Shown piece by piece: positions 1 to 64,000 of a stretch of 64,000 nt of DNA. The position numbers and the translations under genes are program-made. Position 1 is the first letter of the stretch. Every line of letters begins with the position of its first letter. Where the stretch lies: assembly GCA_001898405.1 (NCBI GenBank), contig MKTW01000019.1:1368-65367 (forward strand). The letters are read 5' to 3'. Below the pieces are notes generated by a model. The model was not told the DNA's origin, did no database searches, and saw only the letters and a list, made by a program, of their open reading frames with translations. The DNA comes from Sphingobacteriales bacterium 44-61 (lineage in GTDB: Bacteria; Bacteroidota; Bacteroidia; Chitinophagales; Chitinophagaceae).

Positions 1-304
1 TTATTAGCCACTTTGGGCTATATTAATCTTTTTTAGCAAAAATTTCAAATATTTTTTTTACTAAAGTGTAACATGTGGATAATTTTTTCTAAATTCGATT
101 TTATAAACCATCCTTGATCGTTCCCTCCCCTTGTAAACTATCGGAAACTTGCAATCATCTTCAAAAGTGTAGGGTACGCTTTTGTTAAGCGTAATTTTTA
201 ACTGTGATTCAGAAATTTTTTGGTTGATCTGTCAGTGACGATTCCACCTGATCATCTATTATTGAAAGAAATAAATCTGACCGAAAAACCATTCGTTACT
301 GTAT
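1..304. other. AT-rich intergenic region, no gene recognised
   Basis: I see no convincing coding sequence here. The stretch is AT-rich with several T and A runs, and a plus-strand open frame from 220 runs on into the antisense of the next gene, so it is probably a shadow. The plus-strand terminator just after it (305-331) has no upstream coding gene in view, so this stretch could hold a small RNA or the tail of a transcript that begins outside the window. I could not find a clear TAnnTTTG promoter box in it. Confidence 0.5.
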
Positions 305-331
305 GCCCTGCTTCAATGCAGGGCTTTTTTT
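305..331 (+). terminator. Rho-independent terminator, plus-strand orientation
   Basis: A perfect 7-bp stem (GCCCTGC/GCAGGGC) with a six-base loop is followed directly by seven T on the plus strand. The neighbouring gene lies on the minus strand and its stop overlaps the T run, so the terminator points at a plus-strand transcript that has no visible gene. Confidence 0.7.
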
Positions 332-1037
332 ATGCCCCGAATAGCCGGGCCACACCAAAAGCAGCAGCAGCAGCCAGTGCGCCGATCACGGTTACACGCA
401 GGGCCCCTGCCCATGGGTTAACGCCAGTGATGCGGCTCTTGAAGAAACCAAAAACAAACAAACAGGCCAGGGTAATGACCGCAGAGATCCGTAGTGCTTC
501 GGAAGGGATGTCAATAAAAAAATAGGGGCTTAATGGCACAAGCCCGCCTACGGCGTAGGAGAGGCCTATATTCAACGCAGATTTGGTAGCTCTTTTAGGG
601 TCGGGTTTATCGAGGCCCAGCTCATACTTCATCATAAAATCAACCCACTGCTTTTTATCCTTTGATATTTCATCCGCAGCTTTCTGTTGCATTTCTTCAC
701 TCAGCCCGATATTCGCAAAGAACTCCCTTACTTCTTCTTTTTCCTTTTCAGGCACAGTATCCACTTCTTCATTCTCCCGTTTTAATTCAGCTTCGTAATG
801 ATCAATTTCCGTTTTGCCGGCAAGGTAACCTCCAAGCCCCATTGCAATGGAGCCTGCCGCAATTTCTGCAATACCGGCAATTACGATAATGGAGGTGTTG
901 GATACGGCACCTGATAAGCCTGCGGCCAATGCAAAAGGCACTGTCAGGCCATCACTCATGCCGATAACGACATCCGTCAGCAGATCGCTGCTGCGTAAAT
1001 GTTTTTCAGGATGTGAAGAAGATAACTCTGTTTCCAT
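330..1037 (-). CDS. VIT1/CCC1-family transporter (iron/manganese type)
   Basis: A 235-residue membrane protein of the VIT1/CCC1 family, which moves Fe(II) or Mn(II) across membranes. The N-terminal signature DVVIGMSDGLTVPFALAAG (about residues 22-40) and the second helix with AEIAAGSIAMGLGGYLAG are characteristic. A charged, mostly helical insert (about 78-150, rich in Glu and Lys) corresponds to the cytosolic metal-binding domain, and three further hydrophobic segments complete a five-helix layout. It starts 10 bp after the rocD stop codon, so the two are probably co-transcribed. The metal cannot be told from sequence alone; iron is the usual family substrate. Confidence 0.88.
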   Translation of the reverse strand: METELSSSHPEKHLRSSDLLTDVVIGMSDGLTVPFALAAGLSGAVSNTSIIVIAGIAEIAAGSIAMGLGGYLAGKTEIDHYEAELKRENEEVDTVPEKEKEEVREFFANIGLSEEMQQKAADEISKDKKQWVDFMMKYELGLDKPDPKRATKSALNIGLSYAVGGLVPLSPYFFIDIPSEALRISAVITLACLFVFGFFKSRITGVNPWAGALRVTVIGALAAAAAFGVARLFGA

Positions 1038-1047
1038 GCCCGGTTAC

Positions 1048-2286
1048 TTAGTCCAGGCAAGTTAATGATTTGCCGATAATGTCCACGCATTCCTCCACCT
1101 GCTCTTTGTTAATGATCAATGGCGGCGCAAACCGGATCTTATCTCCATGTGTTGGTTTGGCCAGCAGCCCATTCTCCTTTAGTTGCAGGCAAAGGTCCCA
1201 GGCTGCATCAGCATGGGCATGGCTGATCACGATCGCATTCAGCAAACCTTTTCCTCTTACGGTCTCAATATGCCTGGATTGAAGCGATTCCAATCCTTCC
1301 CGCAACAGTTTTCCCATTGCTGTTGCATTTTCCGCCATCTGTTCGTCCTTCAGCACTTCAAGCGAAGTTATGGCGGTTTGGCAGGCGAGAGGGTTGCCTC
1401 CGTAGGTGGAGCCATGTTCACCTGGTTTAATAGTAAGCATGATGCTGTCGTCGGCCAACACTGCGCTCACCGGCAGCATGCCACCGCTTAAAGCCTTGCC
1501 CAGTATAAGAATATCCGGTCTTATATTTTCATGATCGCAGGCAAGCAGCTTGCCTGTGCGTGCCAATCCTGTCTGTATCTCATCTGCGATAAATAGTACA
1601 TTGGCTTCTGCACATAATTGTTTTGTCCGGGTAAGATAACCATCATCCGGCACTACCACCCCTGCTTCACCCTGTATCGGTTCAACCAGGAACCCGGCGA
1701 CATGCTCATTTTCCCGCAATACTTTTTCCAATGCAGCCGCATCATTATAAGGAATGCGGATAAACCCCGGCAGGTAAGGGCCAAAATGTGTACTGGAAGA
1801 AGGGTCAGTGCTGAAAGAGATCACACCAGTAGTTCTGCCATGGAAATTACCTTCACATACCACGATCTGTGCCTTGCCATCAGGCACACCTTTTACTTCA
1901 TAAGCCCATTTCCGGCAAAGCTTGATCGCTGTTTCCACTGCCTCCACGCCGGTATTCATGGGCAACACTTTATCATACCCAAAATAGCGGGTAATAAAAA
2001 CAGCATATTCACCCAGTTTATCACTATGGAAAGCACGGCTGGTGAGTGTTAATTTGCGTGACTGGCGGATGAACGCCTCCACGATCTTCTGGTGGCAATG
2101 TCCCTGGTTCACGGCTGAATAGCCGCTCAGGAAATCATAATAACGTTTGCCTTCCACATCCCAGACAAAAACACCTTCACCACGTTCCAGCACCACAGGC
2201 AGAGGGTGGTAATTGTGTGCGCCGTATTTTTCTTCCAGGTCGAGATAATGCTGCACAGTAGCAGACAGGCCGATAGTTGATTGCAT
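1048..2286 (-). CDS. rocD: Ornithine aminotransferase (ornithine--oxo-acid transaminase)
   Basis: This PLP enzyme of class III aminotransferases converts ornithine and 2-oxoglutarate to glutamate semialdehyde and glutamate, linking arginine and proline metabolism. The length (412 residues) fits the family. The PLP lysine is K264 in ILGKALSGG, with D235 in the [16 protein letters not shown] block; the [16 protein letters not shown] stretch (about 112-127) and the N-terminal [19 protein letters not shown] are typical of ornithine aminotransferase rather than acetylornithine or GABA transaminase. The frame is intact. It precedes the VIT1 gene on the same strand with a 10-bp gap. Upstream there is a 200-bp gap with only a short plus-strand frame. 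Confidence 0.93.
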
Positions 2287-2370
2287 AGTAAATAGAAATA
2301 GGTAATTAAAACAGGATTACAGGCAATATCACTCCCCGCTGCTGGCGGAGAGCATGATCACTCGTCATCG

Positions 2371-2484
2371 ATGATTGAGAAGATCGAGATGCTGATCAAG
2401 AAAGAAAGCTATGGTCTGAACTTGTTGGATAGCCTGAGTTTTGTGCAAGATAAGAAATTGAGAGGGATTATTTGCTGCTTTTAA
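2371..2484 (+). CDS. Possible 37-residue small protein or gene remnant
   Basis: An ATG at 2371 opens a 37-codon frame between rocD and ispE, opposite in strand to both. The translation (begins MIEKIEMLIKKESYG, ends RGIICCF) looks protein-like, an amphipathic helix followed by a short hydrophobic tail, and could be the C-terminal scrap of a decayed gene. I do not recognise a family and there is no support beyond the open frame. Confidence 0.2.
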   Translation: MIEKIEMLIKKESYGLNLLDSLSFVQDKKLRGIICCF

Positions 2485-2489
2485 CAGGC

Positions 2490-3305
2490 TCATAAATGTT
2501 TTACATAATATTTTTCCGGGAAAGAAATATTCAATGTCATCTCCCTGGGAAACAGGCCGTATACTGTGCTGCCGCTTCCACTCATAGAAGCATACACCGC
2601 CCCCTTGTTATACAATTCTTCTTTGATAGCTTTTATTTCAGGGTAACGGATAAATACCGGCGCTTCAAAATCATTGATAAGCTGATCTTTCCATGTATCA
2701 ACAGGTGAGGTAATAATTTCTTTCAGGGAAATTGAAGGCAAAGCAGGCTGCAACCATGAAAATGCAGGTCCGGTAGGGACATGAATACCAGGATTGACGA
2801 TAACAAAACTAAAATTGGAAAGATCAATGCTCACTGTTTCCAACTGTTCTCCTCTGCCGGTAGCAAAACAAGGTTTATTGATAATAAAGAAAGGACAATC
2901 ACTGCCCAGTTGCAGGCTGTAGTGAAGAAGTTGTTCCGTAGATAAACCAAGCGAAGCCATATCATTCAACAACTTCAATGCAAACGAAGCATCTGCGCTG
3001 CCTCCACCCAACCCGGCTCCGGAGGGAATGGCTTTATGCAAATGCATTTGAACAGGAGGAATACCCGGAAAATCTTTTTTTAATAAATTATAAGCCTTTA
3101 CACAGAGATTGTCTTTTGCATCACCAGTAATGGAAAGCCCTCCTGAACTGAATGATAATTCTCCGGTTGCAGGTTGCCGGATCATCTCCAGCGCATCATA
3201 AAAGGGAAGGGGATAAAAGACCGTTTCAAGGTCATGGTAGCCGTCATTTCTTTTGGCAAGGATGCGAAGCCCGAGATTGATTTTCGCATTGGGAAAAACG
3301 ACCAC
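2490..3305 (-). CDS. ispE: 4-diphosphocytidyl-2-C-methyl-D-erythritol kinase
   Basis: A GHMP kinase of the MEP (non-mevalonate) isoprenoid pathway that phosphorylates the 2-hydroxyl of CDP-methylerythritol with ATP in the cytoplasm. The 271-residue length is normal for Bacteroidota IspE. Visible motifs are the N-terminal FPNAKINLGL with K8, the glycine-rich ATP loop PSGAGLGGGSADA (94-106), D136 in GSDCPFF, and the C-terminal GHMP motif SMSGSGSTVYGLF. It lies 41 bp downstream of the bifunctional nuclease gene and probably shares its transcript. Confidence 0.93.
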   Translation of the reverse strand: MVVFPNAKINLGLRILAKRNDGYHDLETVFYPLPFYDALEMIRQPATGELSFSSGGLSITGDAKDNLCVKAYNLLKKDFPGIPPVQMHLHKAIPSGAGLGGGSADASFALKLLNDMASLGLSTEQLLHYSLQLGSDCPFFIINKPCFATGRGEQLETVSIDLSNFSFVIVNPGIHVPTGPAFSWLQPALPSISLKEIITSPVDTWKDQLINDFEAPVFIRYPEIKAIKEELYNKGAVYASMSGSGSTVYGLFPREMTLNISFPEKYYVKHL

Positions 3306-3346
3306 TGTTGCGATAATTTAAGGTTGAGAGAACCGTGAAGAAATGG

Positions 3347-3949
3347 TTATCTTTTTCTTTTGCGGCTGTTTATTTCATCGCGGATAGCAATAGCCCTGAT
3401 ATAATCCTCACTTTCCAGCACATCATTCAGCAGATTGTCCAGTTCTTCAATACTCATGGTCTTCAGGTCTTCGTTGCCGGTATTCCCTTGCTCTTCCACC
3501 ATCACTTCCTGTTTGCTTTTCTTTTTCTTGCCGCCTGTATCTTCCATCAGGATGCCTGCACTTTCCAGGATGTTCTCATACGTATAAATGGGACATCCGA
3601 AGCGAACGGCCAAAGCCAGTGCGTCGGATGTGCGGGAATCTATTTCGATAGTATCATTTTCAGAGGAGCAAACCAGCTTGGAGTAGAAAATGCCTTCCTG
3701 CAGGTCGCAGATAATGATCTCATGGAGATCAATCGAGAAAGCATTCAGAAAATTCTTCATGAGGTCATGCGTCAATGGGCGGCTGGGGTTCATTTTCTCC
3801 AAAGCTACTGCTATGGCCTGGGCCTCAAAGCCACCTATCACAATTGGTAAACGCCGTAACCCATTTACCTCACCCAATACCACCGCATAAGAGTGTGTTT
3901 GAGTGATACTGTGGGATAAGGCTACTATTTCCAGTTCTATCTTCTTCAT
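3347..3949 (-). CDS. Bifunctional nuclease family protein (DUF151) with UVR-like tail
   Basis: The N-terminal 130 residues match the bifunctional nuclease (DUF151) domain: the opening KKIELEIVALSHS, then LPIVIGGFEAQAIAVALEKM, the SRPLTHDLMKNFL block and IDSRTSDALALAVRFGCPIY, all strongly conserved in this family. The C-terminal 35 residues (SIEELDNLLNDVLESEDYIRAIAIRDEI) look like a UvrB/UvrC-type UVR helix pair, as in other Bacteroidota members. The family has DNase/RNase activity in plants, and its bacterial role is poorly defined. It is the first gene of a likely two-gene unit with ispE. Confidence 0.88.
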   Translation of the reverse strand: MKKIELEIVALSHSITQTHSYAVVLGEVNGLRRLPIVIGGFEAQAIAVALEKMNPSRPLTHDLMKNFLNAFSIDLHEIIICDLQEGIFYSKLVCSSENDTIEIDSRTSDALALAVRFGCPIYTYENILESAGILMEDTGGKKKKSKQEVMVEEQGNTGNEDLKTMSIEELDNLLNDVLESEDYIRAIAIRDEINSRKRKR

Positions 3950-4164
3950 AAAATATCACACGAAACTAAGGCTTTTTAGATAAAAACAGGAGGATAAAAA
4001 GCCCCGATTTTTAGCCTTATAAAAGCCGCCAGGGCATTTTCCACCAGCCCTTTTCATATTATATAAGATTTTTAACCGAATAAAAATCAGCATTCAAAAG
4101 CAAGAGCCCAAACACCTGTTTTCCCGGACCTTACTTTTGATTGCTGATCTTATCTTCCAGCTTA

Positions 4165-5130
4165 TCAGGAAATTCCTTTCAGCTTTTTAATCGCTTCTGT
4201 CAATTTCGGCACCACTTCAAATGCATCTCCTACAATACCATAATCTGCTGCTTTGAAAAAGGGTGCCTCCGGGTCTTTATTGATAACAACAATCACCTTG
4301 CTTCTGTTCACCCCCGCCAGATGTTGTATCGCCCCTGAAATACCGATAGCGATATACAGGTTAGGGGCAATAGCAATCCCGGTCTGGCCTACGTGTTCAT
4401 TGTGCGGACGCCAGTGGGCATCCGCTACAGGGCGGCTACAGGCAGTAGCAGCATGCAATACTTTGGCAAGGTCTTCTACCATGCCCCAGTTTTCCGGACC
4501 TTTCAATCCGCGGCCTGCACTCACCACGATCTCCGCCTCAGTTAAAGGCACTTCGCCACTGGCTTTGGTGGAGCTGGTCACTTTTACTTTCGGTGTGTCA
4601 ACAGTAGCATTGAACGCCTCTACTGTTGCCGTGCCTTCACCGGCTTTAACAGGATAGGCATTGGGGTTCAGCGCAATGATCTTTACCGGTGTGGAAATGC
4701 TAATATTGGCAAATGCTTTTCCGGAAAACACGTTTTTCTTTACCGTAAATCCATTGCTGGTATCGGGCAGGGCCACAGCTCCGGAAATAAGTCCGGCTTT
4801 CAACCGGGCTGAAAGACGTGGAGCAATGGACTTCCCATCCATATTATTGGGGAAGATGATCACAGTAGCAGAAACGGCTTGTGCCACCTGCGCAATTACT
4901 TTAGTATATACCTGTGCATCGAGATGGTCGAGTGCAGGATTGTTAACATGATGGACCTTGCTCACTCCGTATTTACCCAATGCAGCGAGATCTTCTTTAG
5001 GGGTGCCTAACACAACGCCTTCAGCAGAAGTGCCTAGTTGTTCGGCCACTTTAGCTCCATAGCTCAATGCTTCGAGCGATGCTTTTTTTACCTGGCCTTC
5101 AGCAATATCAACAAATATTAAAACAGACAT
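4165..5130 (-). CDS. etfA: Electron transfer flavoprotein, alpha subunit
   Basis: The FAD-binding subunit of the EtfAB heterodimer, which passes electrons from acyl-CoA dehydrogenases and similar flavoproteins to the quinone pool. The length (321 residues) is typical. The C-terminal FAD domain is clear: SAGRGLKGPENWGMVEDLA, then RPVADAHWRPHNEHVGQTG and the family signature LYIAIGISGAIQHLAGV, followed by INKDPEAPFFKAADYGIVGD. It follows etfB with a 32-bp gap on the same strand, the usual B-A order. No EtfQO-type dehydrogenase is nearby. Confidence 0.95.
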   Translation of the reverse strand: MSVLIFVDIAEGQVKKASLEALSYGAKVAEQLGTSAEGVVLGTPKEDLAALGKYGVSKVHHVNNPALDHLDAQVYTKVIAQVAQAVSATVIIFPNNMDGKSIAPRLSARLKAGLISGAVALPDTSNGFTVKKNVFSGKAFANISISTPVKIIALNPNAYPVKAGEGTATVEAFNATVDTPKVKVTSSTKASGEVPLTEAEIVVSAGRGLKGPENWGMVEDLAKVLHAATACSRPVADAHWRPHNEHVGQTGIAIAPNLYIAIGISGAIQHLAGVNRSKVIVVINKDPEAPFFKAADYGIVGDAFEVVPKLTEAIKKLKGIS

Positions 5131-5162
5131 AGTGCAAGTTTAAAAGTTATAGGATGGTATCG

Positions 5163-5906
5163 TTAGATGGCTTTGGCTTCTTCATGTAATAAGCGGACCA
5201 GTTCGTCTACATTATCTGCAGGCACCAGTTTAACACCGGCTTTAGCAGGAGGGAGGCCGAAACTGGTAACACTGGTCAGTGCTTCCACTGCTATAGGCTC
5301 GGTTACTTTCAGCGGTTTTGTTCTGGCCGCCATAATACCGCGCATGTTGGGAATGCGTTGTTCAGCCATGCCTTTTGCTGCGCTGACCACTACCGGCAGA
5401 TTTACCTCTGCGGTTTCTTCGCCGCCTTCTATTTCGCGGATAATAGTGGCTTTGCTTCCATCCAGTTCAAATTTTGAAGCAAGGGAGATATAAGGGAGAT
5501 CGAGCAGCTCAGCTACCATACCACCAATGGAAGAACCATTGTAGTCAATGGTTTCTTTGCCTGTAAGAATAAGATCATAAGCGCCTTCTTTGGCAATAGC
5601 AGCTATCTGCGAAGCAATATAAAAACTGTCATGACTGTCGGCATTCACACGGAATGCTTCATCCCCGCCAAGGGCCAGTGCTTTGCGGATGATGGGTTCT
5701 GCATCAGCACCACCTACAGTGATAAGGTGGATGGTGGCAGAAGGATCTTTTTCTTTCAGTTCAATGGCTCTTACCAGGGCATACCATTCATCATAGGGGT
5801 TGATGATCCATTGCACGCCGTTGGTATCGAATTTCGTGTTGTTGTCAGTGAAAGTTATTTTTGCCGTTGTGTCCGGTGTTTTACTGATACAAACTAAGAT
5901 CTTCAT
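5163..5906 (-). CDS. etfB: Electron transfer flavoprotein, beta subunit
   Basis: The AMP-binding partner of EtfA. The 247-residue protein starts MKILVCISKTPDTTAKI and carries the conserved block DLILTGKETIDYNGSSIGGMVAELL, plus VNLPVVVSAAKGMAEQRIPNMRGIMAARTKPL, which corresponds to the EtfB recognition-loop region and family signature. It is the promoter-proximal gene of etfBA. A minus-strand TATCTTTG box lies 46-53 bp upstream of the start. Confidence 0.95.
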   Translation of the reverse strand: MKILVCISKTPDTTAKITFTDNNTKFDTNGVQWIINPYDEWYALVRAIELKEKDPSATIHLITVGGADAEPIIRKALALGGDEAFRVNADSHDSFYIASQIAAIAKEGAYDLILTGKETIDYNGSSIGGMVAELLDLPYISLASKFELDGSKATIIREIEGGEETAEVNLPVVVSAAKGMAEQRIPNMRGIMAARTKPLKVTEPIAVEALTSVTSFGLPPAKAGVKLVPADNVDELVRLLHEEAKAI

Positions 5907-5951
5907 ACTATTGTTTTGAATCGTTAGCTAATAGTTGTTTATGCAACTAAA

Positions 5952-5959
5952 CAAAGATA
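5952..5959 (-). promoter_or_regulatory. Putative -7 promoter box for etfBA
   Basis: Read on the minus strand this is TATCTTTG, an exact match to the Bacteroidota -7 consensus TAnnTTTG, 46 bp ahead of the etfB start. A matching TTTG -33 element is not obvious, so the call rests on one box. Confidence 0.45.
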
Positions 5960-6007
5960 AGCGATGATACTTTAAATCCGGTCATTTCCGGTAAATTTTT
6001 TATTTCC

Positions 6008-6319
6008 ATGGATCGGATAGAAAAAATAAAAGAATTCCTGCAAAAAAGCCCGCATGATAGCTTTTTACGGCATGCTTTAGCGCTGGAATATATTAAACAG
6101 GGAGATGATGCCGCAGCAAAAGCAGCATTCGAAGCATTATTGGCCCATGAACCTGGTTATGTAGGCAGTTACTATCACCTGGGAAAATTGTTGGAAAGAA
6201 ATGGAGCAGAAGCGGAAGCCATTAAAGTGTATGAGAAAGGAATGGAGGAAGCAAAAAAAGCAGGAGATATGCATGCCTACGGGGAATTGCGGGGTGCTTA
6301 TGAAGAATTAACTTTTTAA
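6008..6319 (+). CDS. Small tetratricopeptide-repeat protein
   Basis: A 103-residue helical protein with about two TPR units: residues 15-50 (HDSFLRHALALEYIKQGDD, AFEALLAHEPGYVGSYYHLG) and 51-90 (KLLERNGAEAEAIKVYEKGMEEAKKAGD). Such short TPR proteins act as protein-protein scaffolds; no partner can be named. There is no signal peptide, so it is probably cytoplasmic. It sits 9 bp ahead of tilS and is likely co-transcribed with it, which may be chance rather than a functional link. Confidence 0.8.
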   Translation: MDRIEKIKEFLQKSPHDSFLRHALALEYIKQGDDAAAKAAFEALLAHEPGYVGSYYHLGKLLERNGAEAEAIKVYEKGMEEAKKAGDMHAYGELRGAYEELTF

Positions 6320-6328
6320 GATCGGTGT

Positions 6329-7660
6329 ATGGACCTTATTGAATCGTTCAGATCATATATCGCGCAACATCATCTTTTCTCTGCGGGGAGCAGGTTGCTG
6401 ATTGCCGTAAGCGGGGGAGTGGATTCTGTTGTACTTTGCGAGCTGTGCCATCAGGCCGGTTACCGTTTTGAGATAGCTCATTGCAATTTTCAGTTGCGTG
6501 GTGAAGAAAGCCTGCGTGATGAAAAATTTGTACGCTCACTGGCTGAGAAATACCATGTGAAGATATGGGTCACACATTTTGATACAACGGAATATGCTGC
6601 TTCCCATAAATTATCCATCCAGGAAGCTGCAAGAGAATTACGCTATGCCTGGTTTAATGAACTACTGGAAGAACAGGGTCTTTCTTTCTTACTGACAGCC
6701 CATCATTTAGACGACTCCATTGAAACGTCCCTTATGAATTTTTTCAAGGGCACCGGCATTGCAGGGCTGCGGGGCATTCTTCCCAGGCAGGGAAAGATCA
6801 TCCGGCCTTTATTGTTTGCAGGTAAACAAGAATTGCAGGACTATGCACTCCATCATTCCCTGCAATGGGTGGAAGACAGCTCTAATGAATCAGACAAATA
6901 CACGCGCAATTACTTTCGCCACCAGGTGATCCCTCTTATTCAAAAAATATATCCCGGTGTGGAAAAGAATCTCGCGCAAAACCTGACACGTTTCCGCGAT
7001 ACGGAATTATTGTATCAGCAATCAGTTGACTGGTATAAAAAGAAATTGCTGACGGTAAAAGAAAACGAAATACATATTCCTGTATTGAAATTGCAGCAGG
7101 TAGCTCCCTTTACCACAGTTTTATATGAGATCATCCGTGAATTCGGCTTCAGTTCCGCACAAACCAATGAAGTGGCCGCCCTGTTGGAAAGCGACTCAGG
7201 ACGTTATGTGCAATCACTTACTCACCGCATCATCCGGAACCGGGCATGGCTGATCATTGTCCCGGTTAAAACAGCAGAAGCTTCCCTTGTTCCAATAGAG
7301 AAAACCGGCAAGTACTACTTCTCCGAAGGAAGCCTGGAGTTGTCATCGCATTCAGGTAGCCAACCAGAAACAGATAAATATATCGCTTGCCTGGATACAG
7401 CGTCCATCCATTTCCCACTTATACTCCGGCCCTGGAAAACAGGAGACTACTTTTATCCATTGGGCATGACAAAAAAGAAAAAGCTGGCTCGTTTTTTTAT
7501 CGATCAGAAATTATCCACGACCGAGAAAGAGAACACCTGGGTGCTGGAAATGGATAAAAAGATCGTGTGGGTGGTAGGGCAAAGAATAGACAACCGCTTC
7601 AAACTGAAAGAGAGCACAAAAGACATTTTGCGGATAGTATACAAGGTCTCTGACAAATAA
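6329..7660 (+). CDS. tilS: tRNA(Ile)-lysidine synthase
   Basis: This essential enzyme modifies C34 of the CAU-anticodon tRNA-Ile to lysidine so that it reads AUA. The PP-loop motif SGGVDS lies at 28-33, followed by the family block NFQLRGEESLRDEKFVRSL, then SIQEAARELRY and TAHHLDDSIET. The C-terminal region (about 350-443) with PLILRPWKTGDYFYPLGM and KKKLARFFIDQKL is the TilS C-terminal domain, and the total of 443 residues is normal. A hairpin-rich region, including a 62-bp palindrome, follows the stop. Confidence 0.94.
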   Translation: MDLIESFRSYIAQHHLFSAGSRLLIAVSGGVDSVVLCELCHQAGYRFEIAHCNFQLRGEESLRDEKFVRSLAEKYHVKIWVTHFDTTEYAASHKLSIQEAARELRYAWFNELLEEQGLSFLLTAHHLDDSIETSLMNFFKGTGIAGLRGILPRQGKIIRPLLFAGKQELQDYALHHSLQWVEDSSNESDKYTRNYFRHQVIPLIQKIYPGVEKNLAQNLTRFRDTELLYQQSVDWYKKKLLTVKENEIHIPVLKLQQVAPFTTVLYEIIREFGFSSAQTNEVAALLESDSGRYVQSLTHRIIRNRAWLIIVPVKTAEASLVPIEKTGKYYFSEGSLELSSHSGSQPETDKYIACLDTASIHFPLILRPWKTGDYFYPLGMTKKKKLARFFIDQKLSTTEKENTWVLEMDKKIVWVVGQRIDNRFKLKESTKDILRIVYKVSDK

Positions 7661-7686
7661 TAAAAAACAAGCACTGATAAGTACAT

Positions 7687-7748
7687 CCTTCCCGTTCTTC
7701 CCGCCTTACCGGTAAATATTTACCGGTAAGGCGGGAAGAACGGGAAGG
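7687..7748. repeat. Perfect 62-bp palindrome, copy 1 of a dispersed element
   Basis: Two perfectly complementary 31-bp arms meet at a centre between 7717 and 7718 (CCGGTAAAT/ATTTACCGG). A near-identical palindrome lies at 63042-63101, in the same orientation and again just after a plus-strand gene. The element looks like a REP-type mobile hairpin or a very strong transcript-end structure. There is no T run after it. Confidence 0.85.
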
Positions 7749-7757
7749 GATACCTCT

Positions 7758-7790
7758 AAAAGAATACCCCGGTAATGAGCCGGGGTATTC
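7758..7790 (-). terminator. Terminator hairpin for the rlmH-rhomboid transcript
   Basis: A perfect 11-bp stem (GAATACCCCGG/CCGGGGTATTC) with a seven-base loop is followed on the minus strand by TTTTAG. It lies 60 bp past the rhomboid stop codon, which fits termination of the minus-strand operon. Confidence 0.65.
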
Positions 7791-7848
7791 GTACTTAAAA
7801 CCCAATTGTAATCAGTTCTTCAGCAACGTCAGGAAATACATGTTTTCA

Positions 7849-8505
7849 TCAGCCCCATCCTTTCAGTTGCAAATAGTATTTTATTGCCCGGATGCAATAG
7901 GACACAGCATCAAAATCGGCAGCAATTTTTCCCACGATAATCACAAACACAAGCCCGAATAAAGCCCCCCAGATATGTGCAGAATGATTCACATTGTCGC
8001 CTCCCTTTCTCTCCAGTAGTATAGAAATAAAAAGGTATAACGGTGCAAAAATGAACCCGGGAATAGGAATGGGAATAAAGAAAAGATATACTTCTGTGTA
8101 AGGAGCGATCAACAGGCCTGCAAATATTACTGCGCTTACTGCACCCGAAGCGCCAAGACTACGGTAATGATAATTATCCCTGTTCTTAAAAAAAGTAGGC
8201 AGAAGGGAAACAGCGAGTGCCATCACATACATCAGCAGGTAAAATATTTTTCCCTGTACGCCAAAAATAGATATGAATTGCTGTTCTACCATGCGGCCAA
8301 AAAGGTAGAGCGAAAGCATATTGAAGATCAAATGAGCCCAATCCGCATGGATCAACCCGCAACTGAAAAAACGGTACCATTGATTCCGGCGTGTTACAGC
8401 CGGCGGGTAAAATATCAGGTCATCAATGATCTTATAGTTATTAAATCCTCCAATAGATACAAGACAGGTGATAATAACAATGGCAATCGTAATGGTAAAC
8501 TGCAT
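7849..8505 (-). CDS. Rhomboid-family intramembrane serine protease
   Basis: A 218-residue polytopic protein with the rhomboid catalytic dyad: S120 in LGASGAVSA (GxSG motif) and H177 in NHSAHIWGALFG. The conserved HADWAHLIFNMLSLYLFG segment (about residues 53-70) supplies the oxyanion-region His and Asn. Six or so hydrophobic helices are visible, including residues 1-20, 85-105, 120-140 and 150-165. Rhomboids cleave transmembrane substrates within the lipid bilayer; the substrate here is unknown. It follows rlmH by 30 bp and is last in a minus-strand run with the M16 peptidases. Confidence 0.92.
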   Translation of the reverse strand: MQFTITIAIVIITCLVSIGGFNNYKIIDDLIFYPPAVTRRNQWYRFFSCGLIHADWAHLIFNMLSLYLFGRMVEQQFISIFGVQGKIFYLLMYVMALAVSLLPTFFKNRDNYHYRSLGASGAVSAVIFAGLLIAPYTEVYLFFIPIPIPGFIFAPLYLFISILLERKGGDNVNHSAHIWGALFGLVFVIIVGKIAADFDAVSYCIRAIKYYLQLKGWG

Positions 8506-8535
8506 GGTTGGATAATTGAGCTAACTGAAAATAAT

Positions 8536-9009
8536 TTATTTATGATGATATTTTTCATTTCGCAATATGGTACAGGCCCTGTACAATTGTTCAGCCAGTA
8601 TCAACCGCACCAACTGATGGGGGAATACCAATTGTGATAAGCTCCAGGTATAGTTTGCGCGTTTCAATACCGTTTCATCAATACCAAAAGCTCCCCCGAT
8701 CAGGAATACCAGTTTCTTTGTACCGGCATTCGCCCTTGCCTGCATGAAATTGGCGAGCCCTTCGGATGAAAGTTGCTTTCCTCTTTCATCAAGAGCTACG
8801 AGATAATCATCTTTGTCGAGCCATTCCATCACCACCTCAGCTTCTTTCTTTTTCAGGTCCATTTCACTCATCATACCGGCATTCTTTGGCTGAGGGATGA
8901 TCACCCATTCCACTTTGAAATAATTAGAGATGCGTTTGGTGAAATCTTCCACACCACTTTTTACATAAGGCTCATGGGCTTTACCAATGGACCATAATTG
9001 AATACGCAT
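8536..9009 (-). CDS. rlmH: 23S rRNA (pseudouridine1915-N3)-methyltransferase
   Basis: A 157-residue SPOUT methyltransferase that uses SAM to methylate pseudouridine 1915 in helix 69 of 23S rRNA. The family's knot motifs are clear: LVALDERGKQLSSEGLA, LVFLIGGAFGID (SAM loop), and the C-terminal LSQLVFPHQLVRLILAEQLYRA with the terminal YHHK. The length is exactly that of RlmH. It lies 29 bp after an M16 peptidase gene and 30 bp before rhomboid on the same strand. Confidence 0.96.
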   Translation of the reverse strand: MRIQLWSIGKAHEPYVKSGVEDFTKRISNYFKVEWVIIPQPKNAGMMSEMDLKKKEAEVVMEWLDKDDYLVALDERGKQLSSEGLANFMQARANAGTKKLVFLIGGAFGIDETVLKRANYTWSLSQLVFPHQLVRLILAEQLYRACTILRNEKYHHK

Positions 9010-9038
9010 AGGTGCATGAGTTAAACCTTATTACAATA

Positions 9039-10442
9039 TCAGAACGCTTTCTTCGGTTCTTCCTTGATCTGCACTTCCGTTACCGGGCCATATTTCTCAG
9101 CGATCTTTTTTATATCGGCTGCTTTACCAACCAGCACGAACTGAAGTTTGTCTTCAGGGAAATAAGTAGCAATAATGCTTTTTGCTTTTTCCAGTGTCAA
9201 ACCATCCACGTTTTTCTGGAAATTATTAATGAATGATTCATCAAACTTGTACCAGAACATCTGCGTAAGCAGGTTTGCCAATTGGCCGCTGGTCTCATAT
9301 CCTGGAGGGAATTGCCCCTTTACATAGTTTTTGGCTGAAGCCAGTGATGTTTCATCCACTCCCTGCGTATGCAGTTTTTTCAATACTTCCAGGGCTTTAT
9401 CAATAGCCGGTTCAGTTGTTTTTCCGGCAGTGAAAGTGGAGATCATGAATGATCCTCCATTCTTCAAAGCAGAGAAACGGCTACTCGCGCCATAGGTGAG
9501 CCCTGAGTTCACCCGCAGTTCATCGTTCAGCATGGAAGTGAAGCGGCCGCCGAATAGAGTATTGATCACCGATACGGCTACATAATCGGGATTGTTGCGG
9601 CTGATGCCGGGAGCACCGATGTAGAAAGTCGTTTCCTTGGCATCGTCTTTATTAACCAGCAGCACACGGTTGCCTGTTGGCTTTGCAATTGGTTTTGCTG
9701 CCAGGTTCGCATTTTCCTGCTTGCCTTTGGCCCAGCCTGAAAACATTTTAGTAATGGTCGCTTTCATTTCCTTGCTGTTGAAATCGCCTACAATGGAAAT
9801 GGCTGAACCATTCGGGATATAATTGGCAGCATAGAATTTTTGTATGTCTGCAGTGGTCAATCCTGTAACGGTGCCGATCGTTCCACTGATAATATTGCCA
9901 TACACATGATCACCATAAAGGAGCTTATCAAAATAAGAACCAATTACGGAACGGGGGCTTTCTTTTGCCTGCTCAAGTCTTGCAAGCGTCCTTCTTTTTT
10001 CTTTCGCAAATTCTTCGCTGTCAAAAACAGGTGCTGTGAGCAGGTCGTTGATGATATCGAGTACTTTGTCTTTGTCTTTTGCTGCAAATTCTGCAGACAG
10101 GCCTGCTGATTCCTTTGAAGCATACGTGGAAACAGAAGCACCGATAAAATCAAGTTCTTCATCCAGCCTGGCTTTGGGATATTTTTTTGTGCCATGTTTT
10201 AATGCAGTGGCGGTAAGCGATGCAAGACCTGCTTTATCGCCATCGTATATAGCACCGGCTGGCAGGATGACCGATAAGCTGATCATCGGCACATCATGTT
10301 GCTCCATTAAATAAACGGTCAACCCGTTTTTCAACGTGAATTGCTGGTAAGCAGGCAATTTATAATCCTGCGCTTTCAAAGCCACCCCGATAAAGGCAGA
10401 CAAAGAAAGAAGAAAGAATTTTATATATCTGAAGTTGTTCAT
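9039..10442 (-). CDS. M16-family peptidase homologue, non-catalytic type
   Basis: About 467 residues with a signal peptide (MNNFRYIKFFLLSLSAFIGVALKAQ) and the two-lobed M16 (pitrilysin/insulinase) fold: FTLKNGLTVYLMEQHDVP at the start and LTYGASSRFSALKNGGSF in the second lobe. The zinc motif HxxEH expected after the first strand pair is replaced by LASLTATALKHG, so this subunit is probably inactive. In bacterial M16B pairs an inactive subunit joins a catalytic one, and the next gene upstream (10478-11791) is that partner. An alternative start at 10460 adds six residues; I chose 10442 because it gives a cleaner signal peptide. Confidence 0.88.
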   Translation of the reverse strand: MNNFRYIKFFLLSLSAFIGVALKAQDYKLPAYQQFTLKNGLTVYLMEQHDVPMISLSVILPAGAIYDGDKAGLASLTATALKHGTKKYPKARLDEELDFIGASVSTYASKESAGLSAEFAAKDKDKVLDIINDLLTAPVFDSEEFAKEKRRTLARLEQAKESPRSVIGSYFDKLLYGDHVYGNIISGTIGTVTGLTTADIQKFYAANYIPNGSAISIVGDFNSKEMKATITKMFSGWAKGKQENANLAAKPIAKPTGNRVLLVNKDDAKETTFYIGAPGISRNNPDYVAVSVINTLFGGRFTSMLNDELRVNSGLTYGASSRFSALKNGGSFMISTFTAGKTTEPAIDKALEVLKKLHTQGVDETSLASAKNYVKGQFPPGYETSGQLANLLTQMFWYKFDESFINNFQKNVDGLTLEKAKSIIATYFPEDKLQFVLVGKAADIKKIAEKYGPVTEVQIKEEPKKAF

Positions 10443-10477
10443 TTGTTTAGTGTTTAACAATGAGCAAGGATGGTTTG

Positions 10478-11791
10478 TTATTCTGCTGTGTTTGCTTTAA
10501 GGATACCTACCGTACGGGTGGTTTTATTGAAATAAGCATTGGCCACACGTTTGATATCTTCTGCAGTTACTTTATTGTAACGGTCAGGCGCTTCAAACAT
10601 TTTTTTATAATCACCAAAGAATACTTCGTAGGTGCCGATATTATTGGATTTGCCATTGATCGTTTCTACCTGGTTGTAGAATTCGATCAGTTTCTGGTTT
10701 TTCACTTTCTGCAACTCTTTATCAGTAACTCCGTCTTTTTTTATTTTTTCCAGTTCTTCATAAATGCTTTTTTCCAGGTCCGTTTCATTCACGCCCTTGC
10801 CTGCAATGGCATTAATACTGAAAAGAGTGGGATCGAAGCTTTCGCCATAGGAAGAAAAAATGGCAGTGGCCTGCTGTTTTCCATCTACGAGTGCTGAATA
10901 AAGCCGGGACGATTTACCGCTGCTGAGGATATCACTGAGCAGCACCAGCGCATAATAATCATCATGGGTGGCTTGCGGGGCTTTGTAGGCGATATACATA
11001 TAAGGAGTGGCCACATCTTTCTGCACCAATATCCTTCTTTCGCCGGTTTGCACAGGTTCCACCTGGTGCACTTTGGGAGGTGCCGGTTGGGCAGGGATCG
11101 GCTCCAGGTATTTTTCGGCCAGTGCTTTGATATCAGCAGTTTTAACGGCGCCGGATACTACCACTACGCAGTTGTTAGGAGCATAGTATGTCTTGAAATA
11201 GCGTTCCAGGTCAGCCTGTTTCCAGTTTTTCATATCATCTTCATAACCGATCACCGGCCAGTGGTAGGGGTGCTCCTGGAAAGCCTGTGCCTGCACGGCT
11301 TCGCTCAGCATCCGCCACGGAGAATTTTCGAGGCCGGTACTTCTTTCGCTTAATACCACACCTCTCTCGCTTTCCACCATTTTAGGATCGATGCTAAGGC
11401 TGGCGATCCGGTCGCTTTCGAGATCAAAAATGACTTCAGTGGCGGAAGCAGGGAACCAATCGGTGTACACGGTCACATCTTCCCGGGTATAGGCATTATT
11501 GGCGCCACCATTGAACTCCATAGTACGGTCAAATTCTTTTGGCCCATACTTTTTAGCGCCATTGAACATCATATGTTCAAAGAAATGGGAGAGGCCGGTA
11601 ATACCCTGGTATTCATTCCGGGATCCTACACGGTAAAAAAGATACATATTGGCATTGGGAATGGAATTATCTTCCACTACGAGAAATTTCATCCCGTTTT
11701 TCAGGGTGAAACTATTTACATCATCTGCTTTTATCTGTGCCTGGGAACTAAAGCCCAGGAGCACAAAAACAGGAAAAAGGATTCTTTTCAT
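10478..11791 (-). CDS. M16-family zinc peptidase, catalytic subunit
   Basis: A 437-residue periplasmic or secreted protease with signal peptide MKRILFPVFVLLGFSSQAQ. The inverted zinc motif HFFEH is at 69-73, and the downstream third ligand region ESERGVVLSE is conserved, as is the ANNAYTREDVTVY substrate-binding block. It is first in a minus-strand unit with the non-catalytic M16 partner (35-bp gap), rlmH and rhomboid. The frame extends 15 codons further upstream, but the signal peptide starts at this ATG. Natural substrates are likely exported peptides. Confidence 0.9.
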   Translation of the reverse strand: MKRILFPVFVLLGFSSQAQIKADDVNSFTLKNGMKFLVVEDNSIPNANMYLFYRVGSRNEYQGITGLSHFFEHMMFNGAKKYGPKEFDRTMEFNGGANNAYTREDVTVYTDWFPASATEVIFDLESDRIASLSIDPKMVESERGVVLSERSTGLENSPWRMLSEAVQAQAFQEHPYHWPVIGYEDDMKNWKQADLERYFKTYYAPNNCVVVVSGAVKTADIKALAEKYLEPIPAQPAPPKVHQVEPVQTGERRILVQKDVATPYMYIAYKAPQATHDDYYALVLLSDILSSGKSSRLYSALVDGKQQATAIFSSYGESFDPTLFSINAIAGKGVNETDLEKSIYEELEKIKKDGVTDKELQKVKNQKLIEFYNQVETINGKSNNIGTYEVFFGDYKKMFEAPDRYNKVTAEDIKRVANAYFNKTTRTVGILKANTAE

Positions 11792-11886
11792 AATGTGCTT
11801 GTGGTTAGAGGTGATAAAGCTAAGAAATGCGAGCATTGAATATCATACCGTTCGACAAAAAAATGCCATATTAATTTCACAATGAT

Positions 11887-11917
11887 TTTGTGGGAAATTG
11901 TTTTTCCGTTACCTTTG
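11887..11917 (+). promoter_or_regulatory. Bacteroidota-type promoter for tRNA-Arg
   Basis: TTTG at 11887-11890 and TACCTTTG at 11910-11917 are separated by exactly 19 bp, matching the primary sigma consensus of this phylum. The tRNA begins 10 nt after the -7 box. Confidence 0.85.
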
Positions 11918-11926
11918 CCGTCCGCT

Positions 11927-12000
11927 GGCTGCGTAGCTCAACTGAATAGAGCATCTGACTACGGATCAGAAGGTTTCAGGTTTGAATCCTGACGCGGTCA
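11927..12000 (+). tRNA. tRNA-Arg (anticodon ACG)
   Basis: A complete 74-nt cloverleaf. The acceptor stem pairs GGCTGCG (11927-11933) with CGCGGTC (11993-11999) with two G-T wobbles, the D arm has GCTC/GAGC, the anticodon stem is TCTGA/TCAGA around loop CTACGGA with ACG at 11961-11963, and the T arm is TCAGG/CCTGA. The discriminator is A at 12000 and CCA is not encoded. ACG is read as ICG after deamination and decodes CGN arginine codons. It has its own promoter and terminator. Confidence 0.96.
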
Positions 12001-12011
12001 CTAGCTTAAAG

Positions 12012-12040
12012 GCCTCCATTCCGGAGGCTTTTTTATTTTT
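12012..12040 (+). terminator. Rho-independent terminator after tRNA-Arg
   Basis: GCCTCC/GGAGGC stem with a five-base loop followed by TTTTTTATTTTT, 12 nt after the tRNA end. Confidence 0.85.
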
Positions 12041-12067
12041 ATACCTACACAATGTGCTGCCTCAAAA

Positions 12068-12799
12068 TCAATGTTGTCCCTTTGGGATAATGACCTTTCC
12101 ATAAAGTGCCTGTGATACAAAACTGCGGTAATTCCTCCCAATAGGCAAAGGCTGATGGCCGATCTTCAATTCTGCTGCAGAAAACTGGCTGATCTTTCTG
12201 AGCGGTACAATATAAGAGCGATGAATACGGATAAAATTCTCTGCCGGCAGGCTCTCTCCGATATTGTTGATCGTATTCAGCGTTTTTACACTGCTGCCAT
12301 TCTGCAGATGAATAAATACATGATTGCGCAGGCTTTCTATGTAAAGGATATCGTCGAGCACAATACGGACCATTTGTTTTTCAGACCGCACATAAAACGA
12401 CTCCGGGCCGGGATCAATGCCTTCATTTACCGGCAGTGAATCTTTTTGCCCCAGGAATTTTGTAATGCTTTTCAGGAAACGTTCATAGGAAAACGGTTTC
12501 AGCAGATAGTCCAGCACATTCAACTCAAACGCTTCAATCGCATAATTGGGATAGGCGGTAGTAAGGATCACCTGCGGAATATCCGGCATGGTACGCAAAA
12601 ACTGGATACCGCTGATCCCCGGCATTTGGATATCCAGGAATATCAGATCTGCTTTCCTGCCCTGAAGCATACTGATAGCTTCCACCACACTCTGACAACG
12701 GCCTTCCAGCTTCAGAAAATCAGTCTGAGCTATATAGGCTTCCAGTATGTCGAGTGCCAGCAGCTCATCATCTACGATCAGGCATTTGATCTTCTTCAC
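12068..12799 (-). CDS. LytTR-family response regulator
   Basis: A 243-residue two-domain regulator. The receiver (1-120) has the acidic pair D10-D11, phospho-acceptor D56 in LIFLDIQMPG, the conserved TTAYPNYAIEAF and the lysine in YLLKPFSYERF. The C-terminal LytTR DNA-binding domain (about 140-235) shows FYVRSEKQMVRI, ILYIESLRNHVFIHL, LPAENFIRIHRSYIVPL. It lies 3 bp downstream of its sensor kinase gene and forms one operon with it. Phased direct repeats upstream of the operon (13907-13943) are a candidate binding site. Confidence 0.93.
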   Translation of the reverse strand: MKKIKCLIVDDELLALDILEAYIAQTDFLKLEGRCQSVVEAISMLQGRKADLIFLDIQMPGISGIQFLRTMPDIPQVILTTAYPNYAIEAFELNVLDYLLKPFSYERFLKSITKFLGQKDSLPVNEGIDPGPESFYVRSEKQMVRIVLDDILYIESLRNHVFIHLQNGSSVKTLNTINNIGESLPAENFIRIHRSYIVPLRKISQFSAAELKIGHQPLPIGRNYRSFVSQALYGKVIIPKGQH

Positions 12800-12802
12800 C
12801 GC

Positions 12803-13873
12803 TTATAAATTGAGTATTAAAGTTACATGATGAGACAGCTTATCGGTTTTTATATCCAGGAAATAATTGCCCGGGTATAAGAGCGCCAGCCTTTTCTCTA
12901 CATTCGGCAGTCCCACACCTCCGGGGAGGGGAGCATCTGTTTTATCTTTCTGTGCTATACTGTTGTGTACGGTAAGCGCAAATTGCCGGGAAGTCAGTTC
13001 CATATTGATCTTCACTACAGCTGCCTGTTGCAGGCCACCTGAACTGTGCTTGATCGCATTCTCCACAAAAGGCATGATCAGCATCGGCGCAATAAGATGC
13101 CCTTGTGGATCACCTTTTATATTCCATTCCACCTGCAGCGAATTTCCAAACCGGGTACGTTCCAGTTCCAGGTAATCATGTATAAAATTAATTTCCTGGT
13201 CCAGCGGAACACTGTTGGCGGTCGTTTCATAGAGCAGGTATCGTAATAGCCCTGATAACCGCAGCACCACATCCTTTGCCTGGTCCGATTTTTTTAATAT
13301 CAGCGAATAAAGGCTGTTGAGGATGTTGAAAAGAAAATGAGGATGTACCTGGCTGCGTAAAAGTGCCAGTTCGGCCTCCACCCGTTTGCTTTCCTGTTCC
13401 CGCTGATCCCGCTGGATGGAAGAAAAATAATCAAACACTTTTACAGTCACCGGGATAGCCAGTGCAAAATTGAGTTTAATGACCGTTGTGAGCATGGTAA
13501 TGGGGTCATATACGGATACATGATACCAATGAGGGAAAAAATTGACGAGTATGATATAGTAATCGATATACCGGTTGATAAGCGCGGTCACCAGCAGTGT
13601 GATCCAAAAGTATAAAAAGAAGAGGCCTACCTTTTTCCTGTACAAAAAACGGGGCAGCAAAAAATAAATGACAAAGTAAACCATTCCTGCATGCAAGGGC
13701 AGGAGCAGCAGTTGGATAGTAAATGTTTTCTTGAAATCGAAATCATAACTACCCCATACAATACCGAAAAAACTGACATAGCAAACCCAGTAAAGCAGGT
13801 GTTGCAACAGCCGGTTGCTGGCCACACGGTTCATCGTTTGATCGGGAAAGAACGTCACTTGCATATCCATCAA
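12803..13873 (-). CDS. LytS-type sensor histidine kinase
   Basis: About 356 residues with four membrane helices in the first 150 residues and a His_kinase/HATPase region. The dimerisation motif QVHPHFLFNILNSL places the likely phospho-acceptor at H179; ATP-binding motifs are MPFVENAIKH (N box) and GGVGLPNVEKRL (G box). There is no periplasmic sensory domain, so it may sense membrane state or a partner protein. Its start lies 222 bp from that of the divergent GH13 enzyme, suggesting but not proving that this pair controls the amylase operon. Confidence 0.9.
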   Translation of the reverse strand: MMDMQVTFFPDQTMNRVASNRLLQHLLYWVCYVSFFGIVWGSYDFDFKKTFTIQLLLLPLHAGMVYFVIYFLLPRFLYRKKVGLFFLYFWITLLVTALINRYIDYYIILVNFFPHWYHVSVYDPITMLTTVIKLNFALAIPVTVKVFDYFSSIQRDQREQESKRVEAELALLRSQVHPHFLFNILNSLYSLILKKSDQAKDVVLRLSGLLRYLLYETTANSVPLDQEINFIHDYLELERTRFGNSLQVEWNIKGDPQGHLIAPMLIMPFVENAIKHSSGGLQQAAVVKINMELTSRQFALTVHNSIAQKDKTDAPLPGGVGLPNVEKRLALLYPGNYFLDIKTDKLSHHVTLILNL

Positions 13874-13906
13874 ATTTAAAGGTAATCAGGCAGCGCAGCT
13901 TCAAAT

Positions 13907-13943
13907 ACCATTCTGCAGGGACAAACAACCATTTAACAGGGAC
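13907..13943. promoter_or_regulatory. Candidate LytTR operator: two direct repeats, 21-bp period
   Basis: ACCATTCTGCAGGGAC (13907-13922) and ACCATTTAACAGGGAC (13928-13943) match at 13 of 16 positions and repeat every 21 bp, two helical turns. LytTR regulators bind pairs of direct repeats with this phasing. The site is 34 bp upstream of the kinase start and in the divergent region shared with the GH13 gene. Confidence 0.5.
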
Positions 13944-14094
13944 TAATAAATAACAGATATGGCTTCAGTCCATTCAGCATGACAGGCGGGTCGTTTATCC
14001 CTGATATTATTTCTTCTATCCACCTGCTGATCGCAGAATGATAAATCGCTTTTATTTAGCAGCGTCAGTATTTAATCATCAATAAAGAACACGC

Positions 14095-15933
14095 ATGAAA
14101 ACAAAACTGCTTATCATCCTGTCTTTCTTTTTGTCAGGAGAGATGTTTGCACAGCAACTCCGGGTTGAACCTGCCAACTGGTGGGTGGGCATGCAGGCGC
14201 CACAACTTCAGTTATTGGTTTATGGAAAGGATATTGCTGCTGCCACACCTCAATTAAATTACCCGGGTGTGACGCTGCAACGGGTGATCCGTGTAGAAAA
14301 CAGCAATTACCTGTTTCTCGACCTGTTTATTGATAATGCCAGGACAGCGCCAGGTAAATTTGATATCCTCTTCCAAAAGAATAACAAAACGGTCAACAAG
14401 TATACTTATGAACTGCTACAGCGTCAGCCCAATTCTTCAAGCCGGGCAAGCTTTACGCCGGCGGATATTATTTACCTGATCACCCCCGACCGTTTTGCCA
14501 ATGGCGATACTGCAAACGACAGGGTAGCATCACTGAAAGAGGGTATAACACGTGCTGATGAAAACGGACGCCATGGGGGAGACCTGAAAGGAGTGACCGA
14601 TCACCTGGATTATGTGCACGACATGGGTTTTACGGCAATATGGATGACGCCTGCATTGCAAAATGATCAGCCCGATTATTCCTATCACGGTTATTCCATT
14701 ACTGATTTTTATAACATCGATGCCCGCATGGGTACCAATCAGCAGTATAAGGAACTGTCAGAGAAAGCAGCACGTTTGGGTATCAAGATCGTAATGGATA
14801 TGGTGTTCAACCATTGCGGTTCCGAACACTGGTGGATGAAGGACCTGCCTTCAAAAGACTGGATCAATTACAGTGATAATATCCGGTATACCAATCACCG
14901 TAAAACGGTGACAATGGACCCGCATGTGGCCAAAAACGACTCCGCTTTATTGAGCGATGGATGGTTTGTGAAAACTATGCCTGATCTCAATCAGAAAAAT
15001 CCGCTGATGGCGAATTACCTGATCCAGAACAGCATCTGGTGGATTGAATATGCGGGACTGGGTGGTATACGGGTAGATACCTATCCTTATCCGGATATGA
15101 ACTTTATGGCCGACTGGACCAAACGGATCGCAGTGGAATATCCGAATATGAATATTGTGGGTGAAGTGTGGATCGACAACCCGGGTATAGTAGCCTACTG
15201 GCAAAGAGGTAAGAAAAACCAGAATGGATATGTATCATGGCTACCCAGTCTGATGGATTTTCCGGTACAGAGTGCATTGATCAGGGCATTGACAGGAGAA
15301 GAAAAATACAATGCCGGCGGTTTCCTCTATCTCTATGATATGCTGGCCAATGATTTTCAGTATGCCAATGCTGACAATCTTGTTGTATTTGCCGACAATC
15401 ATGATATCCGGCGGTTGTATAATCAACTTGGAAAAGATGAAGACCTGGTGAAACTGGCACTCACTTTTGTGCTCACCAGCCGCGGCATACCTCAACTCAT
15501 GTATGGTACAGAACTTAATATGGAGGGGCAAACAGATGGGCAGATCCGAAGTGATTTCCCTGGCGGCTGGCCGGGCGATGCGGTCAATGCATTTACAGGT
15601 AAAGGACTTTTGCCGGCGCAGCAATCCATGCAGGCATTTGTAAAGAAGTTGGTACGCTGGCGGCAGGGGCATCCTGTGTTATCTACAGGAAAACTGGTGC
15701 ATTATCGCCCGCTTAAAGAAGCTTACGTCTATATCCGTTATAATGAAAAAGGCAGGGTGCTGGTTGTGCTTAATAAAAACAAGACAGATCTTTCACTCGA
15801 CCTGGCGCCATACCGTGCAGAACTGGGTGCCGCCCGGCAGGGGGTAGATGTATTGACCGGCAATTCAATTTCGCTGGATCAGCCCGTGATAGTACCAGCC
15901 CGTTCACCGCTTATTATTGAAATAATGAATTAA
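14095..15933 (+). CDS. Secreted GH13 enzyme, neopullulanase/cyclomaltodextrinase type
   Basis: A 612-residue glycoside hydrolase with a signal peptide (cleavage near MFAQ, residue 20), an N-terminal immunoglobulin-like domain (about 22-110) and a GH13 barrel. The four conserved regions are present: MDMVFNH (234-240), GGIRVDTYPY with nucleophile D328, IVGEVW with acid/base E357, and FADNHD with D437. The N-terminal domain and the VDTYPY motif point to cyclomaltodextrinase or neopullulanase (SusA-like), which cut alpha-1,4-glucans or pullulan in the periplasm. It heads a plus-strand series with two lipoproteins and lies opposite a LytTR system. Confidence 0.9.
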   Translation: MKTKLLIILSFFLSGEMFAQQLRVEPANWWVGMQAPQLQLLVYGKDIAAATPQLNYPGVTLQRVIRVENSNYLFLDLFIDNARTAPGKFDILFQKNNKTVNKYTYELLQRQPNSSSRASFTPADIIYLITPDRFANGDTANDRVASLKEGITRADENGRHGGDLKGVTDHLDYVHDMGFTAIWMTPALQNDQPDYSYHGYSITDFYNIDARMGTNQQYKELSEKAARLGIKIVMDMVFNHCGSEHWWMKDLPSKDWINYSDNIRYTNHRKTVTMDPHVAKNDSALLSDGWFVKTMPDLNQKNPLMANYLIQNSIWWIEYAGLGGIRVDTYPYPDMNFMADWTKRIAVEYPNMNIVGEVWIDNPGIVAYWQRGKKNQNGYVSWLPSLMDFPVQSALIRALTGEEKYNAGGFLYLYDMLANDFQYANADNLVVFADNHDIRRLYNQLGKDEDLVKLALTFVLTSRGIPQLMYGTELNMEGQTDGQIRSDFPGGWPGDAVNAFTGKGLLPAQQSMQAFVKKLVRWRQGHPVLSTGKLVHYRPLKEAYVYIRYNEKGRVLVVLNKNKTDLSLDLAPYRAELGAARQGVDVLTGNSISLDQPVIVPARSPLIIEIMN

Positions 15934-15942
15934 ACATAGTTT

Positions 15943-17166
15943 ATGAAGATCAATCAATACCTGTACTTTCCCATTGCGGCTGCTTTGCTTATGTTTTCTT
16001 TTCCCACAGTAGGCTGCAATAATAATGTGCCTGAAAAAGAAACTGAAACGGTAGCAGCAAAGCAACCGCTAAAAGGCACCCCGGAAGAATATCTGAAAAA
16101 GAACTTTCAAAGTCCGGAAGATTACATTCTCAGCAAGTTCAAAACCCATGACGTGATCCTGCTGTCGGAAGATCATGCCATTAAACATAACCTTGTGATG
16201 GCACGCAATATCATTCCACAATTATACAAAGCCGGGATCTACAACTTCGGAATGGAGTTTGGAGCAGAAGAAGATCAGGCAACGCTCGATTCGCTGGTAA
16301 CCGCACCGGCTTATAGTGAAGATGTAGCCAGAAAGATCATGTTCAACTATAATGTAGGCTGGGTATTTAATGAGTATATGGATATTTACCGGGCTGCCTG
16401 GGAGCTGAACCATTCATTGCCGGCTGGCAGCCGTCCATTCAGGATACTTAATATCAGTTACCGGTATAATTGGGCTGTGTGTGAAGAAAAATATTACGGC
16501 ATCCGTACGCCTGATCTTATCAGCAGCATTTTCAATAGAGGAAATACTGAATTTTTCAGAGCTAACCTGATTAAGAAGCAAATACTGGATAAGAATGAAA
16601 AGATCCTGGTGCTCTGTGGTTTTGGCCATGCGTTTACCAAATACAATACGCCGTATTATGATTATCGCGAAGAGCATTTTTACAGGTTCGATACCAACCG
16701 TATGGGAAATATCCTGTATCGCCAGGCACCGGATAAAGTATTTACCATATTGCTGCACTATCCGTTTGAAAGCAAGACCCATGGGTACGCAATACTTTAT
16801 GCACCGGCTAACGGACGTATTGACAGCCTGATGAAACAACTGGGCAACCGCCCCGCAGGTTTTGACCTGGAAGGAACACCTATGGGAGAATTGCTTGATA
16901 CCAGCGCCAATTCAATAGGGTATAAGGATTTTAAACTGAGCGATATGGCCAATGGATATATTTTTTATAAACCATTTGAGCAGTATGAAGGATGCACCAT
17001 CGATCCGTTATTCCTTACTGATAAAAACTGGCCGGAGGTCGTACGAAATTACCCGGATAAGGATATTCAGAAAGTGCCAAAGAATAAAGAAGAATATATA
17101 TCTAATATCAGGCGCTATGTGGATATAAAATTCAGGTACCGCAATCTGAAGCCAATCAATCAGTGA
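15943..17166 (+). CDS. Lipoprotein, possibly TIKI/ChaN or erythromycin-esterase-like fold
   Basis: A 407-residue protein with a hydrophobic leader ending in TVGCN, a probable lipoprotein signal (lipid Cys about residue 25). The sequence HDVILLSEDHAIKHNLVMARNI followed by FGMEFGAEEDQATLDSL resembles the first conserved blocks of ChaN/TIKI and erythromycin-esterase-like proteins, with an acidic-plus-His pattern; KILVLCGFGHAF provides a later conserved His. Function is unknown and the family call is tentative. It follows the GH13 gene by 9 bp and overlaps the leader of the next gene, so all three are likely one transcript. Confidence 0.5.
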   Translation: MKINQYLYFPIAAALLMFSFPTVGCNNNVPEKETETVAAKQPLKGTPEEYLKKNFQSPEDYILSKFKTHDVILLSEDHAIKHNLVMARNIIPQLYKAGIYNFGMEFGAEEDQATLDSLVTAPAYSEDVARKIMFNYNVGWVFNEYMDIYRAAWELNHSLPAGSRPFRILNISYRYNWAVCEEKYYGIRTPDLISSIFNRGNTEFFRANLIKKQILDKNEKILVLCGFGHAFTKYNTPYYDYREEHFYRFDTNRMGNILYRQAPDKVFTILLHYPFESKTHGYAILYAPANGRIDSLMKQLGNRPAGFDLEGTPMGELLDTSANSIGYKDFKLSDMANGYIFYKPFEQYEGCTIDPLFLTDKNWPEVVRNYPDKDIQKVPKNKEEYISNIRRYVDIKFRYRNLKPINQ

Positions 17167-17189
17167 TCCACTTTCATTTAATTCATAGT

Positions 17190-18053
17190 ATGATAAAAGA
17201 TCTATTTACCTTCCTGTGGCTGACAATGCTATTGCTGGCTTGTGAAAGCAAAACAGGAGAGGGGACTGTACAGAAATACCCGGCATTCCCTTCACAATTT
17301 GTACAGACACGTAATGTGGAGGTCTTTCTGCCACCTGGTTATTCAAAACACAAAAAGTATGATGTGCTGTATATGCATGATGGTCAGAATATATTTAATA
17401 AATCAACTTCATTTGGTGGGGCAGAATGGGAAGTAGATGAGCATGTAGCCAGCCTGCTTAAAAGTGATAGCATCCGGCCGGTGATCGTTGTAGCAATATG
17501 GAATTCAGAAAAAAGGTTTGAAGAGTACATGCCGGACAAACCTGCTGATGCTGTCAGGCAGGCTTTGCTGACCGATTCTCTGCACAAAGGAAAGGAAGTG
17601 ATAGCTGATGCCTACCTGAAGTTCCTCGTCTATGAGTTGAAACCGTTTATCGACCATGAATTCAGCACTTACATAACTCCCGATCATACCTGGATCATGG
17701 GATCAAGCATGGGCGGGTTGATCTCCTGCTATGCTGTCAATGAATACCCGCAAGTATTTGGCGGCGCTGCCTGTATTTCCACTCACTGGCCGGCTTTGAA
17801 GGGAGTTTACCTGCAGCAACTGATGAGAGGTTTGCCGGACCCATCTTCTCATCGGTTTTATTTTGATCACGGAACAGCAGGATTGGATTCTCTATATGCA
17901 CCCTATCAGCAGCGGGTAGACAGTCTCTTCTCAGCCGCTGGATATAAATGGGATGACAACTGGATCTCGCTTCAGTTTGATGGAGCTGCACATAATGAAG
18001 CGGACTGGCAGCAGCGGATAGAACAGCCATTGAAATTCCTTTTGAGGAAATAA
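17190..18053 (+). CDS. Lipoprotein esterase, alpha/beta hydrolase (putative esterase family)
   Basis: About 287 residues from the chosen ATG. An N-terminal leader with LLLAC marks a lipoprotein (Cys about residue 18). The body matches the esterase-D/enterochelin-esterase-like family: YDVLYMHDGQNIF early, nucleophile S173 in MGSSMGGL, and a C-terminal histidine in DGAAHNEADW. Such enzymes remove acyl groups from sugars or cleave small esters. A longer frame starts at 17163 inside the previous gene, but the leader begins at 17190. It is the third gene of the GH13 cluster. Confidence 0.82.
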   Translation: MIKDLFTFLWLTMLLLACESKTGEGTVQKYPAFPSQFVQTRNVEVFLPPGYSKHKKYDVLYMHDGQNIFNKSTSFGGAEWEVDEHVASLLKSDSIRPVIVVAIWNSEKRFEEYMPDKPADAVRQALLTDSLHKGKEVIADAYLKFLVYELKPFIDHEFSTYITPDHTWIMGSSMGGLISCYAVNEYPQVFGGAACISTHWPALKGVYLQQLMRGLPDPSSHRFYFDHGTAGLDSLYAPYQQRVDSLFSAAGYKWDDNWISLQFDGAAHNEADWQQRIEQPLKFLLRK

Positions 18054-18194
18054 GCTGTTATAACCGGGGTAAGAGGGGCTATTCCCGAATTCCGGACTTT
18101 GGGATTAATTCAATATAGCCTGGATATGAAAAAAAATTTCCCCTTGCATGCAATGGTTTGTTAAAATAGGTTGTCAGCTAAAAAAAACGATCGC

Positions 18195-19424
18195 ATGAAA
18201 GCCCTCACCAAAATCTTACTGCCAGTGCTGGCCGCTTTTGTTCTTTCAGGTTGTTTGAAAGACAAAATGACCCGGACATATACCATTTTTACGCCTGTTT
18301 ACAAGAATAAACAGGATGTTTTGCGGGAAGTGAGCAGCAAGCCTGCCCGTTCGATAGGAACTCCCGGGAAGATCTATGTTTACGGGAATTATTTATTTGT
18401 GAATGAAATAAATAAAGGAGTGCATGTTATTGATAACAGCAACCCTTCCAATCCTGTCAATAAGTCTTTCATCAATATTCCGGGCAACCTGGATATTGCA
18501 GTTAAAGGAAATACGCTGTTCGCAGACCTTTACCGGGATATGATAGCACTTGATATTTCGAATCCCCTTGCAGCGCATATTACCAGTACTTCGGAAAATG
18601 TTTTTCCGGACAGGAATTCCAACAGCCTTGTTTATTTTGCGATAGACACTTCAACATATTTAGTGGACTGGATAAAAAAAGACACTACTGTTCCATATTC
18701 TGATGTGTTTGAATGCAGCGGGTGTCTGGCTTTTAATACAGCAGCAACTTCATCTGCCAGTCCTATAGCAGGCATAGCTGGATCCATGTCCAGATTCAGT
18801 GTGGTAAATAATTATTTGTATGCGGTAAATATCAATTCATTGAAATCGTTTGATATCAATAACCCGGCATCCCCGGTTAAAGTGAATGATATGCCTTTAA
18901 GAATGGGTCTCGAAACGATTTATCCTTTTGCTGATAAACTATTCATCGGCTCCACAGAGGGTATGTTTATTTATGATATCAGCAATCCTGTAAGTCCTCA
19001 TTATCTCAGTGGTTTTTCTCATGCCAGGGTATGCGATCCGGTTATTACCGATGGTGATTATGCTTATGTTACCCTGCGAGCCAGTACCGCTTGTGGCACT
19101 GCTATCAAAAGTCAGTTGAATATCATTGATATCAAACAAATGAATATGCCCAAACTGGTAGGCCAATATGATATGAGCAATCCTTACGGATTAGGCAAAG
19201 ACGGGAGCCTGCTTTGGATATGTGATGGGAGAGCCGGTCTCAAAATGTATGATGCAACTGATCCGGGTGCGATCAAGCTTAAAAAGACAGTGGCAGGAAT
19301 CGAGCCTTATGATGTGATCCCTTACAATGGCAAACTAATAGTAAGCGCGAAAGAAGGTATTATACAATATGATTATTCCCAGCCCGGCCAAATGACTGAA
19401 TTAAGCCGTTTGAAAAAGAACTGA
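18195..19424 (+). CDS. LVIVD-repeat lipoprotein
   Basis: A 409-residue surface or periplasmic lipoprotein (leader MKALTKILLPVLAAFVLSGC). It consists of LVIVD-type beta-propeller repeats: VHVIDNSNPSNPV, MIALDISNPLAAH, LKSFDINNPASPV, MFIYDISNPVSPHYL, LNIIDIKQMNMPKLVG and KMYDATDPGAI. The repeats probably form a propeller for protein or ligand binding; no enzymatic motif is seen. The next gene starts 1 bp after its stop codon, so the two are translationally coupled. I discounted eight upstream codons because the lipoprotein leader begins at this ATG. Confidence 0.85.
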   Translation: MKALTKILLPVLAAFVLSGCLKDKMTRTYTIFTPVYKNKQDVLREVSSKPARSIGTPGKIYVYGNYLFVNEINKGVHVIDNSNPSNPVNKSFINIPGNLDIAVKGNTLFADLYRDMIALDISNPLAAHITSTSENVFPDRNSNSLVYFAIDTSTYLVDWIKKDTTVPYSDVFECSGCLAFNTAATSSASPIAGIAGSMSRFSVVNNYLYAVNINSLKSFDINNPASPVKVNDMPLRMGLETIYPFADKLFIGSTEGMFIYDISNPVSPHYLSGFSHARVCDPVITDGDYAYVTLRASTACGTAIKSQLNIIDIKQMNMPKLVGQYDMSNPYGLGKDGSLLWICDGRAGLKMYDATDPGAIKLKKTVAGIEPYDVIPYNGKLIVSAKEGIIQYDYSQPGQMTELSRLKKN

Positions 19425-19425
19425 T

Positions 19426-19989
19426 ATGCTGAAAAAAATACTGATGATAGCAGGGGTATGCTTCAGCCTGTCTGCAACGGCCCAAAAAACAGTTTACCGG
19501 TCTTACAACTACATAGGTGTTCTTGCGGGGGAAAGCAAACCAGGTTACCAGATGCTGACCACGCATGGATTACAATTAGGCACCTATTTTGTGGGGGTGG
19601 GAGGCGGTTTTGACACTTATAAAGAGGAGTCGTTTCCCGTATTTGTATCAGCAGCGAAATACCTTTCCAGGGGAAAGAATGATTTTTTTCTGAATGCCAA
19701 TGCAGGAACCGTTTTTGTGTCGAAGCACAGGCCAGCAAACTGGCTAGGCGCAACCACATCGGAAACTAGACCCGGTTTGTTCGGGGAAATGGGACTTGCT
19801 TACCGCCTGCAATTACATGCCATGAAATCCGGACAGGGAGTCCTTTTTGGTATGTATTATTCATATAAAGCGTATAAAGAAAAACTCACAACGCCGATGT
19901 TTTGCATCAGCCCTCCTTGTCCAAATCAATATGAGTCCCTGAACTTCTATCTTCACCGGTGGGCCTTCAAAGTGGGATTTGTGCTATAA
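19426..19989 (+). CDS. Exported hypothetical protein, small beta-rich
   Basis: A 187-residue protein with a clear signal peptide (MLKKILMIAGVCFSLSATAQ). The remainder has alternating aromatic and glycine patterns (LGTYFVGVGGGFDTY, FFLNANAGTVFV, GVLFGMYYSYKAY) that suggest a small outer-membrane barrel. I recognise no family. It is coupled to the LVIVD lipoprotein and ends in a strong terminator, so the two probably work together at the outer membrane. Confidence 0.7.
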   Translation: MLKKILMIAGVCFSLSATAQKTVYRSYNYIGVLAGESKPGYQMLTTHGLQLGTYFVGVGGGFDTYKEESFPVFVSAAKYLSRGKNDFFLNANAGTVFVSKHRPANWLGATTSETRPGLFGEMGLAYRLQLHAMKSGQGVLFGMYYSYKAYKEKLTTPMFCISPPCPNQYESLNFYLHRWAFKVGFVL

Positions 19990-19994
19990 AGCAG

Positions 19995-20030
19995 GAAGCC
20001 TTTAAATATCCGTTTAAAGGCTTCTTATTT
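19995..20030. terminator. Bidirectional terminator hairpin
   Basis: A perfect 12-bp stem (GAAGCCTTTAAA/TTTAAAGGCTTC) with a six-base loop followed by TTATTT lies between two convergent genes, 6 bp after the plus-strand stop codon. Confidence 0.8.
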
Positions 20031-20379
20031 AAAGAGATTCATTGATCCGGTTAAGATATCCTTTCAATTTCCCGATGATCAGCTCAACAGGCAGGTCCTC
20101 TTCCGGGTTTACCTGAAAAGATTCGTAGCGGTCTTTGGGTTTGGCGCCGGCAGGTGTTTCCAGTAAGCTTTTATCAGTACAGAATCCGAGCATCAGCTTT
20201 TTCCGGTTGAGCCACAGATACCCCAGCTTTTTTCCTTTATAAGTGAAGAAGGGTATCTGGAATTTCCGTTCATGCACAATGGCAGGATCAACACTCAGGA
20301 TAATATGCCGCAGGGCAAGCAGACAGCTTTGATAAGGTTCCGGCTTGCTGAGGTAATAGTTTTCCAGTTGAGTGGTCAT
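20029..20379 (-). CDS. DUF1801 domain protein (YdhG-like)
   Basis: A protein of about 116 residues matching the DUF1801 family: ENYYLSKPEPYQSCLLALRH at the N terminus, then VHERKFQIPFFTYKGKKLGYL and KLMLGFCTDKSLL. The fold is small and cytoplasmic and its biochemical role is unknown. A five-codon longer start at 20394 is possible. It is a single-gene unit, convergent with the exported protein and divergent from the DUF6934-like module. Confidence 0.8.
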   Translation of the reverse strand: MTTQLENYYLSKPEPYQSCLLALRHIILSVDPAIVHERKFQIPFFTYKGKKLGYLWLNRKKLMLGFCTDKSLLETPAGAKPKDRYESFQVNPEEDLPVELIIGKLKGYLNRINESL

Positions 20380-20410
20380 ATAACTAAGGTACAAAATCGG
20401 TTTTGAGGTT

Positions 20411-20432
20411 CGTCAAAAAACATTTTTTGACG
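20411..20432. promoter_or_regulatory. Perfect palindrome upstream of the DUF6934-like module
   Basis: CGTCAAAAAA and TTTTTTGACG form 10-bp arms around a central CA. The site lies between divergent genes, 66 bp before the chosen start of the DUF6934-like gene, and is a candidate autoregulatory operator. As a hairpin it would have an impossibly tight loop, which favours a protein-binding site. Confidence 0.4.
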
Positions 20433-20497
20433 AGGTAAATCACGAGGTTTTTTTTATGAGGGCTGTTAATTTTGAGAATATAATGTTATTGACTATG

Positions 20498-21038
20498 AAA
20501 GCCGAAATAAAAACCTATGAAATAGAAGAAACCCAATTCATCAATCAATTACAGTTCCTGTTTGAAAGTGTTGGTCAGAATAAAATACTCAAGGCCATAC
20601 AATATACTAATGTCATGAAATTTAAAAATCGGGATGTCTACAATCTCGGTTTTGGAGACTACGATATGAGAACCGGTGCTATTAATGATGAGATAAATTC
20701 TAATAATGGAGATGTCTATACTGTTTTCAATACTGTACTTAGTACCGTACTTTAGTTTTTTTGATCGGCTTCCCCGAAATGGTATTATTGTATTCGGCAG
20801 TGACAGTACCAATCATTATTTGGAGAATTGCAAATCTAATTGTAATAAGAATTGTGAAGATGCTTGTAAAAATGCGAATCGTCGCATCCAACTCTATTCT
20901 AAATACGTAAACAGGAATTATGAAAAGCTCCAGCTTAAATACGAATTCTTTGGTGGACTGAGAACAGAACAGGGTATTTTATTACTGCCCTATGATAAGA
21001 GTAAACAATATGATGCCATTCTTTTGTTTAAAAATTAA
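20498..21038 (+). pseudogene. DUF6934-like gene interrupted by a frameshift
   Basis: Two overlapping frames read as one family member. The first (to the stop at 20753-20755) gives FLFESVGQNKILKAIQY, DVYNLGFGDYD and INSNNGDVYTVFNTVLSTV; the second, continuing past 20751, gives FFDRLPRNGIIVFGSDS, RRIQLYSKYVNRNYEKL and, at the end, KQYDAILLFKN. These correspond in order to the N- and C-terminal conserved blocks of DUF6934 proteins. Removing one base near 20748-20753 would restore a single frame of about 180 residues. The second half carries a Cys-rich insertion (four Cys at four-residue spacing). Start at 20498 chosen from family length. A sequencing error or programmed shift is possible. Confidence 0.6.
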
Positions 21039-21047
21039 GATTATACA

Positions 21048-21233
21048 ATGAAAACTGAATCAACAATTAAGTGGAAAGTGATAAAAAGCTCTTCGCCGGA
21101 GTTGCTGGCTGAACTTTCGAATAAACTTAAGGGCCGTGAACTTTTTCCTCACCAGGTGGAAAGAGCAAGAGAATTCTTGCGGAACGCTAAGTTTGTGGAT
21201 CAGGCTACTGAATTACGCTGGCGAGGGCAATAA
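21048..21233 (+). CDS. Small partner protein of the DUF6934-like gene
   Basis: A 61-residue soluble protein (MKTESTIKWKVIKSS, then a helical ELLAELSNKLKGRE and HQVERAREFLRNAKF) starting 9 bp after the DUF6934-like gene. I cannot assign a named family. The length, charge and tight linkage resemble the small partner of a two-gene toxin-antitoxin-like module, but this is inference from layout only. Confidence 0.55.
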   Translation: MKTESTIKWKVIKSSSPELLAELSNKLKGRELFPHQVERAREFLRNAKFVDQATELRWRGQ

Positions 21234-21252
21234 AAGTTTCCCGATTAGACAA

Positions 21253-21293
21253 CATTGTATTCTTTGCCTTTTAATAATGCAAAGAATACAATG
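21253..21293. terminator. Inverted repeat between convergent genes, probable transcript end
   Basis: A perfect 15-bp stem (arms 21253-21267 and 21279-21293, CATTGTATTCTTTGC and complement) with an 11-base loop. There is no T run on either side, so it is a weak intrinsic terminator at best, but it lies exactly between convergent genes. Confidence 0.5.
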
Positions 21294-21336
21294 GTTATAA
21301 AATAAGACAATCAAGTAGCAAGATAAAAGCATTTCT

Positions 21337-23709
21337 TTATTCAGACCGCAACGATTTCACCGGGTTCGCAATCGCCGCCTTTATTGATTCATATCCCACC
21401 GTTATCCATGCAATCACTAATGCAACAAGCGAAGCCAACAGGAAAACAGTCCACCCCACGGAAACACGATACGCAAAGCCTTTCAGCCAGCTATTGATCG
21501 CAAACCAGGCAAAAGGAATTGCAATAACCGTAGCAATCAGGATCAGACGGGTAAAATTGAGTGAAAGTAAGTATACTACATTTCCTACTGAAGCACCCAA
21601 CACTTTGCGAACACCTATTTCTTTGGTACGTTGCTCTGCCATAAAAGCAGATAACCCATACAAACCCATACAGGAAATGAATATCGCTAGAATGGCAAAC
21701 ACATTGAACAAATTGCCCAGTTGCTTCTCGCCTTTATATAGATTTTCTATTTCCTGGTCAACAAATCCATAAGAAAATGGATAAGCCGGGTTTAGTACGA
21801 TACTTATTTTTTCCATTGCTTTGATCGTTGCCTCAGTTGTGCCAGGTTTCGTCCGCACGATCACTAAACCTCCATACCTGTTCAACCGGATCACCATCGG
21901 TTGGATTTCGGTTTGAATGGCCTTAAAATTAAAATCCTTAACCACACCAACGATTGTGCCCTTGATATCCCACATGCTCAATGGTTTCCCTATCGCATTG
22001 GCAGGAGTCATGCCCATTGTCCTGACGGCTTTTTCGTTAAGGATATAATTACTGCTGTCTGCTTTGAATTCTGTAGAAAACGCACGGCCACTTAGCATTT
22101 TCATCTGAAGCACATCAAAAAAATCTTCACTTACGTCCATATTGGGAAAAATGGTCTGATCATTCGGGTCTTTTCCTTCCCATTGAATGTTGACCGTACC
22201 ATTCTGTAAGCCGACCGGCAGGCCATTGGAAAAAGCAAAATTGCTGGTCAACGGATCTTTTTTCAGCTCTGTCTTTAAGGTTTGTATTTTATTATTCATA
22301 TCGCCGGTAATCGGCATGTATAGCAGGTTAGATCTGTCAAAACCAAGGTTCATGTTTTTGATATACTTAAGTTGCTTGTATACAACGGCCGTACCAGCCA
22401 GTAAAACAATTGATACGATGAACTGTGTTACTACCAGTGAATTCCGGAAAATCAGGTTGCCGCCCATGGTCTTCATATTTCCCTTTAATACTTTGGCCGG
22501 TTTAAATCCTGAAAGAAAAAGGGCCGGGTAGCTACCGGATATCAATCCTGTGAGCAAGGCTATACCGGCAAGAGTGAGCAATAATTTCCAGTCAAAGAAA
22601 TGGATCGTTAATTCCTTACCTGCAAGGTTATTGAAAACAGGTAGCAATAACCATACAAGCCCCATTGCGATCAGCAAAGAAAAGAAAGAGATCAGCATGG
22701 ATTCGCCAAGGAACTGTGCAATAAGTTGCGCGCGGCCTGCACCTACCACTTTACGTAACCCTACTTCCTTCGCCCTGCGTGCTGAACGGGCTGTAGCAAG
22801 ATTCATAAAATTGATACAGGCTACTATCAGGATAAAGATCGCCACAACAAAAAATATTTTTACATACAGGTAATTACCCATTCCTGCAAAATCGGCCTGA
22901 AAACCGGAATGCAGGTGTATATCTGTCAGTGGTTGCAGATTGAATTGAACATTCAATGCATCTTTGGGTATATGCTGGGCAAATATCCTCGTCAATTGAT
23001 TGTCCAGGTTTTTTAGCGTAGCTGAGGTCGGCTTTACACTTTCATCCAATTGCACATAACTGTAAAAATTGAAATTGTCCCAAACATTATTCTTGATATC
23101 ATTATTGGTTTGCTCAATAGCTGACATCGGCATAATATAATCAAACCGCAGATGCGAGTTGGCCGGTATATTAGCCAGTACGCCGGTGACCACCACATTG
23201 CTGTTATTATTCTGGCGAAGCACTTTACCCATTGGATCGTCGTTTCCAAAATATTTCCTGGCCATGTTTTCTGTGATCAATATTCCATCACTGCGTTGAA
23301 GCACGTTCGCACGGTCTCCTCTTACAAGTTGAAAGGAGAACGATTGCATAAAAGAGGAATCGACATAGAGCCCTTTTGTTTCTTCAAACTTGTGGTCCCC
23401 GATCTCAAAAACCGTAGTTTCTGCAGGTTGTAACCTGGTAATACTCTTTATGCCAGGCACTTTTTCCTGCGCTTCCCGTACTACGGGATAGGGAGTAACG
23501 GCATACTTAAAATCACCAAGACCGCATACTACCCGGTATAATTGCCCGGCATTGGTATGAAACCGGTCATAGCTTAACTCATTTCTTACCCAAAGAAGGA
23601 TCAGGATGCTACAGGTCATACCAATGGCAAGGCCGGCAATATTGATCAGGGCAAATGCCTTGTGTCGCATAATGTTCCTGACCGCTATCTTCAAATAGTT
23701 TTTGATCAT
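21337..23709 (-). CDS. Orphan ABC-transporter permease, FtsX/MacB type
   Basis: A 790-residue permease with the duplicated layout common in Bacteroidota: N-terminal helix (NYLKIAVRNIMRHKAFALIN, then GMTCSILILLWV), a large periplasmic MacB_PCD domain, four FtsX-type helices (about 285-430) with LATARSARRAKEVGLRKVVGA, a second periplasmic domain, and a final FtsX unit with AEQRTKEIGVRKVLGASVG. No ATPase gene is adjacent. Such permeases are linked to efflux or envelope stress response. It is divergent from a LytS/LytTR pair and shares the repeat-containing intergenic region with it. Confidence 0.92.
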   Translation of the reverse strand: MIKNYLKIAVRNIMRHKAFALINIAGLAIGMTCSILILLWVRNELSYDRFHTNAGQLYRVVCGLGDFKYAVTPYPVVREAQEKVPGIKSITRLQPAETTVFEIGDHKFEETKGLYVDSSFMQSFSFQLVRGDRANVLQRSDGILITENMARKYFGNDDPMGKVLRQNNNSNVVVTGVLANIPANSHLRFDYIMPMSAIEQTNNDIKNNVWDNFNFYSYVQLDESVKPTSATLKNLDNQLTRIFAQHIPKDALNVQFNLQPLTDIHLHSGFQADFAGMGNYLYVKIFFVVAIFILIVACINFMNLATARSARRAKEVGLRKVVGAGRAQLIAQFLGESMLISFFSLLIAMGLVWLLLPVFNNLAGKELTIHFFDWKLLLTLAGIALLTGLISGSYPALFLSGFKPAKVLKGNMKTMGGNLIFRNSLVVTQFIVSIVLLAGTAVVYKQLKYIKNMNLGFDRSNLLYMPITGDMNNKIQTLKTELKKDPLTSNFAFSNGLPVGLQNGTVNIQWEGKDPNDQTIFPNMDVSEDFFDVLQMKMLSGRAFSTEFKADSSNYILNEKAVRTMGMTPANAIGKPLSMWDIKGTIVGVVKDFNFKAIQTEIQPMVIRLNRYGGLVIVRTKPGTTEATIKAMEKISIVLNPAYPFSYGFVDQEIENLYKGEKQLGNLFNVFAILAIFISCMGLYGLSAFMAEQRTKEIGVRKVLGASVGNVVYLLSLNFTRLILIATVIAIPFAWFAINSWLKGFAYRVSVGWTVFLLASLVALVIAWITVGYESIKAAIANPVKSLRSE

Positions 23710-23834
23710 ATGATTGGCTTAAAAGAATGAGCAATACGCTTTAGCAATGGCTACGTAAGGCGTCGTACGCCCAAGTGCTGTGCCATATGATATAAATCTG
23801 ATTATCAATGTATAACGAAGGTTGATTATTTCAA

Positions 23835-23870
23835 GTGTACGGAAATGAGACAGAGGGTGTACGGAAATGA
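23835..23870. promoter_or_regulatory. Candidate LytTR operator: two identical 14-bp direct repeats
   Basis: GTGTACGGAAATGA occurs at 23835-23848 and again at 23857-23870, a perfect direct repeat with a 22-bp period. It sits about midway between the permease start (126 bp away) and the kinase start (133 bp away). LytTR regulators recognise direct repeats with two-turn phasing, and the second gene of the neighbouring operon is a LytTR regulator. Confidence 0.6.
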
Positions 23871-24003
23871 ACAATGGATGAACCTTAATTTCACCTACGA
23901 TGGAACAAACGCCTATCACCCTGTATCTCACACTCCTGTACTTTCATTTTTCTTTCATCGATAGATTTTGTTGGTTTGTTTCATAAATCTTTTAAAACAG
24001 CTC

Positions 24004-25062
24004 ATGAAACGAAGAAGCGGCCTGTCTCTTTATTGGAAATGCCAGTTGATCGGTTGGTCGGCAGCTTCATTGTATTGGGGATATGCCGGGTACATTGGCA
24101 GCAATTTCAGCATTGTTCTTGCGCTGATCCATTTTGCAGGCGACCTGGGAATGTATATTGGGCTTACTCATTTGTTCCGTAATCTTTCCAAACACTATCA
24201 GTGGCAAAGCCTGCCCCCTCAAAAATTATTGGTACGGATCATACCTTCTGTTTTTGTACTGGGCAGCGCTTTTATGGTACTTACCATAGGTAAAACCTTC
24301 CTGGTGCGTCTTGTATTTGAAGAGGGATTTACTGAAACATTTGCTCATTATTTCAATGCGCAATGGCTGATTACCCTGGTTACAGGTATCAGGTTGATGG
24401 CCATCTGGGTGCTGGCTTATTACCTCTATCATTATGCGCAAAGGGAAATCAATGCCACCAGGGAGAGCGCCCGTCTCGCCATGATTGCCAAAGATGCGCA
24501 GATGGATAATCTCGCTGCGCAATTAAACCCCCATTTCTTTTTTAATTCACTTAATAATATCAAAGCTCTCGTGTTAGAAGACCCCCAGGCTGCAAGAAGG
24601 GCCATTGATCTTTTATCTGATCTGTTACGAATGTCTCTTTACCGGCGCGACACGGCACTGATCACCGTGCAGGATGAAATGGAACTGATCAACGATTATC
24701 TTGAACTGGAAAAAATGCGTTTTGAGAAACGATTGCAGACATCCATTGAAGTGGATCAACAGTTGCTAAAAACGCCCATTCTTCCACTTAGTATTCAAAC
24801 CCTGGTAGAGAATGCCATCAAACATGGAATAGCACAAAGAAAGGATGGCGGCATTATACAAATACAGGTACAAAGAGAAAATGGATATATGCACACCCGT
24901 GTGCTTAATCCTGGTAAGCTCAAAGCTTCTGGTAGACAGGGATTGGGATTAAAAAACCTTTCAGAACGTTTACAACTACAGTTTAATGGGAAAGCCAGTT
25001 TTGAATTGACCGAACAAAACGGAGAAACCATTTCCGCCATTATTAAAACCCCCTTATCATGA
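24004..25062 (+). CDS. LytS-type sensor histidine kinase
   Basis: About 352 residues: four membrane helices in the first 150 residues and a cytoplasmic kinase core. The motif QLNPHFFFNSLNNIKAL places the likely phospho-acceptor at H177; the N box is LVENAIKHG and the G box GLGLKNLSERL. There is no extracellular sensor domain. The last 4 bp overlap the start of the response regulator gene, giving translational coupling. Twelve extra upstream codons are open but unlikely to be used. Confidence 0.9.
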   Translation: MKRRSGLSLYWKCQLIGWSAASLYWGYAGYIGSNFSIVLALIHFAGDLGMYIGLTHLFRNLSKHYQWQSLPPQKLLVRIIPSVFVLGSAFMVLTIGKTFLVRLVFEEGFTETFAHYFNAQWLITLVTGIRLMAIWVLAYYLYHYAQREINATRESARLAMIAKDAQMDNLAAQLNPHFFFNSLNNIKALVLEDPQAARRAIDLLSDLLRMSLYRRDTALITVQDEMELINDYLELEKMRFEKRLQTSIEVDQQLLKTPILPLSIQTLVENAIKHGIAQRKDGGIIQIQVQRENGYMHTRVLNPGKLKASGRQGLGLKNLSERLQLQFNGKASFELTEQNGETISAIIKTPLS

Positions 25063-25772
25063 GCAGGTTGAAAGTAATGATCGTTGATGATGAAAGACTG
25101 GCAAGGGAAGAAATAAAACAACACCTGCTCAGCTACAAGGATTTTGACATAGCAGGTGAGGCGGCAAACGCAGACGAAGCAGAAAAGCTGATCATCCAGT
25201 TTCAGCCCGACTTGATTTTCCTGGATATACAGATGCCGGAACGTTCGGGGCTCGAGTTGCTGGAATCATTGGAATATGTGCCGGAAGTTATATTCACAAC
25301 AGCTTATGATCAGTATGCGGTAAAAGCTTTTGAGCTGAATGCATTGGATTACCTGGTTAAGCCTGTTCGCAGAGAACGTTTTTTCCAGGCAGTTGAAAAA
25401 GTCAGAACAAAGTTTCCGGTCAAATCTGGCCTGGCCGCAGAACATACCATTTTTATCAGGGAAGGGGAACGCTATTATTTTGTGAAAGTGAAAGATATTT
25501 ACCTGATCGAATCAGCCGGGAATTATGCCAGGTTATATGTGAATGGGAAAAAGCTATACCTGAAACGTTCTCTCAATCACCTGGAAAAGACGCTCGACAA
25601 GCAGTTGTTTTTCAGGATAAGCCGAACAGAAATTATCAATACAAATTATATTAAACAAATCAGGCCGCAGGCAAAGGGTAGATTGACTATAATTCTCCAA
25701 ACCGGGGAAACACTGGAAGTATCTACCAGGCAGTCAGCAGCCTTTAAAAACAGGCATATTGTTGACCCCTAA
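25059..25772 (+). CDS. LytTR-family response regulator
   Basis: A 237-residue regulator with receiver residues D10-D11, phospho-acceptor D56 (LIFLDIQMPERSG) and the switch lysine in YLVKPVRRERF. The LytTR domain (about 130-235) shows IFIREGERYYFVKVKDIYLIE and LFFRISRTEIINTNYI. It overlaps the kinase gene by 4 bp. The perfect direct repeats at 23835-23870 are the obvious candidate target, implying autoregulation and control of the divergent permease. Confidence 0.93.
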   Translation: MSRLKVMIVDDERLAREEIKQHLLSYKDFDIAGEAANADEAEKLIIQFQPDLIFLDIQMPERSGLELLESLEYVPEVIFTTAYDQYAVKAFELNALDYLVKPVRRERFFQAVEKVRTKFPVKSGLAAEHTIFIREGERYYFVKVKDIYLIESAGNYARLYVNGKKLYLKRSLNHLEKTLDKQLFFRISRTEIINTNYIKQIRPQAKGRLTIILQTGETLEVSTRQSAAFKNRHIVDP

Positions 25773-25824
25773 CAGGGAAAATAAAGCAATATTCCTTTTC
25801 CAATCATACACAAATATTTTAATA

Positions 25825-27558
25825 ATGCGAGTTAAATTCTCCCTGGCATTGCTATGCCTGTTCTGTTTCAAACTTTCGATTTCCCAATCATTTGTTGATA
25901 GCCTGAAAAGGGATACGAATTATATCATTCAGGATAGTATACTGATCCAAACAAAGGATGGCGCCTGGGTGTCTGCATGGGCAATGCGAAAGAGGAATGT
26001 AAAAGAACAACTGAACACTATTTTGCAGTTCACCATTTATGCCCGGCAAACAGATATCCGGAAAATAAAAGAAGCAGCAGACAAAGGTTATGCAGGGGTG
26101 ATGGCATACACAAGAGGAAAGCGCTATAGCCCCGGTGAAACAGTTCCTTACGAATATGATGGCAGAGATGTATATGATGTGATCGAATGGATCACTCAGC
26201 AACCCTGGAGCAATAAAAAAGTGGGCATGTATGGAGGAAGCTATAATGGGTTTACCCAATGGGCTTCCACTAAAAAGCTTCATCCGGCCCTGAAAACCAT
26301 TGTGCCGTCTGCTTCTGTTGCACCAGGGTTGGATGTACCGATGACGAACAATGTGAGTATGAGTTTTATATTCCCCTGGATCTATTATGTTTCCAATAAT
26401 AAATTCCTTGACGAAAAGGATTACCAGGGACCTCACTGGAATGAGCTTTACGAGAAATGGTTTCAGCAGGGGAGAACTTACCGTTCGCTGGATACATTAC
26501 TGGGTAGGCCTAATAAAGTATTTCACCGCTGGCTGGATCACTCTGTGTATGATACTTTTTGGCAATCGATGATTCCTTACAAAGAAGAGTTTACCAAAAT
26601 CAACATTCCGATATTAAGCACAACAGGCTATTATGACGGGGGGCAGATTGGTGAAATGTATTATTACCGTGAGCTTTTCAAATACAATCCCAATGCAGAG
26701 CATTACTTGCTGATCGGTCCTTACGGACATTTCGGATCTCAGGGATTTCCTGATTCGGTATATAACGGTTACAGGATTGACGATGCCGCCAGGGAGCCTA
26801 TACATGATATTATTTACCAATGGTTTGATTATATATTCAAAGGCGCTCCCAAACCTGCTATCCTGAAAGATAAAATAAACTACCAGGTAATGGGTACTAA
26901 TGAATGGAAGCACAGTCCTTCACTTAATAAAATGGCCAATGATTCACTGGTATTCTATCTTACTGATAAGGCACCCGGAAATAAATATGGCCTCACCACT
27001 AAAAAACCTTCTGCCAATAGCTTTCTTCATCAGCGGATAGATTTTGGTAACAGAAATTCGCGTAATAGCTATTATTATTTTAACCAGGTAGTATATGATA
27101 AACTGTTCCCCAATAATGGCCTGCTTTTGCTTAGTGATCCGCTGAAACAGGAGACAGAACTGAGCGGTAATTTTACAGGTGTATTAAAAGCTGCTATCAA
27201 CAAAAAAGATATGGATTTCAGTGTAGCCTTGTTTGAACTGATGCCTGATGGCCGCTATTTCCTTCTTTCTTATTTCATGGGGCGCGCCAGCTATGCAAAG
27301 GATATTATGCACCGTAATTTGCTGGTGCCTGGAAAAAAAGAAACTATTCCATTTACCAATAGCTACATGACGAGCCGTAAACTGGCCAGGGGTAGCCGCA
27401 TTGCCATCATTCTGAATATAAACAAGAGCGCTTTTGAACAGATCAATTACGGAACAGGTGGTGATGTAAATAAAGAAACTATTAAAGATGCAGGAGTGCC
27501 GTTAAACATAAAATGGTTTGGCGATAGCTATATCAAATTGCCGATCTGGAAGGAATGA
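25825..27558 (+). CDS. CocE/NonD-family hydrolase (S15-like), exported
   Basis: About 577 residues with a signal peptide (MRVKFSLALLCLFCFKLSISQ). The fold is that of X-Pro dipeptidyl-peptidase S15/CocE: an N-terminal DGAWVSAWAMRKR strand block, nucleophile S139 in MYGGSYNGF, and GPYGHFGSQG carrying the probable catalytic His. The C-terminal jelly-roll region (about 410-577) matches PepX_C. Substrates of the family include acyl esters and N-terminal Xaa-Pro peptides; which applies here is unknown. A longer frame from 25759 overlaps the regulator gene, so the signal peptide start is preferred. Confidence 0.88.
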   Translation: MRVKFSLALLCLFCFKLSISQSFVDSLKRDTNYIIQDSILIQTKDGAWVSAWAMRKRNVKEQLNTILQFTIYARQTDIRKIKEAADKGYAGVMAYTRGKRYSPGETVPYEYDGRDVYDVIEWITQQPWSNKKVGMYGGSYNGFTQWASTKKLHPALKTIVPSASVAPGLDVPMTNNVSMSFIFPWIYYVSNNKFLDEKDYQGPHWNELYEKWFQQGRTYRSLDTLLGRPNKVFHRWLDHSVYDTFWQSMIPYKEEFTKINIPILSTTGYYDGGQIGEMYYYRELFKYNPNAEHYLLIGPYGHFGSQGFPDSVYNGYRIDDAAREPIHDIIYQWFDYIFKGAPKPAILKDKINYQVMGTNEWKHSPSLNKMANDSLVFYLTDKAPGNKYGLTTKKPSANSFLHQRIDFGNRNSRNSYYYFNQVVYDKLFPNNGLLLLSDPLKQETELSGNFTGVLKAAINKKDMDFSVALFELMPDGRYFLLSYFMGRASYAKDIMHRNLLVPGKKETIPFTNSYMTSRKLARGSRIAIILNINKSAFEQINYGTGGDVNKETIKDAGVPLNIKWFGDSYIKLPIWKE

Positions 27559-27664
27559 GGTAATTAAATATACATCGATTGGCCTGGCAGCAGTTGAAAA
27601 CCCTCCGGCAAAAATAAATGGCATATATTTTTCAATAGATAAGCAATAAACCCCGGTAGGGTAT

Positions 27665-29155
27665 ATGAATAACCAGACAATTTTCCAGTTCTTCCACTGG
27701 TATTATTCAAAAGAGGGGAATCTATGGAATCATGCAAAAGAGCAGGCTTCTTATCTGGCTTCCCTGGGAGTAACGCAAGTGTGGCTGCCTCCTGCGTATA
27801 AAGGAGCTGGAGGGGCAGATGATCCTGGCTATGCAGTATATGATCTTTTTGATCTGGGAGAGTTTGACCAGAAAGGAAGAGTTCGGACCCGTTATGGCAC
27901 CCTGCAGGAATACCAGGATTGTATCCGGGCTTTTCATGAGAACGGAATAAAGGTATTGGCAGATATTGTGCTCAACCACAAAATAGGTGGCGATGAAAAA
28001 GAAAGAATATGGGTTCAGAAAGTAGACGCGGAAGACCGAAATAAAAAAATCGGTGAGCCATACCCGGTAGAAGCATACACAAAATTTATATTCCCCGGAC
28101 GAAAAGGGAAATATTCAAACTATATCTGGGACTGGCAGAGCTTCGCAGGAATCAGCGTGGATAAGACGATCGATCTTATATTGAATGAATACACAAATGG
28201 CAACTGGGAGAACGTGCCCGGAACTGAGAATGGAAATTATGATTACCTGATGGGAAACGATATTGAATTCCGCAATCCCTATGTACGGGAGGAATTGAAG
28301 AAGTGGGGAGCCTGGTATACAGAAACCACGGGAATCGATGGCTACAGGCTGGATGCCTTAAAACATATTAATCCCGATTTTTATCCTGAGTGGCTTGATT
28401 TCTTGAAAGATCGCTTTAAAAGAGATTTTCTATGTATTGGCGAATACTGGAAAAATGAAGTAGGAGACCTGCTGAAGTATATTGAAACCACCGGCAGCAG
28501 AATACAGCTTTTCGATGCACCATTGCACTATAATTTTTATCAGGCCTCCAGGAAAGGCGCCTCCTGTGATCTGAGCCATATACTGGCCGGATCCCTTACA
28601 GAAAAGCATCCTGAACTCTCCATCACATTTATAGACAATCATGATACACAGCCTTTGCAATCATTACAATCGCCGGTGGAAGATTGGTTCAGGCCAATAG
28701 CTTATGCGCTGATCCTCTTGCGGGAACAGGCCACTCCCTGTGTATTTTATCCGGTGCTCTACGGTGCAAAATATTTTGATGAGAGAAATGGAGAAAAACA
28801 ATATGTGGAGCTTCCTGCTTTATCATGCATAGCGACCATGATGAGAGCCAGGAAACATCTTGCTTATGGCAAACAAACAGATTATTTCGATCATCCCAAT
28901 ACTATTGGTTGGATAAGAGAAGGCGTTGAAGAAAAAGAGAACAGTGGTTGCGCCGTTGTGATCGCTAATAGCCAGGAAGGTTATAAGACCATGTCAATGG
29001 GTATTCGGCATGCCCGTCGCGTGATGGTTGATTGCTGTGGGCAGCGTAAAGAAAAGGTTGAATTGAATGATCAGGGAGAAGCAACTTTTCCAGTAAATGG
29101 AGGGGCAGTGTCTGTATGGATATTTGAAAATACAGACCTGGATAAAAGGAACTGA
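27665..29155 (+). CDS. Cytoplasmic alpha-amylase, GH13 (subfamily 5 type)
   Basis: A 496-residue alpha-amylase without signal peptide, starting MNNQTIFQFFHWYYSKEG as in bacterial cytoplasmic amylases. Catalytic motifs are VLADIVLNH (98-105), GYRLDALKH with nucleophile D230, CIGEYW with acid/base E260, and FIDNHD with D327. It hydrolyses alpha-1,4 bonds in maltodextrins or stored glycogen. It complements the two exported GH13 enzymes in this window. It is followed by a convergent small gene after 5 bp. Confidence 0.93.
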   Translation: MNNQTIFQFFHWYYSKEGNLWNHAKEQASYLASLGVTQVWLPPAYKGAGGADDPGYAVYDLFDLGEFDQKGRVRTRYGTLQEYQDCIRAFHENGIKVLADIVLNHKIGGDEKERIWVQKVDAEDRNKKIGEPYPVEAYTKFIFPGRKGKYSNYIWDWQSFAGISVDKTIDLILNEYTNGNWENVPGTENGNYDYLMGNDIEFRNPYVREELKKWGAWYTETTGIDGYRLDALKHINPDFYPEWLDFLKDRFKRDFLCIGEYWKNEVGDLLKYIETTGSRIQLFDAPLHYNFYQASRKGASCDLSHILAGSLTEKHPELSITFIDNHDTQPLQSLQSPVEDWFRPIAYALILLREQATPCVFYPVLYGAKYFDERNGEKQYVELPALSCIATMMRARKHLAYGKQTDYFDHPNTIGWIREGVEEKENSGCAVVIANSQEGYKTMSMGIRHARRVMVDCCGQRKEKVELNDQGEATFPVNGGAVSVWIFENTDLDKRN

Positions 29156-29160
29156 GTATT

Positions 29161-29397
29161 TCAGATACTCGCTGAATGACTTCTTTTTTGCCTGTACGCT
29201 TTATCCCATTCCTGCATTGCTTCCTGGAGAGTATGCCCACAACCGAATATACCTTCTTCATTGTTATCACCCAGTATAAGATAATACTGATCTCCATCCA
29301 GGTAAGCATCCGGCTGAAAGTTTCTCACTGAATCAGGAGTTCCATCCATGGTGTAATCTACATGTATACGTTCCTTTTCCAAAGAAATTATTCTCAT
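29161..29397 (-). CDS. Hypothetical protein, 78 residues
   Basis: A small acidic soluble protein starting MRIISLEKERIHVDYTMDG and containing GCGHTLQEAMQEWDKAYRQK near the end. No family recognised. The composition and codon use look genuine, and it is convergent with the amylase gene with a 5-bp gap. A start two codons upstream is equally possible. Confidence 0.6.
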   Translation of the reverse strand: MRIISLEKERIHVDYTMDGTPDSVRNFQPDAYLDGDQYYLILGDNNEEGIFGCGHTLQEAMQEWDKAYRQKRSHSASI

Positions 29398-29529
29398 AAA
29401 CAATATTTGAAAGTATACAGCAATTGCTATGCCCGTTAATGAGTTTATTAGTTATCCACATAAATTCCCTCTGGCAAAATATTGGTAGTGTATGGCAGAC
29501 ACAAATTCTCATCACAAAAACTTATAGCG

Positions 29530-29721
29530 ATGAAGACCTTATTATGCACAGCTTGTTTGAGTTTAGTACTTTTATCGTTCGCCAGCACTGACAGCCGCTC
29601 GGTGAAGAAAGAGACATCCAATTGCGCAGCTTATTCCAGTCCTGCACAGGATACAATTCCAAAGAAGGATACATCCAACCGCAAAGACACGATAAGAAGA
29701 GATACATTGCGCTTCTTTTAA
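29530..29721 (+). CDS. Small exported protein, 63 residues
   Basis: The signal peptide MKTLLCTACLSLVLLSFAS is followed by about 44 Ser/Thr/Asp/Lys-rich residues (DTIPKKDTSNRKDTIRRDTLRF). The mature part is probably disordered. I recognise no family; similar short exported Asp/Thr/Lys-rich peptides are common in Bacteroidota and lack known roles. Sixteen upstream codons are open but would spoil the signal peptide. Confidence 0.55.
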   Translation: MKTLLCTACLSLVLLSFASTDSRSVKKETSNCAAYSSPAQDTIPKKDTSNRKDTIRRDTLRFF

Positions 29722-29810
29722 AGACCTGCTGGTCATAAGGAAAACGCCGGAGCGGAGAACTGAGCAGTTTCTCCCTTCCTGCCAGAGTACGATGGCCAGC
29801 TTTTTTTTGC

Positions 29811-30206
29811 CTATTTGCGAGATCTTTTCAATGCAGATCCGTAGGCAGATGTTGAACTGACTGCAGGCTTTGTCAATAAGGCCAGGAGAATGATCAGCGC
29901 CCCCATCACTGTATAGGGCAATTTTGCGTCCTGTTCAAAATTCAGCAAATAGGGGGTCATTATCAATAATGCACCTACCAGTATATCCAGCCATAAATGT
30001 ATTTTCATTGAGATCAGCCTGATATAACCCTTTTCATATTTTGTTAGCAGGCTGAAGATGACAATACAAATCTCTGCAACAAGCATTACCCAGGGCGCAT
30101 CAGTGTAAATGGAGAAATTATTGACCCATAACACTACAATAAGTGCTATGGCATATATATAATCCAGTAGGCCATGTATCCTTGTTGATATAAGCGGAAA
30201 TAACAT
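29811..30206 (-). CDS. SPW-repeat-like membrane protein
   Basis: A 131-residue protein with four hydrophobic helices in two similar halves: STRIHGLLDYIYAIALIVVLW with a following helix, and SMKIHLWLDILVGALLIMTPYL with another. The repeated I-H-x3-D motif at the start of each half fits the SPW-type integral membrane repeat. Its function is unknown. It is the first member of the stress-type gene run. Confidence 0.65.
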   Translation of the reverse strand: MLFPLISTRIHGLLDYIYAIALIVVLWVNNFSIYTDAPWVMLVAEICIVIFSLLTKYEKGYIRLISMKIHLWLDILVGALLIMTPYLLNFEQDAKLPYTVMGALIILLALLTKPAVSSTSAYGSALKRSRK

Positions 30207-30306
30207 AAGTTGGTTTTACATAAGGTAATACTGATGTGTGCGGGACAGCACATGAACATTTACTCATCCCGCATCATCACCGGTAATTCAGATACGCACT
30301 CGGGTG

Positions 30307-31233
30307 TCAGCTCAGCACTTGTGCATAGCTATTCATCTTATACATATTGATCTTACTATACAAAGTCTTCCGGCTGATCTTTAATATCTCTGCAGTCTTC
30401 CGTTTATTGTTGTTGGTTTCCCTGAGTGTTTTATAGATCATTTCATATTCCGCCTGTTTCACTGCTTCTTTCAGGAAATCGCGGTCAGTTGCTTTGAAAT
30501 TCCGTATTTGCGATGGCAATGAAGAGAGTTCAAGCATTCCGTTGGTAGGGGCCAGGAAGGCTGCACGGCGGATGGCTTCTTTCAATTGTGGTAACTGCCC
30601 GGGCCATGGATAAAGCAACATCTGCTGCAGGCAATCTTCAGTTATCCCCGGAATATTTTTATTCCATTCAAGGTTGGTTTTAGAGAGAAAGTAATTGGCT
30701 GCAAAACGGATATCCGATGCATGATTGCGCAATGAAGGAACTTTCACTGTCCTGGCATCTTTCATCAACGGAAAGCTCAGGTGCTGAGGCAGATCACGAT
30801 GAAATGATTTAATGTTAATGATAAGTTTCAGTGATAACTGATCTGCCAGTAAATTCAATAGCGCTTGCTGCTGATGAATAGGAAGGTGATAGGGGTCAGT
30901 CAGTAATACAGTGCCACCATGTAAAGGTTCCAGCAACAAATTGTTTGTAAACAATTCCGGCAATTCACAATGCACAGGGTGGGTAAGATTGATCCGTGTA
31001 TTGCGACCGGCCTGCCCCTGGCAGGTCAATATAAAAAAAGGTTTATCAGCCCACGAACTCAGGTCATGAATAGCTTCCGCTACCAGTTGATTGCCATCAT
31101 CGGGCAAATTTGACAATACAATGGTCTGGTGCTTTTCTTCTGCGCAGGCATAAACGATCTCCGACAATTTCCCCACAATCCTTGGGGCGGAATTCAAATT
31201 CCTGTTGACGGTTGGTACTTCTGTGTTTAACAT
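30307..31233 (-). CDS. Degenerate sigma-54 activator-like regulator with Fis-type HTH
   Basis: A 308-residue protein whose order of blocks follows the AAA+ domain of bacterial enhancer-binding proteins: LVAEAIHDLS, FFILTCQGQ, the VPSLRNHASDIRFAANYFL block and LLYPWPGQLPQLKEAIRRA, ending in a Fis-type HTH (NNKRKTAEILKISRKTLYSKI). However, the Walker A loop reads LSNLPDDGNQ (40-49), the Walker B acidic pair is lost (GGTVLLTDPYH), and the GAFTGA loop that contacts sigma-54 is absent. It therefore probably binds DNA without ATP-driven sigma-54 activation. No receiver domain is present. Confidence 0.8.
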   Translation of the reverse strand: MLNTEVPTVNRNLNSAPRIVGKLSEIVYACAEEKHQTIVLSNLPDDGNQLVAEAIHDLSSWADKPFFILTCQGQAGRNTRINLTHPVHCELPELFTNNLLLEPLHGGTVLLTDPYHLPIHQQQALLNLLADQLSLKLIINIKSFHRDLPQHLSFPLMKDARTVKVPSLRNHASDIRFAANYFLSKTNLEWNKNIPGITEDCLQQMLLYPWPGQLPQLKEAIRRAAFLAPTNGMLELSSLPSQIRNFKATDRDFLKEAVKQAEYEMIYKTLRETNNNKRKTAEILKISRKTLYSKINMYKMNSYAQVLS

Positions 31234-31580
31234 AATTTAAATGGTTAAATGTCAAAAAAAATGATTCGGCCAAGGTTCAGAAAGAATATATAACCACTGC
31301 AATAGAGGGCATGAAAACATCATGCCTATACTAATGCACAGATACGGGTTATTGAGGTGAAAGAAATTATTTCCGCACAGAAATAAATGAAACAGTAGAT
31401 GTATGTCCAGGCTTAGGGTAGAAACATTCCGGAGGCTTGCAATAAAATTAGACACTTTAATCGGTTTCTGATCAGAATATCAAGTGTTTACTTACAGATA
31501 ATAAAAAGATAAAGTTAAAATGGAAATTTTGCGATGTGCTGTGCTTGGGAATGGGGGCTAATTTAACTGAACAATACCTC
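31234..31580. other. Intergenic region upstream of the degenerate regulator
   Basis: About 350 bp, AT-rich, likely carrying the promoter of the minus-strand regulator. A minus-strand open frame (31252-31455) has no recognisable features and is probably spurious. I see no exact TAnnTTTG box on the minus strand and no strong hairpin. Confidence 0.5.
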
Positions 31581-31754
31581 TTATGATGTATCCTTCAACG
31601 GCTGGTCCCGTTTCTTCTCCGGATCGGCATCTACTTTCTTGCCTTTTAAATCAGGAAGAGTAACTTTTTCTTCTTTATTCCTTTCTTCGCCAGGAGTTTT
31701 ATCAATATCCTGCTTATGGATATTATCCGGCTTTGAATGCTTAACGCTTTTCAT
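31581..31754 (-). CDS. Small hydrophilic protein, 57 residues
   Basis: A highly charged, Lys/Glu/Asp/Pro-rich protein (MKSVKHSKPDNIHKQDIDK, ending DADPEKKRDQPLKDTS), probably disordered. No family recognised. It lies 34 bp after the oxidoreductase gene on the same strand. An earlier in-frame ATG at 31814 overlaps that gene and is less likely. Confidence 0.5.
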   Translation of the reverse strand: MKSVKHSKPDNIHKQDIDKTPGEERNKEEKVTLPDLKGKKVDADPEKKRDQPLKDTS

Positions 31755-31788
31755 TTTTATTTTATTTAATAAAAAGAAGATGTGATAA

Positions 31789-32922
31789 TTAACTGATCTC
31801 GACCCGTTGGCCACTGTCCATGGCTTTATAAATAGCCATTAATATCTTTAAATCCCGCCTGCCCATTTCGCCTGGTACGGGTGTAGCTCTTTTATCCTTG
31901 ATCGCCATAGCGAAATCATCCATTTGCCCCGCTTGTTGTGTTACGCCGGGAAGATCAATCTTTCCTTCGCTTGTTTTACCAGTGATCCCTCTATAGGAAT
32001 AAGCAGGAGAGAGTTCAAACCAGCCTTTTTCCGCATCTACATGCAGCAAGTTCATGTCTTCCGCATAGCTTGACTCACATGCTGCTATCGTTCCATCTGG
32101 AAATTCCATTTCCCAGCTCAGTGACTGTTCAATATCCCTGAACATCTCTGGTTTAGTCTTCGGGCCTTCTTTTGCCTTTACGGCAATAGGATCCATTCCT
32201 GATACATAACACGCTCCCTGCACACAGTAAATACCAACATCCATCAGGGGGCCGCCACCAGCAAGAGCTTTGTTTAACCGCCATCCTTCCACTTTGCTCA
32301 TGCCGTCTTTTGCAATAATCTTTTTAACTTTTCCAACTACCTTGTCCTTTGATAAGCGGATCATCTCCTGTGTATGCGGTTCAAAATGGAGGCGATAGCC
32401 TATAGACAGCATCACGCCTGTTTTTTTGCAGGCATCAATCATCCTGTCGCATTCTTCCACATTGATGGCCATAGGCTTTTCGCAGATCACATGCTTACCC
32501 GCCGCGGCAGCTTTTATTACATATTCTGCATGAAGGGCGTTAGGTAATACCACGTAGATAATATCTATGGCCGGATTATCTTTTATAGAAGCAAAGTTTT
32601 CATAGTTGTAAATATTTCCATCAGGTATATCGTATTTGCTTTTCCAGTCTTTTGCTTTTTCTGGCGTACCAGTTACAATGCCAGCTAAAAAGCAATGTTC
32701 TGTTTCCTGTAAGGCTGGAGCCAGTTGCCCCCCGCTGTATTTTCCAAGGCCTACCAGGGCAATGCCCAGTTTACCTGCCGTTCTCTTTGTATTCATAACC
32801 TCTCTTTTTTTGTCCTGTCGGGCATTGGCATAACTGCCAAACAGCATGCTTCCCAAGGCAACAGCAGACACTTTATTGATAAATTTTCTTCGTGTATGGC
32901 TTTTACTGTTGTCGGGTAGCAT
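31789..32922 (-). CDS. Gfo/Idh/MocA-family oxidoreductase with Tat-type leader
   Basis: A 377-residue NAD(P)-dependent oxidoreductase. The N terminus has a Tat-type motif (HTRRKFINK) and a hydrophobic stretch (VSAVALGSMLFGSYANA), so it is probably exported folded with its cofactor. The Rossmann glycine motif is in LGIALVGLGKYSGG, and the family EKP motif is HVICEKPMAINVEECD; GGPLMDVGIYCVQGACY is the substrate-side block. Such enzymes oxidise or epimerise sugars and inositols, or act on glycosides in the periplasm. The substrate is unknown. It is slightly out of place in the run of stress-type genes. Confidence 0.9.
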   Translation of the reverse strand: MLPDNSKSHTRRKFINKVSAVALGSMLFGSYANARQDKKREVMNTKRTAGKLGIALVGLGKYSGGQLAPALQETEHCFLAGIVTGTPEKAKDWKSKYDIPDGNIYNYENFASIKDNPAIDIIYVVLPNALHAEYVIKAAAAGKHVICEKPMAINVEECDRMIDACKKTGVMLSIGYRLHFEPHTQEMIRLSKDKVVGKVKKIIAKDGMSKVEGWRLNKALAGGGPLMDVGIYCVQGACYVSGMDPIAVKAKEGPKTKPEMFRDIEQSLSWEMEFPDGTIAACESSYAEDMNLLHVDAEKGWFELSPAYSYRGITGKTSEGKIDLPGVTQQAGQMDDFAMAIKDKRATPVPGEMGRRDLKILMAIYKAMDSGQRVEIS

Positions 32923-33078
32923 ATAAATTGTTTGACATCATGCATCAAAATTTCGGCCAACGCCCCTGCTATGTTTTGGCATTGATACAGAGGGTACAGA
33001 AAATAAGTGAGGAAAAACAGGCTGATACTAAGGTGACATGTGGAGATCAGTCATCACAATTGACTGTGCCTGTGTTAA

Positions 33079-33285
33079 CTAATGATCATCTACCCGGAAA
33101 GATATTTTGCAGATCACGCCATAGCTGGCAAGTTGCCCATCTTTTACATGGGCTTTAAAGTCTTTTACAAACACCGAATCAATATTATGGATCGTTTTTG
33201 AAACCTCGGCTACAGCATTCCGAATGGCATCATCAAAGCTTTTCTCTGAAGAAGCGATTACTTCAATGACTTTTACAATTGGCAT
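33079..33285 (-). CDS. Dodecin family protein
   Basis: A 68-residue dodecin: VKVIEVIASSEKSFDDAIRNAVAEVSKT, then VKDFKAHVKDGQLASYGVICKISFRV. Dodecins form hollow dodecamers that bind flavins or CoA and act as flavin buffers under stress. The characteristic flavin-stacking Trp seen in archaeal dodecins is not evident, so the ligand is uncertain. A 31-residue membrane microprotein gene lies 26 bp upstream on the same strand. Confidence 0.93.
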   Translation of the reverse strand: MPIVKVIEVIASSEKSFDDAIRNAVAEVSKTIHNIDSVFVKDFKAHVKDGQLASYGVICKISFRVDDH

Positions 33286-33311
33286 AACAATATTATTTAT
33301 AGGTTAAGTAA

Positions 33312-33407
33312 TTACGTTTTCTTCTTATTTTTTGAATTGATTGCGATCATCAGCCCCACAAAAACAAAAAGCCCTGCTACAATAAATATCAATGGAAAAA
33401 TGCCCAT
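33312..33407 (-). CDS. Membrane microprotein, 31 residues
   Basis: A 32-codon frame on the minus strand encodes one hydrophobic helix (MGIFPLIFIVAGLFVFVGLM) followed by AIN and a basic tail (SKNKKKT). The single helix plus positive C terminus is typical of real membrane microproteins. It is 26 bp upstream of dodecin and could be co-transcribed. It is below usual gene-calling length limits. Confidence 0.5.
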   Translation of the reverse strand: MGIFPLIFIVAGLFVFVGLMIAINSKNKKKT

Positions 33408-33513
33408 AGATCCTTTTTGATCAAATAGCAAGAATAGTGCTGAATGTTTTTGAATCCCTTTGGCGAAAGATTTGGTATATATAATTATTATCTAACCATT
33501 AAAAATTATCTCT

Positions 33514-33765
33514 ATGCCCAGGTATTCAAAAAAAGCAGGTGAAAAAGTAGAAAAGGCAATGCATGAAAAGAAGAAAGGAACGCTGAAGAGCGGACGAAGC
33601 GGTAAAAAAGTAACCAGCCGCAAACAAGCTATCGCCATCGGTTTATCGGAAGCCCGTAAGGAAGGTGCAAAAGTTCCCAAGAAGAAGACAGCGAAGAAGA
33701 AAAGTAGCCCCCGGAAAAAGGCAGCAAGTAAAAAGAAAGCCGGGAGAAAAAAAAGAACCACCTGA
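33514..33765 (+). CDS. Lysine-rich DUF6496 protein
   Basis: An 83-residue protein with the DUF6496 core (RYSKKAGEKVEKAMHEKKKG, LKSGRSGKKVTSRKQAIAIG, LSEARKEGAKVP) followed by a Lys/Ala/Arg tail (KKKTAKKKSSPRKKAASKKK and more) like the C-terminal tail of histone H1. Such proteins probably bind nucleic acid without sequence preference and may compact or shield DNA. It stands alone between promoters and belongs with the stress-type genes. Confidence 0.88.
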   Translation: MPRYSKKAGEKVEKAMHEKKKGTLKSGRSGKKVTSRKQAIAIGLSEARKEGAKVPKKKTAKKKSSPRKKAASKKKAGRKKRTT

Positions 33766-34026
33766 TAAATTAAGCGGGTAAAGTGTATCGTAAAATAAGA
33801 TACTTATGCAGGGAACAAAAAATCGGTTGCCTGCATTTTTATTTCCCCGCTTTTGTCCAAGACATCCGAAAGGGGGAAATCCCTTCTCCCAAGTCAGGAA
33901 AGAAATATACACTTCTATTATCTGTAAAATCAGAATAATTACAATGGGTCAATCACCTAATTGTACCCGCGGCAGCTTGGCATGAATCTTACACCTGATC
34001 ATTATTCCTCATTACAAATTTTAATT

Positions 34027-34599
34027 ATGAAAAAGACATTCTTATTTATCGGTTTCAGTTCCCTGGCAATGATCGCTTGCAATAACGCGGGGAAAGATTC
34101 TGTGGAGCAAGCCGATTCTGCCAACAGAGAAGCACGAAAGGATACAATGGCCACAGCGCCAGTGCCCGATGCCAACACCAGCGCTTTTTTGGTAGATGCT
34201 ACCAATGGCGGTATGGCCGAAGTGCAATTGAGCCGGATCGCGGTTGAAAGATCAACCAATGCAGCCGTAAAAGACTTCGCCAACCTGATGATAAATGACC
34301 ATACCAGCGCAAACGACCAGGTGATGGCATTGGCGGCGAAAAAGAATGTGACCCTTCCTTCTGATGTATCTGATGAAAACAGGAAAAAATCAGATGATCT
34401 CATGAAAAAATCGGGAAAAGACTTTGATAAAGAATATGTTGATATAATGGTAAAAGACCATGAAGCTGCCGTAAACCTGTTTGAAAGAGCTTCTACTAAC
34501 GTAAGTGATACAGAAGTGGTTTCTTTCATAAATAGTATCCTGCCTAAATTGAAAAACCACCTGGAATCTGTTAAAGCTTTAAAGAAGACCCTTAAATAA
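34027..34599 (+). CDS. DUF4142 lipoprotein
   Basis: A 190-residue lipoprotein (leader MKKTFLFIGFSSLAMIAC) with a four-helix DUF4142 domain, ferritin-like in outline: FLVDATNGGMAEVQLSRIA, VKDFANLMINDHTSANDQVM, and FDKEYVDIMVKDHEAAVNLFE, where the acidic and His residues recur as in the family. The role is unknown; members are often induced by stress. A frame from 33961 is open upstream but the lipoprotein leader sets the start here. Confidence 0.9.
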   Translation: MKKTFLFIGFSSLAMIACNNAGKDSVEQADSANREARKDTMATAPVPDANTSAFLVDATNGGMAEVQLSRIAVERSTNAAVKDFANLMINDHTSANDQVMALAAKKNVTLPSDVSDENRKKSDDLMKKSGKDFDKEYVDIMVKDHEAAVNLFERASTNVSDTEVVSFINSILPKLKNHLESVKALKKTLK

Positions 34600-34720
34600 A
34601 AGACCCTGATTGCTGAATTAAAGGCCGGAAAGCCACCTCCTCAACACCTCATTGGCATAATACACTTGTATCCATTGCATGTAGTGGCTCAACCCTAAAG
34701 TGCCGGTAGTTTCAATCCTT

Positions 34721-35380
34721 TCATTCTCCTGTTTCTTCATTAGGCGCGTCCACAGGTTTGGATTGAGGTGACCCTTTTTGCCGCAGGAATACAGATAGGA
34801 TCACAATAGCAAAAACAGAAAGAAATTCACTCTGCCAGTTTTGAAAAGATTCAAACCAGAAACGAGATTGAGTGATATACCGTCCAAGGCTTTCAGCCGG
34901 CAGGCCCTTTATTCCAAGTTGCTCGTTTTCATCTTTAAAACTGCCATATAAGTGAATTATAAATGAAAGAACAAATAATATGAGAAGAGCGATCGTGAGG
35001 GAATGCTTGTATATCCTTAGTATCCATCCGCCTTTCCTGACAGGCCAGGGTGCGCCAGGGCGGCCAGGTGATGGCTCACGATCCACTTCATTTTCACCTT
35101 CACCCTCACATTTTTTTGATTCAGAAGATCCTTTTTGCCTAAGGGAGATTGTTAACACAACAAATAGAGCCATCTGAAGGAATTCACTTTCCCAGTTTTC
35201 AAATGTTGCCTGCAAAAAATGGCCTGACCGGAGGTATTGACCCATATCTGCTGCGGCCTGTCCCTCTTCTTCACGTTCTTTATTGTACTCCTTGAAACCG
35301 GTTAAAAATTGCCCGGTAAGTGCCAGCATAAATAAAATGATAAAGGCTAAAGAGAGACCATTGTTCTTAATCCATTTCAT
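34721..35380 (-). CDS. DUF6766 membrane protein with duplicated halves
   Basis: A 219-residue protein in which two similar units follow each other: a membrane helix, a loop with GQYLRSGHFLQATFENWESEF and a second helix ending LRQKGS; then the same order with GRYITQSRFWFESFQNWQSEF and LRQKGS. This is the DUF6766 layout. Four membrane helices are predicted. Function is unknown. A Gly/Pro/Arg-rich linker (REPSPGRPGAPWPVRKGG) joins the halves. It is convergent with the DUF4142 gene. Confidence 0.85.
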   Translation of the reverse strand: MKWIKNNGLSLAFIILFMLALTGQFLTGFKEYNKEREEEGQAAADMGQYLRSGHFLQATFENWESEFLQMALFVVLTISLRQKGSSESKKCEGEGENEVDREPSPGRPGAPWPVRKGGWILRIYKHSLTIALLILFVLSFIIHLYGSFKDENEQLGIKGLPAESLGRYITQSRFWFESFQNWQSEFLSVFAIVILSVFLRQKGSPQSKPVDAPNEETGE

Positions 35381-35498
35381 TGTATTAAAAATTACTATTC
35401 ATCTTACTCAATCACCTTATCCGAACTGCTGCATCCTGGTGGCATGCCATTTGTATTTTTATTTGTACTCTTTTTTGTTATCCCTAAAACCCACAATT

Positions 35499-36074
35499 AT
35501 GCCAACCACAAAAACAAGCAGCAGCAAAGCTGTAAAGAAGTCATCTGCGCCTGGAAGGGCTGCAGGCAATACTCAACTGGAGAAGTTCTTTACTGATGAA
35601 TTAAAGGATATCTATTGGGCCGAAAAACATCTTACCAAAGCATTGCCGAAAATGCAGAAAGCCGCTACCACGGAAGAATTGCAAAGTGCTATTGGGGAAC
35701 ATATTACCCAAACCGAAGAACATGTTGCAAGACTAGAGCATGTGTTTGAAATACTAGGTGAAAAAGCCCAGGCAAAAAAATGCGATGCAATGGAGGGGCT
35801 GGTAAAAGAAGGCGAGACGGTGATAGAAGAAACACAGGAAGGAAGTATGACCCGCGATGTGGGTATTATTATTTCAGCGCAAAAAGTAGAACATTATGAA
35901 ATTGCTTCCTATGGTAGTCTTGTGCAATTGGCCGCAACAATAGGCCATGAAGATATAGCCCAGATATTACAGGAAACCCTTGATGAAGAAAAACAAACAG
36001 ATGAAGGGCTTACTGCAATAGCAGAGAGTGATATCAACTGGGAAGCTGAACTGGAAGATGGAAGGAGGAAGTAA
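35499..36074 (+). CDS. Ferritin-like DUF892 protein (YciF-like)
   Basis: A 191-residue protein. After a Lys/Ser-rich N terminus (MPTTKTSSSKAVKKSS), the four-helix ferritin-like domain shows LEKFFTDELKDIYWAEKHL, ITQTEEHVARLEHVFEIL, ISAQKVEHYEIASYG and LQETLDEEKQTDEGL, with metal-ligand Glu and His residues at the expected places of the YciF/DUF892 family. YciF-type proteins are induced by osmotic and general stress. The frame is open to 35283, but that would overlap the DUF6766 gene; the chosen ATG is the family start. Confidence 0.92.
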   Translation: MPTTKTSSSKAVKKSSAPGRAAGNTQLEKFFTDELKDIYWAEKHLTKALPKMQKAATTEELQSAIGEHITQTEEHVARLEHVFEILGEKAQAKKCDAMEGLVKEGETVIEETQEGSMTRDVGIIISAQKVEHYEIASYGSLVQLAATIGHEDIAQILQETLDEEKQTDEGLTAIAESDINWEAELEDGRRK

Positions 36075-36092
36075 AGGAATGACTGATCGCAG

Positions 36093-36130
36093 GATCATCA
36101 GCCAGTAATAGGCTGGCTGATGATCTTTTA
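36093..36130 (+). terminator. Terminator after the DUF892 gene
   Basis: A perfect 13-bp stem (GATCATCAGCCAG/CTGGCTGATGATC) with a seven-base loop followed by TTTTATTA. It lies 19 bp past the stop codon and 15 bp before the next gene. Confidence 0.85.
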
Positions 36131-36144
36131 TTACTATAAACATT

Positions 36145-36636
36145 ATGAAAACAGCTATTTCATCAAAACGGTTAAAAACAGCCCGGCTTTTTGCCAGGAT
36201 ATCTACTTATGTTACCAGAAAAGCCGGGAGCCCCGTTGTTTCTATCATAGCTTTTCTGCTGGTATTGTTATGGGCGCTGACCGGTCCTCTTTTCCGGTTT
36301 TCCAATACCTGGCAGTTGGTAATAAATACCGGCACTACCATCATCACCTTCCTGATGGTCTTCATTATACAGCAATCACAAAATAAAGACACTGCTGCAA
36401 TCCATCTTAAACTAAATGAATTGATCGCCAGCCATGAAAAAGCCAGTAACCGGCTGGTGGATATAGAGGACCTTACAGAAGAAGAACTGATTATTCTTAA
36501 GAAATATTATGTAGAGCTTTCAGGTAAAGCAGAAAAGGAGAAAGATCTGTACTCATCTCATTCCATGGATGAAGCAGAAATAAATCATCAGACCAAATAT
36601 GAAAGACGCAAAAAAGCAAGAATGATCCAGTCATGA
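36145..36636 (+). CDS. Low-affinity iron permease family protein
   Basis: A 163-residue protein matching the bacterial low-affinity iron permease family: ARISTYVTRKAGSPVVSIIA, LLWALTGPLFRFSNTWQLVI, NTGTTIITFLMVFIIQQSQN and KDTAAIHLKLNELI, followed by a charged C-terminal region (about 95-163). Two membrane helices are visible. Despite the name, iron transport has not been shown for short bacterial members. It starts soon after the DUF892 terminator and precedes a 59-residue gene. Confidence 0.9.
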   Translation: MKTAISSKRLKTARLFARISTYVTRKAGSPVVSIIAFLLVLLWALTGPLFRFSNTWQLVINTGTTIITFLMVFIIQQSQNKDTAAIHLKLNELIASHEKASNRLVDIEDLTEEELIILKKYYVELSGKAEKEKDLYSSHSMDEAEINHQTKYERRKKARMIQS

Positions 36637-36673
36637 TTAAACTGCTTTAGAAAACACAAAAACCTTTTGCCAA

Positions 36674-36853
36674 ATGAAATCACTACAAAAATCCATCAAG
36701 AACCATGGTATACAAAGCCTGGTCGTGTACAAGAAAGAAAAAGAATTATCTGTAAAGGTCAAAAAATCTGACCCTTCTATCTATTATCCTAAAGTGATCA
36801 TGCCAGAACAGCCGTTCCGCTATATCAAAACAAAAAAATATGAATGCTGGTAA
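36674..36853 (+). CDS. Small basic protein, 59 residues
   Basis: An ATG at 36674 opens a 60-codon frame (MKSLQKSIKNHGIQSLVVY, PSIYYPKVIMPEQPFRY, ending TKKYECW). It is Lys-rich with an aromatic C-terminal half and no signal peptide. No family recognised. It follows the iron permease-family gene on the same strand with a 37-bp gap, and the translation looks protein-like. It falls just under common length limits. Confidence 0.5.
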   Translation: MKSLQKSIKNHGIQSLVVYKKEKELSVKVKKSDPSIYYPKVIMPEQPFRYIKTKKYECW

Positions 36854-37359
36854 CAACTTTACTTATCATCTGTCATGAACAATCGCATGCTTCATAATAT
36901 CAAGTGCTTAATAATTATGCCAGTTGTATTACGGGGTAAGATTCAGCTACTGGTCGGTAAAATGAGTTCATTTGGAAACAGTAAAGAGGGCAGCATTTTC
37001 CGGCAACCGATCCTCCTTCTTTATACAAGTCTATAATTCTTACTGATTTATCGTTAATTTTTTCCCGGAAGCTTCATTTCTAGGTCAAATGCATTAGTTT
37101 TATGCCCTCTTAAGTCCGCCCTTTTTAAATTCCCCCAATATTTTGTTGAATCCTGTATTCGCGTTAGCGCGGAATACTGCTATTGTTACCCCCTGTCCGG
37201 ATGGGGTAACCAGAGAAAAACGCCATGCCGGATGCAATTACCACATGGTTGCGGGCAGATCGATGTGTCTGTGCCGACCGGTTTTAATTTGTCATATGAG
37301 ATCGTTTGTTGTTTTATGCGCTGATTAAAATGACCAGCGGAATTATTATATAGACTGGA
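36854..37359. other. Intergenic region upstream of the NarL-type regulator
   Basis: About 500 bp without a convincing gene; a 53-codon plus-strand frame from 36875 has no recognisable features. It contains an 8-bp inverted repeat, GTTACCCC/GGGGTAAC at 37185-37192 and 37203-37210, and an imperfect one just before it (GTATTCGCG/CGCGGAATAC). Neither is followed by T runs, so they look more like protein-binding sites or RNA structure than terminators. Confidence 0.5.
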
Positions 37360-37995
37360 ATGAAAAGGATCACTGTTTTATTGGTTGATGACCATCGCCT
37401 GATGATGGAAGCCTGGGCAATTGTATTGGGGCAAAACAAGCAATTCAAAGTAGTAGGGCAGGCCGCTGATTTTGCACAGGCTATTGAATTGGTAGAAACG
37501 CACCACCCTGATATCGTGTTGACGGATATCAATATGTCGCCCCAGGACGGTTTTGTGCTTACAGAAAAGATACTGGAGATATCACCGGAGTCGGGGGTTA
37601 TTGGAGTATCGATGCACAATATCCCCCTCTATGCCAAAAAGATGTTGCGTATAGGAGGGAAGGGATATGTTACAAAGAACTCTTCCAAGGATGAACTTGT
37701 AACTGCCATCCTGGAAGTATATGAAGGGAATATTTATATCTGCAAAGAGATCAAAGACATTCTGGCTAATGATCAGCTTGATGATAATAATGAAATGATG
37801 AAATTATATTCCCTCACGGAAAAAGAACTCGATATCATCGCTTGTGTTAAACAGGGAATGTCTTCCCGGGAAATAGCTGAGTTGAAAGATGTGACGTTGA
37901 AGACGGTGGAAGTGCACCGGTATAATATTCTTAAAAAATTGGGATTGCCGAATACGGCTGCGTTGGTGAGCTATATCCAATCCAAAGGCTTATAA
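37360..37995 (+). CDS. NarL/FixJ-type response regulator (LuxR HTH), orphan
   Basis: A 211-residue two-domain regulator. The receiver has D10-D11 in LLVDDHRLM, phospho-acceptor D56 in IVLTDINM and the lysine in GYVTKNSSKDEL. The LuxR-type HTH (about 145-205) shows LTEKELDIIACVKQGMSSRE and LKTVEVHRYNILKKLG. No sensor kinase is adjacent. It is convergent with the surface-adhesin operon, separated by a shared terminator; regulators of this kind often sit near such loci in Bacteroidota, so control of that operon is a reasonable guess. Confidence 0.93.
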   Translation: MKRITVLLVDDHRLMMEAWAIVLGQNKQFKVVGQAADFAQAIELVETHHPDIVLTDINMSPQDGFVLTEKILEISPESGVIGVSMHNIPLYAKKMLRIGGKGYVTKNSSKDELVTAILEVYEGNIYICKEIKDILANDQLDDNNEMMKLYSLTEKELDIIACVKQGMSSREIAELKDVTLKTVEVHRYNILKKLGLPNTAALVSYIQSKGL

Positions 37996-38033
37996 CACGA
38001 ATGGTCCGAATGAAACGCGAATGACGCTAATAA

Positions 38034-38070
38034 AATAAAAGCCACCCGCTGCAGATGGGTGGCTTTTATT
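38034..38070. terminator. Bidirectional terminator
   Basis: A perfect 14-bp inverted repeat (AATAAAAGCCACCC/GGGTGGCTTTTATT) with a nine-base loop lies between the convergent regulator and PorE-like genes. The A/T ends provide U-rich tails in both directions. Confidence 0.88.
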
Positions 38071-38089
38071 AAAGACGTCTTTTGAGAAT

Positions 38090-40747
38090 TTAATGGGTTG
38101 TAAGAGATCTGTCTTGCTGAATGAGTTTGAATTCAACTCTGCGGTTCATCCATCTTCCATCAGGATTGTCCTGACCAGCGATCATTTCAGCTTCGAGCGG
38201 GCAACATTCACCCAGGGCAGTTCCGCCAAGCCGCGTCCGGCTTATGCCTTGTGCCGTCAGGTAATTGATAACCGCATTCACACGCTCCTGTGCCAACCTG
38301 AGATTGTAAGTGGCACTTCCTTTACTGTCAGTGTATCCATTCATTTCCACACGCATGGTAATATCCTGTTTCATCAGCTCGGCAAGCCTGTCGAGGTTTC
38401 TGAAGTATTCTTCATCAACAACAGACTGATCGAATGAAAAACGTACAACAGGCTGGAAGATTCCGGTTGGCGGTTTACTCCGTCCAACCCTGCCTGAATT
38501 ATAAGCTGCTGTTCTTACCGGTCCATTTTCTGCAACCAGTTGATCATTGGCGCCATTGATAACAGGTATTGACGTGTTGTCTGTCAATCCAAGTATCCTG
38601 AATTCCACCCTGCGGTTCAGACTGCGTCCTTCAGGACTATCAAGGCCGTCAACGATTTCGGGAACGGCGGGAAAAGATTCACCATATGACTTACCGATCA
38701 GCCGGTCAGCGCTGATCCCTTTGCTGCGCAGGTAATCGATACATGCATCCACCCGGCGCTGCGCCAACCGCAGGTTATACTCTTCGGTACCGAAGGCATC
38801 TGTGTGGCCGCCAACTTCTACTACTAATGATGGGTTCTTTTCCATTATACTAACTAATGCATCTAAATTGGGATAATATTTCTTTTCTAAAAAAGATTTG
38901 TCAAATGCAAATCTGGCGATTATTGTCGGATTGTTCGTCGGTCCTTTGTCAGGATCAAACACCTCGCCTGGTGGTTTCTTGGGTGCCCCTTTGCCCTTAT
39001 CCGGCTCAAAGATCTCATCTGTCTTTGCCAGATCAGGTGGGCGTCCCACATCAGGGTCAAATATTTCATTGGAAGAAAGGCTTAGATCACTATTCCGGAT
39101 ACTGTCGCGGCCTGTTAGGATTGTAACAATATAGCTGCTGGTATCCGTCTTATATTCTTGCTTCTGCGCTACCATATCGTAACGGGAAGTACTTCTTAAT
39201 TCGAACTGGTAAGAACCTGTACTGTCTGTTTCCCTTACAAGGATGATATTGCCATCCTTCTTCGGGTCTTTTACATATAATGATACGCCAGGTAATGGCT
39301 CTCCGGTCTTTTCATCCACAACCTTACCGGATATATATTGAATATTATCCTGCACCACGGCAAACAGATCGAGACAGCAATCCGATTCCCGGTCGGAACT
39401 CAGCCAGCCGGTACTCCAGAGATTATCTTCATCCGTGCCAACATAATACTGGTCGTCCTTTGTTGAATTGACCGGGCTACCTGGATTAACAGGATGTTCC
39501 CAACGGACGGTTTCGATATCGCCTTTAGAAGAATAAATATCAAACCCGCCCATGCCAACATGACCATTGCTGGAAAAAACCAGGCTCTTGCTGCCGGAAT
39601 GGTACCAGGGTGAAGCTTCGTCATTCGGCGTATTGATAAAAATACCCATGTTCTGAACAGAAGCCGGTTCCCGGTCTGCATTCAGTTTTGCAAACCAGAT
39701 ATCATATTTACCAAAACCTCCGTCTCTGTCGGAAGAGAACAAAAGATATTTTCCATCAGGAGTGATGAATGGCTGCGTGCTGTTGGAGCCATCCAGGTTT
39801 ACCGGGGCTGACAATTTCACCGGCGCCGCCCAGTTGCCATCCGGATTTTTCCTGGCACTATAAATAGCAGCAGTGATATTGCCGTTTTCTTTCTTCCAGC
39901 GTGTGAAGAATAACTGTTGTCCATCTTGTGTAATAGAGGGGAGGCCATTATTATAGCCAGGCTCCTCCGGTATATTCACCAGTTTGGCCGCTTCACGGAT
40001 ATTGCTACTGTCTGCTGCGCTGAAAAGCCTTGCAGAGTAAGCAGGATATCCGTTATACATCTTGCTGCTGTCGGTAAACATGGCCGTAAAAAAAACATCA
40101 TGTGCTGCTGATGTGGCCAGTGCATATGCAGATGTATTAGCAGCATTGGGTTTCCGGGTTACAGTGAACAGGTGTTTATCGCTTTCCTGCTGTGTGCGGA
40201 TATAGCGGAGATTGGCCAATTCCCTGTCAGCCGCCTGGGTCCATTCATCTTTTACAGAACGGGAGTCGCGAAACTCAGTAATTACTTTTATCGCTTCATC
40301 ATATTTCTGGTTGGCACGAAGTGTTACACCATACCAGTATTGACTGGCAGGGTAGGAGCCTAATGAATAAGATGTTGCTTCTTTATACCATTTTTCTGCC
40401 TGTTTAAAATCATTATGTAAACGATAGCTTTCTGCAAGACGGTATACGGCACCCTGGCGGGCTACCGTGCCTTCCATATTCTGTTTCCCTTTTTTCCTTA
40501 CTGCAAAGGGGCTTGAAGAGACCCTGTTAGACTCTTTTTCACCCGCGAGGTACTTTTCATAATACTGCGCTGCTTCATAATAATTCTTCTCATTGAATAA
40601 TTTTTCCGCCTCTTCAAATAAAGCCGGTTCATTGCTTTGCGCCTGTACAGTGCCCATACCCAGCAAAAAGCAGGATATAAAAGCGCCAGCAACCCTTTTC
40701 AGGGATGCAACTGGTATGGCTGGCCGATGGCTGAAATAGGTACCCAT
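38090..40747 (-). CDS. PorE/SprE-like T9SS protein with two OmpA domains
   Basis: An 885-residue exported protein (leader ends VQAQ). In order: TPR-like helices (about 40-185: AEKLFNEKNYYEAAQYYEKY), PD40 beta-propeller (about 190-455: GKYLLFSSDRDGGFGKYDIW), a carboxypeptidase-regulatory-like domain (about 470-545), an acidic linker with three copies of a (I/V)F(E/D)PD(K/V)G motif, and two OmpA C-terminal domains (about 605-721 and 764-885). Both OmpA units keep the peptidoglycan-contact Asp (GHTDAFG, GYTDSKG) and the NRRVEF motif. PorE-type proteins anchor the T9SS to peptidoglycan. It is last in the operon, 12 bp after the SprF gene. Confidence 0.9.
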   Translation of the reverse strand: MGTYFSHRPAIPVASLKRVAGAFISCFLLGMGTVQAQSNEPALFEEAEKLFNEKNYYEAAQYYEKYLAGEKESNRVSSSPFAVRKKGKQNMEGTVARQGAVYRLAESYRLHNDFKQAEKWYKEATSYSLGSYPASQYWYGVTLRANQKYDEAIKVITEFRDSRSVKDEWTQAADRELANLRYIRTQQESDKHLFTVTRKPNAANTSAYALATSAAHDVFFTAMFTDSSKMYNGYPAYSARLFSAADSSNIREAAKLVNIPEEPGYNNGLPSITQDGQQLFFTRWKKENGNITAAIYSARKNPDGNWAAPVKLSAPVNLDGSNSTQPFITPDGKYLLFSSDRDGGFGKYDIWFAKLNADREPASVQNMGIFINTPNDEASPWYHSGSKSLVFSSNGHVGMGGFDIYSSKGDIETVRWEHPVNPGSPVNSTKDDQYYVGTDEDNLWSTGWLSSDRESDCCLDLFAVVQDNIQYISGKVVDEKTGEPLPGVSLYVKDPKKDGNIILVRETDSTGSYQFELRSTSRYDMVAQKQEYKTDTSSYIVTILTGRDSIRNSDLSLSSNEIFDPDVGRPPDLAKTDEIFEPDKGKGAPKKPPGEVFDPDKGPTNNPTIIARFAFDKSFLEKKYYPNLDALVSIMEKNPSLVVEVGGHTDAFGTEEYNLRLAQRRVDACIDYLRSKGISADRLIGKSYGESFPAVPEIVDGLDSPEGRSLNRRVEFRILGLTDNTSIPVINGANDQLVAENGPVRTAAYNSGRVGRSKPPTGIFQPVVRFSFDQSVVDEEYFRNLDRLAELMKQDITMRVEMNGYTDSKGSATYNLRLAQERVNAVINYLTAQGISRTRLGGTALGECCPLEAEMIAGQDNPDGRWMNRRVEFKLIQQDRSLTTH

Positions 40748-40759
40748 AGTCTTCCTCTT

Positions 40760-41764
40760 TTAAAAACGTGGACAGTAGAATGGTTTGGTTTTGATCTCAG
40801 TATTTCCTCCCCATCCTACATAAGAAAGTGAAACCTCAATACTGCTTCTGCTGATCGATCCTGCGGTTTTGGATGATGCATTCACATCATAACTCATACC
40901 TACAGTGAATCCTTTATGATAGAATCCCACAAAGGGAGCTAAAGCATCGTCGATCCGGAGGTTGGCGCCAAACATCAGGTCGGTATTAGCACCGCCATAC
41001 AATTGTGCATAAGCGCCGATCATTTTTTCCTGGGCATTTCCCTGGCGCATATACAGGAGGTTCGGAACAATATCAAACATGTCCGACACAAATATTCTTG
41101 CACCTGCATGTACGCTGTACCTGATCGGTAATCTTCCTTTTTCACCACCACTGATAAAAGGATCAGTAGGGCGGGTGAGGTGGAATGCAGCAATGCCGCC
41201 AAACAGGTTCATTTTTTTGCCTGCCGTGCCATCATAATAAGAAATACCTGCGCCTGCGTCGAATGCAGTAACAGAAGGCTTATAAAAGTTTTCCGAAGTA
41301 ATGGACGAAGGATTATAACCAAGGCCTGCTACCCATTGATCACCGAATTGAAGTTTGCTGACATTGAAACGGCGATTGATCAAACCACCCTGTATGGCCA
41401 TCACCACCTGGTGATCGCCAAACCTGACACCTGTGTAAGCGAAATTGAGATACCCATTGGTATAATTATATGCACCATCTGAAGAAGACTGATGCATCAC
41501 GTTAAGTCCGAGATTCAGGTTTTTACTGGTAGGAGCTTCTGCTGATATTCCTTGCGTGGTCAATGTATTGCTATATTGGCTTCTCCATACTGCCGATACT
41601 CTGTAATCGCCTTCAATGGCACCGGTCAATGCAGGATTCAGGAACATCGGTTGAATAAAATATTGCGAAAAATGCGGGTCAACCTGGGCTTTTATCGCCC
41701 CACCCGAACCGATCACGGCCAGCAGCAGGGCCGTAACAGTTTTCAGCAATTGATTCTTATTCAT
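40760..41764 (-). CDS. PorP/SprF-family type IX secretion membrane protein
   Basis: A 334-residue outer-membrane barrel of the PorP/SprF family: signal peptide (MNKNQLLKTVTALLLAVIG), then the signature VDPHFSQYFIQPMFLNPALTGA, AVWRSQYS and GVRFGDHQVVMAIQGG. These proteins tether T9SS substrates with type B C-terminal domains at the surface. It sits between the giant adhesin (48-bp gap) and the PorE-like gene (12-bp gap), matching the common trio of substrate, SprF and OmpA protein. Confidence 0.94.
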   Translation of the reverse strand: MNKNQLLKTVTALLLAVIGSGGAIKAQVDPHFSQYFIQPMFLNPALTGAIEGDYRVSAVWRSQYSNTLTTQGISAEAPTSKNLNLGLNVMHQSSSDGAYNYTNGYLNFAYTGVRFGDHQVVMAIQGGLINRRFNVSKLQFGDQWVAGLGYNPSSITSENFYKPSVTAFDAGAGISYYDGTAGKKMNLFGGIAAFHLTRPTDPFISGGEKGRLPIRYSVHAGARIFVSDMFDIVPNLLYMRQGNAQEKMIGAYAQLYGGANTDLMFGANLRIDDALAPFVGFYHKGFTVGMSYDVNASSKTAGSISRSSIEVSLSYVGWGGNTEIKTKPFYCPRF

Positions 41765-41812
41765 TCGAATGGTTTTTATAGGTCTGATGATATTGGGTTA
41801 ATGTTATTGTCG

Positions 41813-44800
41813 CTATCTTATAAGGTTTACTGTACCTCTCTTTGTAATAACTGTATTGTCGATAAAGGTGACTTTCACACCAAAAGGATACACGCCAACC
41901 GGCTGTTGCTTTCCTTTGAATATTCCATCCCATCCCTTATCCTTGTCTTTTGTTTCGTATACCAATTCGCCCCACTGGTTGAACACACGCAGTTCTACTG
42001 ACTTAATGGAGGAACCATATACTTTGAACACATCGTTTTTGCCATCATTGTTTGGCGTAAAGGCATTCGGGATATAGAAGTCCTTATCGCTTGGTTCCAG
42101 CGCTACTGTAAGACTGGTTGTATCCAAACATCCATCAACAGAGCGGCCTATCACAGTAAATGTTTGCGAGCTGTCTTTGATGATAAACGACTGGCTCAAG
42201 GCTGTCTGGGCCTGGAATACGGATGCCGGTTTCCAGCCAATCACTGAATATGCACTATTTGCACCAGTGGTAAGCGTCAGGGTAGTGCCCGGCATGATGG
42301 GGTTGGCATTTGCCGTAAGCGTTACATCAAAATCCCTTACCTGTACCTGCACCGAAGCTGTAGCCACACAACCCGCAGCGTTTGTTGCCACTGCTGTATA
42401 AGTAGTGGTTGCTTGCGGATATACAATAACGCTATTGCCGCCACTCATATTTTGCCAGGTGATAGTATTGCCGGGTGAAGAGGCGGTAAGTGTTACTGCT
42501 TCACCTTTACACACCAGTGATGCACCTGATACCGTAATAACCGGTTGGCTATTGATGGTTACTACCACAGGTTTTGCGTCTGTAACGCAACCACCGGTTG
42601 CAGAGATACCGCGGATATAATAAGTGCCGCTTACTGATATTGCAGATGTATTGCTCAATGGAGTAGTGCAGGCTGCGTCTGTATAATACTGGAAGCTCAG
42701 ACCCGATGTGCTGCCTGCAGTTACTGCGCTTGTGGTGATATCGACAGTACCAGGCAAACAAACAGGTGCTGGATCGTTTACTACCAATACCGGCATTGGC
42801 AGAATACTGATGGAGGCATTAGTAGTATTGCTGCAAAGGCCGTTATTAAAGCTATAAATAACAGTATAAGTGCCCGGCGTGCTGTTGCTGATATCGATAG
42901 CCCCGGTGGTTGCGTTGATGGACAGGCCTGCAGGACTGCTGGTATAAACACCACCACCTAAGCCGGTTTGCGTAACAGTACCTGTGCCACCTGCATTCAC
43001 ACAGAACGGAGAGCTGCTATAATCAATCGTAGCAGTAGGCTGCAGATTGATCACTACGTTCACCGCTTCTATGCCAGTAACACATCCTGAAGGTGCAACA
43101 CCTTGTATATAATAAGTGCCGCTCGTACTGATCGATTCAGGTTTGGATAAAGTTACAAGGCCAGCCGGATCTATATAATAGTTATAAGCAAGACCTGGTG
43201 TGCTGCCTGCTGTGATAGTCGGAGCAGTGATGTTTACCGTACCTGGTGCACAAACTGCTGCAGGATCAGTGATCATCAGCACAGGCAGAGGATCAATGCG
43301 CAGCGTTGCAGTAGCTGTATTGCTGCAGGTGCCATTAGTGAAGCTGTATGTAACCGTATATGTTCCTGGTGTGCTGCCAACAATATTGACTTCACCGGTT
43401 GATGGGTTAATGGACAAACCTGGTGTTGAACTGTATGTTCCGCCGCCCTGGCCGGTATGTGTAACCGTAGCTGCTGCTGTTTGTGCTGCGCAATAGGGTG
43501 AACCGGTATATGCGATTGTTGCAACAGGTTGGGGGTTGACAGTTACTGTAACTGGCCGGATCGTCGTTTTACATCCGGTTGCTGTTGTTCCCTGTATATA
43601 ATAAGTACCGCTTGCAGTTACCACATCCGGGTTGGAGAGAGCAGTAGCGCCCGCAGCATCAGTGAAATAAGCGAAACTTAATCCTGGCGTGCTTCCCGCA
43701 GTTATAGCGGCGGCAGTGAGGTTAATTGTAGCCGGCACACAAACAGGAGCAGGATCAGTGATCGTTAACACCGGTTGTGGCGCTATTGTCAATGTAGTTG
43801 TTGCAGTATTGGTGCAGGATCCATTGCTGAATGTATATGTAACAGTATATGTACCAGGTGTGCTTGCAGAAAGATTTACTTCACCTGTGGCAGGGTCAAT
43901 TGTTAATCCGGAAGTAGAGCTATAGCTTCCACCGCCCTGACCGGTTTGTGTAACAGTTGCGTTGCCGCCCGATGTGCAGAACGGAGATCCCGCATAAGAG
44001 ATACTGGCCACCGGTAATGGATTAATTGTTACCGTTACTGGTTCGACAGGTGTTTTACATCCTGAAGCTGCAGTGCCCTGGATATAATAAGTGCCACTGC
44101 TCGTAATGGCAGATGGATTGCTCAATGTTATTGTTCCGGCAGCATCAGTGAAATAAGTAAAGCTTAATCCTGGTGTACTGCCTGCAGTTATAGCACCGGC
44201 GGTAAGATCAATACTGGCTGGTGCACAAACCGCAGCAGGGTTATTGATCACCAGTACGGGGTTGGCTACAATTGTTACAACAGCAGTGGTGGTATTGTTG
44301 CAGGATCCGTTGCTGAAACTATATGTTACCGTATATGTTCCCGGTGTGCTGGTTGCTATATTGATAATGCCTGTAGTAGGATTGATCGCCAGACCTGCAG
44401 TAGAACTGTATGTGCCGCCGCCCTGACCTGTTTGTGTTACAGTTACGGAAGGTGTAGCTGCCTGGCAATAAGGTGAGCCCGGGTAGCTGATCGTAGCAAC
44501 CGGCAAAGGATTGATCGTAACGGTTACCGGTAAGATCGCTGTTTTACAGCCTGAAGCAGCAGTGCCCTGGATATAATAGGTTCCGCTTGTGCCTACTGCA
44601 TTGGGATTTGCCAGCGCCGTGGTGCCACTTGCATCAGTGAAATAAGTAAAGGTCAACCCTGCGGTACTTCCTGTTGTTACCGCAGATGCAGTAAGATCAA
44701 CAGTAGCGGGTGAACAAACCGGTGCAGGATCATGTGTGATCAATACCGGTGCAGCCACGATCGTGATCGATGTAGTAGTAGAGCTGCTGCAGCTTCCATT

Positions 44801-47800
44801 GCTGAAAGTGTACGTTACTGTATAAGTGCCCGGGGTGCTGCTGCCCAGGTCAATGGCACCGGTGGCAGGATTAATGCTTAACCCCGCAGTAGAACTATAG
44901 GTTCCGCCAGCCTGGCCTGTTTGCGTTACAGAAGTTGTTCCTGTTCCGCAATAAGGTGAGCCTGTATACGAAATGGATGCAGTGGGGACAGGATTCACAA
45001 CAACAGTTACCGGTTTAATGGATGTAACACAACCACCGGCTGAAGTTCCCTGGATATAATAAGTGCCGCTTGTTCCTATTGCAGACGGATTAGCTAATGG
45101 CGTAGTACCTGCTGCATCCGTGAAATATGAAAGTGTAATGCCGCTACTGCTTCCCGCAGTGATAGCTGCTGCAGTGATATCAACTGTTGCAGGCGCACAG
45201 GCCGGTGCAGGATCAGTGATTATCAGAGTTGGTGCTGAAGCGATCGTTATAGCTGTGCTTGCAGTGTTGTTGCAGGTACCATTGGAGAAACTGTAAGTAA
45301 CAGTATAGGTCCCCGGAGTGCTGCTGGCTAGATTAATAGCACCTGTAGTTGGGTTCAGTGAAAGACCTGCCGGCGTTGAACTGTAAGTGCCGCCAGTCTG
45401 CCCTGTTTGCGTTACAGCAACTGCTCCTGCGGCACAGAAAGGAGAACCATTGTAAACAATACCTGCTATCGGCAAAGGATTGATTACAACTGCAACAGGT
45501 TTAATATCTGTACAACCACCCACGGTTGTTCCTTTAATATAATAAGTACCGCTTACTGAGATCGCAGAAGGATTGGCTAACACAGTTGTACCTGAAGCAT
45601 CGGTAAAATAAGTGAACGTTAAGCCTGGAGTGCTTCCTGCTGTGATGCCGGGTTGAGTGATATCAACCGTTGCAGGCGAACAAACCGGCGCAGGATTGGT
45701 AACAGTGAGTACAGGCAAGCCGGTTTTACCACCAGCATAATTAAATACAGTAGTGTTTTGTGTTCCTACAACCAGTTCTGTAACAGGACAGGCAACACCT
45801 GTTTGAGAACAAACACCACCATAATGGATCACGGCCTGCTCTGTAACAGCCGTACTGTTGCCTGTTGGATAGGTGGCAGCGGCAGCGGCCGGAACACGCA
45901 CAGTTGCAGTGAATACAACAGAATCGCCTACATCCACCCCAACGCCCATCAGGAAATTATAGTTACCGCCGCTGGCGCCTGTATAGCTGGCACCACCCGG
46001 ATCATGCGTAAAGCTGATAGAACCAGCATCCAGTTGCCACGGTGATGGCAGGTTTATTCTGAAACCATCTGCTATCGTAGTAGGTAATGGCCCCTGGTTA
46101 ATGATCTTGAATTTATAGGTCGCTACGATATCACCGGTTGTACAATCCATCACACCTGTAGTTGTAGTAGAGCTCATGCTGTACAGGTTGGTGTATTGTG
46201 GAATGCCGTTGATGGCTATCTTTTGTCCCTGCTGTTGCGTTGAGTTCACAACAGTACCGCAAAAAGCTGAACCGGCTGAAGCAAAACGGAAACTTCCGCC
46301 GCTTGAAAATCCACAGGCTGTTTGCAAACCAAATTTGACCCTGAACCCGGAAGTGGAAGATAATGCTGGTATCTCAGATGCAGGTATGGTAAATACGATA
46401 CTGTTCGATCCGATTGTCACCTGTGCATCAGCAACAGGAATATAAGATCCACTGCCGGCAGGATATTGCAATTGGAATGTTCCAGGCACATACACAACAT
46501 CCGGACCCGGCAGGTAAGCCGTTACTGTAAGATCTTTTACACCGGAAGATCCTGTATTGATCGTTTCTATCTCATAAGTCAGCACATCACAAAAATCATG
46601 TGCAGGTATGGAAGCCGGCTCTGCAATAATCGAAGTCTGCAAAGCAGGTTGCAGCGGAATCACCGCCAGCTTGATTTCTTTTTTATATGCAGCAGCTCCT
46701 ACATTGGCCGGATAAGTGCCTGTATTGGCACAATCGTACCAGTAAGCCAGTTGCATGCTGTCTTTGACACAACTTGTATAGCTGGCATTGATACGGTAAT
46801 AATTACTGCTTTGCCCCAATGTTCCCAATTGATAAATACCAGCACCGGTAGGAGCAATGGTAGATAATACAAAACCTCCAGGACCGCTCAGACGCTGAAC
46901 ACTATTGATGGTGATGCCCGCACCACTTGCTTTGCCCATCCATACCCTTAAAGCCGTAGCGATGGTCGGATTACTGATCTGTATTTCCCAACTGACAGTA
47001 GCATCAGTAGCAGTTGGTGTGGCATTGGCTGTGCTGGCAATAATTTCAGGAGCAGTTAAATAAATGCTATCCTTTTCATTGATTGCTGCGTTAGCAAAAC
47101 CTGTATTGAATCCCGGCGTTGCCACCTGACTCATATAGAAGAGTGCTTCAGAGCGGGGCACGGCTTCACATTCAGGTTTGATAGTCACCATTGCCGTAAG
47201 ACTGTGACCCTGATCGCCGGCAGGGAAAGTGCCGTTCTGGAACAGGCTGGCAATATCAAATACCAATGGATTGGCAGCAGCATTCACAGGAGTTACTGCA
47301 ACCGTTTTTGAAGCAGTAGTACCCACGCCGGTTGTGTAAGTATAAGTGACCGATGCAGATACATAGGTATAGTTTGCCGGAACCGTGTAACGGAATTCAT
47401 CATGAATGCTGATCGGCCGGTATTCATTTATAAAAGGCTTGCTGCCTGCTGCAGTTCCTCCAAGTGATAAGAAATGGTCCATTTCAGTTACCACATTGCC
47501 ATTACCTACGAGTGAATAAGTTCTTGCTCCGGTAGAGCCTGTTCCATAACCCACCAGGTTAAAGCTGCCTTGTGGACTGTTACCACAGGTAAACTGATGC
47601 GCAGGATCCGAAGGATCAGGAACATCGCTCAAATAAAAACTGTTCTTTACCTGCACAGGTACGAATACAGGGCCGGGGTTTCCGGTTACCTTATAATATA
47701 CATATACGGCCATGGAATCACCATCCAGGTATTCGGCATAACCAGGAGGGAGCGGCGTAATGCTATTGAGCGTACTGATGCTTACATCTACTTTCCGGGT

Positions 47801-50008
47801 ATTGCTGTTGCCACCCAGCACCGGAACATTGTCGCAAATATAAAATGGATCAGTCTCGCCAAACAGGTATATTTCAACCCGGGCATACAGGCTCGTGAGA
47901 TGACCGGCTCCGGCAGAAAAAGTATCCACCGCATAAGCATACTGGAAGCTTGGGGAAATCATTCCTCCAACAAATCTTCCGTTGAATACAGCCATTACGG
48001 TATCTCCAGGCATGGCAAGATCGAATCTTACTTTGGAGGGATCAGGAGTGCCTGCAGCATCCGCCACTCCATTATTATCATTGTCAGCAACACCTAAATT
48101 GGTACGTTGAATACTGAATCCGGAAAATTCCATTCCTCCCAATACATCACAGGGAGGCTGAGGGCAGGCCAGCGTAACAGGAGTCACTTCTGAAAACAAC
48201 CATTCTTCTGCTGCGCAGGTACTGCTGCTTTTCAGATAACCATTGAGAGTAACGGTATTTCCTGTTGAAGGTATGTTACAGTCGAGAGTAAGATTATCAA
48301 AAGCAAGTACCGCATTCTGCAATGTGCTTACGGAAAAGCCGGGTGTAATAGTATAGGTAGCAGTGACCGTATTTGTACCTGCATTAAAATTAAAAGAAGA
48401 GGGGCTTGCCAGAACTGCTCCTGTAACAGGGTGCTTTAAGCTGAGATCTGCTGCATTGCCGCTAAAATTGATACTATTGGGCAATGTTAATTCAAACCTG
48501 AGGGTAGAGGCATTAGCACCTGTGTTAACATATACGCCGGATTGGGCAATTGGAAAATGATATTTAAAAACATAAGACTGATCTGGCACAAGCGTGGCGG
48601 GCAGTGAAGCCTGTGGCACCAACTGGGTTTGTAGCGGATTACGCAGCAGGGATGATACCGGGGTTGTCCTTCCACCGCAAGGCGCTTCGTAATCATACCG
48701 TAATAGTGTACCTGCTGTAAATAAAGTATTGTTGACCGGTGCTGTTACCGGGCAATTCTTTTCTATATAAGTTATAAAAAGAGTATCTCCCGGATTAATG
48801 ACCGGTATGTTGAAAAGCACATTGCTGCTGGCGCTGCCAAAACAGGAAGCAGGTGTATTAAAGTTACCTGAAAGGGTGGGAGTCAGAGAAGCCCAAACTC
48901 CATTCAGCCCGAATTTATATTGGAAGCCCGAATAAGCCGCTTGCGCAGATACAGTTGTAGTTGCATCAAATGCCTGCAGGGCGGCAGCTGAAGAAGACGA
49001 AGTCGAGAAGAGGTTCAGTGAAAGATCATTCAACCTCACACTGCCGGCATTGGTCAGCCGGATGGTTTGTGTATGATTTTCACCGCGGCAGCTCAGGTTT
49101 TGCAGATCGGGAATGACCTTGAGCGAAGGCACATAAGAATTGTTCACGGTTGCGCCTGCTGTGGCAACACCCCCTACATTATTGGTAGTACAGGGACTGC
49201 CATCGCAGCCAAACCAGGTAGCGAATTTCGATTGGAGGCTACAATTGCTCACCATGGTCACGTTTTCGATCAGTGTGATACTCTGACCTTGTGTGAGCTC
49301 ACCGCCTGAAAGCGTAAAAGTGGTGACTGTATCAGTCCCCACAATAGTTTTATCTGTGATAAAAGTCCATCCGCCACTAACGGATATCCCTTTTATATAC
49401 AGGCCGCTGCCGCTGGTGTCTGCCAGATGTATCTTGGATACGGATCCCCATCCATTGTTGGTGATCGTGACCGTCCGTGTATAATTATCACCTGCCGCGC
49501 CAAAATAATTGCTGTTGGTGATATTGGTGATGGTAAGAGAGGCGCTTTGTGTATTGAAGCTGTTGCTGGTAACGGACGATGCAGGAAAGCAGGAAGAATT
49601 GAATGAATAACTGACCTGGTTATTAACAGATGTTCCTGCGCCTAAGGCAGCACAGGTGGCATAAGCTTCATAACTTATTTCAGTGAAACCCGGTGTAGCA
49701 GGAATGGTTTGAACATCGAGAGTGGCAGTATTACCAGAAAAGGAAGTCTCATTTACAGTACCAGTACCGCCTGAAAGGGTAGCCGATCCGCTTACATATA
49801 CATAACCAACAGGCAGGCTGATATTCAGCGTGCCCTGGGAACATGCAGCCGCCCCTCCCACAATTTTCACCTTGAATACAGCATTGCCGTTGCATACGTT
49901 CACCGGGGTGGACGGAGCACCATAATCAGGCTGCAGCGTCTGTGCAACTGAAGGTTTAAGGTTTAATAAAAGGAGGCCCAGCAGCAGAATGGGCAGGAGT
50001 CTTTTCAT
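41813..50008 (-). CDS. Giant repeat adhesin with gliding-motility-type C-terminal domain
   Basis: A 2731-residue T9SS cargo protein. A signal peptide (MKRLLPILLLGLLLLNLKPS) leads into about 1400 residues of DUF11/Ig-like beta domains (e.g. LTITNITNSNYFGAAGDNYT), then six full repeats and one half repeat of about 160 residues (about 1430-2490), an Ig-like stretch, and the C-terminal CHU_C/type B domain (about 2643-2731: FYIPNAFTPNNDGKNDVF, VFNQWGELVYETKD, GWDGIFKGK). Each repeat carries variants of PAPVC, AGSTPGLTFTYFTDAAGTT, SGTYYIQGT, TGQGGGTYSST and STPGTYTVTYSFSNG. It is probably a surface adhesin or gliding protein. It heads the operon with sprF and the PorE-like gene. Confidence 0.93.
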   Translation of the reverse strand: MKRLLPILLLGLLLLNLKPSVAQTLQPDYGAPSTPVNVCNGNAVFKVKIVGGAAACSQGTLNISLPVGYVYVSGSATLSGGTGTVNETSFSGNTATLDVQTIPATPGFTEISYEAYATCAALGAGTSVNNQVSYSFNSSCFPASSVTSNSFNTQSASLTITNITNSNYFGAAGDNYTRTVTITNNGWGSVSKIHLADTSGSGLYIKGISVSGGWTFITDKTIVGTDTVTTFTLSGGELTQGQSITLIENVTMVSNCSLQSKFATWFGCDGSPCTTNNVGGVATAGATVNNSYVPSLKVIPDLQNLSCRGENHTQTIRLTNAGSVRLNDLSLNLFSTSSSSAAALQAFDATTTVSAQAAYSGFQYKFGLNGVWASLTPTLSGNFNTPASCFGSASSNVLFNIPVINPGDTLFITYIEKNCPVTAPVNNTLFTAGTLLRYDYEAPCGGRTTPVSSLLRNPLQTQLVPQASLPATLVPDQSYVFKYHFPIAQSGVYVNTGANASTLRFELTLPNSINFSGNAADLSLKHPVTGAVLASPSSFNFNAGTNTVTATYTITPGFSVSTLQNAVLAFDNLTLDCNIPSTGNTVTLNGYLKSSSTCAAEEWLFSEVTPVTLACPQPPCDVLGGMEFSGFSIQRTNLGVADNDNNGVADAAGTPDPSKVRFDLAMPGDTVMAVFNGRFVGGMISPSFQYAYAVDTFSAGAGHLTSLYARVEIYLFGETDPFYICDNVPVLGGNSNTRKVDVSISTLNSITPLPPGYAEYLDGDSMAVYVYYKVTGNPGPVFVPVQVKNSFYLSDVPDPSDPAHQFTCGNSPQGSFNLVGYGTGSTGARTYSLVGNGNVVTEMDHFLSLGGTAAGSKPFINEYRPISIHDEFRYTVPANYTYVSASVTYTYTTGVGTTASKTVAVTPVNAAANPLVFDIASLFQNGTFPAGDQGHSLTAMVTIKPECEAVPRSEALFYMSQVATPGFNTGFANAAINEKDSIYLTAPEIIASTANATPTATDATVSWEIQISNPTIATALRVWMGKASGAGITINSVQRLSGPGGFVLSTIAPTGAGIYQLGTLGQSSNYYRINASYTSCVKDSMQLAYWYDCANTGTYPANVGAAAYKKEIKLAVIPLQPALQTSIIAEPASIPAHDFCDVLTYEIETINTGSSGVKDLTVTAYLPGPDVVYVPGTFQLQYPAGSGSYIPVADAQVTIGSNSIVFTIPASEIPALSSTSGFRVKFGLQTACGFSSGGSFRFASAGSAFCGTVVNSTQQQGQKIAINGIPQYTNLYSMSSTTTTGVMDCTTGDIVATYKFKIINQGPLPTTIADGFRINLPSPWQLDAGSISFTHDPGGASYTGASGGNYNFLMGVGVDVGDSVVFTATVRVPAAAAATYPTGNSTAVTEQAVIHYGGVCSQTGVACPVTELVVGTQNTTVFNYAGGKTGLPVLTVTNPAPVCSPATVDITQPGITAGSTPGLTFTYFTDASGTTVLANPSAISVSGTYYIKGTTVGGCTDIKPVAVVINPLPIAGIVYNGSPFCAAGAVAVTQTGQTGGTYSSTPAGLSLNPTTGAINLASSTPGTYTVTYSFSNGTCNNTASTAITIASAPTLIITDPAPACAPATVDITAAAITAGSSSGITLSYFTDAAGTTPLANPSAIGTSGTYYIQGTSAGGCVTSIKPVTVVVNPVPTASISYTGSPYCGTGTTSVTQTGQAGGTYSSTAGLSINPATGAIDLGSSTPGTYTVTYTFSNGSCSSSTTTSITIVAAPVLITHDPAPVCSPATVDLTASAVTTGSTAGLTFTYFTDASGTTALANPNAVGTSGTYYIQGTAASGCKTAILPVTVTINPLPVATISYPGSPYCQAATPSVTVTQTGQGGGTYSSTAGLAINPTTGIINIATSTPGTYTVTYSFSNGSCNNTTTAVVTIVANPVLVINNPAAVCAPASIDLTAGAITAGSTPGLSFTYFTDAAGTITLSNPSAITSSGTYYIQGTAASGCKTPVEPVTVTINPLPVASISYAGSPFCTSGGNATVTQTGQGGGSYSSTSGLTIDPATGEVNLSASTPGTYTVTYTFSNGSCTNTATTTLTIAPQPVLTITDPAPVCVPATINLTAAAITAGSTPGLSFAYFTDAAGATALSNPDVVTASGTYYIQGTTATGCKTTIRPVTVTVNPQPVATIAYTGSPYCAAQTAAATVTHTGQGGGTYSSTPGLSINPSTGEVNIVGSTPGTYTVTYSFTNGTCSNTATATLRIDPLPVLMITDPAAVCAPGTVNITAPTITAGSTPGLAYNYYIDPAGLVTLSKPESISTSGTYYIQGVAPSGCVTGIEAVNVVINLQPTATIDYSSSPFCVNAGGTGTVTQTGLGGGVYTSSPAGLSINATTGAIDISNSTPGTYTVIYSFNNGLCSNTTNASISILPMPVLVVNDPAPVCLPGTVDITTSAVTAGSTSGLSFQYYTDAACTTPLSNTSAISVSGTYYIRGISATGGCVTDAKPVVVTINSQPVITVSGASLVCKGEAVTLTASSPGNTITWQNMSGGNSVIVYPQATTTYTAVATNAAGCVATASVQVQVRDFDVTLTANANPIMPGTTLTLTTGANSAYSVIGWKPASVFQAQTALSQSFIIKDSSQTFTVIGRSVDGCLDTTSLTVALEPSDKDFYIPNAFTPNNDGKNDVFKVYGSSIKSVELRVFNQWGELVYETKDKDKGWDGIFKGKQQPVGVYPFGVKVTFIDNTVITKRGTVNLIR
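42540..45718 (-). repeat. Tandem coding repeats, about 480-490 bp period, six and a half copies
   Basis: Repeat starts recur near 45718, 45235, 44753, 44262, 43775, 43285 and 42793 (minus strand). The protein repeat has two halves: a YFTDA/SGTYYIQGT unit and a GSPYC/STPGTYTVTYSF unit, each with paired Cys. The DNA is similar enough between copies that antisense frames recur too. The seventh copy keeps only the first half and is followed by a different Ig-like domain. Confidence 0.85.
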
Positions 50009-50751
50009 GGTTCGGTAGAGTTAGGTAATGGTGTCAGTGGGATCAGCGGGATAGGGGTATCCTGCTCATACCAAGATGCCTTAAATACTACCAGCTTTTA
50101 GGGTGATCATTTGCCGGATTTACCGGGGATGGCGTTGAGAAACAGTGGCGCCTGAGGAGGCGATATGACGGGATAGGCAGTGTAGTTTTGTATCATGTTT
50201 TTCTGGATTTTGGATAATGGATTGCTCGAAGCAACTAACTAATTATTAAAATAAATCAATTGCACAGTATTAAACAACAGTTAAAGCCTGATTATTGCGT
50301 ATTCGGCCTTTATCGTAGAAAAAACTACATGGAAATACTCATTTCAAGAGGTACAAACTCTTAAAAACCTGCTTTTTTACCCCAATCTATGAGGATATTA
50401 AATCGTATGTTTCCTGATGATTTGTACGCGTTTAGTGCAGATTTTACCAGTTTTTATGCCTGGAAGCCGAAATGGATAAAACAGCTTACAGGCAAGCGTT
50501 TCAGGCGATGGTAACTGGTATTTATACGCGTTGCCCGAAACAGCATAATACCCGATAAATACCCCTGGGTTGTTCTTACGATAAGAGTATTTACCAGTAG
50601 ATAATGAAAATACACTATAGTGATATCGTATTACTACGCTAAGCAATGGATCAAAAAAAGGTTTTCCACATATTTTTCACATGGAACATCTCTATTCGCT
50701 GAAACCTTTAACTGGTAAGGGTTTCAGCCTTATCAGCTGAAAATGAAAAAA
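50009..50751. other. Long intergenic region upstream of the adhesin operon
   Basis: About 740 bp with no convincing gene; a minus-strand 82-codon frame (50398-50646) has no recognisable features. It holds the leader and probably the promoter of the 12-kb adhesin operon. TACCAGT occurs four times: plus orientation at 50445 and 50592, minus at 50514 and 50711. GTAG-A6-CTAC (50315-50328) is an inverted repeat. An imperfect hairpin at 50701-50725 (GAAACCTTTA/TAAGGGTTTC) follows the AraC gene stop on the minus strand. Confidence 0.5.
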
Positions 50752-51627
50752 TTATTCCACAGGTTTTCCAGCGACTTGGGTGGAATTGAAGCGAAAAAAA
50801 TTCTGACGGAAGGCCTTCGGATTTATACTTTTTTTCTTCAAAAAAACCCGGTTGAAATAAGCCAGGTTCTCAAACCCGCAGCTGTAAGCAATGGCCCCGA
50901 CGGGTTGATCAGATCCTGTAAGCAAGGCGCAGGCCCGGCTGATCCGGACATCATTTACGTAGTCTGAAAAGGTTTTTCCCGTAGCCCGCCGGAAGAATTT
51001 ACAGAAAGCAGCTTCAGAAAGATTGACCAGCCCGGCCACTTCATCCAGGCCGATCTTCCGGTCTATATTCCGCTGCACATAACGGCAAACCTTATTGATC
51101 CGGGTCTCATTCTCTCCACCAGTAACGGGTATAAAATTTTGAGAAGCAAGAATTAATGGTTGTTGTTGAGATAACTGCTCCAATATAGATAGGAGTTGAA
51201 CAATCTTCTCCGGGCCAGGCAGGGCCGGCAAGCGGCAGAGTGCTTTCCAAAGTGCAGGTTTCCCGGGAAAATAAAGCCCCCTCGCTGAAAGATCAAGCAG
51301 CTCCGCCAGTTTTTTAAACTCCGGCAAGCTCAGAAAAGCATTAATAAAAGCCGTAGGAAATTGGATCACTATCGCTGAACAATCCTTTTCCATCGGGTCG
51401 CTCACCCAGGTATGCGGCATGGAAGGCCCGATGAGCACCAGGTCGCCTGGCCCAAAGTTCTCATGACTATCACCCACCAGCCTTTTCCCACTGCCTTCAA
51501 TGATCAGGGTCAGCTCATACTCGGGATGGTAATGCCATTTAAACTCAAACAAGGGCACATCCAGCTGGTAAGCCAGGAAGGACTGATTCCCTTTTTTACT
51601 GCCAATATCTTCGTAGAAAGGCTTCAT
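50752..51627 (-). CDS. AraC-family transcriptional regulator with cupin sensor domain
   Basis: A 291-residue regulator. The N-terminal cupin-like domain (about 10-110) includes FEFKWHYHPEYELTLIIEGS and FGPGDLVLIGPSMPHTWV, with histidines of the cupin pocket. The C-terminal double HTH (about 185-285) shows IGLDEVAGLVNLSEAAFCKF, FRRATGKTFSDYVNDVRISR and IAYSCGFENLAYFNRVFLKK. It is divergent from the PhyH-GH127-GH13 genes with a 125-bp gap, so it is the likely regulator of that locus, probably responding to a sugar. Confidence 0.93.
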   Translation of the reverse strand: MKPFYEDIGSKKGNQSFLAYQLDVPLFEFKWHYHPEYELTLIIEGSGKRLVGDSHENFGPGDLVLIGPSMPHTWVSDPMEKDCSAIVIQFPTAFINAFLSLPEFKKLAELLDLSARGLYFPGKPALWKALCRLPALPGPEKIVQLLSILEQLSQQQPLILASQNFIPVTGGENETRINKVCRYVQRNIDRKIGLDEVAGLVNLSEAAFCKFFRRATGKTFSDYVNDVRISRACALLTGSDQPVGAIAYSCGFENLAYFNRVFLKKKSINPKAFRQNFFRFNSTQVAGKPVE

Positions 51628-51728
51628 ACATACTTTTACAAACTCAAATTTCGATAAAATATTTAAAAATTGTCAATATAGTATCGGTTATTTATAGTTC
51701 TGTACGCTTTTACGAGATAATTGCTGGG

Positions 51729-51736
51729 TAGGTTTG
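51729..51736 (+). promoter_or_regulatory. Putative -7 promoter box for the PhyH-GH127-GH13 genes
   Basis: TAGGTTTG matches the TAnnTTTG consensus and lies 16 bp before the PhyH start codon. A TTTT near 51708-51711 could be a weak -33 element, but spacing is not ideal. Confidence 0.45.
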
Positions 51737-51752
51737 TTTAAAATTATTTGCT

Positions 51753-52574
51753 ATGCCAGTTTTGAACGACTCAATCCTCCGGGACCTTAATTCTCCCTAT
51801 ATATTTACTCCTGAACAAATCCGCTTCTATCAAACCAATCGGTTTATTAAACTTAAACATGTGCTGGAGCCTGAAACCCTCCATTTTTTTAATGAGGCCA
51901 TTACTGAGCGGGTGGCTAAAATGAATACTACTACCACCAACCTGAAAGAGCGCGATACTTATGGAAAGGCTTTTTTACAATTGTTCAATCTCTGGAGAGA
52001 GGACGAATTGGTGAAAACCCTGGTATTCAGCAAAAAGTTGGCTAATATAGCTGCCGCGCTCATGCAGGTGAAAGGCGTCAGGCTGTATCATGACCAGGCG
52101 CTTTTCAAGGAAAGCGGAGGAGGGATTACCCCCTGGCATGCCGACCAGTATTACTGGCCCCTGGAAACAGACAAAACTGTTACAGCCTGGATTCCCTTAC
52201 AAGAAACGCCACTCGAAATGGGCCCCCTGGAATTCAGTGCCGGCAGTCACCAGATAGTCGAAGGCCGGGAACTTGCCATTGGTGATGAAAGCGAGACCAT
52301 AATACAACAAAAACTTCGTGTCACTGATTTCAAACATGTGATCGAAGCTTTTGATATCGGGGAAGTGAGCTATCATTCAGGCTGGGTTTTCCATAGAGCT
52401 GGCGCTAATACGACCGGCAGCATGAGAAAAGTGATGACCATTATATATATGGACAGGGATATGCGGCTGAAGAAACCGGAAAATTCCAACCAGATCCATG
52501 ACTGGGAAACCTGGTGCCCGGGTGCCGTTCCTGGCGAAGTGATCAATTCTCCGATCAATCCGGTATTAAGTTAA
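51753..52574 (+). CDS. Phytanoyl-CoA dioxygenase (PhyH)-family protein
   Basis: A 273-residue Fe(II)/2-oxoglutarate oxygenase. Iron ligands are H129 and D131 (PWHADQYYW) and H214 (WVFHRAGANT), with R225 in GSMRKVM as the likely 2-oxoglutarate contact. The N-terminal FTPEQIRFYQTNRFIKLKHV and VTAWIPLQETPLEMGPLEF are typical. Family members hydroxylate small molecules; in bacteria they often sit in carbohydrate or ectoine loci. It is first in the locus with GH127 and GH13; the gap to GH127 is 98 bp. Confidence 0.92.
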   Translation: MPVLNDSILRDLNSPYIFTPEQIRFYQTNRFIKLKHVLEPETLHFFNEAITERVAKMNTTTTNLKERDTYGKAFLQLFNLWREDELVKTLVFSKKLANIAAALMQVKGVRLYHDQALFKESGGGITPWHADQYYWPLETDKTVTAWIPLQETPLEMGPLEFSAGSHQIVEGRELAIGDESETIIQQKLRVTDFKHVIEAFDIGEVSYHSGWVFHRAGANTTGSMRKVMTIIYMDRDMRLKKPENSNQIHDWETWCPGAVPGEVINSPINPVLS

Positions 52575-52672
52575 GCTGGAGCTTTTATCTAAAGTAAAAT
52601 TTTAATAAGCTAAATTTAATGTTTACATTTTATTTTATTAATCAATTAAATAGAGTGTTTATTTAAATAATC

Positions 52673-54640
52673 ATGTCAGATAAAAATATTCATTTCAGAT
52701 CCATTATTGTCTGGATTTTCTCTTGTTTAATTACTCCTTCCATGCATGCTCAAACCGCTGATCCATTCCGGATTCATCAACGCATTCCTGAGAAAATGCA
52801 ATTGCTTCCCTTTGGAAGTATCCGGCCTGAGGGCTGGCTCAAAGCGCAATTGCAGCAGGACTTAAACGGATTTTTAGGCCACCTGGATAGTCTTGCACCA
52901 GACCTGATACTGAAAGACGATATCTATGGCAAGGATAGGCTTACCAGGAAAGTAAAATCAAAAGAGCTGGGAGCTTTGGGTGAAGGGGGCGACTGGCAGG
53001 TGCAATTCCTTTGGTGGAACAGCGAAACCCAGGGCAACTGGTGGGACGGGTATATCAGAAGCGCCATTCTTACCCAAGACCCCTATCACCTTAAACGGGT
53101 AAAGACGCATATAGACCGGATACTCGCTACCCAGGACGCAGATGGTTATCTCGGCATTTATGATAAAGAACTCCGGTATAAATTTGACAATGAAAACGGG
53201 GAACTCTGGTCTAAAGCGACCCTGCTCAGGGGATTGCTTGCCTGGTACGAATATTCGCGCGACCCGGCTGTACTTAAAGCAGTGGAAAGAGCTGTCAAAA
53301 ATGTAATGGATAATTATCCCATCAACCGTTCGCATCCTTTTTATTCTATAAAACCGAATGTCGGAGGCCTTTCTCATGGATTGGCATTCACCGACGTTTT
53401 GGAGTCGCTTTACCGGATCAATGGAAATAAGTCGCTCTTAGAGTATGCTCTGTTTTGTTATAAAGATTTCTCTAATCAGACCCTTAATGAAGATGCTCAA
53501 TACAGCAAACTCCTGCAAAAAGACCTGCCATTGAAAGGGCATGGTGTGCATACATACGAGCATCTCCGCTCATTAGCTGCAGCCTGCTATGCTTCCGGGA
53601 GCCCTGAACTGGCAAAAGCCATGGATAATTTTCTATACAAGATCAGCCAAACGACCACGGCTACCGGCGGACCCGTAGGGGATGAATGGATAGGAGGCGG
53701 CAAAGCCGATGCTACCAACCGGGGTTATGAGTATTGTTCTCTGCACGAATTAATGCATAGTTATACCGAACTCTATCTAAAATCAGGGCAAAACTCCTTT
53801 GCTGATAAAGCAGAACGTCTTTTTCTCAACGCAGCCCAGGGAGCCCGCCACCCTGAAAAAAGCTGCATCGCCTACCTAAAAACGGATAATTCCTACTTCA
53901 TGACAGGAGGTTTGAACGGTGATACTTCAGTGAAAACGCAGACCCGCTATAAATATTCACCGGTCCACCAGGATGCCGCTGTTTGTTGTGTTCCCAATGC
54001 CGGCAGGATCACTCCTTATTATATACAGAACATGTGGCTGAAAGAAAAAGATGCATTGGTAGCAACCCTGTTTGGCCCCAATGAACTAAAAACTACAATA
54101 AATGGCAAGCCCGTTTCCATCCGGGAAGAAACAAGCTTTCCCAATAATCAAACCATCCGGTTTATTGTAAACGGAGCAGATGCCAATTTCACTTTAAAGA
54201 TCAGAAAACCCGCCTGGGCAAAAGCCGTAACGGTTGATCAGCCAGCCGTGCAGACTGATGACTTTATCATTATCCGTAAAAAATGGAAGGGGCAACAAGT
54301 AATAACAATTGAGTTCAAGAGCGAACTTGAAACAGAAAAAGACCTTAACGGCGAATATTTTTTTACTTATGGCCCGTTGGTGCTGGCACATCCGCTGGCA
54401 GGTATCAGCAAACAAACAAAGACCTTCCCTTTACCGGGATATGCGGATCTTGCTTATCAGCCGGAAAACCTGGTGATCTACCGTTATCAACCCGGCCAAC
54501 CGGTTCAATCCACTACTCAACCCGGTCAATTCACTGTTACGCTTGTTAACAGCAAAACCGGACAACCCGAACCTGTAACCCTGGAGCCTGTTGGCAAAAC
54601 AATCCTTCGCCAGGTTACTTTTAAAGACCAAGAAAAATAG
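52673..54640 (+). CDS. GH127 (DUF1680) glycosidase, beta-L-arabinofuranosidase type
   Basis: A 655-residue exported enzyme (leader ends MHAQ, about residue 27). The (alpha/alpha)6 barrel region contains GGDWQVQFLWWNSETQGNWW and TYEHLRSLAAACYASGSPE. The zinc-cysteine catalytic set known for GH127 is intact: E353-Y354-C355 in GYEYCSLHEL and the Cys pair C438-C439 in DAAVCCVPNAGR. A beta-sandwich C-terminal part follows. Characterised members release beta-L-arabinofuranose from plant hydroxyproline-linked glycans; related DUF1680 groups act on other sugars, so the substrate is not certain. It ends 2 bp before the GH13 gene. Confidence 0.9.
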   Translation: MSDKNIHFRSIIVWIFSCLITPSMHAQTADPFRIHQRIPEKMQLLPFGSIRPEGWLKAQLQQDLNGFLGHLDSLAPDLILKDDIYGKDRLTRKVKSKELGALGEGGDWQVQFLWWNSETQGNWWDGYIRSAILTQDPYHLKRVKTHIDRILATQDADGYLGIYDKELRYKFDNENGELWSKATLLRGLLAWYEYSRDPAVLKAVERAVKNVMDNYPINRSHPFYSIKPNVGGLSHGLAFTDVLESLYRINGNKSLLEYALFCYKDFSNQTLNEDAQYSKLLQKDLPLKGHGVHTYEHLRSLAAACYASGSPELAKAMDNFLYKISQTTTATGGPVGDEWIGGGKADATNRGYEYCSLHELMHSYTELYLKSGQNSFADKAERLFLNAAQGARHPEKSCIAYLKTDNSYFMTGGLNGDTSVKTQTRYKYSPVHQDAAVCCVPNAGRITPYYIQNMWLKEKDALVATLFGPNELKTTINGKPVSIREETSFPNNQTIRFIVNGADANFTLKIRKPAWAKAVTVDQPAVQTDDFIIIRKKWKGQQVITIEFKSELETEKDLNGEYFFTYGPLVLAHPLAGISKQTKTFPLPGYADLAYQPENLVIYRYQPGQPVQSTTQPGQFTVTLVNSKTGQPEPVTLEPVGKTILRQVTFKDQEK

Positions 54641-54642
54641 CT

Positions 54643-56169
54643 ATGAAAAAACTACTCCTTATATTTTTGTTTGCTTCCCGTTTTTCTACCGGATACGCTC
54701 AGCCAGAAGTGATCTATCATGTGTTCCAGCGCAGCTTTTTTGACAGCAATGGAGATGGAGAGGGCGATCTTACCGGCATGCGTCAAAAACTGGATTACCT
54801 GCAAAACCTGGGAGTGACTTCCATTTTGCTGACTCCTTTATATGTGTCAGATTTCTATCACAACTATTTTGCTACAGACTTTGAGAACATTGACCCGGCT
54901 TATGGTACTATGCAGGACTATCTTCTCTTAGTGAAAGAAGTACACCGCCGAAAAATGAAGATCTACCAGGATGTGGAAATGCAGTATGTGACCGGCAAAC
55001 ACCACTGGTTCACCGATTCGTATAAAAACCCCGCTTCGCCTTTCAGCAAGTACATCTATTATGAAGATGCACAAAACCAGCAACCTTACTGGTTTTACGG
55101 TGTATCCGAGTTTACCACTTACAATAATTCCAAACAGCAGATCGTAGTGGTGAATATGAAAAATCCCGCTGTTAAACAATATACGTTAGATGTCTTAAGC
55201 CGCTGGGTAGACCCCAACGGGGATGGCCGTTTTGACGATGGGGTAGATGGCTTCCGCCTCGACCACATGATGGATGATCTCGATTACGCAGGAAAACTCA
55301 CTCATTTGTTCTCTGAATTCTGGGCTCCATTGCTCACTGAGCTTCGCAGGAAAAACCCGGCTTTGCAAATCGTAGCAGAACAAGCCAACTGGGGTTCCTT
55401 TGGTTACGATTATATTTCTGAAGGAAAAGTTGATCGTGTTTTTGCCTTCCGCTTGAAGTTTGCCATCGAGTCGTTTGATAAAAAGAAGATCATGCTTGCG
55501 GCAGACAGCACATTTGGTCCCGGCAAACAACAAGTCGTTTTCATAGAAAACCACGATACCAAACGTTTCGCCACTACAGTAAACCAGGACCCCGGCAAAT
55601 TAAGGGCCGGCGCTGCCATGAATATCCTCATCGGCGGCATCCCCTCCATTTATTATGGCCAGGAATTAGGCATGACCGGTGCCCAATTAAAAGGCATGAC
55701 CGATGGAAACGATATCCCCATCCGCGAAGCATTTGAATGGTACAGGGCCGATACAGGCAAAGGCATGGCCTTCTGGTACAAGAACACCGGCCCCTGGTGG
55801 GACAGTTCGCAGGTAAAACCCAATGACGGTATCTCTGTAGAGGAACAACAAAAACAATCCAATTCGCTTCTTAACTATTACAAGGAACTGCTTCATTTAA
55901 GAAAAGCATACCCCGCTCTCAACAAAGGCGGCTATCAATCCGTCCCCAATAACAACGACCATGTCTATTCCTTCCTCCGCCATACAAACAATCAAAAAAT
56001 CCTCGTACTGATCAATCTTTCCCCAACTGATCAATCTGCCGAAATAAACATGACTGAACCCTTTAAACATATCAAAAAACTATCCGGTACCTCAGCACCT
56101 GCTAAAACCCAACAACAAATAAAAACCCCGCTCTCACCCTACGAATGCCAGGTACTACTTTTACGTTGA
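54643..56169 (+). CDS. Exported GH13 glycosidase with divergent region I
   Basis: A 508-residue protein with signal peptide (MKKLLLIFLFASRFSTGYAQ) and GH13 barrel. Catalytic residues: nucleophile D207 in GFRLDHMMDD, acid/base E246 in QIVAEQANW and D305 in FIENHDTKRF. The usual region I motif DxVxNH is replaced by IYQDVEMQYVTGKHH (107-121), losing the canonical Asn-His. Enzymes with FQRSFFDSNGDGEGDLTG starts include alpha-glucosidases, amylases and sucrose or trehalose enzymes; specificity is unclear. It is tightly coupled to the GH127 gene. Confidence 0.88.
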   Translation: MKKLLLIFLFASRFSTGYAQPEVIYHVFQRSFFDSNGDGEGDLTGMRQKLDYLQNLGVTSILLTPLYVSDFYHNYFATDFENIDPAYGTMQDYLLLVKEVHRRKMKIYQDVEMQYVTGKHHWFTDSYKNPASPFSKYIYYEDAQNQQPYWFYGVSEFTTYNNSKQQIVVVNMKNPAVKQYTLDVLSRWVDPNGDGRFDDGVDGFRLDHMMDDLDYAGKLTHLFSEFWAPLLTELRRKNPALQIVAEQANWGSFGYDYISEGKVDRVFAFRLKFAIESFDKKKIMLAADSTFGPGKQQVVFIENHDTKRFATTVNQDPGKLRAGAAMNILIGGIPSIYYGQELGMTGAQLKGMTDGNDIPIREAFEWYRADTGKGMAFWYKNTGPWWDSSQVKPNDGISVEEQQKQSNSLLNYYKELLHLRKAYPALNKGGYQSVPNNNDHVYSFLRHTNNQKILVLINLSPTDQSAEINMTEPFKHIKKLSGTSAPAKTQQQIKTPLSPYECQVLLLR

Positions 56170-56180
56170 TTATCTTACCC

Positions 56181-56254
56181 CATTCGCGCCATCCGTGGTA
56201 AAACCAATACGGTAACAGTATTACCATGTCATTCGTGTCCATTCGTACCGTATT
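56181..56254. repeat. Intergenic CATTCG-type repeats with terminator-like inverted repeat
   Basis: CATTCGCGCCATCCGTGG and CATTCGTGTCCATTCGTAC lie between the GH13 and MBL genes. An inverted repeat AATACGGTA (56206-56214)/TACCGTATT (56246-56254), followed by TTT, may terminate the GH13 transcript. Similar words in inverse orientation occur at 37996-38027. Confidence 0.45.
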
Positions 56255-56262
56255 TTTGGGCC

Positions 56263-57084
56263 ATGCCCCTCTTCATATCCTCCCTCAACTCCGGCTCCAA
56301 CGGCAATTGCTACTATATCGGCAATGATCACGAAGCAGTGTTGATAGATGCCGGCATTTCCTGCAGGGAAACAGAAAAAAGAATGAAGAGGCTGGGGCTG
56401 GAAATGGATAAGGTAAAAGCCATTTTTGTTTCTCATGAACATGGCGATCATATCACCGGCGTGCCGGGGATTTCAAAAAAATATAAGTTACCGGTTTATA
56501 TTACTCCTGCCACTTTGCACGGCAGTCGGCTTCCACTGGAACCATCACTGGTCAATTCATTCGAGCCTGGCAAACCGGTAAACGTTGGTCAATTATCAGT
56601 GATTCCATTCCGTAAATATCATGATGCAGTTGATCCGCACAGTTTTGTTATCAGCCAAAATGAGGTGAGGATCGGTGTATTCACTGACATCGGCAGATGT
56701 TGTGATGAAGTAAAAAAATATTTCAGGGAATGTGATGCTGTATTCCTGGAAAGCAATTACTGTCATGATATGCTGGAAAAAGGTAGATATCCTTATCATC
56801 TTAAAAGAAGGATCAGTGGAGGCGAAGGGCATCTGTCCAATATGGAAGCCCTTGAATTGTTTTCCAAATTCCGTGGGCAGCAACTTAAATACCTTATTCT
56901 TTCCCACCTGTCAAACAACAACAATGATGCAGAACTTGTCGACCGCTTATTTACAGCACAGGCAGGCAGCACCAATATCGTTGTTGCATCGAGACATAAA
57001 GAAACAGGGGTTTATCATATCAGCAAAACATCACCCGCAATACAGGATAAGGAAGTAATACAGGTACAACTTTCACTCTTTTGA
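56263..57084 (+). CDS. MBL-fold metallo-hydrolase (YycJ/WalJ-like)
   Basis: A 273-residue cytoplasmic metallo-beta-lactamase-fold protein starting MPLFISSLNSGSNGNCYYIG. The metal motif is SHEHGDHITG (H58, H60, D62, H63), with H633-type later ligands in FRKYHDAVDPHSF and LSHLSNNNNDAEL. The sequence resembles the YycJ/VicX branch, whose members are 5'-3' exonuclease-like or linked to cell-wall and DNA-repair control. It stands alone between the glycan locus and a long non-coding region. Confidence 0.9.
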   Translation: MPLFISSLNSGSNGNCYYIGNDHEAVLIDAGISCRETEKRMKRLGLEMDKVKAIFVSHEHGDHITGVPGISKKYKLPVYITPATLHGSRLPLEPSLVNSFEPGKPVNVGQLSVIPFRKYHDAVDPHSFVISQNEVRIGVFTDIGRCCDEVKKYFRECDAVFLESNYCHDMLEKGRYPYHLKRRISGGEGHLSNMEALELFSKFRGQQLKYLILSHLSNNNNDAELVDRLFTAQAGSTNIVVASRHKETGVYHISKTSPAIQDKEVIQVQLSLF

Positions 57085-57420
57085 TCTGAAGAGATTATCA
57101 CTTAGGCAACACTAAGTATAAACTATTAGAAAGGATTTATCAAAAAATATACTGACCGTTGTTTTACGAAGTAAATATTCTTATGCAGATATATTGCATA
57201 CATAATGTCTTTTAATGTCATTATATACAACTGGAACAGCAACACGCATATAAATATCCTTCTATAGATTTTCGACTACACTGCAATCATAATCTGTTCT
57301 ATTTTCTGCGACATTTCATTATCGTTTCTTTGTATCAGCAAACAGGTTAAACCGTCCACTGCATACCTGTTAAATACAAGGCTCTATTTAGTTCTTTTTA
57401 AATTAATGTCCATACCTTTG

Positions 57421-57527
57421 AAAAAAATGTCCAATCTCTTTTGAAGAGTTTATCCAATCCTTTCGAAAAGCATTCTTCAGGTATGAAGGAAATTACAAGC
57501 CCTGGTGCAAGCCAGGGCTTATTATTT
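57421..57527 (+). ncRNA. Candidate small RNA A
   Basis: TACCTTTG at 57413-57420 is a consensus -7 box. About 100 nt later a perfect 9-bp hairpin (AAGCCCTGG 57497-57505/CCAGGGCTT 57512-57520) is followed by ATTATTT. Between them lies a small stem TTCTTCA/TGAAGGAA. The transcript also contains a 19-codon frame from ATGAAG at 57484, so a leader peptide is an alternative. The exact 5' end is a guess. Confidence 0.5.
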
Positions 57528-57709
57528 GCAGAAGGGAAGTGAGCGCATCTATAGAATTTCGACTACACATCAATCATAATCTGTTCTATTTTTTACAGGA
57601 TGTTTCAGTTGTTTCTTTGTAATATAAAATTGATGCTAATCGTTGGTTAATGGCAATCCGTACTCTTTTAACAGCATCGTGAGCAATAAAATTTAAATCC
57701 ATTCCTTTG

Positions 57710-57797
57710 AAAACGCTAATCCATCCGCCGATTGATAACCGATTCCTCAGTTGGTATGAAGGAAAATTACAGCCCTGGCTTTTGCCGGGGCTTTTTT
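57710..57797 (+). ncRNA. Candidate small RNA B (paralogue of A)
   Basis: TTCCTTTG (57702-57709, one mismatch to the -7 consensus) precedes about 80 nt that end in the hairpin AGCCCTGGC/GCCGGGGCT (57771-57779, 57784-57792) and six T. It shares the GGTATGAAGGAAA block with copy A. The T tail is stronger than in A. Confidence 0.5.
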
Positions 57798-58157
57798 ATG
57801 ACAGCAATAAAACAGAAGCGGGTAGTGGAAACTACCCGCGGGGATCACATGAGAAAACTGTTACTGGTAAGTAACAAATCATTCTTCTCTTATATAAATA
57901 AACAGACTGGTATCCGGCACATATATGAAGCAAAACTAATCGCATTAAATACACCGGCAAGCCCTTTCCATCTCATTCAGCATATTCTCCCACTGAAATG
58001 AATAAAAACAATGCTTAAGTGGGATAGGAGGCATTTTCAGCATTGCAGATAGTTTTTGCACTTCAGCTGCCCATTTTCTCATTTCAAGCATCTTCCTGTA
58101 AGAGAAGGTATTTATTTGCTAATTTTTGTTTCTTATTAATAACGAACTTTATTATTT
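57798..58157. other. Intergenic region with one hairpin
   Basis: About 360 bp ahead of the SnoaL-like gene. An 8-bp hairpin GCGGGTAG/CTACCCGC (57818-57825, 57832-57839) has no T run. A plus-strand frame (57732-58001) crosses the sRNA B terminator and has no recognisable protein features. I see no other gene. Confidence 0.5.
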
Positions 58158-58967
58158 ATGGAGGTAAAAAAGCTGATCATATTACCTGCTGTTCTTCTTG
58201 CCAATTTCTCTTTTGCCCAATCTGGACAGGAAGTTGCATCTGCCGAGCTTGCGTTTGCCAACACAGCTAAAATCAAATCCACTAAAACAGCTTTCCTGCA
58301 ATACATGGACAGTACCGCAGTGGTCTTTGACAAAGGAAATATCTACAACGGTATTCAACACTGGAATAAACAGGAAGAAACAAGCGGCAAGCTTTTATGG
58401 CATCCTTCTTTCTTTGCCATGTCGGCTTCAGGCGATCTTGGCTTTACGACCGGCCCCTGGGAATACCGGGCTTCTATGCAAGACAGTGTAACAGGCAGTG
58501 GTCAGTATACGACCATTTGGATAAAAAATAAAAACGAAGGGTGGAAATTCCTGGTCGACATGGGTGTCTATTATAAACCATCCCTGTTTCATCAACAATC
58601 CCAGCAAGAGTTCAATACATTAATACCTTCTAAAGAGCCGGTAGATATACTGTCTGTTGAGCAAAAATTTATCAGGGAATTTGAGGGAAATGGGCCTGCT
58701 GCTTATAAAGGCCTGCTCACTGAGAACTCCTGGTTAAATATTGACAGGAAGCAACCCTTGCAAACAGCAACTGCTGTTTTATCTGCACTCGCAGCACTTC
58801 CTGCAAAGATGGCCTTTACACCTGTTGCAGGCGGCATGTCTGCTGCCAGGGATATGGCTTATGTATACGGCACTATTCAATATGAAGGGAAAAAAGAGAA
58901 TTATTTAAGGATCTGGGTGAATACAGCAACAGGATGGAAGATATTGCTGCAGGTGATCAAGAATTAG
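58158..58967 (+). CDS. Exported SnoaL/DUF4440-like (NTF2-fold) protein
   Basis: A 269-residue exported protein (leader MEVKKLIILPAVLLANFSFAQ). The first half has the NTF2-fold pattern: VASAELAFANTAKIKSTKTA, FLQYMDSTAVVFDKGNIYNG, LGFTTGPWEYRAS and QYTTIWIKNKNEGWKFLVDMG. The second half repeats the same outline (SVEQKFIREFEGNGPAAYKG, DMAYVYGTIQYEGK, LRIWVNTATGWKILLQVI). Two NTF2-like units in one chain bind small ligands in related proteins; no catalytic residues can be assigned. It is convergent with the DinB gene. Confidence 0.85.
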   Translation: MEVKKLIILPAVLLANFSFAQSGQEVASAELAFANTAKIKSTKTAFLQYMDSTAVVFDKGNIYNGIQHWNKQEETSGKLLWHPSFFAMSASGDLGFTTGPWEYRASMQDSVTGSGQYTTIWIKNKNEGWKFLVDMGVYYKPSLFHQQSQQEFNTLIPSKEPVDILSVEQKFIREFEGNGPAAYKGLLTENSWLNIDRKQPLQTATAVLSALAALPAKMAFTPVAGGMSAARDMAYVYGTIQYEGKKENYLRIWVNTATGWKILLQVIKN

Positions 58968-58983
58968 TGCAGGGCAAGCATAC

Positions 58984-59439
58984 CTATTTTGTTCCCCATT
59001 CCCAGATCCCGAACAATATTTTTTTGTCCAGGTGATGTCCTGATTGCTTCAGTGAAAGAATGATCTGCCCCCGGTGATGCGCTTCATGCGCGATAAGATA
59101 TCCCAGGAAAGCCTGTGCATGTGGCTTAAATCCCTTGATCTTTCCTTCTGCCAATCCTTTTTCCAGCAATTGGGAAATGGCTTTTGCACTTTTCGTATAC
59201 TGATCGGCAAGCAGCTTTTTGGTGATAGCATCTTTTTCGATCTTGCTTACTGTTGCCATCAGTTGTGGCATGGAAGCCTGTAGCCACATCAGGCGTACAT
59301 TATGGATATGGGCCAGTTGCTCACCTACGGTACGGCCTTTTGATGAAGAAATATCTTTAAAATGTTCTTCAGGAATAGCATCGATCAAATAAAGATTGAT
59401 ACGGTTGCTGATCTCCCAGGTGTTAATTGAATCATTCAT
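58984..59439 (-). CDS. DinB-family protein
   Basis: A 151-residue four-helix protein of the DinB/YfiT family. Metal-ligand histidines are visible in EQLAHIHNVRLMWL and in IAHEAHHRGQIILSLKQ, the order expected for the family's three-His site. Roles range from thiol transfer to nuclease-like damage response and none is clear here. It lies after an AraC-type gene on the same strand, with a terminator between them. Confidence 0.88.
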   Translation of the reverse strand: MNDSINTWEISNRINLYLIDAIPEEHFKDISSSKGRTVGEQLAHIHNVRLMWLQASMPQLMATVSKIEKDAITKKLLADQYTKSAKAISQLLEKGLAEGKIKGFKPHAQAFLGYLIAHEAHHRGQIILSLKQSGHHLDKKILFGIWEWGTK

Positions 59440-59497
59440 GGTAAGGCAGGTTTCTTTTGTAATGAATTCCCGAAAAAGGTACAGCTTTTTAATATAA

Positions 59498-59522
59498 AAC
59501 CCTTTCCGTTCCGGAAAGGGTT
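59498..59522 (-). terminator. Terminator after the AraC-type gene
   Basis: An 11-bp stem (AACCCTTTCCG/CGGAAAGGGTT) with a three-base loop is followed on the minus strand by TTTTATATTA. It lies 38 bp beyond the stop codon of the AraC-type gene. Confidence 0.75.
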
Positions 59523-59559
59523 AAGCTAACGTCATTCTCAGAGAAAAAACCGGGCGGGT

Positions 59560-59928
59560 CTATTCCGTAAGTAATTTCTTTCGTAGCGATCCTGGAGAGG
59601 AGCTATAGTGTTTCTTGAACACCCGGATGAAATTGCTTGGCTTTTCATAGCCCAGGCGAAATGCGATCTCCTTTACAGAAGTGTTTTGCTCGGTCAGTAA
59701 CTGACGCGCCTGGTGCATTTTTTTCTGAAGGTAAAAGTGATAAATGCTGGTCCCGAATACACGCTTAAAATTTCTTTTAAGGGTTGATTCACTTAATGCC
59801 AGGTCCTTTGCAATGCTTCGGATAGACGGTAAATCTTTTTCAAGATACACATCCAGCATTTTTTCTACAGACAGCATTTTTGAGTGCACCTGGCTTCGGG
59901 ACTCTTTGGGTTGAATTGATTTTAACAT
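59560..59928 (-). CDS. Stand-alone AraC-type HTH protein
   Basis: A 122-residue protein that is almost only an AraC DNA-binding domain: IRSIAKDLALSESTLKRNFK (first HTH), then FGTSIYHFYLQKKMHQARQL and VKEIAFRLGYEKPSNFIRVF with KKHYSSSPGSLRKK (second HTH). No sensor domain is present, as in MarA/SoxS-type regulators. Upstream sequence to 60185 holds no further coding part, so it looks like a complete short regulator rather than a truncation. Confidence 0.9.
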   Translation of the reverse strand: MLKSIQPKESRSQVHSKMLSVEKMLDVYLEKDLPSIRSIAKDLALSESTLKRNFKRVFGTSIYHFYLQKKMHQARQLLTEQNTSVKEIAFRLGYEKPSNFIRVFKKHYSSSPGSLRKKLLTE

Positions 59929-60185
59929 ACAGATCCGGTTTAAGATTAATGGAAAGAGAAATTTTTTAGGGGAGGATGGTTAGTCGCGGACAAAGGATTC
60001 TCCGATCTGGCCATATTTCCTGCGAAGCAAACAAAAAGGGTGGAGGGGGCAGTTTGCTTTAGCTCCAGGGGAAAGGCTTTACCGTTCAGTATCTGGTTAT
60101 TACTAAAGTTAAGACTTCTTCAGATTACTGCCAATAGGTGTTATGCCTTAAATGGAGTATTCCACAAATGAGCGAATTGGAGTAT

Positions 60186-61883
60186 TCACTTATTCTTAAT
60201 TCCGGCCGATTCCTTGATCCCTGTATATAGCGACTTCCAGGAAAGATGGAAAATGGAACGATGTTTATCCCGTTTAAAATTGACATGTGCTGTCCGCACT
60301 TCATCTTTCTTCCCCGAAGGATTGGAGTTTTTGATGGCAATATTAGCAGCGAAACTGGCCAGCTTTTTCTTTTCCAGTTTACGGGTTTCCTCATCCTTCT
60401 GAAGAAGGGATACCTTCAGGTCTTTGTACAGTAGTTTCACATCACCTGTCATATTGGAGCTATTACCAGCCAGGTTGAAAGAAAGGGAATTGATCCTTCC
60501 ATTTTCAATCCGTGCAGGCGCCATCGGAACGGTCAGGGCGTTCACCTGGGTAGCATCCATTGCACCAAGATTGCCAGTAATATCAAAGCGCCCATCAGGG
60601 TTAAACAGGTAGAATTTCCATATCACCCGCAATGGCGCTTTATTGAGGAAACGCGTACGGATATCAACTGTAAGTGTATTATTGACAGCAGCTGCATCCT
60701 GCCGGTTAGTCAGATTGGTGATCACAGCGTTCGTCTGATAAAACTGCACTTTACCTGCCTGCCTCGAAATAACAGCCCTTTCTTTATACTCAATAAATGT
60801 ATTGGCAAGAACCAGCTTTTTCAACCGGAATGGTACAGGTATTTTTAAGAGTGATTGATGAGGGAATATTTTTACTGGCCCTCTTATCCCACTCTTATAA
60901 CCCAGATCACGATATATCTTAAAAGAAGCTGTTTCCACTTTAATACTGTCTGCAAAAATCTCTTCGTTGAACAGTGCAGGGAAATCCATATTACTGATGG
61001 TTATTCCTTTTATAGAAAAATCGAACCGGTCTTCCTGCCTCGGAAGGCTCCTGATAAATGCGTCTTCCGCCAATAATGGATCTATATGAAAGCCGCCGAT
61101 GCGGACCTGTTTACTTGTCGAATTAAGATGCACGCTATCAAGCCCAAATAAATAAGGTTTCTCCCTGGATTTCCAGGAAATGCCTGAAGCCCGGATATCT
61201 GCCTGTTTAGAAAAGAACAGCCGTGTAGTGTCTGCCCAGGCAGTACTGTCAACCATCACATCCTGCAACTGAACAGATGTATGTTTCAATTCCACTTTGA
61301 TTTCCCCGGTTTTAATATCCCGGGTGGTAATGCTTGCATTACTGATCAGCAGTGAATCAATTTTTATCAGGTTGAGATCGCCAAGTATTTCTTCATATAC
61401 TTCTTTGGTAGGCACATTGCGGGCCGAATCCCTGCCGGCATAAGTGTAAATGATATCAATAACAGGATTGATGATCTGCAAGTTTTTCCCCACTATTTCT
61501 TTATTCAATAAAGCCCGGGGTGTTTTTACCCCTGATACAATAATGGAGGGGATATGGATCTTCAAAAGGGCAGGAGGAGTGCTGCCTGCTTCCTGCATGG
61601 CTTTGTATTTTGCCGGATCATATTGTATGGAAAAATTGGTAACAACGAGATCACCAGCCACTTCATCCATAGCCAGCTTATCATAATGCACCTGGTAAAG
61701 CCCTTTACTTTTTTTACGGACCGCATCTTCCAGCTTGGTGCGGACGATTTGCTTGCGGTAAAAGCTCCAGTATACCAGGGCTCCGGCGCTTATCGCTAAC
61801 AGACCAATAACAATACCAAAAAAGATGATCTTCCCCTTTGGTGTTGAGGTCGCTTTACTGATTTTATTTGTTATGGCCCGCAT
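60186..61883 (-). CDS. AsmA/DUF748-like envelope protein
   Basis: About 565 residues: a short cytoplasmic N terminus, one membrane helix (IIFFGIVIGLLAISAGALVY) and a long beta-rich periplasmic part. Blocks such as VHYDKLAMDEVAGDLVVTNF, IDSLLISNASITTRDI and LTVDIRTRFLNKAPLRVIWK resemble AsmA/DUF748 proteins, which form bridge-like lipid-transfer structures or influence outer-membrane assembly. The match is by overall pattern, not by a single motif. It is divergent from the AI-2E-type exporter gene. Confidence 0.65.
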   Translation of the reverse strand: MRAITNKISKATSTPKGKIIFFGIVIGLLAISAGALVYWSFYRKQIVRTKLEDAVRKKSKGLYQVHYDKLAMDEVAGDLVVTNFSIQYDPAKYKAMQEAGSTPPALLKIHIPSIIVSGVKTPRALLNKEIVGKNLQIINPVIDIIYTYAGRDSARNVPTKEVYEEILGDLNLIKIDSLLISNASITTRDIKTGEIKVELKHTSVQLQDVMVDSTAWADTTRLFFSKQADIRASGISWKSREKPYLFGLDSVHLNSTSKQVRIGGFHIDPLLAEDAFIRSLPRQEDRFDFSIKGITISNMDFPALFNEEIFADSIKVETASFKIYRDLGYKSGIRGPVKIFPHQSLLKIPVPFRLKKLVLANTFIEYKERAVISRQAGKVQFYQTNAVITNLTNRQDAAAVNNTLTVDIRTRFLNKAPLRVIWKFYLFNPDGRFDITGNLGAMDATQVNALTVPMAPARIENGRINSLSFNLAGNSSNMTGDVKLLYKDLKVSLLQKDEETRKLEKKKLASFAANIAIKNSNPSGKKDEVRTAHVNFKRDKHRSIFHLSWKSLYTGIKESAGIKNK

Positions 61884-61965
61884 ATCCCTGTAAAACAATT
61901 TCTGTTCCAGTGTTCAGGAAAGCCGATCGAAAAATTCAATACCTTAGTATTACTATAGTATCATT

Positions 61966-63036
61966 ATGCCTACATTCAACGACCGGATCAGACAGGTACT
62001 TCTTTTATCCATCATTATTTTACTGGCCTATCTTGTTATTATCGAATTGCAGGTTTTTCTTCCCGGCCTGCTGGGCGCCCTTACCTTATATATCCTCAGC
62101 CGGGCCAATTACTTCCAGTTGATCTATAACCGTAAATGGAAAAAAGGATGGGCCGCAGGCCTGTTCATCATATATTATTTATTCCTGCTTGGCCTCCCCA
62201 TTTACCTGGCTATTACATTGATCAGCCCCAAGATCAATGCATTCCTTGCCGATCCCAACTCGATGGTCAATGCTGCCAAACATTCGCTTGAAACAATACA
62301 GGAAAAAATTGGCGTCACAATAGTTTCCGAAGCCACACTGACCAATTCATTAAGTAAGCTGACCACTTTTATTCCTGGCGTATTGAACAGTACGGCCAAC
62401 CTGATCAGCAACCTGGCTATCATGCTTTTTATTTTATACAATATGCTGGTGAACGGAAGGGAGATTGAAAGGCTGCTTAACCAGGTTATCCCGTTGAAGC
62501 AGGAGAACATTAATATGCTGGCCGCTGAAACAAAAAAAATGGTGCGGGCTAACGCATTGGGCATTCCCCTGATCTCCATTATACAGGGGCTGGTGGCTAC
62601 GCTTGGCTATTTCATTTTTGGTGTAAGCGAATGGGGGTTATGGGGATTTCTAACCGGGGCCTTTGCATTTTTTCCTGTGGTAGGAACAATGATAGTATGG
62701 GTGCCGTTGGTAATATACATGTTTGCCGTTGGTGATACCTGGAATGCAACATGGCTGGTATTATACAGTGCTATTGTAACCGGGAATGTGGATTATATAG
62801 CAAGGATCACTTTATTGAAAAGAATGGGTGATGTGCATCCGGTGATCACTATTCTGGGAGTGATCGTGGGGCTTGGGTTATTCGGATTTATCGGTTTAAT
62901 ATTCGGGCCTTTACTGATCAGTTACATTATTGTTCTATTCAGGATATACATGAACGAGTTTGTAAACAAGAGCACTGTTGTTGAGGTGGTGGAGAACAAA
63001 AAGGGAACAGAAGAAGGAGGAGGCGGACAACAATAG
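61966..63036 (+). CDS. AI-2E family transporter (PerM/YdiK-like)
   Basis: A 356-residue membrane protein of the AI-2E exporter superfamily with about seven to eight helices. Typical stretches are LLSIIILLAYLVIIELQVFLPGLLG at the start, the soluble middle part (NAAKHSLETIQEKIG), and the conserved GLVATLGYFIFGV, AFFPVVGTMIVWVPLVIYMF, IVTGNVDYIARITLLKRMG and the end block ILGVIVGLGLFGFIGLIFGP. Some members export AI-2, others are Na+/H+ antiporters, so the cargo is unknown. A 60-bp palindrome follows the stop. Confidence 0.92.
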   Translation: MPTFNDRIRQVLLLSIIILLAYLVIIELQVFLPGLLGALTLYILSRANYFQLIYNRKWKKGWAAGLFIIYYLFLLGLPIYLAITLISPKINAFLADPNSMVNAAKHSLETIQEKIGVTIVSEATLTNSLSKLTTFIPGVLNSTANLISNLAIMLFILYNMLVNGREIERLLNQVIPLKQENINMLAAETKKMVRANALGIPLISIIQGLVATLGYFIFGVSEWGLWGFLTGAFAFFPVVGTMIVWVPLVIYMFAVGDTWNATWLVLYSAIVTGNVDYIARITLLKRMGDVHPVITILGVIVGLGLFGFIGLIFGPLLISYIIVLFRIYMNEFVNKSTVVEVVENKKGTEEGGGGQQ

Positions 63037-63041
63037 TACAT

Positions 63042-63101
63042 CCTTCCCGTCTTCCCGCCTTACCGGTAAGTTTTTACCGGTAAGGCGGGAAGACGGGAAG
63101 G
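63042..63101. repeat. 60-bp palindrome, copy 2 of the dispersed element
   Basis: Perfect 28-bp arms (63042-63069/63074-63101) with a GTTT loop. It matches the palindrome at 7687-7748 and shares the flank GTACATCC. One base pair is missing from the stem on both arms relative to copy 1. Confidence 0.85.
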
Positions 63102-63129
63102 GGTCGTTTTGGAAACAAACTGTTCTAAT

Positions 63130-63173
63130 AAATAAGAGAGCCTATCTATTTGTGTAGATAGGCTCTCTTATTT
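63130..63173. terminator. Bidirectional terminator before the BI-1 gene end
   Basis: A perfect 19-bp stem (arms 63130-63148 and 63155-63173, core GAGAGCCTATC) with loop TTTGTG and A/T-rich ends. It lies between two convergent genes. Confidence 0.85.
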
Positions 63174-63193
63174 GTTGGAGTATATTAAGTCTG

Positions 63194-63946
63194 TTAGTTC
63201 CTGTTCAGTTTAGACAGCAAGCGCAATATTTCAAGGTACAACCATACTAATGTTACCAGTAAGCCAAAGGCGCTGTACCATTCCATGTATTTGGCTGCTT
63301 TCATTTCCACGCCTTTTTCGATTGTATCGAAGTTGAGCAGGAGGTTAAGTGAAGCGAGGCCGACCACGAGAACAGAAAAGCCGATTCCGATTGGGGTAGC
63401 AGCATTGGTAAAAGAGCCTATCGGAGATCCCATGGCGAGATAGGTGATCCATTGAACAAGGTAGAACAGGCCCAGAGCAGCAGTGGCGATCACTACGATC
63501 ATACGGAACCTGCCGGTTACTTTGATGATGCGGTAGCGATAGATCAGGAACATTACCAGTGTTACCAGCAAGGTGAGTGCTACAGCCTGCATGGGCAGTC
63601 CGGGAAACTTATAATCGTATATCGCGGAAATGGTGCCTACAAAAAAGCCTTCCATAATAGCATAACCAGGGGCGATATAAGGAGACCATTGTTTTTTGAA
63701 TACCATTACGAGGGCCAGGGCCAATCCGCCAAATACGCCGATCAGCAGCAATGGCATGGGATCACTTCCTTTGTTGAACTGGCTCCAGGAAAAAATAGTG
63801 GACCCAGACATCATCAATAACAGGAAACCCAGCTTATTCAGGGTTCCTTTGATCGTCATTTCCTGTCCGGTGCCAATACCCTGAAAAATAGTGCCTTCGT
63901 ACGATTTTTCCTGTAGGGTTGGATTACTTGATTTAAATAAAGCCAT
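63194..63946 (-). CDS. Bax inhibitor-1/YccA-family membrane protein
   Basis: A 250-residue protein with seven membrane helices after an N-terminal cytoplasmic part (MALFKSSNPTLQEKSYEG). It matches the bacterial Bax-inhibitor-1-like branch of the TMBIM superfamily: MTIKGTLNKLGFLLLMMSGS, YAIMEGFFVGTISAIYDYKF, and C-terminal IEKGVEMKAAKYMEWYSAFG with LLVTLVWLYLEILRLLSKL. Relatives act as pH-sensitive calcium leak channels. It is convergent with the AI-2E-type gene. Confidence 0.93.
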   Translation of the reverse strand: MALFKSSNPTLQEKSYEGTIFQGIGTGQEMTIKGTLNKLGFLLLMMSGSTIFSWSQFNKGSDPMPLLLIGVFGGLALALVMVFKKQWSPYIAPGYAIMEGFFVGTISAIYDYKFPGLPMQAVALTLLVTLVMFLIYRYRIIKVTGRFRMIVVIATAALGLFYLVQWITYLAMGSPIGSFTNAATPIGIGFSVLVVGLASLNLLLNFDTIEKGVEMKAAKYMEWYSAFGLLVTLVWLYLEILRLLSKLNRN

Positions 63947-64000
63947 AGTGGTATATTTTCAGCCAAATTATATAAAAAAAACGGTTTTTCTTAGTGTCTC

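Follow-up and report, generated by a model that had tools for sequence, protein, structure and literature searches.

The intergenic gap at 57085-58157 of the window (the whole 64,000-nucleotide stretch of DNA analysed here, from Sphingobacteriales bacterium 44-61) probably contains two tandem paralogous standalone small-RNA genes, referred to below as copies A and B. This reading of the sequence rests on duplicated blocks, on a sister pair in place in a second species, on selective conservation without a shared closed frame, and on terminators. The gap is 1073 bp long and holds both copies on the plus strand. It is flanked on the left by a gene with a metallo-beta-lactamase fold (56263-57084, PF12706) and on the right by a DUF4440 gene (58158-58967, PF14534), which is the next plus-strand gene. 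Inspection of the interval from 57084 to 58158 revealed no credible gene, in agreement with the earlier note. Each copy has an intrinsic terminator on the proposed strand, and the pair is intergenic, with no closed frame common to the copies. The suggestion in that note of a duplicated sRNA family is supported by the conserved order and orientation in the second species, the plus-strand terminators and the lack of a shared closed frame. We conclude that the pair is a genuine genus-level candidate for sRNA genes, of an ordinary kind and with a new sequence.

Copies A and B have a common layout: a 5' block ending in TTTCTTTG, a diverged middle, one or more repeat units, an exact GGTATGAAGGAAA block and a plus-strand terminator. 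The 5' blocks (57261-57334 in A and 57548-57621 in B, plus strand) are 80% identical over 74 nt and are spaced by 287, so that the tandem copies 287 bp apart with common blocks, terminators and diverged middles, as first described from the letters alone, are borne out. We presume the upstream block of A to be a promoter region. The element CAATCATAATCTGTTCTATT is exact in both copies (57284 and 57571), and the CCTTTGAAAA motif is found at 57415 in A and at 57704 in B. The GGTATGAAGGAAA block lies at 57480-57492 in A and 57753-57765 in B (plus strand); because its spacing is 273, as against 287 for the 5' blocks, copy B is 14 nt shorter than A between the blocks. Units with the pattern TCC-N-ATCC-N-TTTGAAAA are repeated across 57407-57472 of copy A (plus strand; about three by eye, two of them with exact TTTGAA), and a single unit is located at 57696-57713 in copy B, also on the plus strand. 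The predicted terminator stems lie at 57497-57520 in A and 57771-57792 in B; with their tails, the plus-strand terminators extend over 57497-57527 and 57771-57797. Five terminator-like sites were observed within 56800-58400, both strands summed, compared with 1.2 expected from shuffles. Local alignment of A with B scored 87, and the maximum among 300 dinucleotide shuffles was 29; the similarity of the two copies is far beyond chance.

Among the 58 relatives searched, a convincing match to copy A was found in one, Terrimonas ginsenosidimutans NA20, which is the only other genome of the genus in the sample. There the pair has identical order and orientation and is flanked by the equivalent two genes: the metallo-beta-lactamase proteins are 70% identical between the species, and the equivalence of the DUF4440 genes was judged by eye. 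Between the window and T. ginsenosidimutans, identity is 92.6% in the 3' part of B (57716-57796), compared with 68.9% in the neighbouring gene and 42-50% in the four spacers. Two further values were set aside, namely 65.1% for the 3' block of A, which was misaligned owing to the longer sister copy, and 45.6% for the DUF4440 gene, inside which the sister locus sequence stops. Local scores exceeded the maxima of 300 shuffles for both copies (223 versus 29 for B0-B1; 88 versus 33 for A0-A1). The GGTATGAAGGAAA block is identical in all four copies, the terminator stem is likewise present in all four, and each of the four zero-mismatch places of AATCATAATNTGNTCTAT across the two genus genomes is at the pair loci. 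The 3' parts group by position (B0-B1 88.8% and A0-A1 79.5% identical; cross pairs 57.9-74.3%), so the duplication appears to predate the split between the species; no such grouping is seen in the upstream blocks. The earlier note had made it a test of its reading that related genomes keep the blocks; they do so, although, within the range of the search, in this genus alone. That there are just two adjacent copies per genome, seen across one species split, would suit a small repeat element, or a duplication of intergenic DNA that has no function. This explanation is highly unlikely, however, given the selective conservation against diverged spacers, the identical place in two species and the fact that no further copies of the pair were found in either genus genome.

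The distance from AATCATAAT to CTTTGTA is 43 nt in all four copies of the two species. We infer that the TTTCTTTG box, 43 nt below AATCATAAT (57325-57332 within the upstream block of A, plus strand; 57612-57619 in B), is a better promoter candidate than the CCTTTGAAAA box, which is a poor one because it belongs to the repeated unit. A passage of a published study (PMC7366714) gives TAnnTTTG as the consensus of the Bacteroidetes -7 box. The TTTCTTTG box has one mismatch to this consensus and no -33 TTTG is visible above it; an internal TTCCTTTG of two copies matches TAnnTTTG equally well. Comparison of the window with T. ginsenosidimutans identified two segments of B, ATCGTTGGTTAATGG and AATCCGTA, that are conserved between the TTTCTTTG box and the unit. 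From these segments and the fixed 43-nt spacing, we place the transcript starts near 57335 and 57622. Together with ends set by the terminators, this gives predicted plus-strand RNAs of about 190 nt for A (57336-57523) and about 175 nt for B (57623-57796). Each RNA would have a separate promoter immediately below the upstream block, where TTTCTTTG resembles TAnnTTTG, with one activator perhaps common to both promoters, and each transcript would stop at its terminator. About 20 nt of the promoter region of copy A (TGCGACATTTCATTATCGTT, window 57306-57335) recur elsewhere in the same genome (G000:C11:93703-93733, L038; E 7e-4). This match was dropped as a related copy, as it is without counterpart in the copy of the sister species.

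The consensus box noticed earlier in copy A is present: TACCTTTG (57413-57420, plus strand) fits TAnnTTTG exactly. It is found in the window's copy A only, inside the repeat units, where it is one unit of the repeat, and the other three copies have no TA at the aligned place. These observations speak against TACCTTTG as the promoter of an RNA of about 100 nt. RNAs of this length, starting from the CCTTTGAAAA box and leaving the 5' blocks as distant regulatory sites, would account for the exact fit of TACCTTTG, yet they are quite improbable, as ATCGTTGGTTAATGG and AATCCGTA, upstream of the box in B, are kept between species as transcribed sequence would be. In place of the transcripts of 80-110 nt proposed before, a length of about 175-190 nt, with the start inferred from the TTTCTTTG box, is more likely.

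None of the closed ATG frames in the four predicted RNAs exceeds 18 codons, and none is shared between copies. The spacings of TTTGAA are 23, 43, 69 and 31 nt, three of the four not being multiples of three. All four copies carry ATG-AAG-GAA within the invariant block, directly before the terminator, and copy B has a sub-threshold match to Leu_leader (20.9 bits, cut-off 50). Both would suit a regulatory leader in which translation of a short peptide from this ATG governs the terminator. However, the ATG-AAG-GAA frames enter and run through the terminator stem, ending after 19, 81, 27 and 26 codons. Moreover, no co-directional gene lies directly behind the terminator of B, where a convergent element is found instead; past that element, the next plus-strand gene begins at 58158, 361 nt behind the terminator. 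Paired leader peptides, the other possibility raised in the earlier note, are for these reasons extremely unlikely, and we read the ATG of the invariant block as a chance feature of a conserved RNA element.

Folding of RNA A (57334-57525) gave a z-score of -2.71, with one of 200 shuffles as stable. The z-scores of window B (-1.76) and of the sister's A (-0.70) and B (-1.46) are not exceptional. When RNAalifold was applied to the two-species alignment (A5), only the terminator was kept, and none of its nine pairs change on both sides. A long-range pairing of CAUACCUG with CAGGUAUG, of 8 bp in the window's A and 10 bp in that of the sister, was rejected: a distant 8-bp pairing also occurred in 57 of 300 and 76 of 300 shuffles, and B has none. 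At gathering scores, Rfam matched the whole window once, at a tRNA elsewhere. At E up to 5, the region had 14 sub-threshold matches, the best being anti-hemB at the 3' end of B (24.8 bits, cut-off 49.5, E 0.0024); we take these matches for a shared terminator shape. We also considered that the copies might be 6S RNA paralogues, acting as RNA polymerase mimics. Their length fits and the CCTTTG units resemble the -7 box; furthermore, RF00013 is without a match at E up to 0.01 in either genus genome, and it also missed the Bacteroides control genome, so 6S RNA in these bacteria may escape the model. Still, the region has no 6S match at E up to 5, and 6S RNA would be expected more widely than in two of 394 family genomes, the number with matches above 36.4 bits to a model of the pair's 3' end (R1, described below). 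We regard this as extremely unlikely.

R1 is a covariance model of the 3' end built from the four copies. It scores these copies, which are its own training set, at 80.7-85.5 bits, and the best other place in 394 Chitinophagaceae genomes at 36.4 bits. Searching the family in this way, as the earlier note had suggested, recovered the pair at more than 80 bits in two of the 394 genomes, both of this genus, but nothing above 36.4 bits outside it. Within the sampled genomes, only this genus (two genomes) has the pair. At E up to 0.1, R1 has matches in 322 of the 394 genomes; the weak ones were rejected as homologues and taken for terminators, the GGTATGAAGG block being present in 0 of 28 fetched loci (L053-L080). 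At 15 metallo-beta-lactamase loci from other genera, searched with 1.5 kb on each side, no R1 match exceeded 10.7 bits. The exact block pattern, searched over the GTDB collection, is found in T. ginsenosidimutans and three other records. The latter were rejected: the pattern is within open frames of 202, 450 and 512 aa, with R1 scores of 13.1 bits, 8.3 bits and no match at E up to 1. No match to the block pattern was found in viral contigs, and none to window positions 57200-57850 among plasmids. Three extra GGTATGAAGGAAA places in the two genus genomes were also discarded, as each is within an unrelated long open frame. The upstream core with one or two mismatches has 20 places in the two genomes; six were read, five inside open frames and one not.

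How such RNAs would act is a matter of more tentative interpretation. It is possible, although we consider it rather doubtful, that they act in trans, with the UCC-N-AUCC-N-UUUGAAA units and GGUAUGAAGGAAA pairing with mRNAs or binding an RNA-binding protein. The units are predicted to be mostly unpaired, and unit and GGUAUGAAGGAAA are the candidate contact segments. The number of units varies, from one in the window's B and about three in its A to about seven in the sister's A, as counted by eye (exact TTTGAA in four of these), which suggests a putative dosage of binding sites. The unit pattern with up to two mismatches occurs at 38 and 50 places in the two genomes, compared with 18 and 15 for a reversed control; this excess may reflect codon usage. 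Unit complements were counted at 84 other places in the two genomes, of which 27 were read (30 of the 88 unit-pattern places had loci, and three of these, L100, L102 and L103, are the pair itself). No target emerged from the 27 places read of the 84, as the unit complement covers a start codon at none of them; three of the 27 precede frames of 214-479 aa, lying 62-69 nt before the first ATG.

Tandem twin sRNAs are known from OmrA/OmrB and PrrF1/PrrF2. Like these, the pair consists of adjacent duplicates with conserved ends and diverged middles, but there is no family match, the PrrF model scoring 17.7 bits on the region against a cut-off of 90. CsrB and RsmZ titrate CsrA. Like the pair, those RNAs repeat a short motif a varying number of times within one molecule, although the unit of the pair is another motif, without GGA, and copy B has one unit only. 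The copies could similarly be RNAs that titrate a protein, their repeated UCC-N-AUCC-N-UUUGAAA units binding several molecules of one RNA-binding protein and the unit number setting the capacity. The roughly seven units in the sister's A, the three and one in the window, and the presence of RRM_1 proteins (four and six domain matches in the two genus genomes) are consistent with such titration. We nevertheless think it unlikely, because GGA is absent from the unit on the proposed strand, a single unit is present in copy B and the unit number differs between species.

Within the same phylum, two studies of Bacteroides thetaiotaomicron describe the binding of the sRNAs FopS and GibS by the RRM protein RbpB (PMC11697453, PMC7366714). 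These sRNAs resemble the pair as paralogous, intrinsically terminated RNAs with long single-stranded stretches (PMC11697453, PMC7366714). As described there, however, the FopS family numbers 14 members, scattered and with a 5' seed, and GibS is encoded by one gene only, whereas the pair has two tandem members with an internal repeat. The class of RbpB, RRM_1, is encoded in both genus genomes, and such a protein would be a candidate partner of the pair. Neither FopS nor GibS is among the Rfam matches at gathering score or at E up to 5, a result that depends on release 15 containing such a model.

The convergent element beside copy B, outside the pair, appears to belong to a different RNA family. 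It runs head-on to the pair on the minus strand (57874-57806), where a small hairpin and UUUUCUCAUGUGA are accompanied by a terminator stem whose loop is UUUC. The first relatives surfaced among the R1 matches. A strict pattern was found in four of 147 genomes (control 0), the window's own genome and T. ginsenosidimutans not being matched. We built a model (R2) from nine sequences; one is the window's element (57806-57874), a type-1 member of this UUUUCUCAU family that scores 60.0 bits as a training sequence. At E up to 1e-4, R2 matched 81 of 117 Chitinophagaceae genomes, seven of which supplied training sequences, and 70 of 100 genera. Across the phylum at E up to 1e-6, it matched four of 198 genomes, all four Chitinophagaceae. 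The UUUUCUCAU box is present in all 30 fetched best R2 loci. An alignment of 34 matches, 33 of them distinct, was fitted to the model; 99.3% of its stem cells are paired, all nine pairs change on both sides, and none of 500 shuffles reached the observed values. Rfam gave four matches on ten family loci, all below cut-offs, and three of them overlap the element (MicX, E 0.0033; PsrR1, 0.37; L20_leader, 0.44). The element appears to be an sRNA-like, multi-copy family of Chitinophagaceae.

Comparison of the family loci (L139-L172, L067, L070, L072 and L173-L179, plus window 57806-57874) distinguishes two types, CAUGUG and CAUAAGCAGUUAGUUUUGGU. A sigma-54-like TGGCAC-N5-TTGC motif (9-10 of 10 positions), 15-120 nt upstream, was found at seven of 16 type-2 loci versus none of 19 type-1 loci; two untypable loci and the window's own copy were left out of this count, and the motif had been seen in L072 and L144 before counting. 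The type-2 (UUUUCUCAUAAGCAGUUAGUUUUGGU) loci with the motif are L144, L072, L160, L170, L174, L175 and L176, and L175 is a type-2 copy with a sigma-54-like promoter on contig C4 of the window's genome. The type-1 loci L148, L151, L154 and L159 have in common a further upstream stretch, CAACTCATCCCTGGATCA ... AGTTGCG, which could form a 5' hairpin, as could GTTACTTACCAGTAAC in the window. Pairing at start codons is a putative mode of action, suggested by the complementarity of the UUUUCUCAU box to AUGAGAAAA, in which Arg-Lys follows the start codon.

In a further reading, which we consider very unlikely, the two RNAs of the duplicated cassette would form a genus-specific device: their expandable units, in differing number, would titrate an RNA-binding protein or counteract start-codon-pairing sRNAs such as the UUUUCUCAU member, and would thereby tune a family-wide sRNA network. 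Direct pairing of the 3' block with the neighbour's UUUUCUCAUGUG was rejected, since its best duplex energy was equalled or bettered in 216 of 500 (A) and 336 of 500 (B) dinucleotide shuffles. Since the pairing is no better than in shuffles, only the protein route would be left for such a device.

No literature on small RNAs of Chitinophagaceae was found in the open-licence literature. The tandem pair with its variable internal repeat would provide a compact system in which to test for the use of titrating RNAs in these bacteria. The neighbouring element is the more widely relevant result, its RNA family being found in most sampled genera of Chitinophagaceae.
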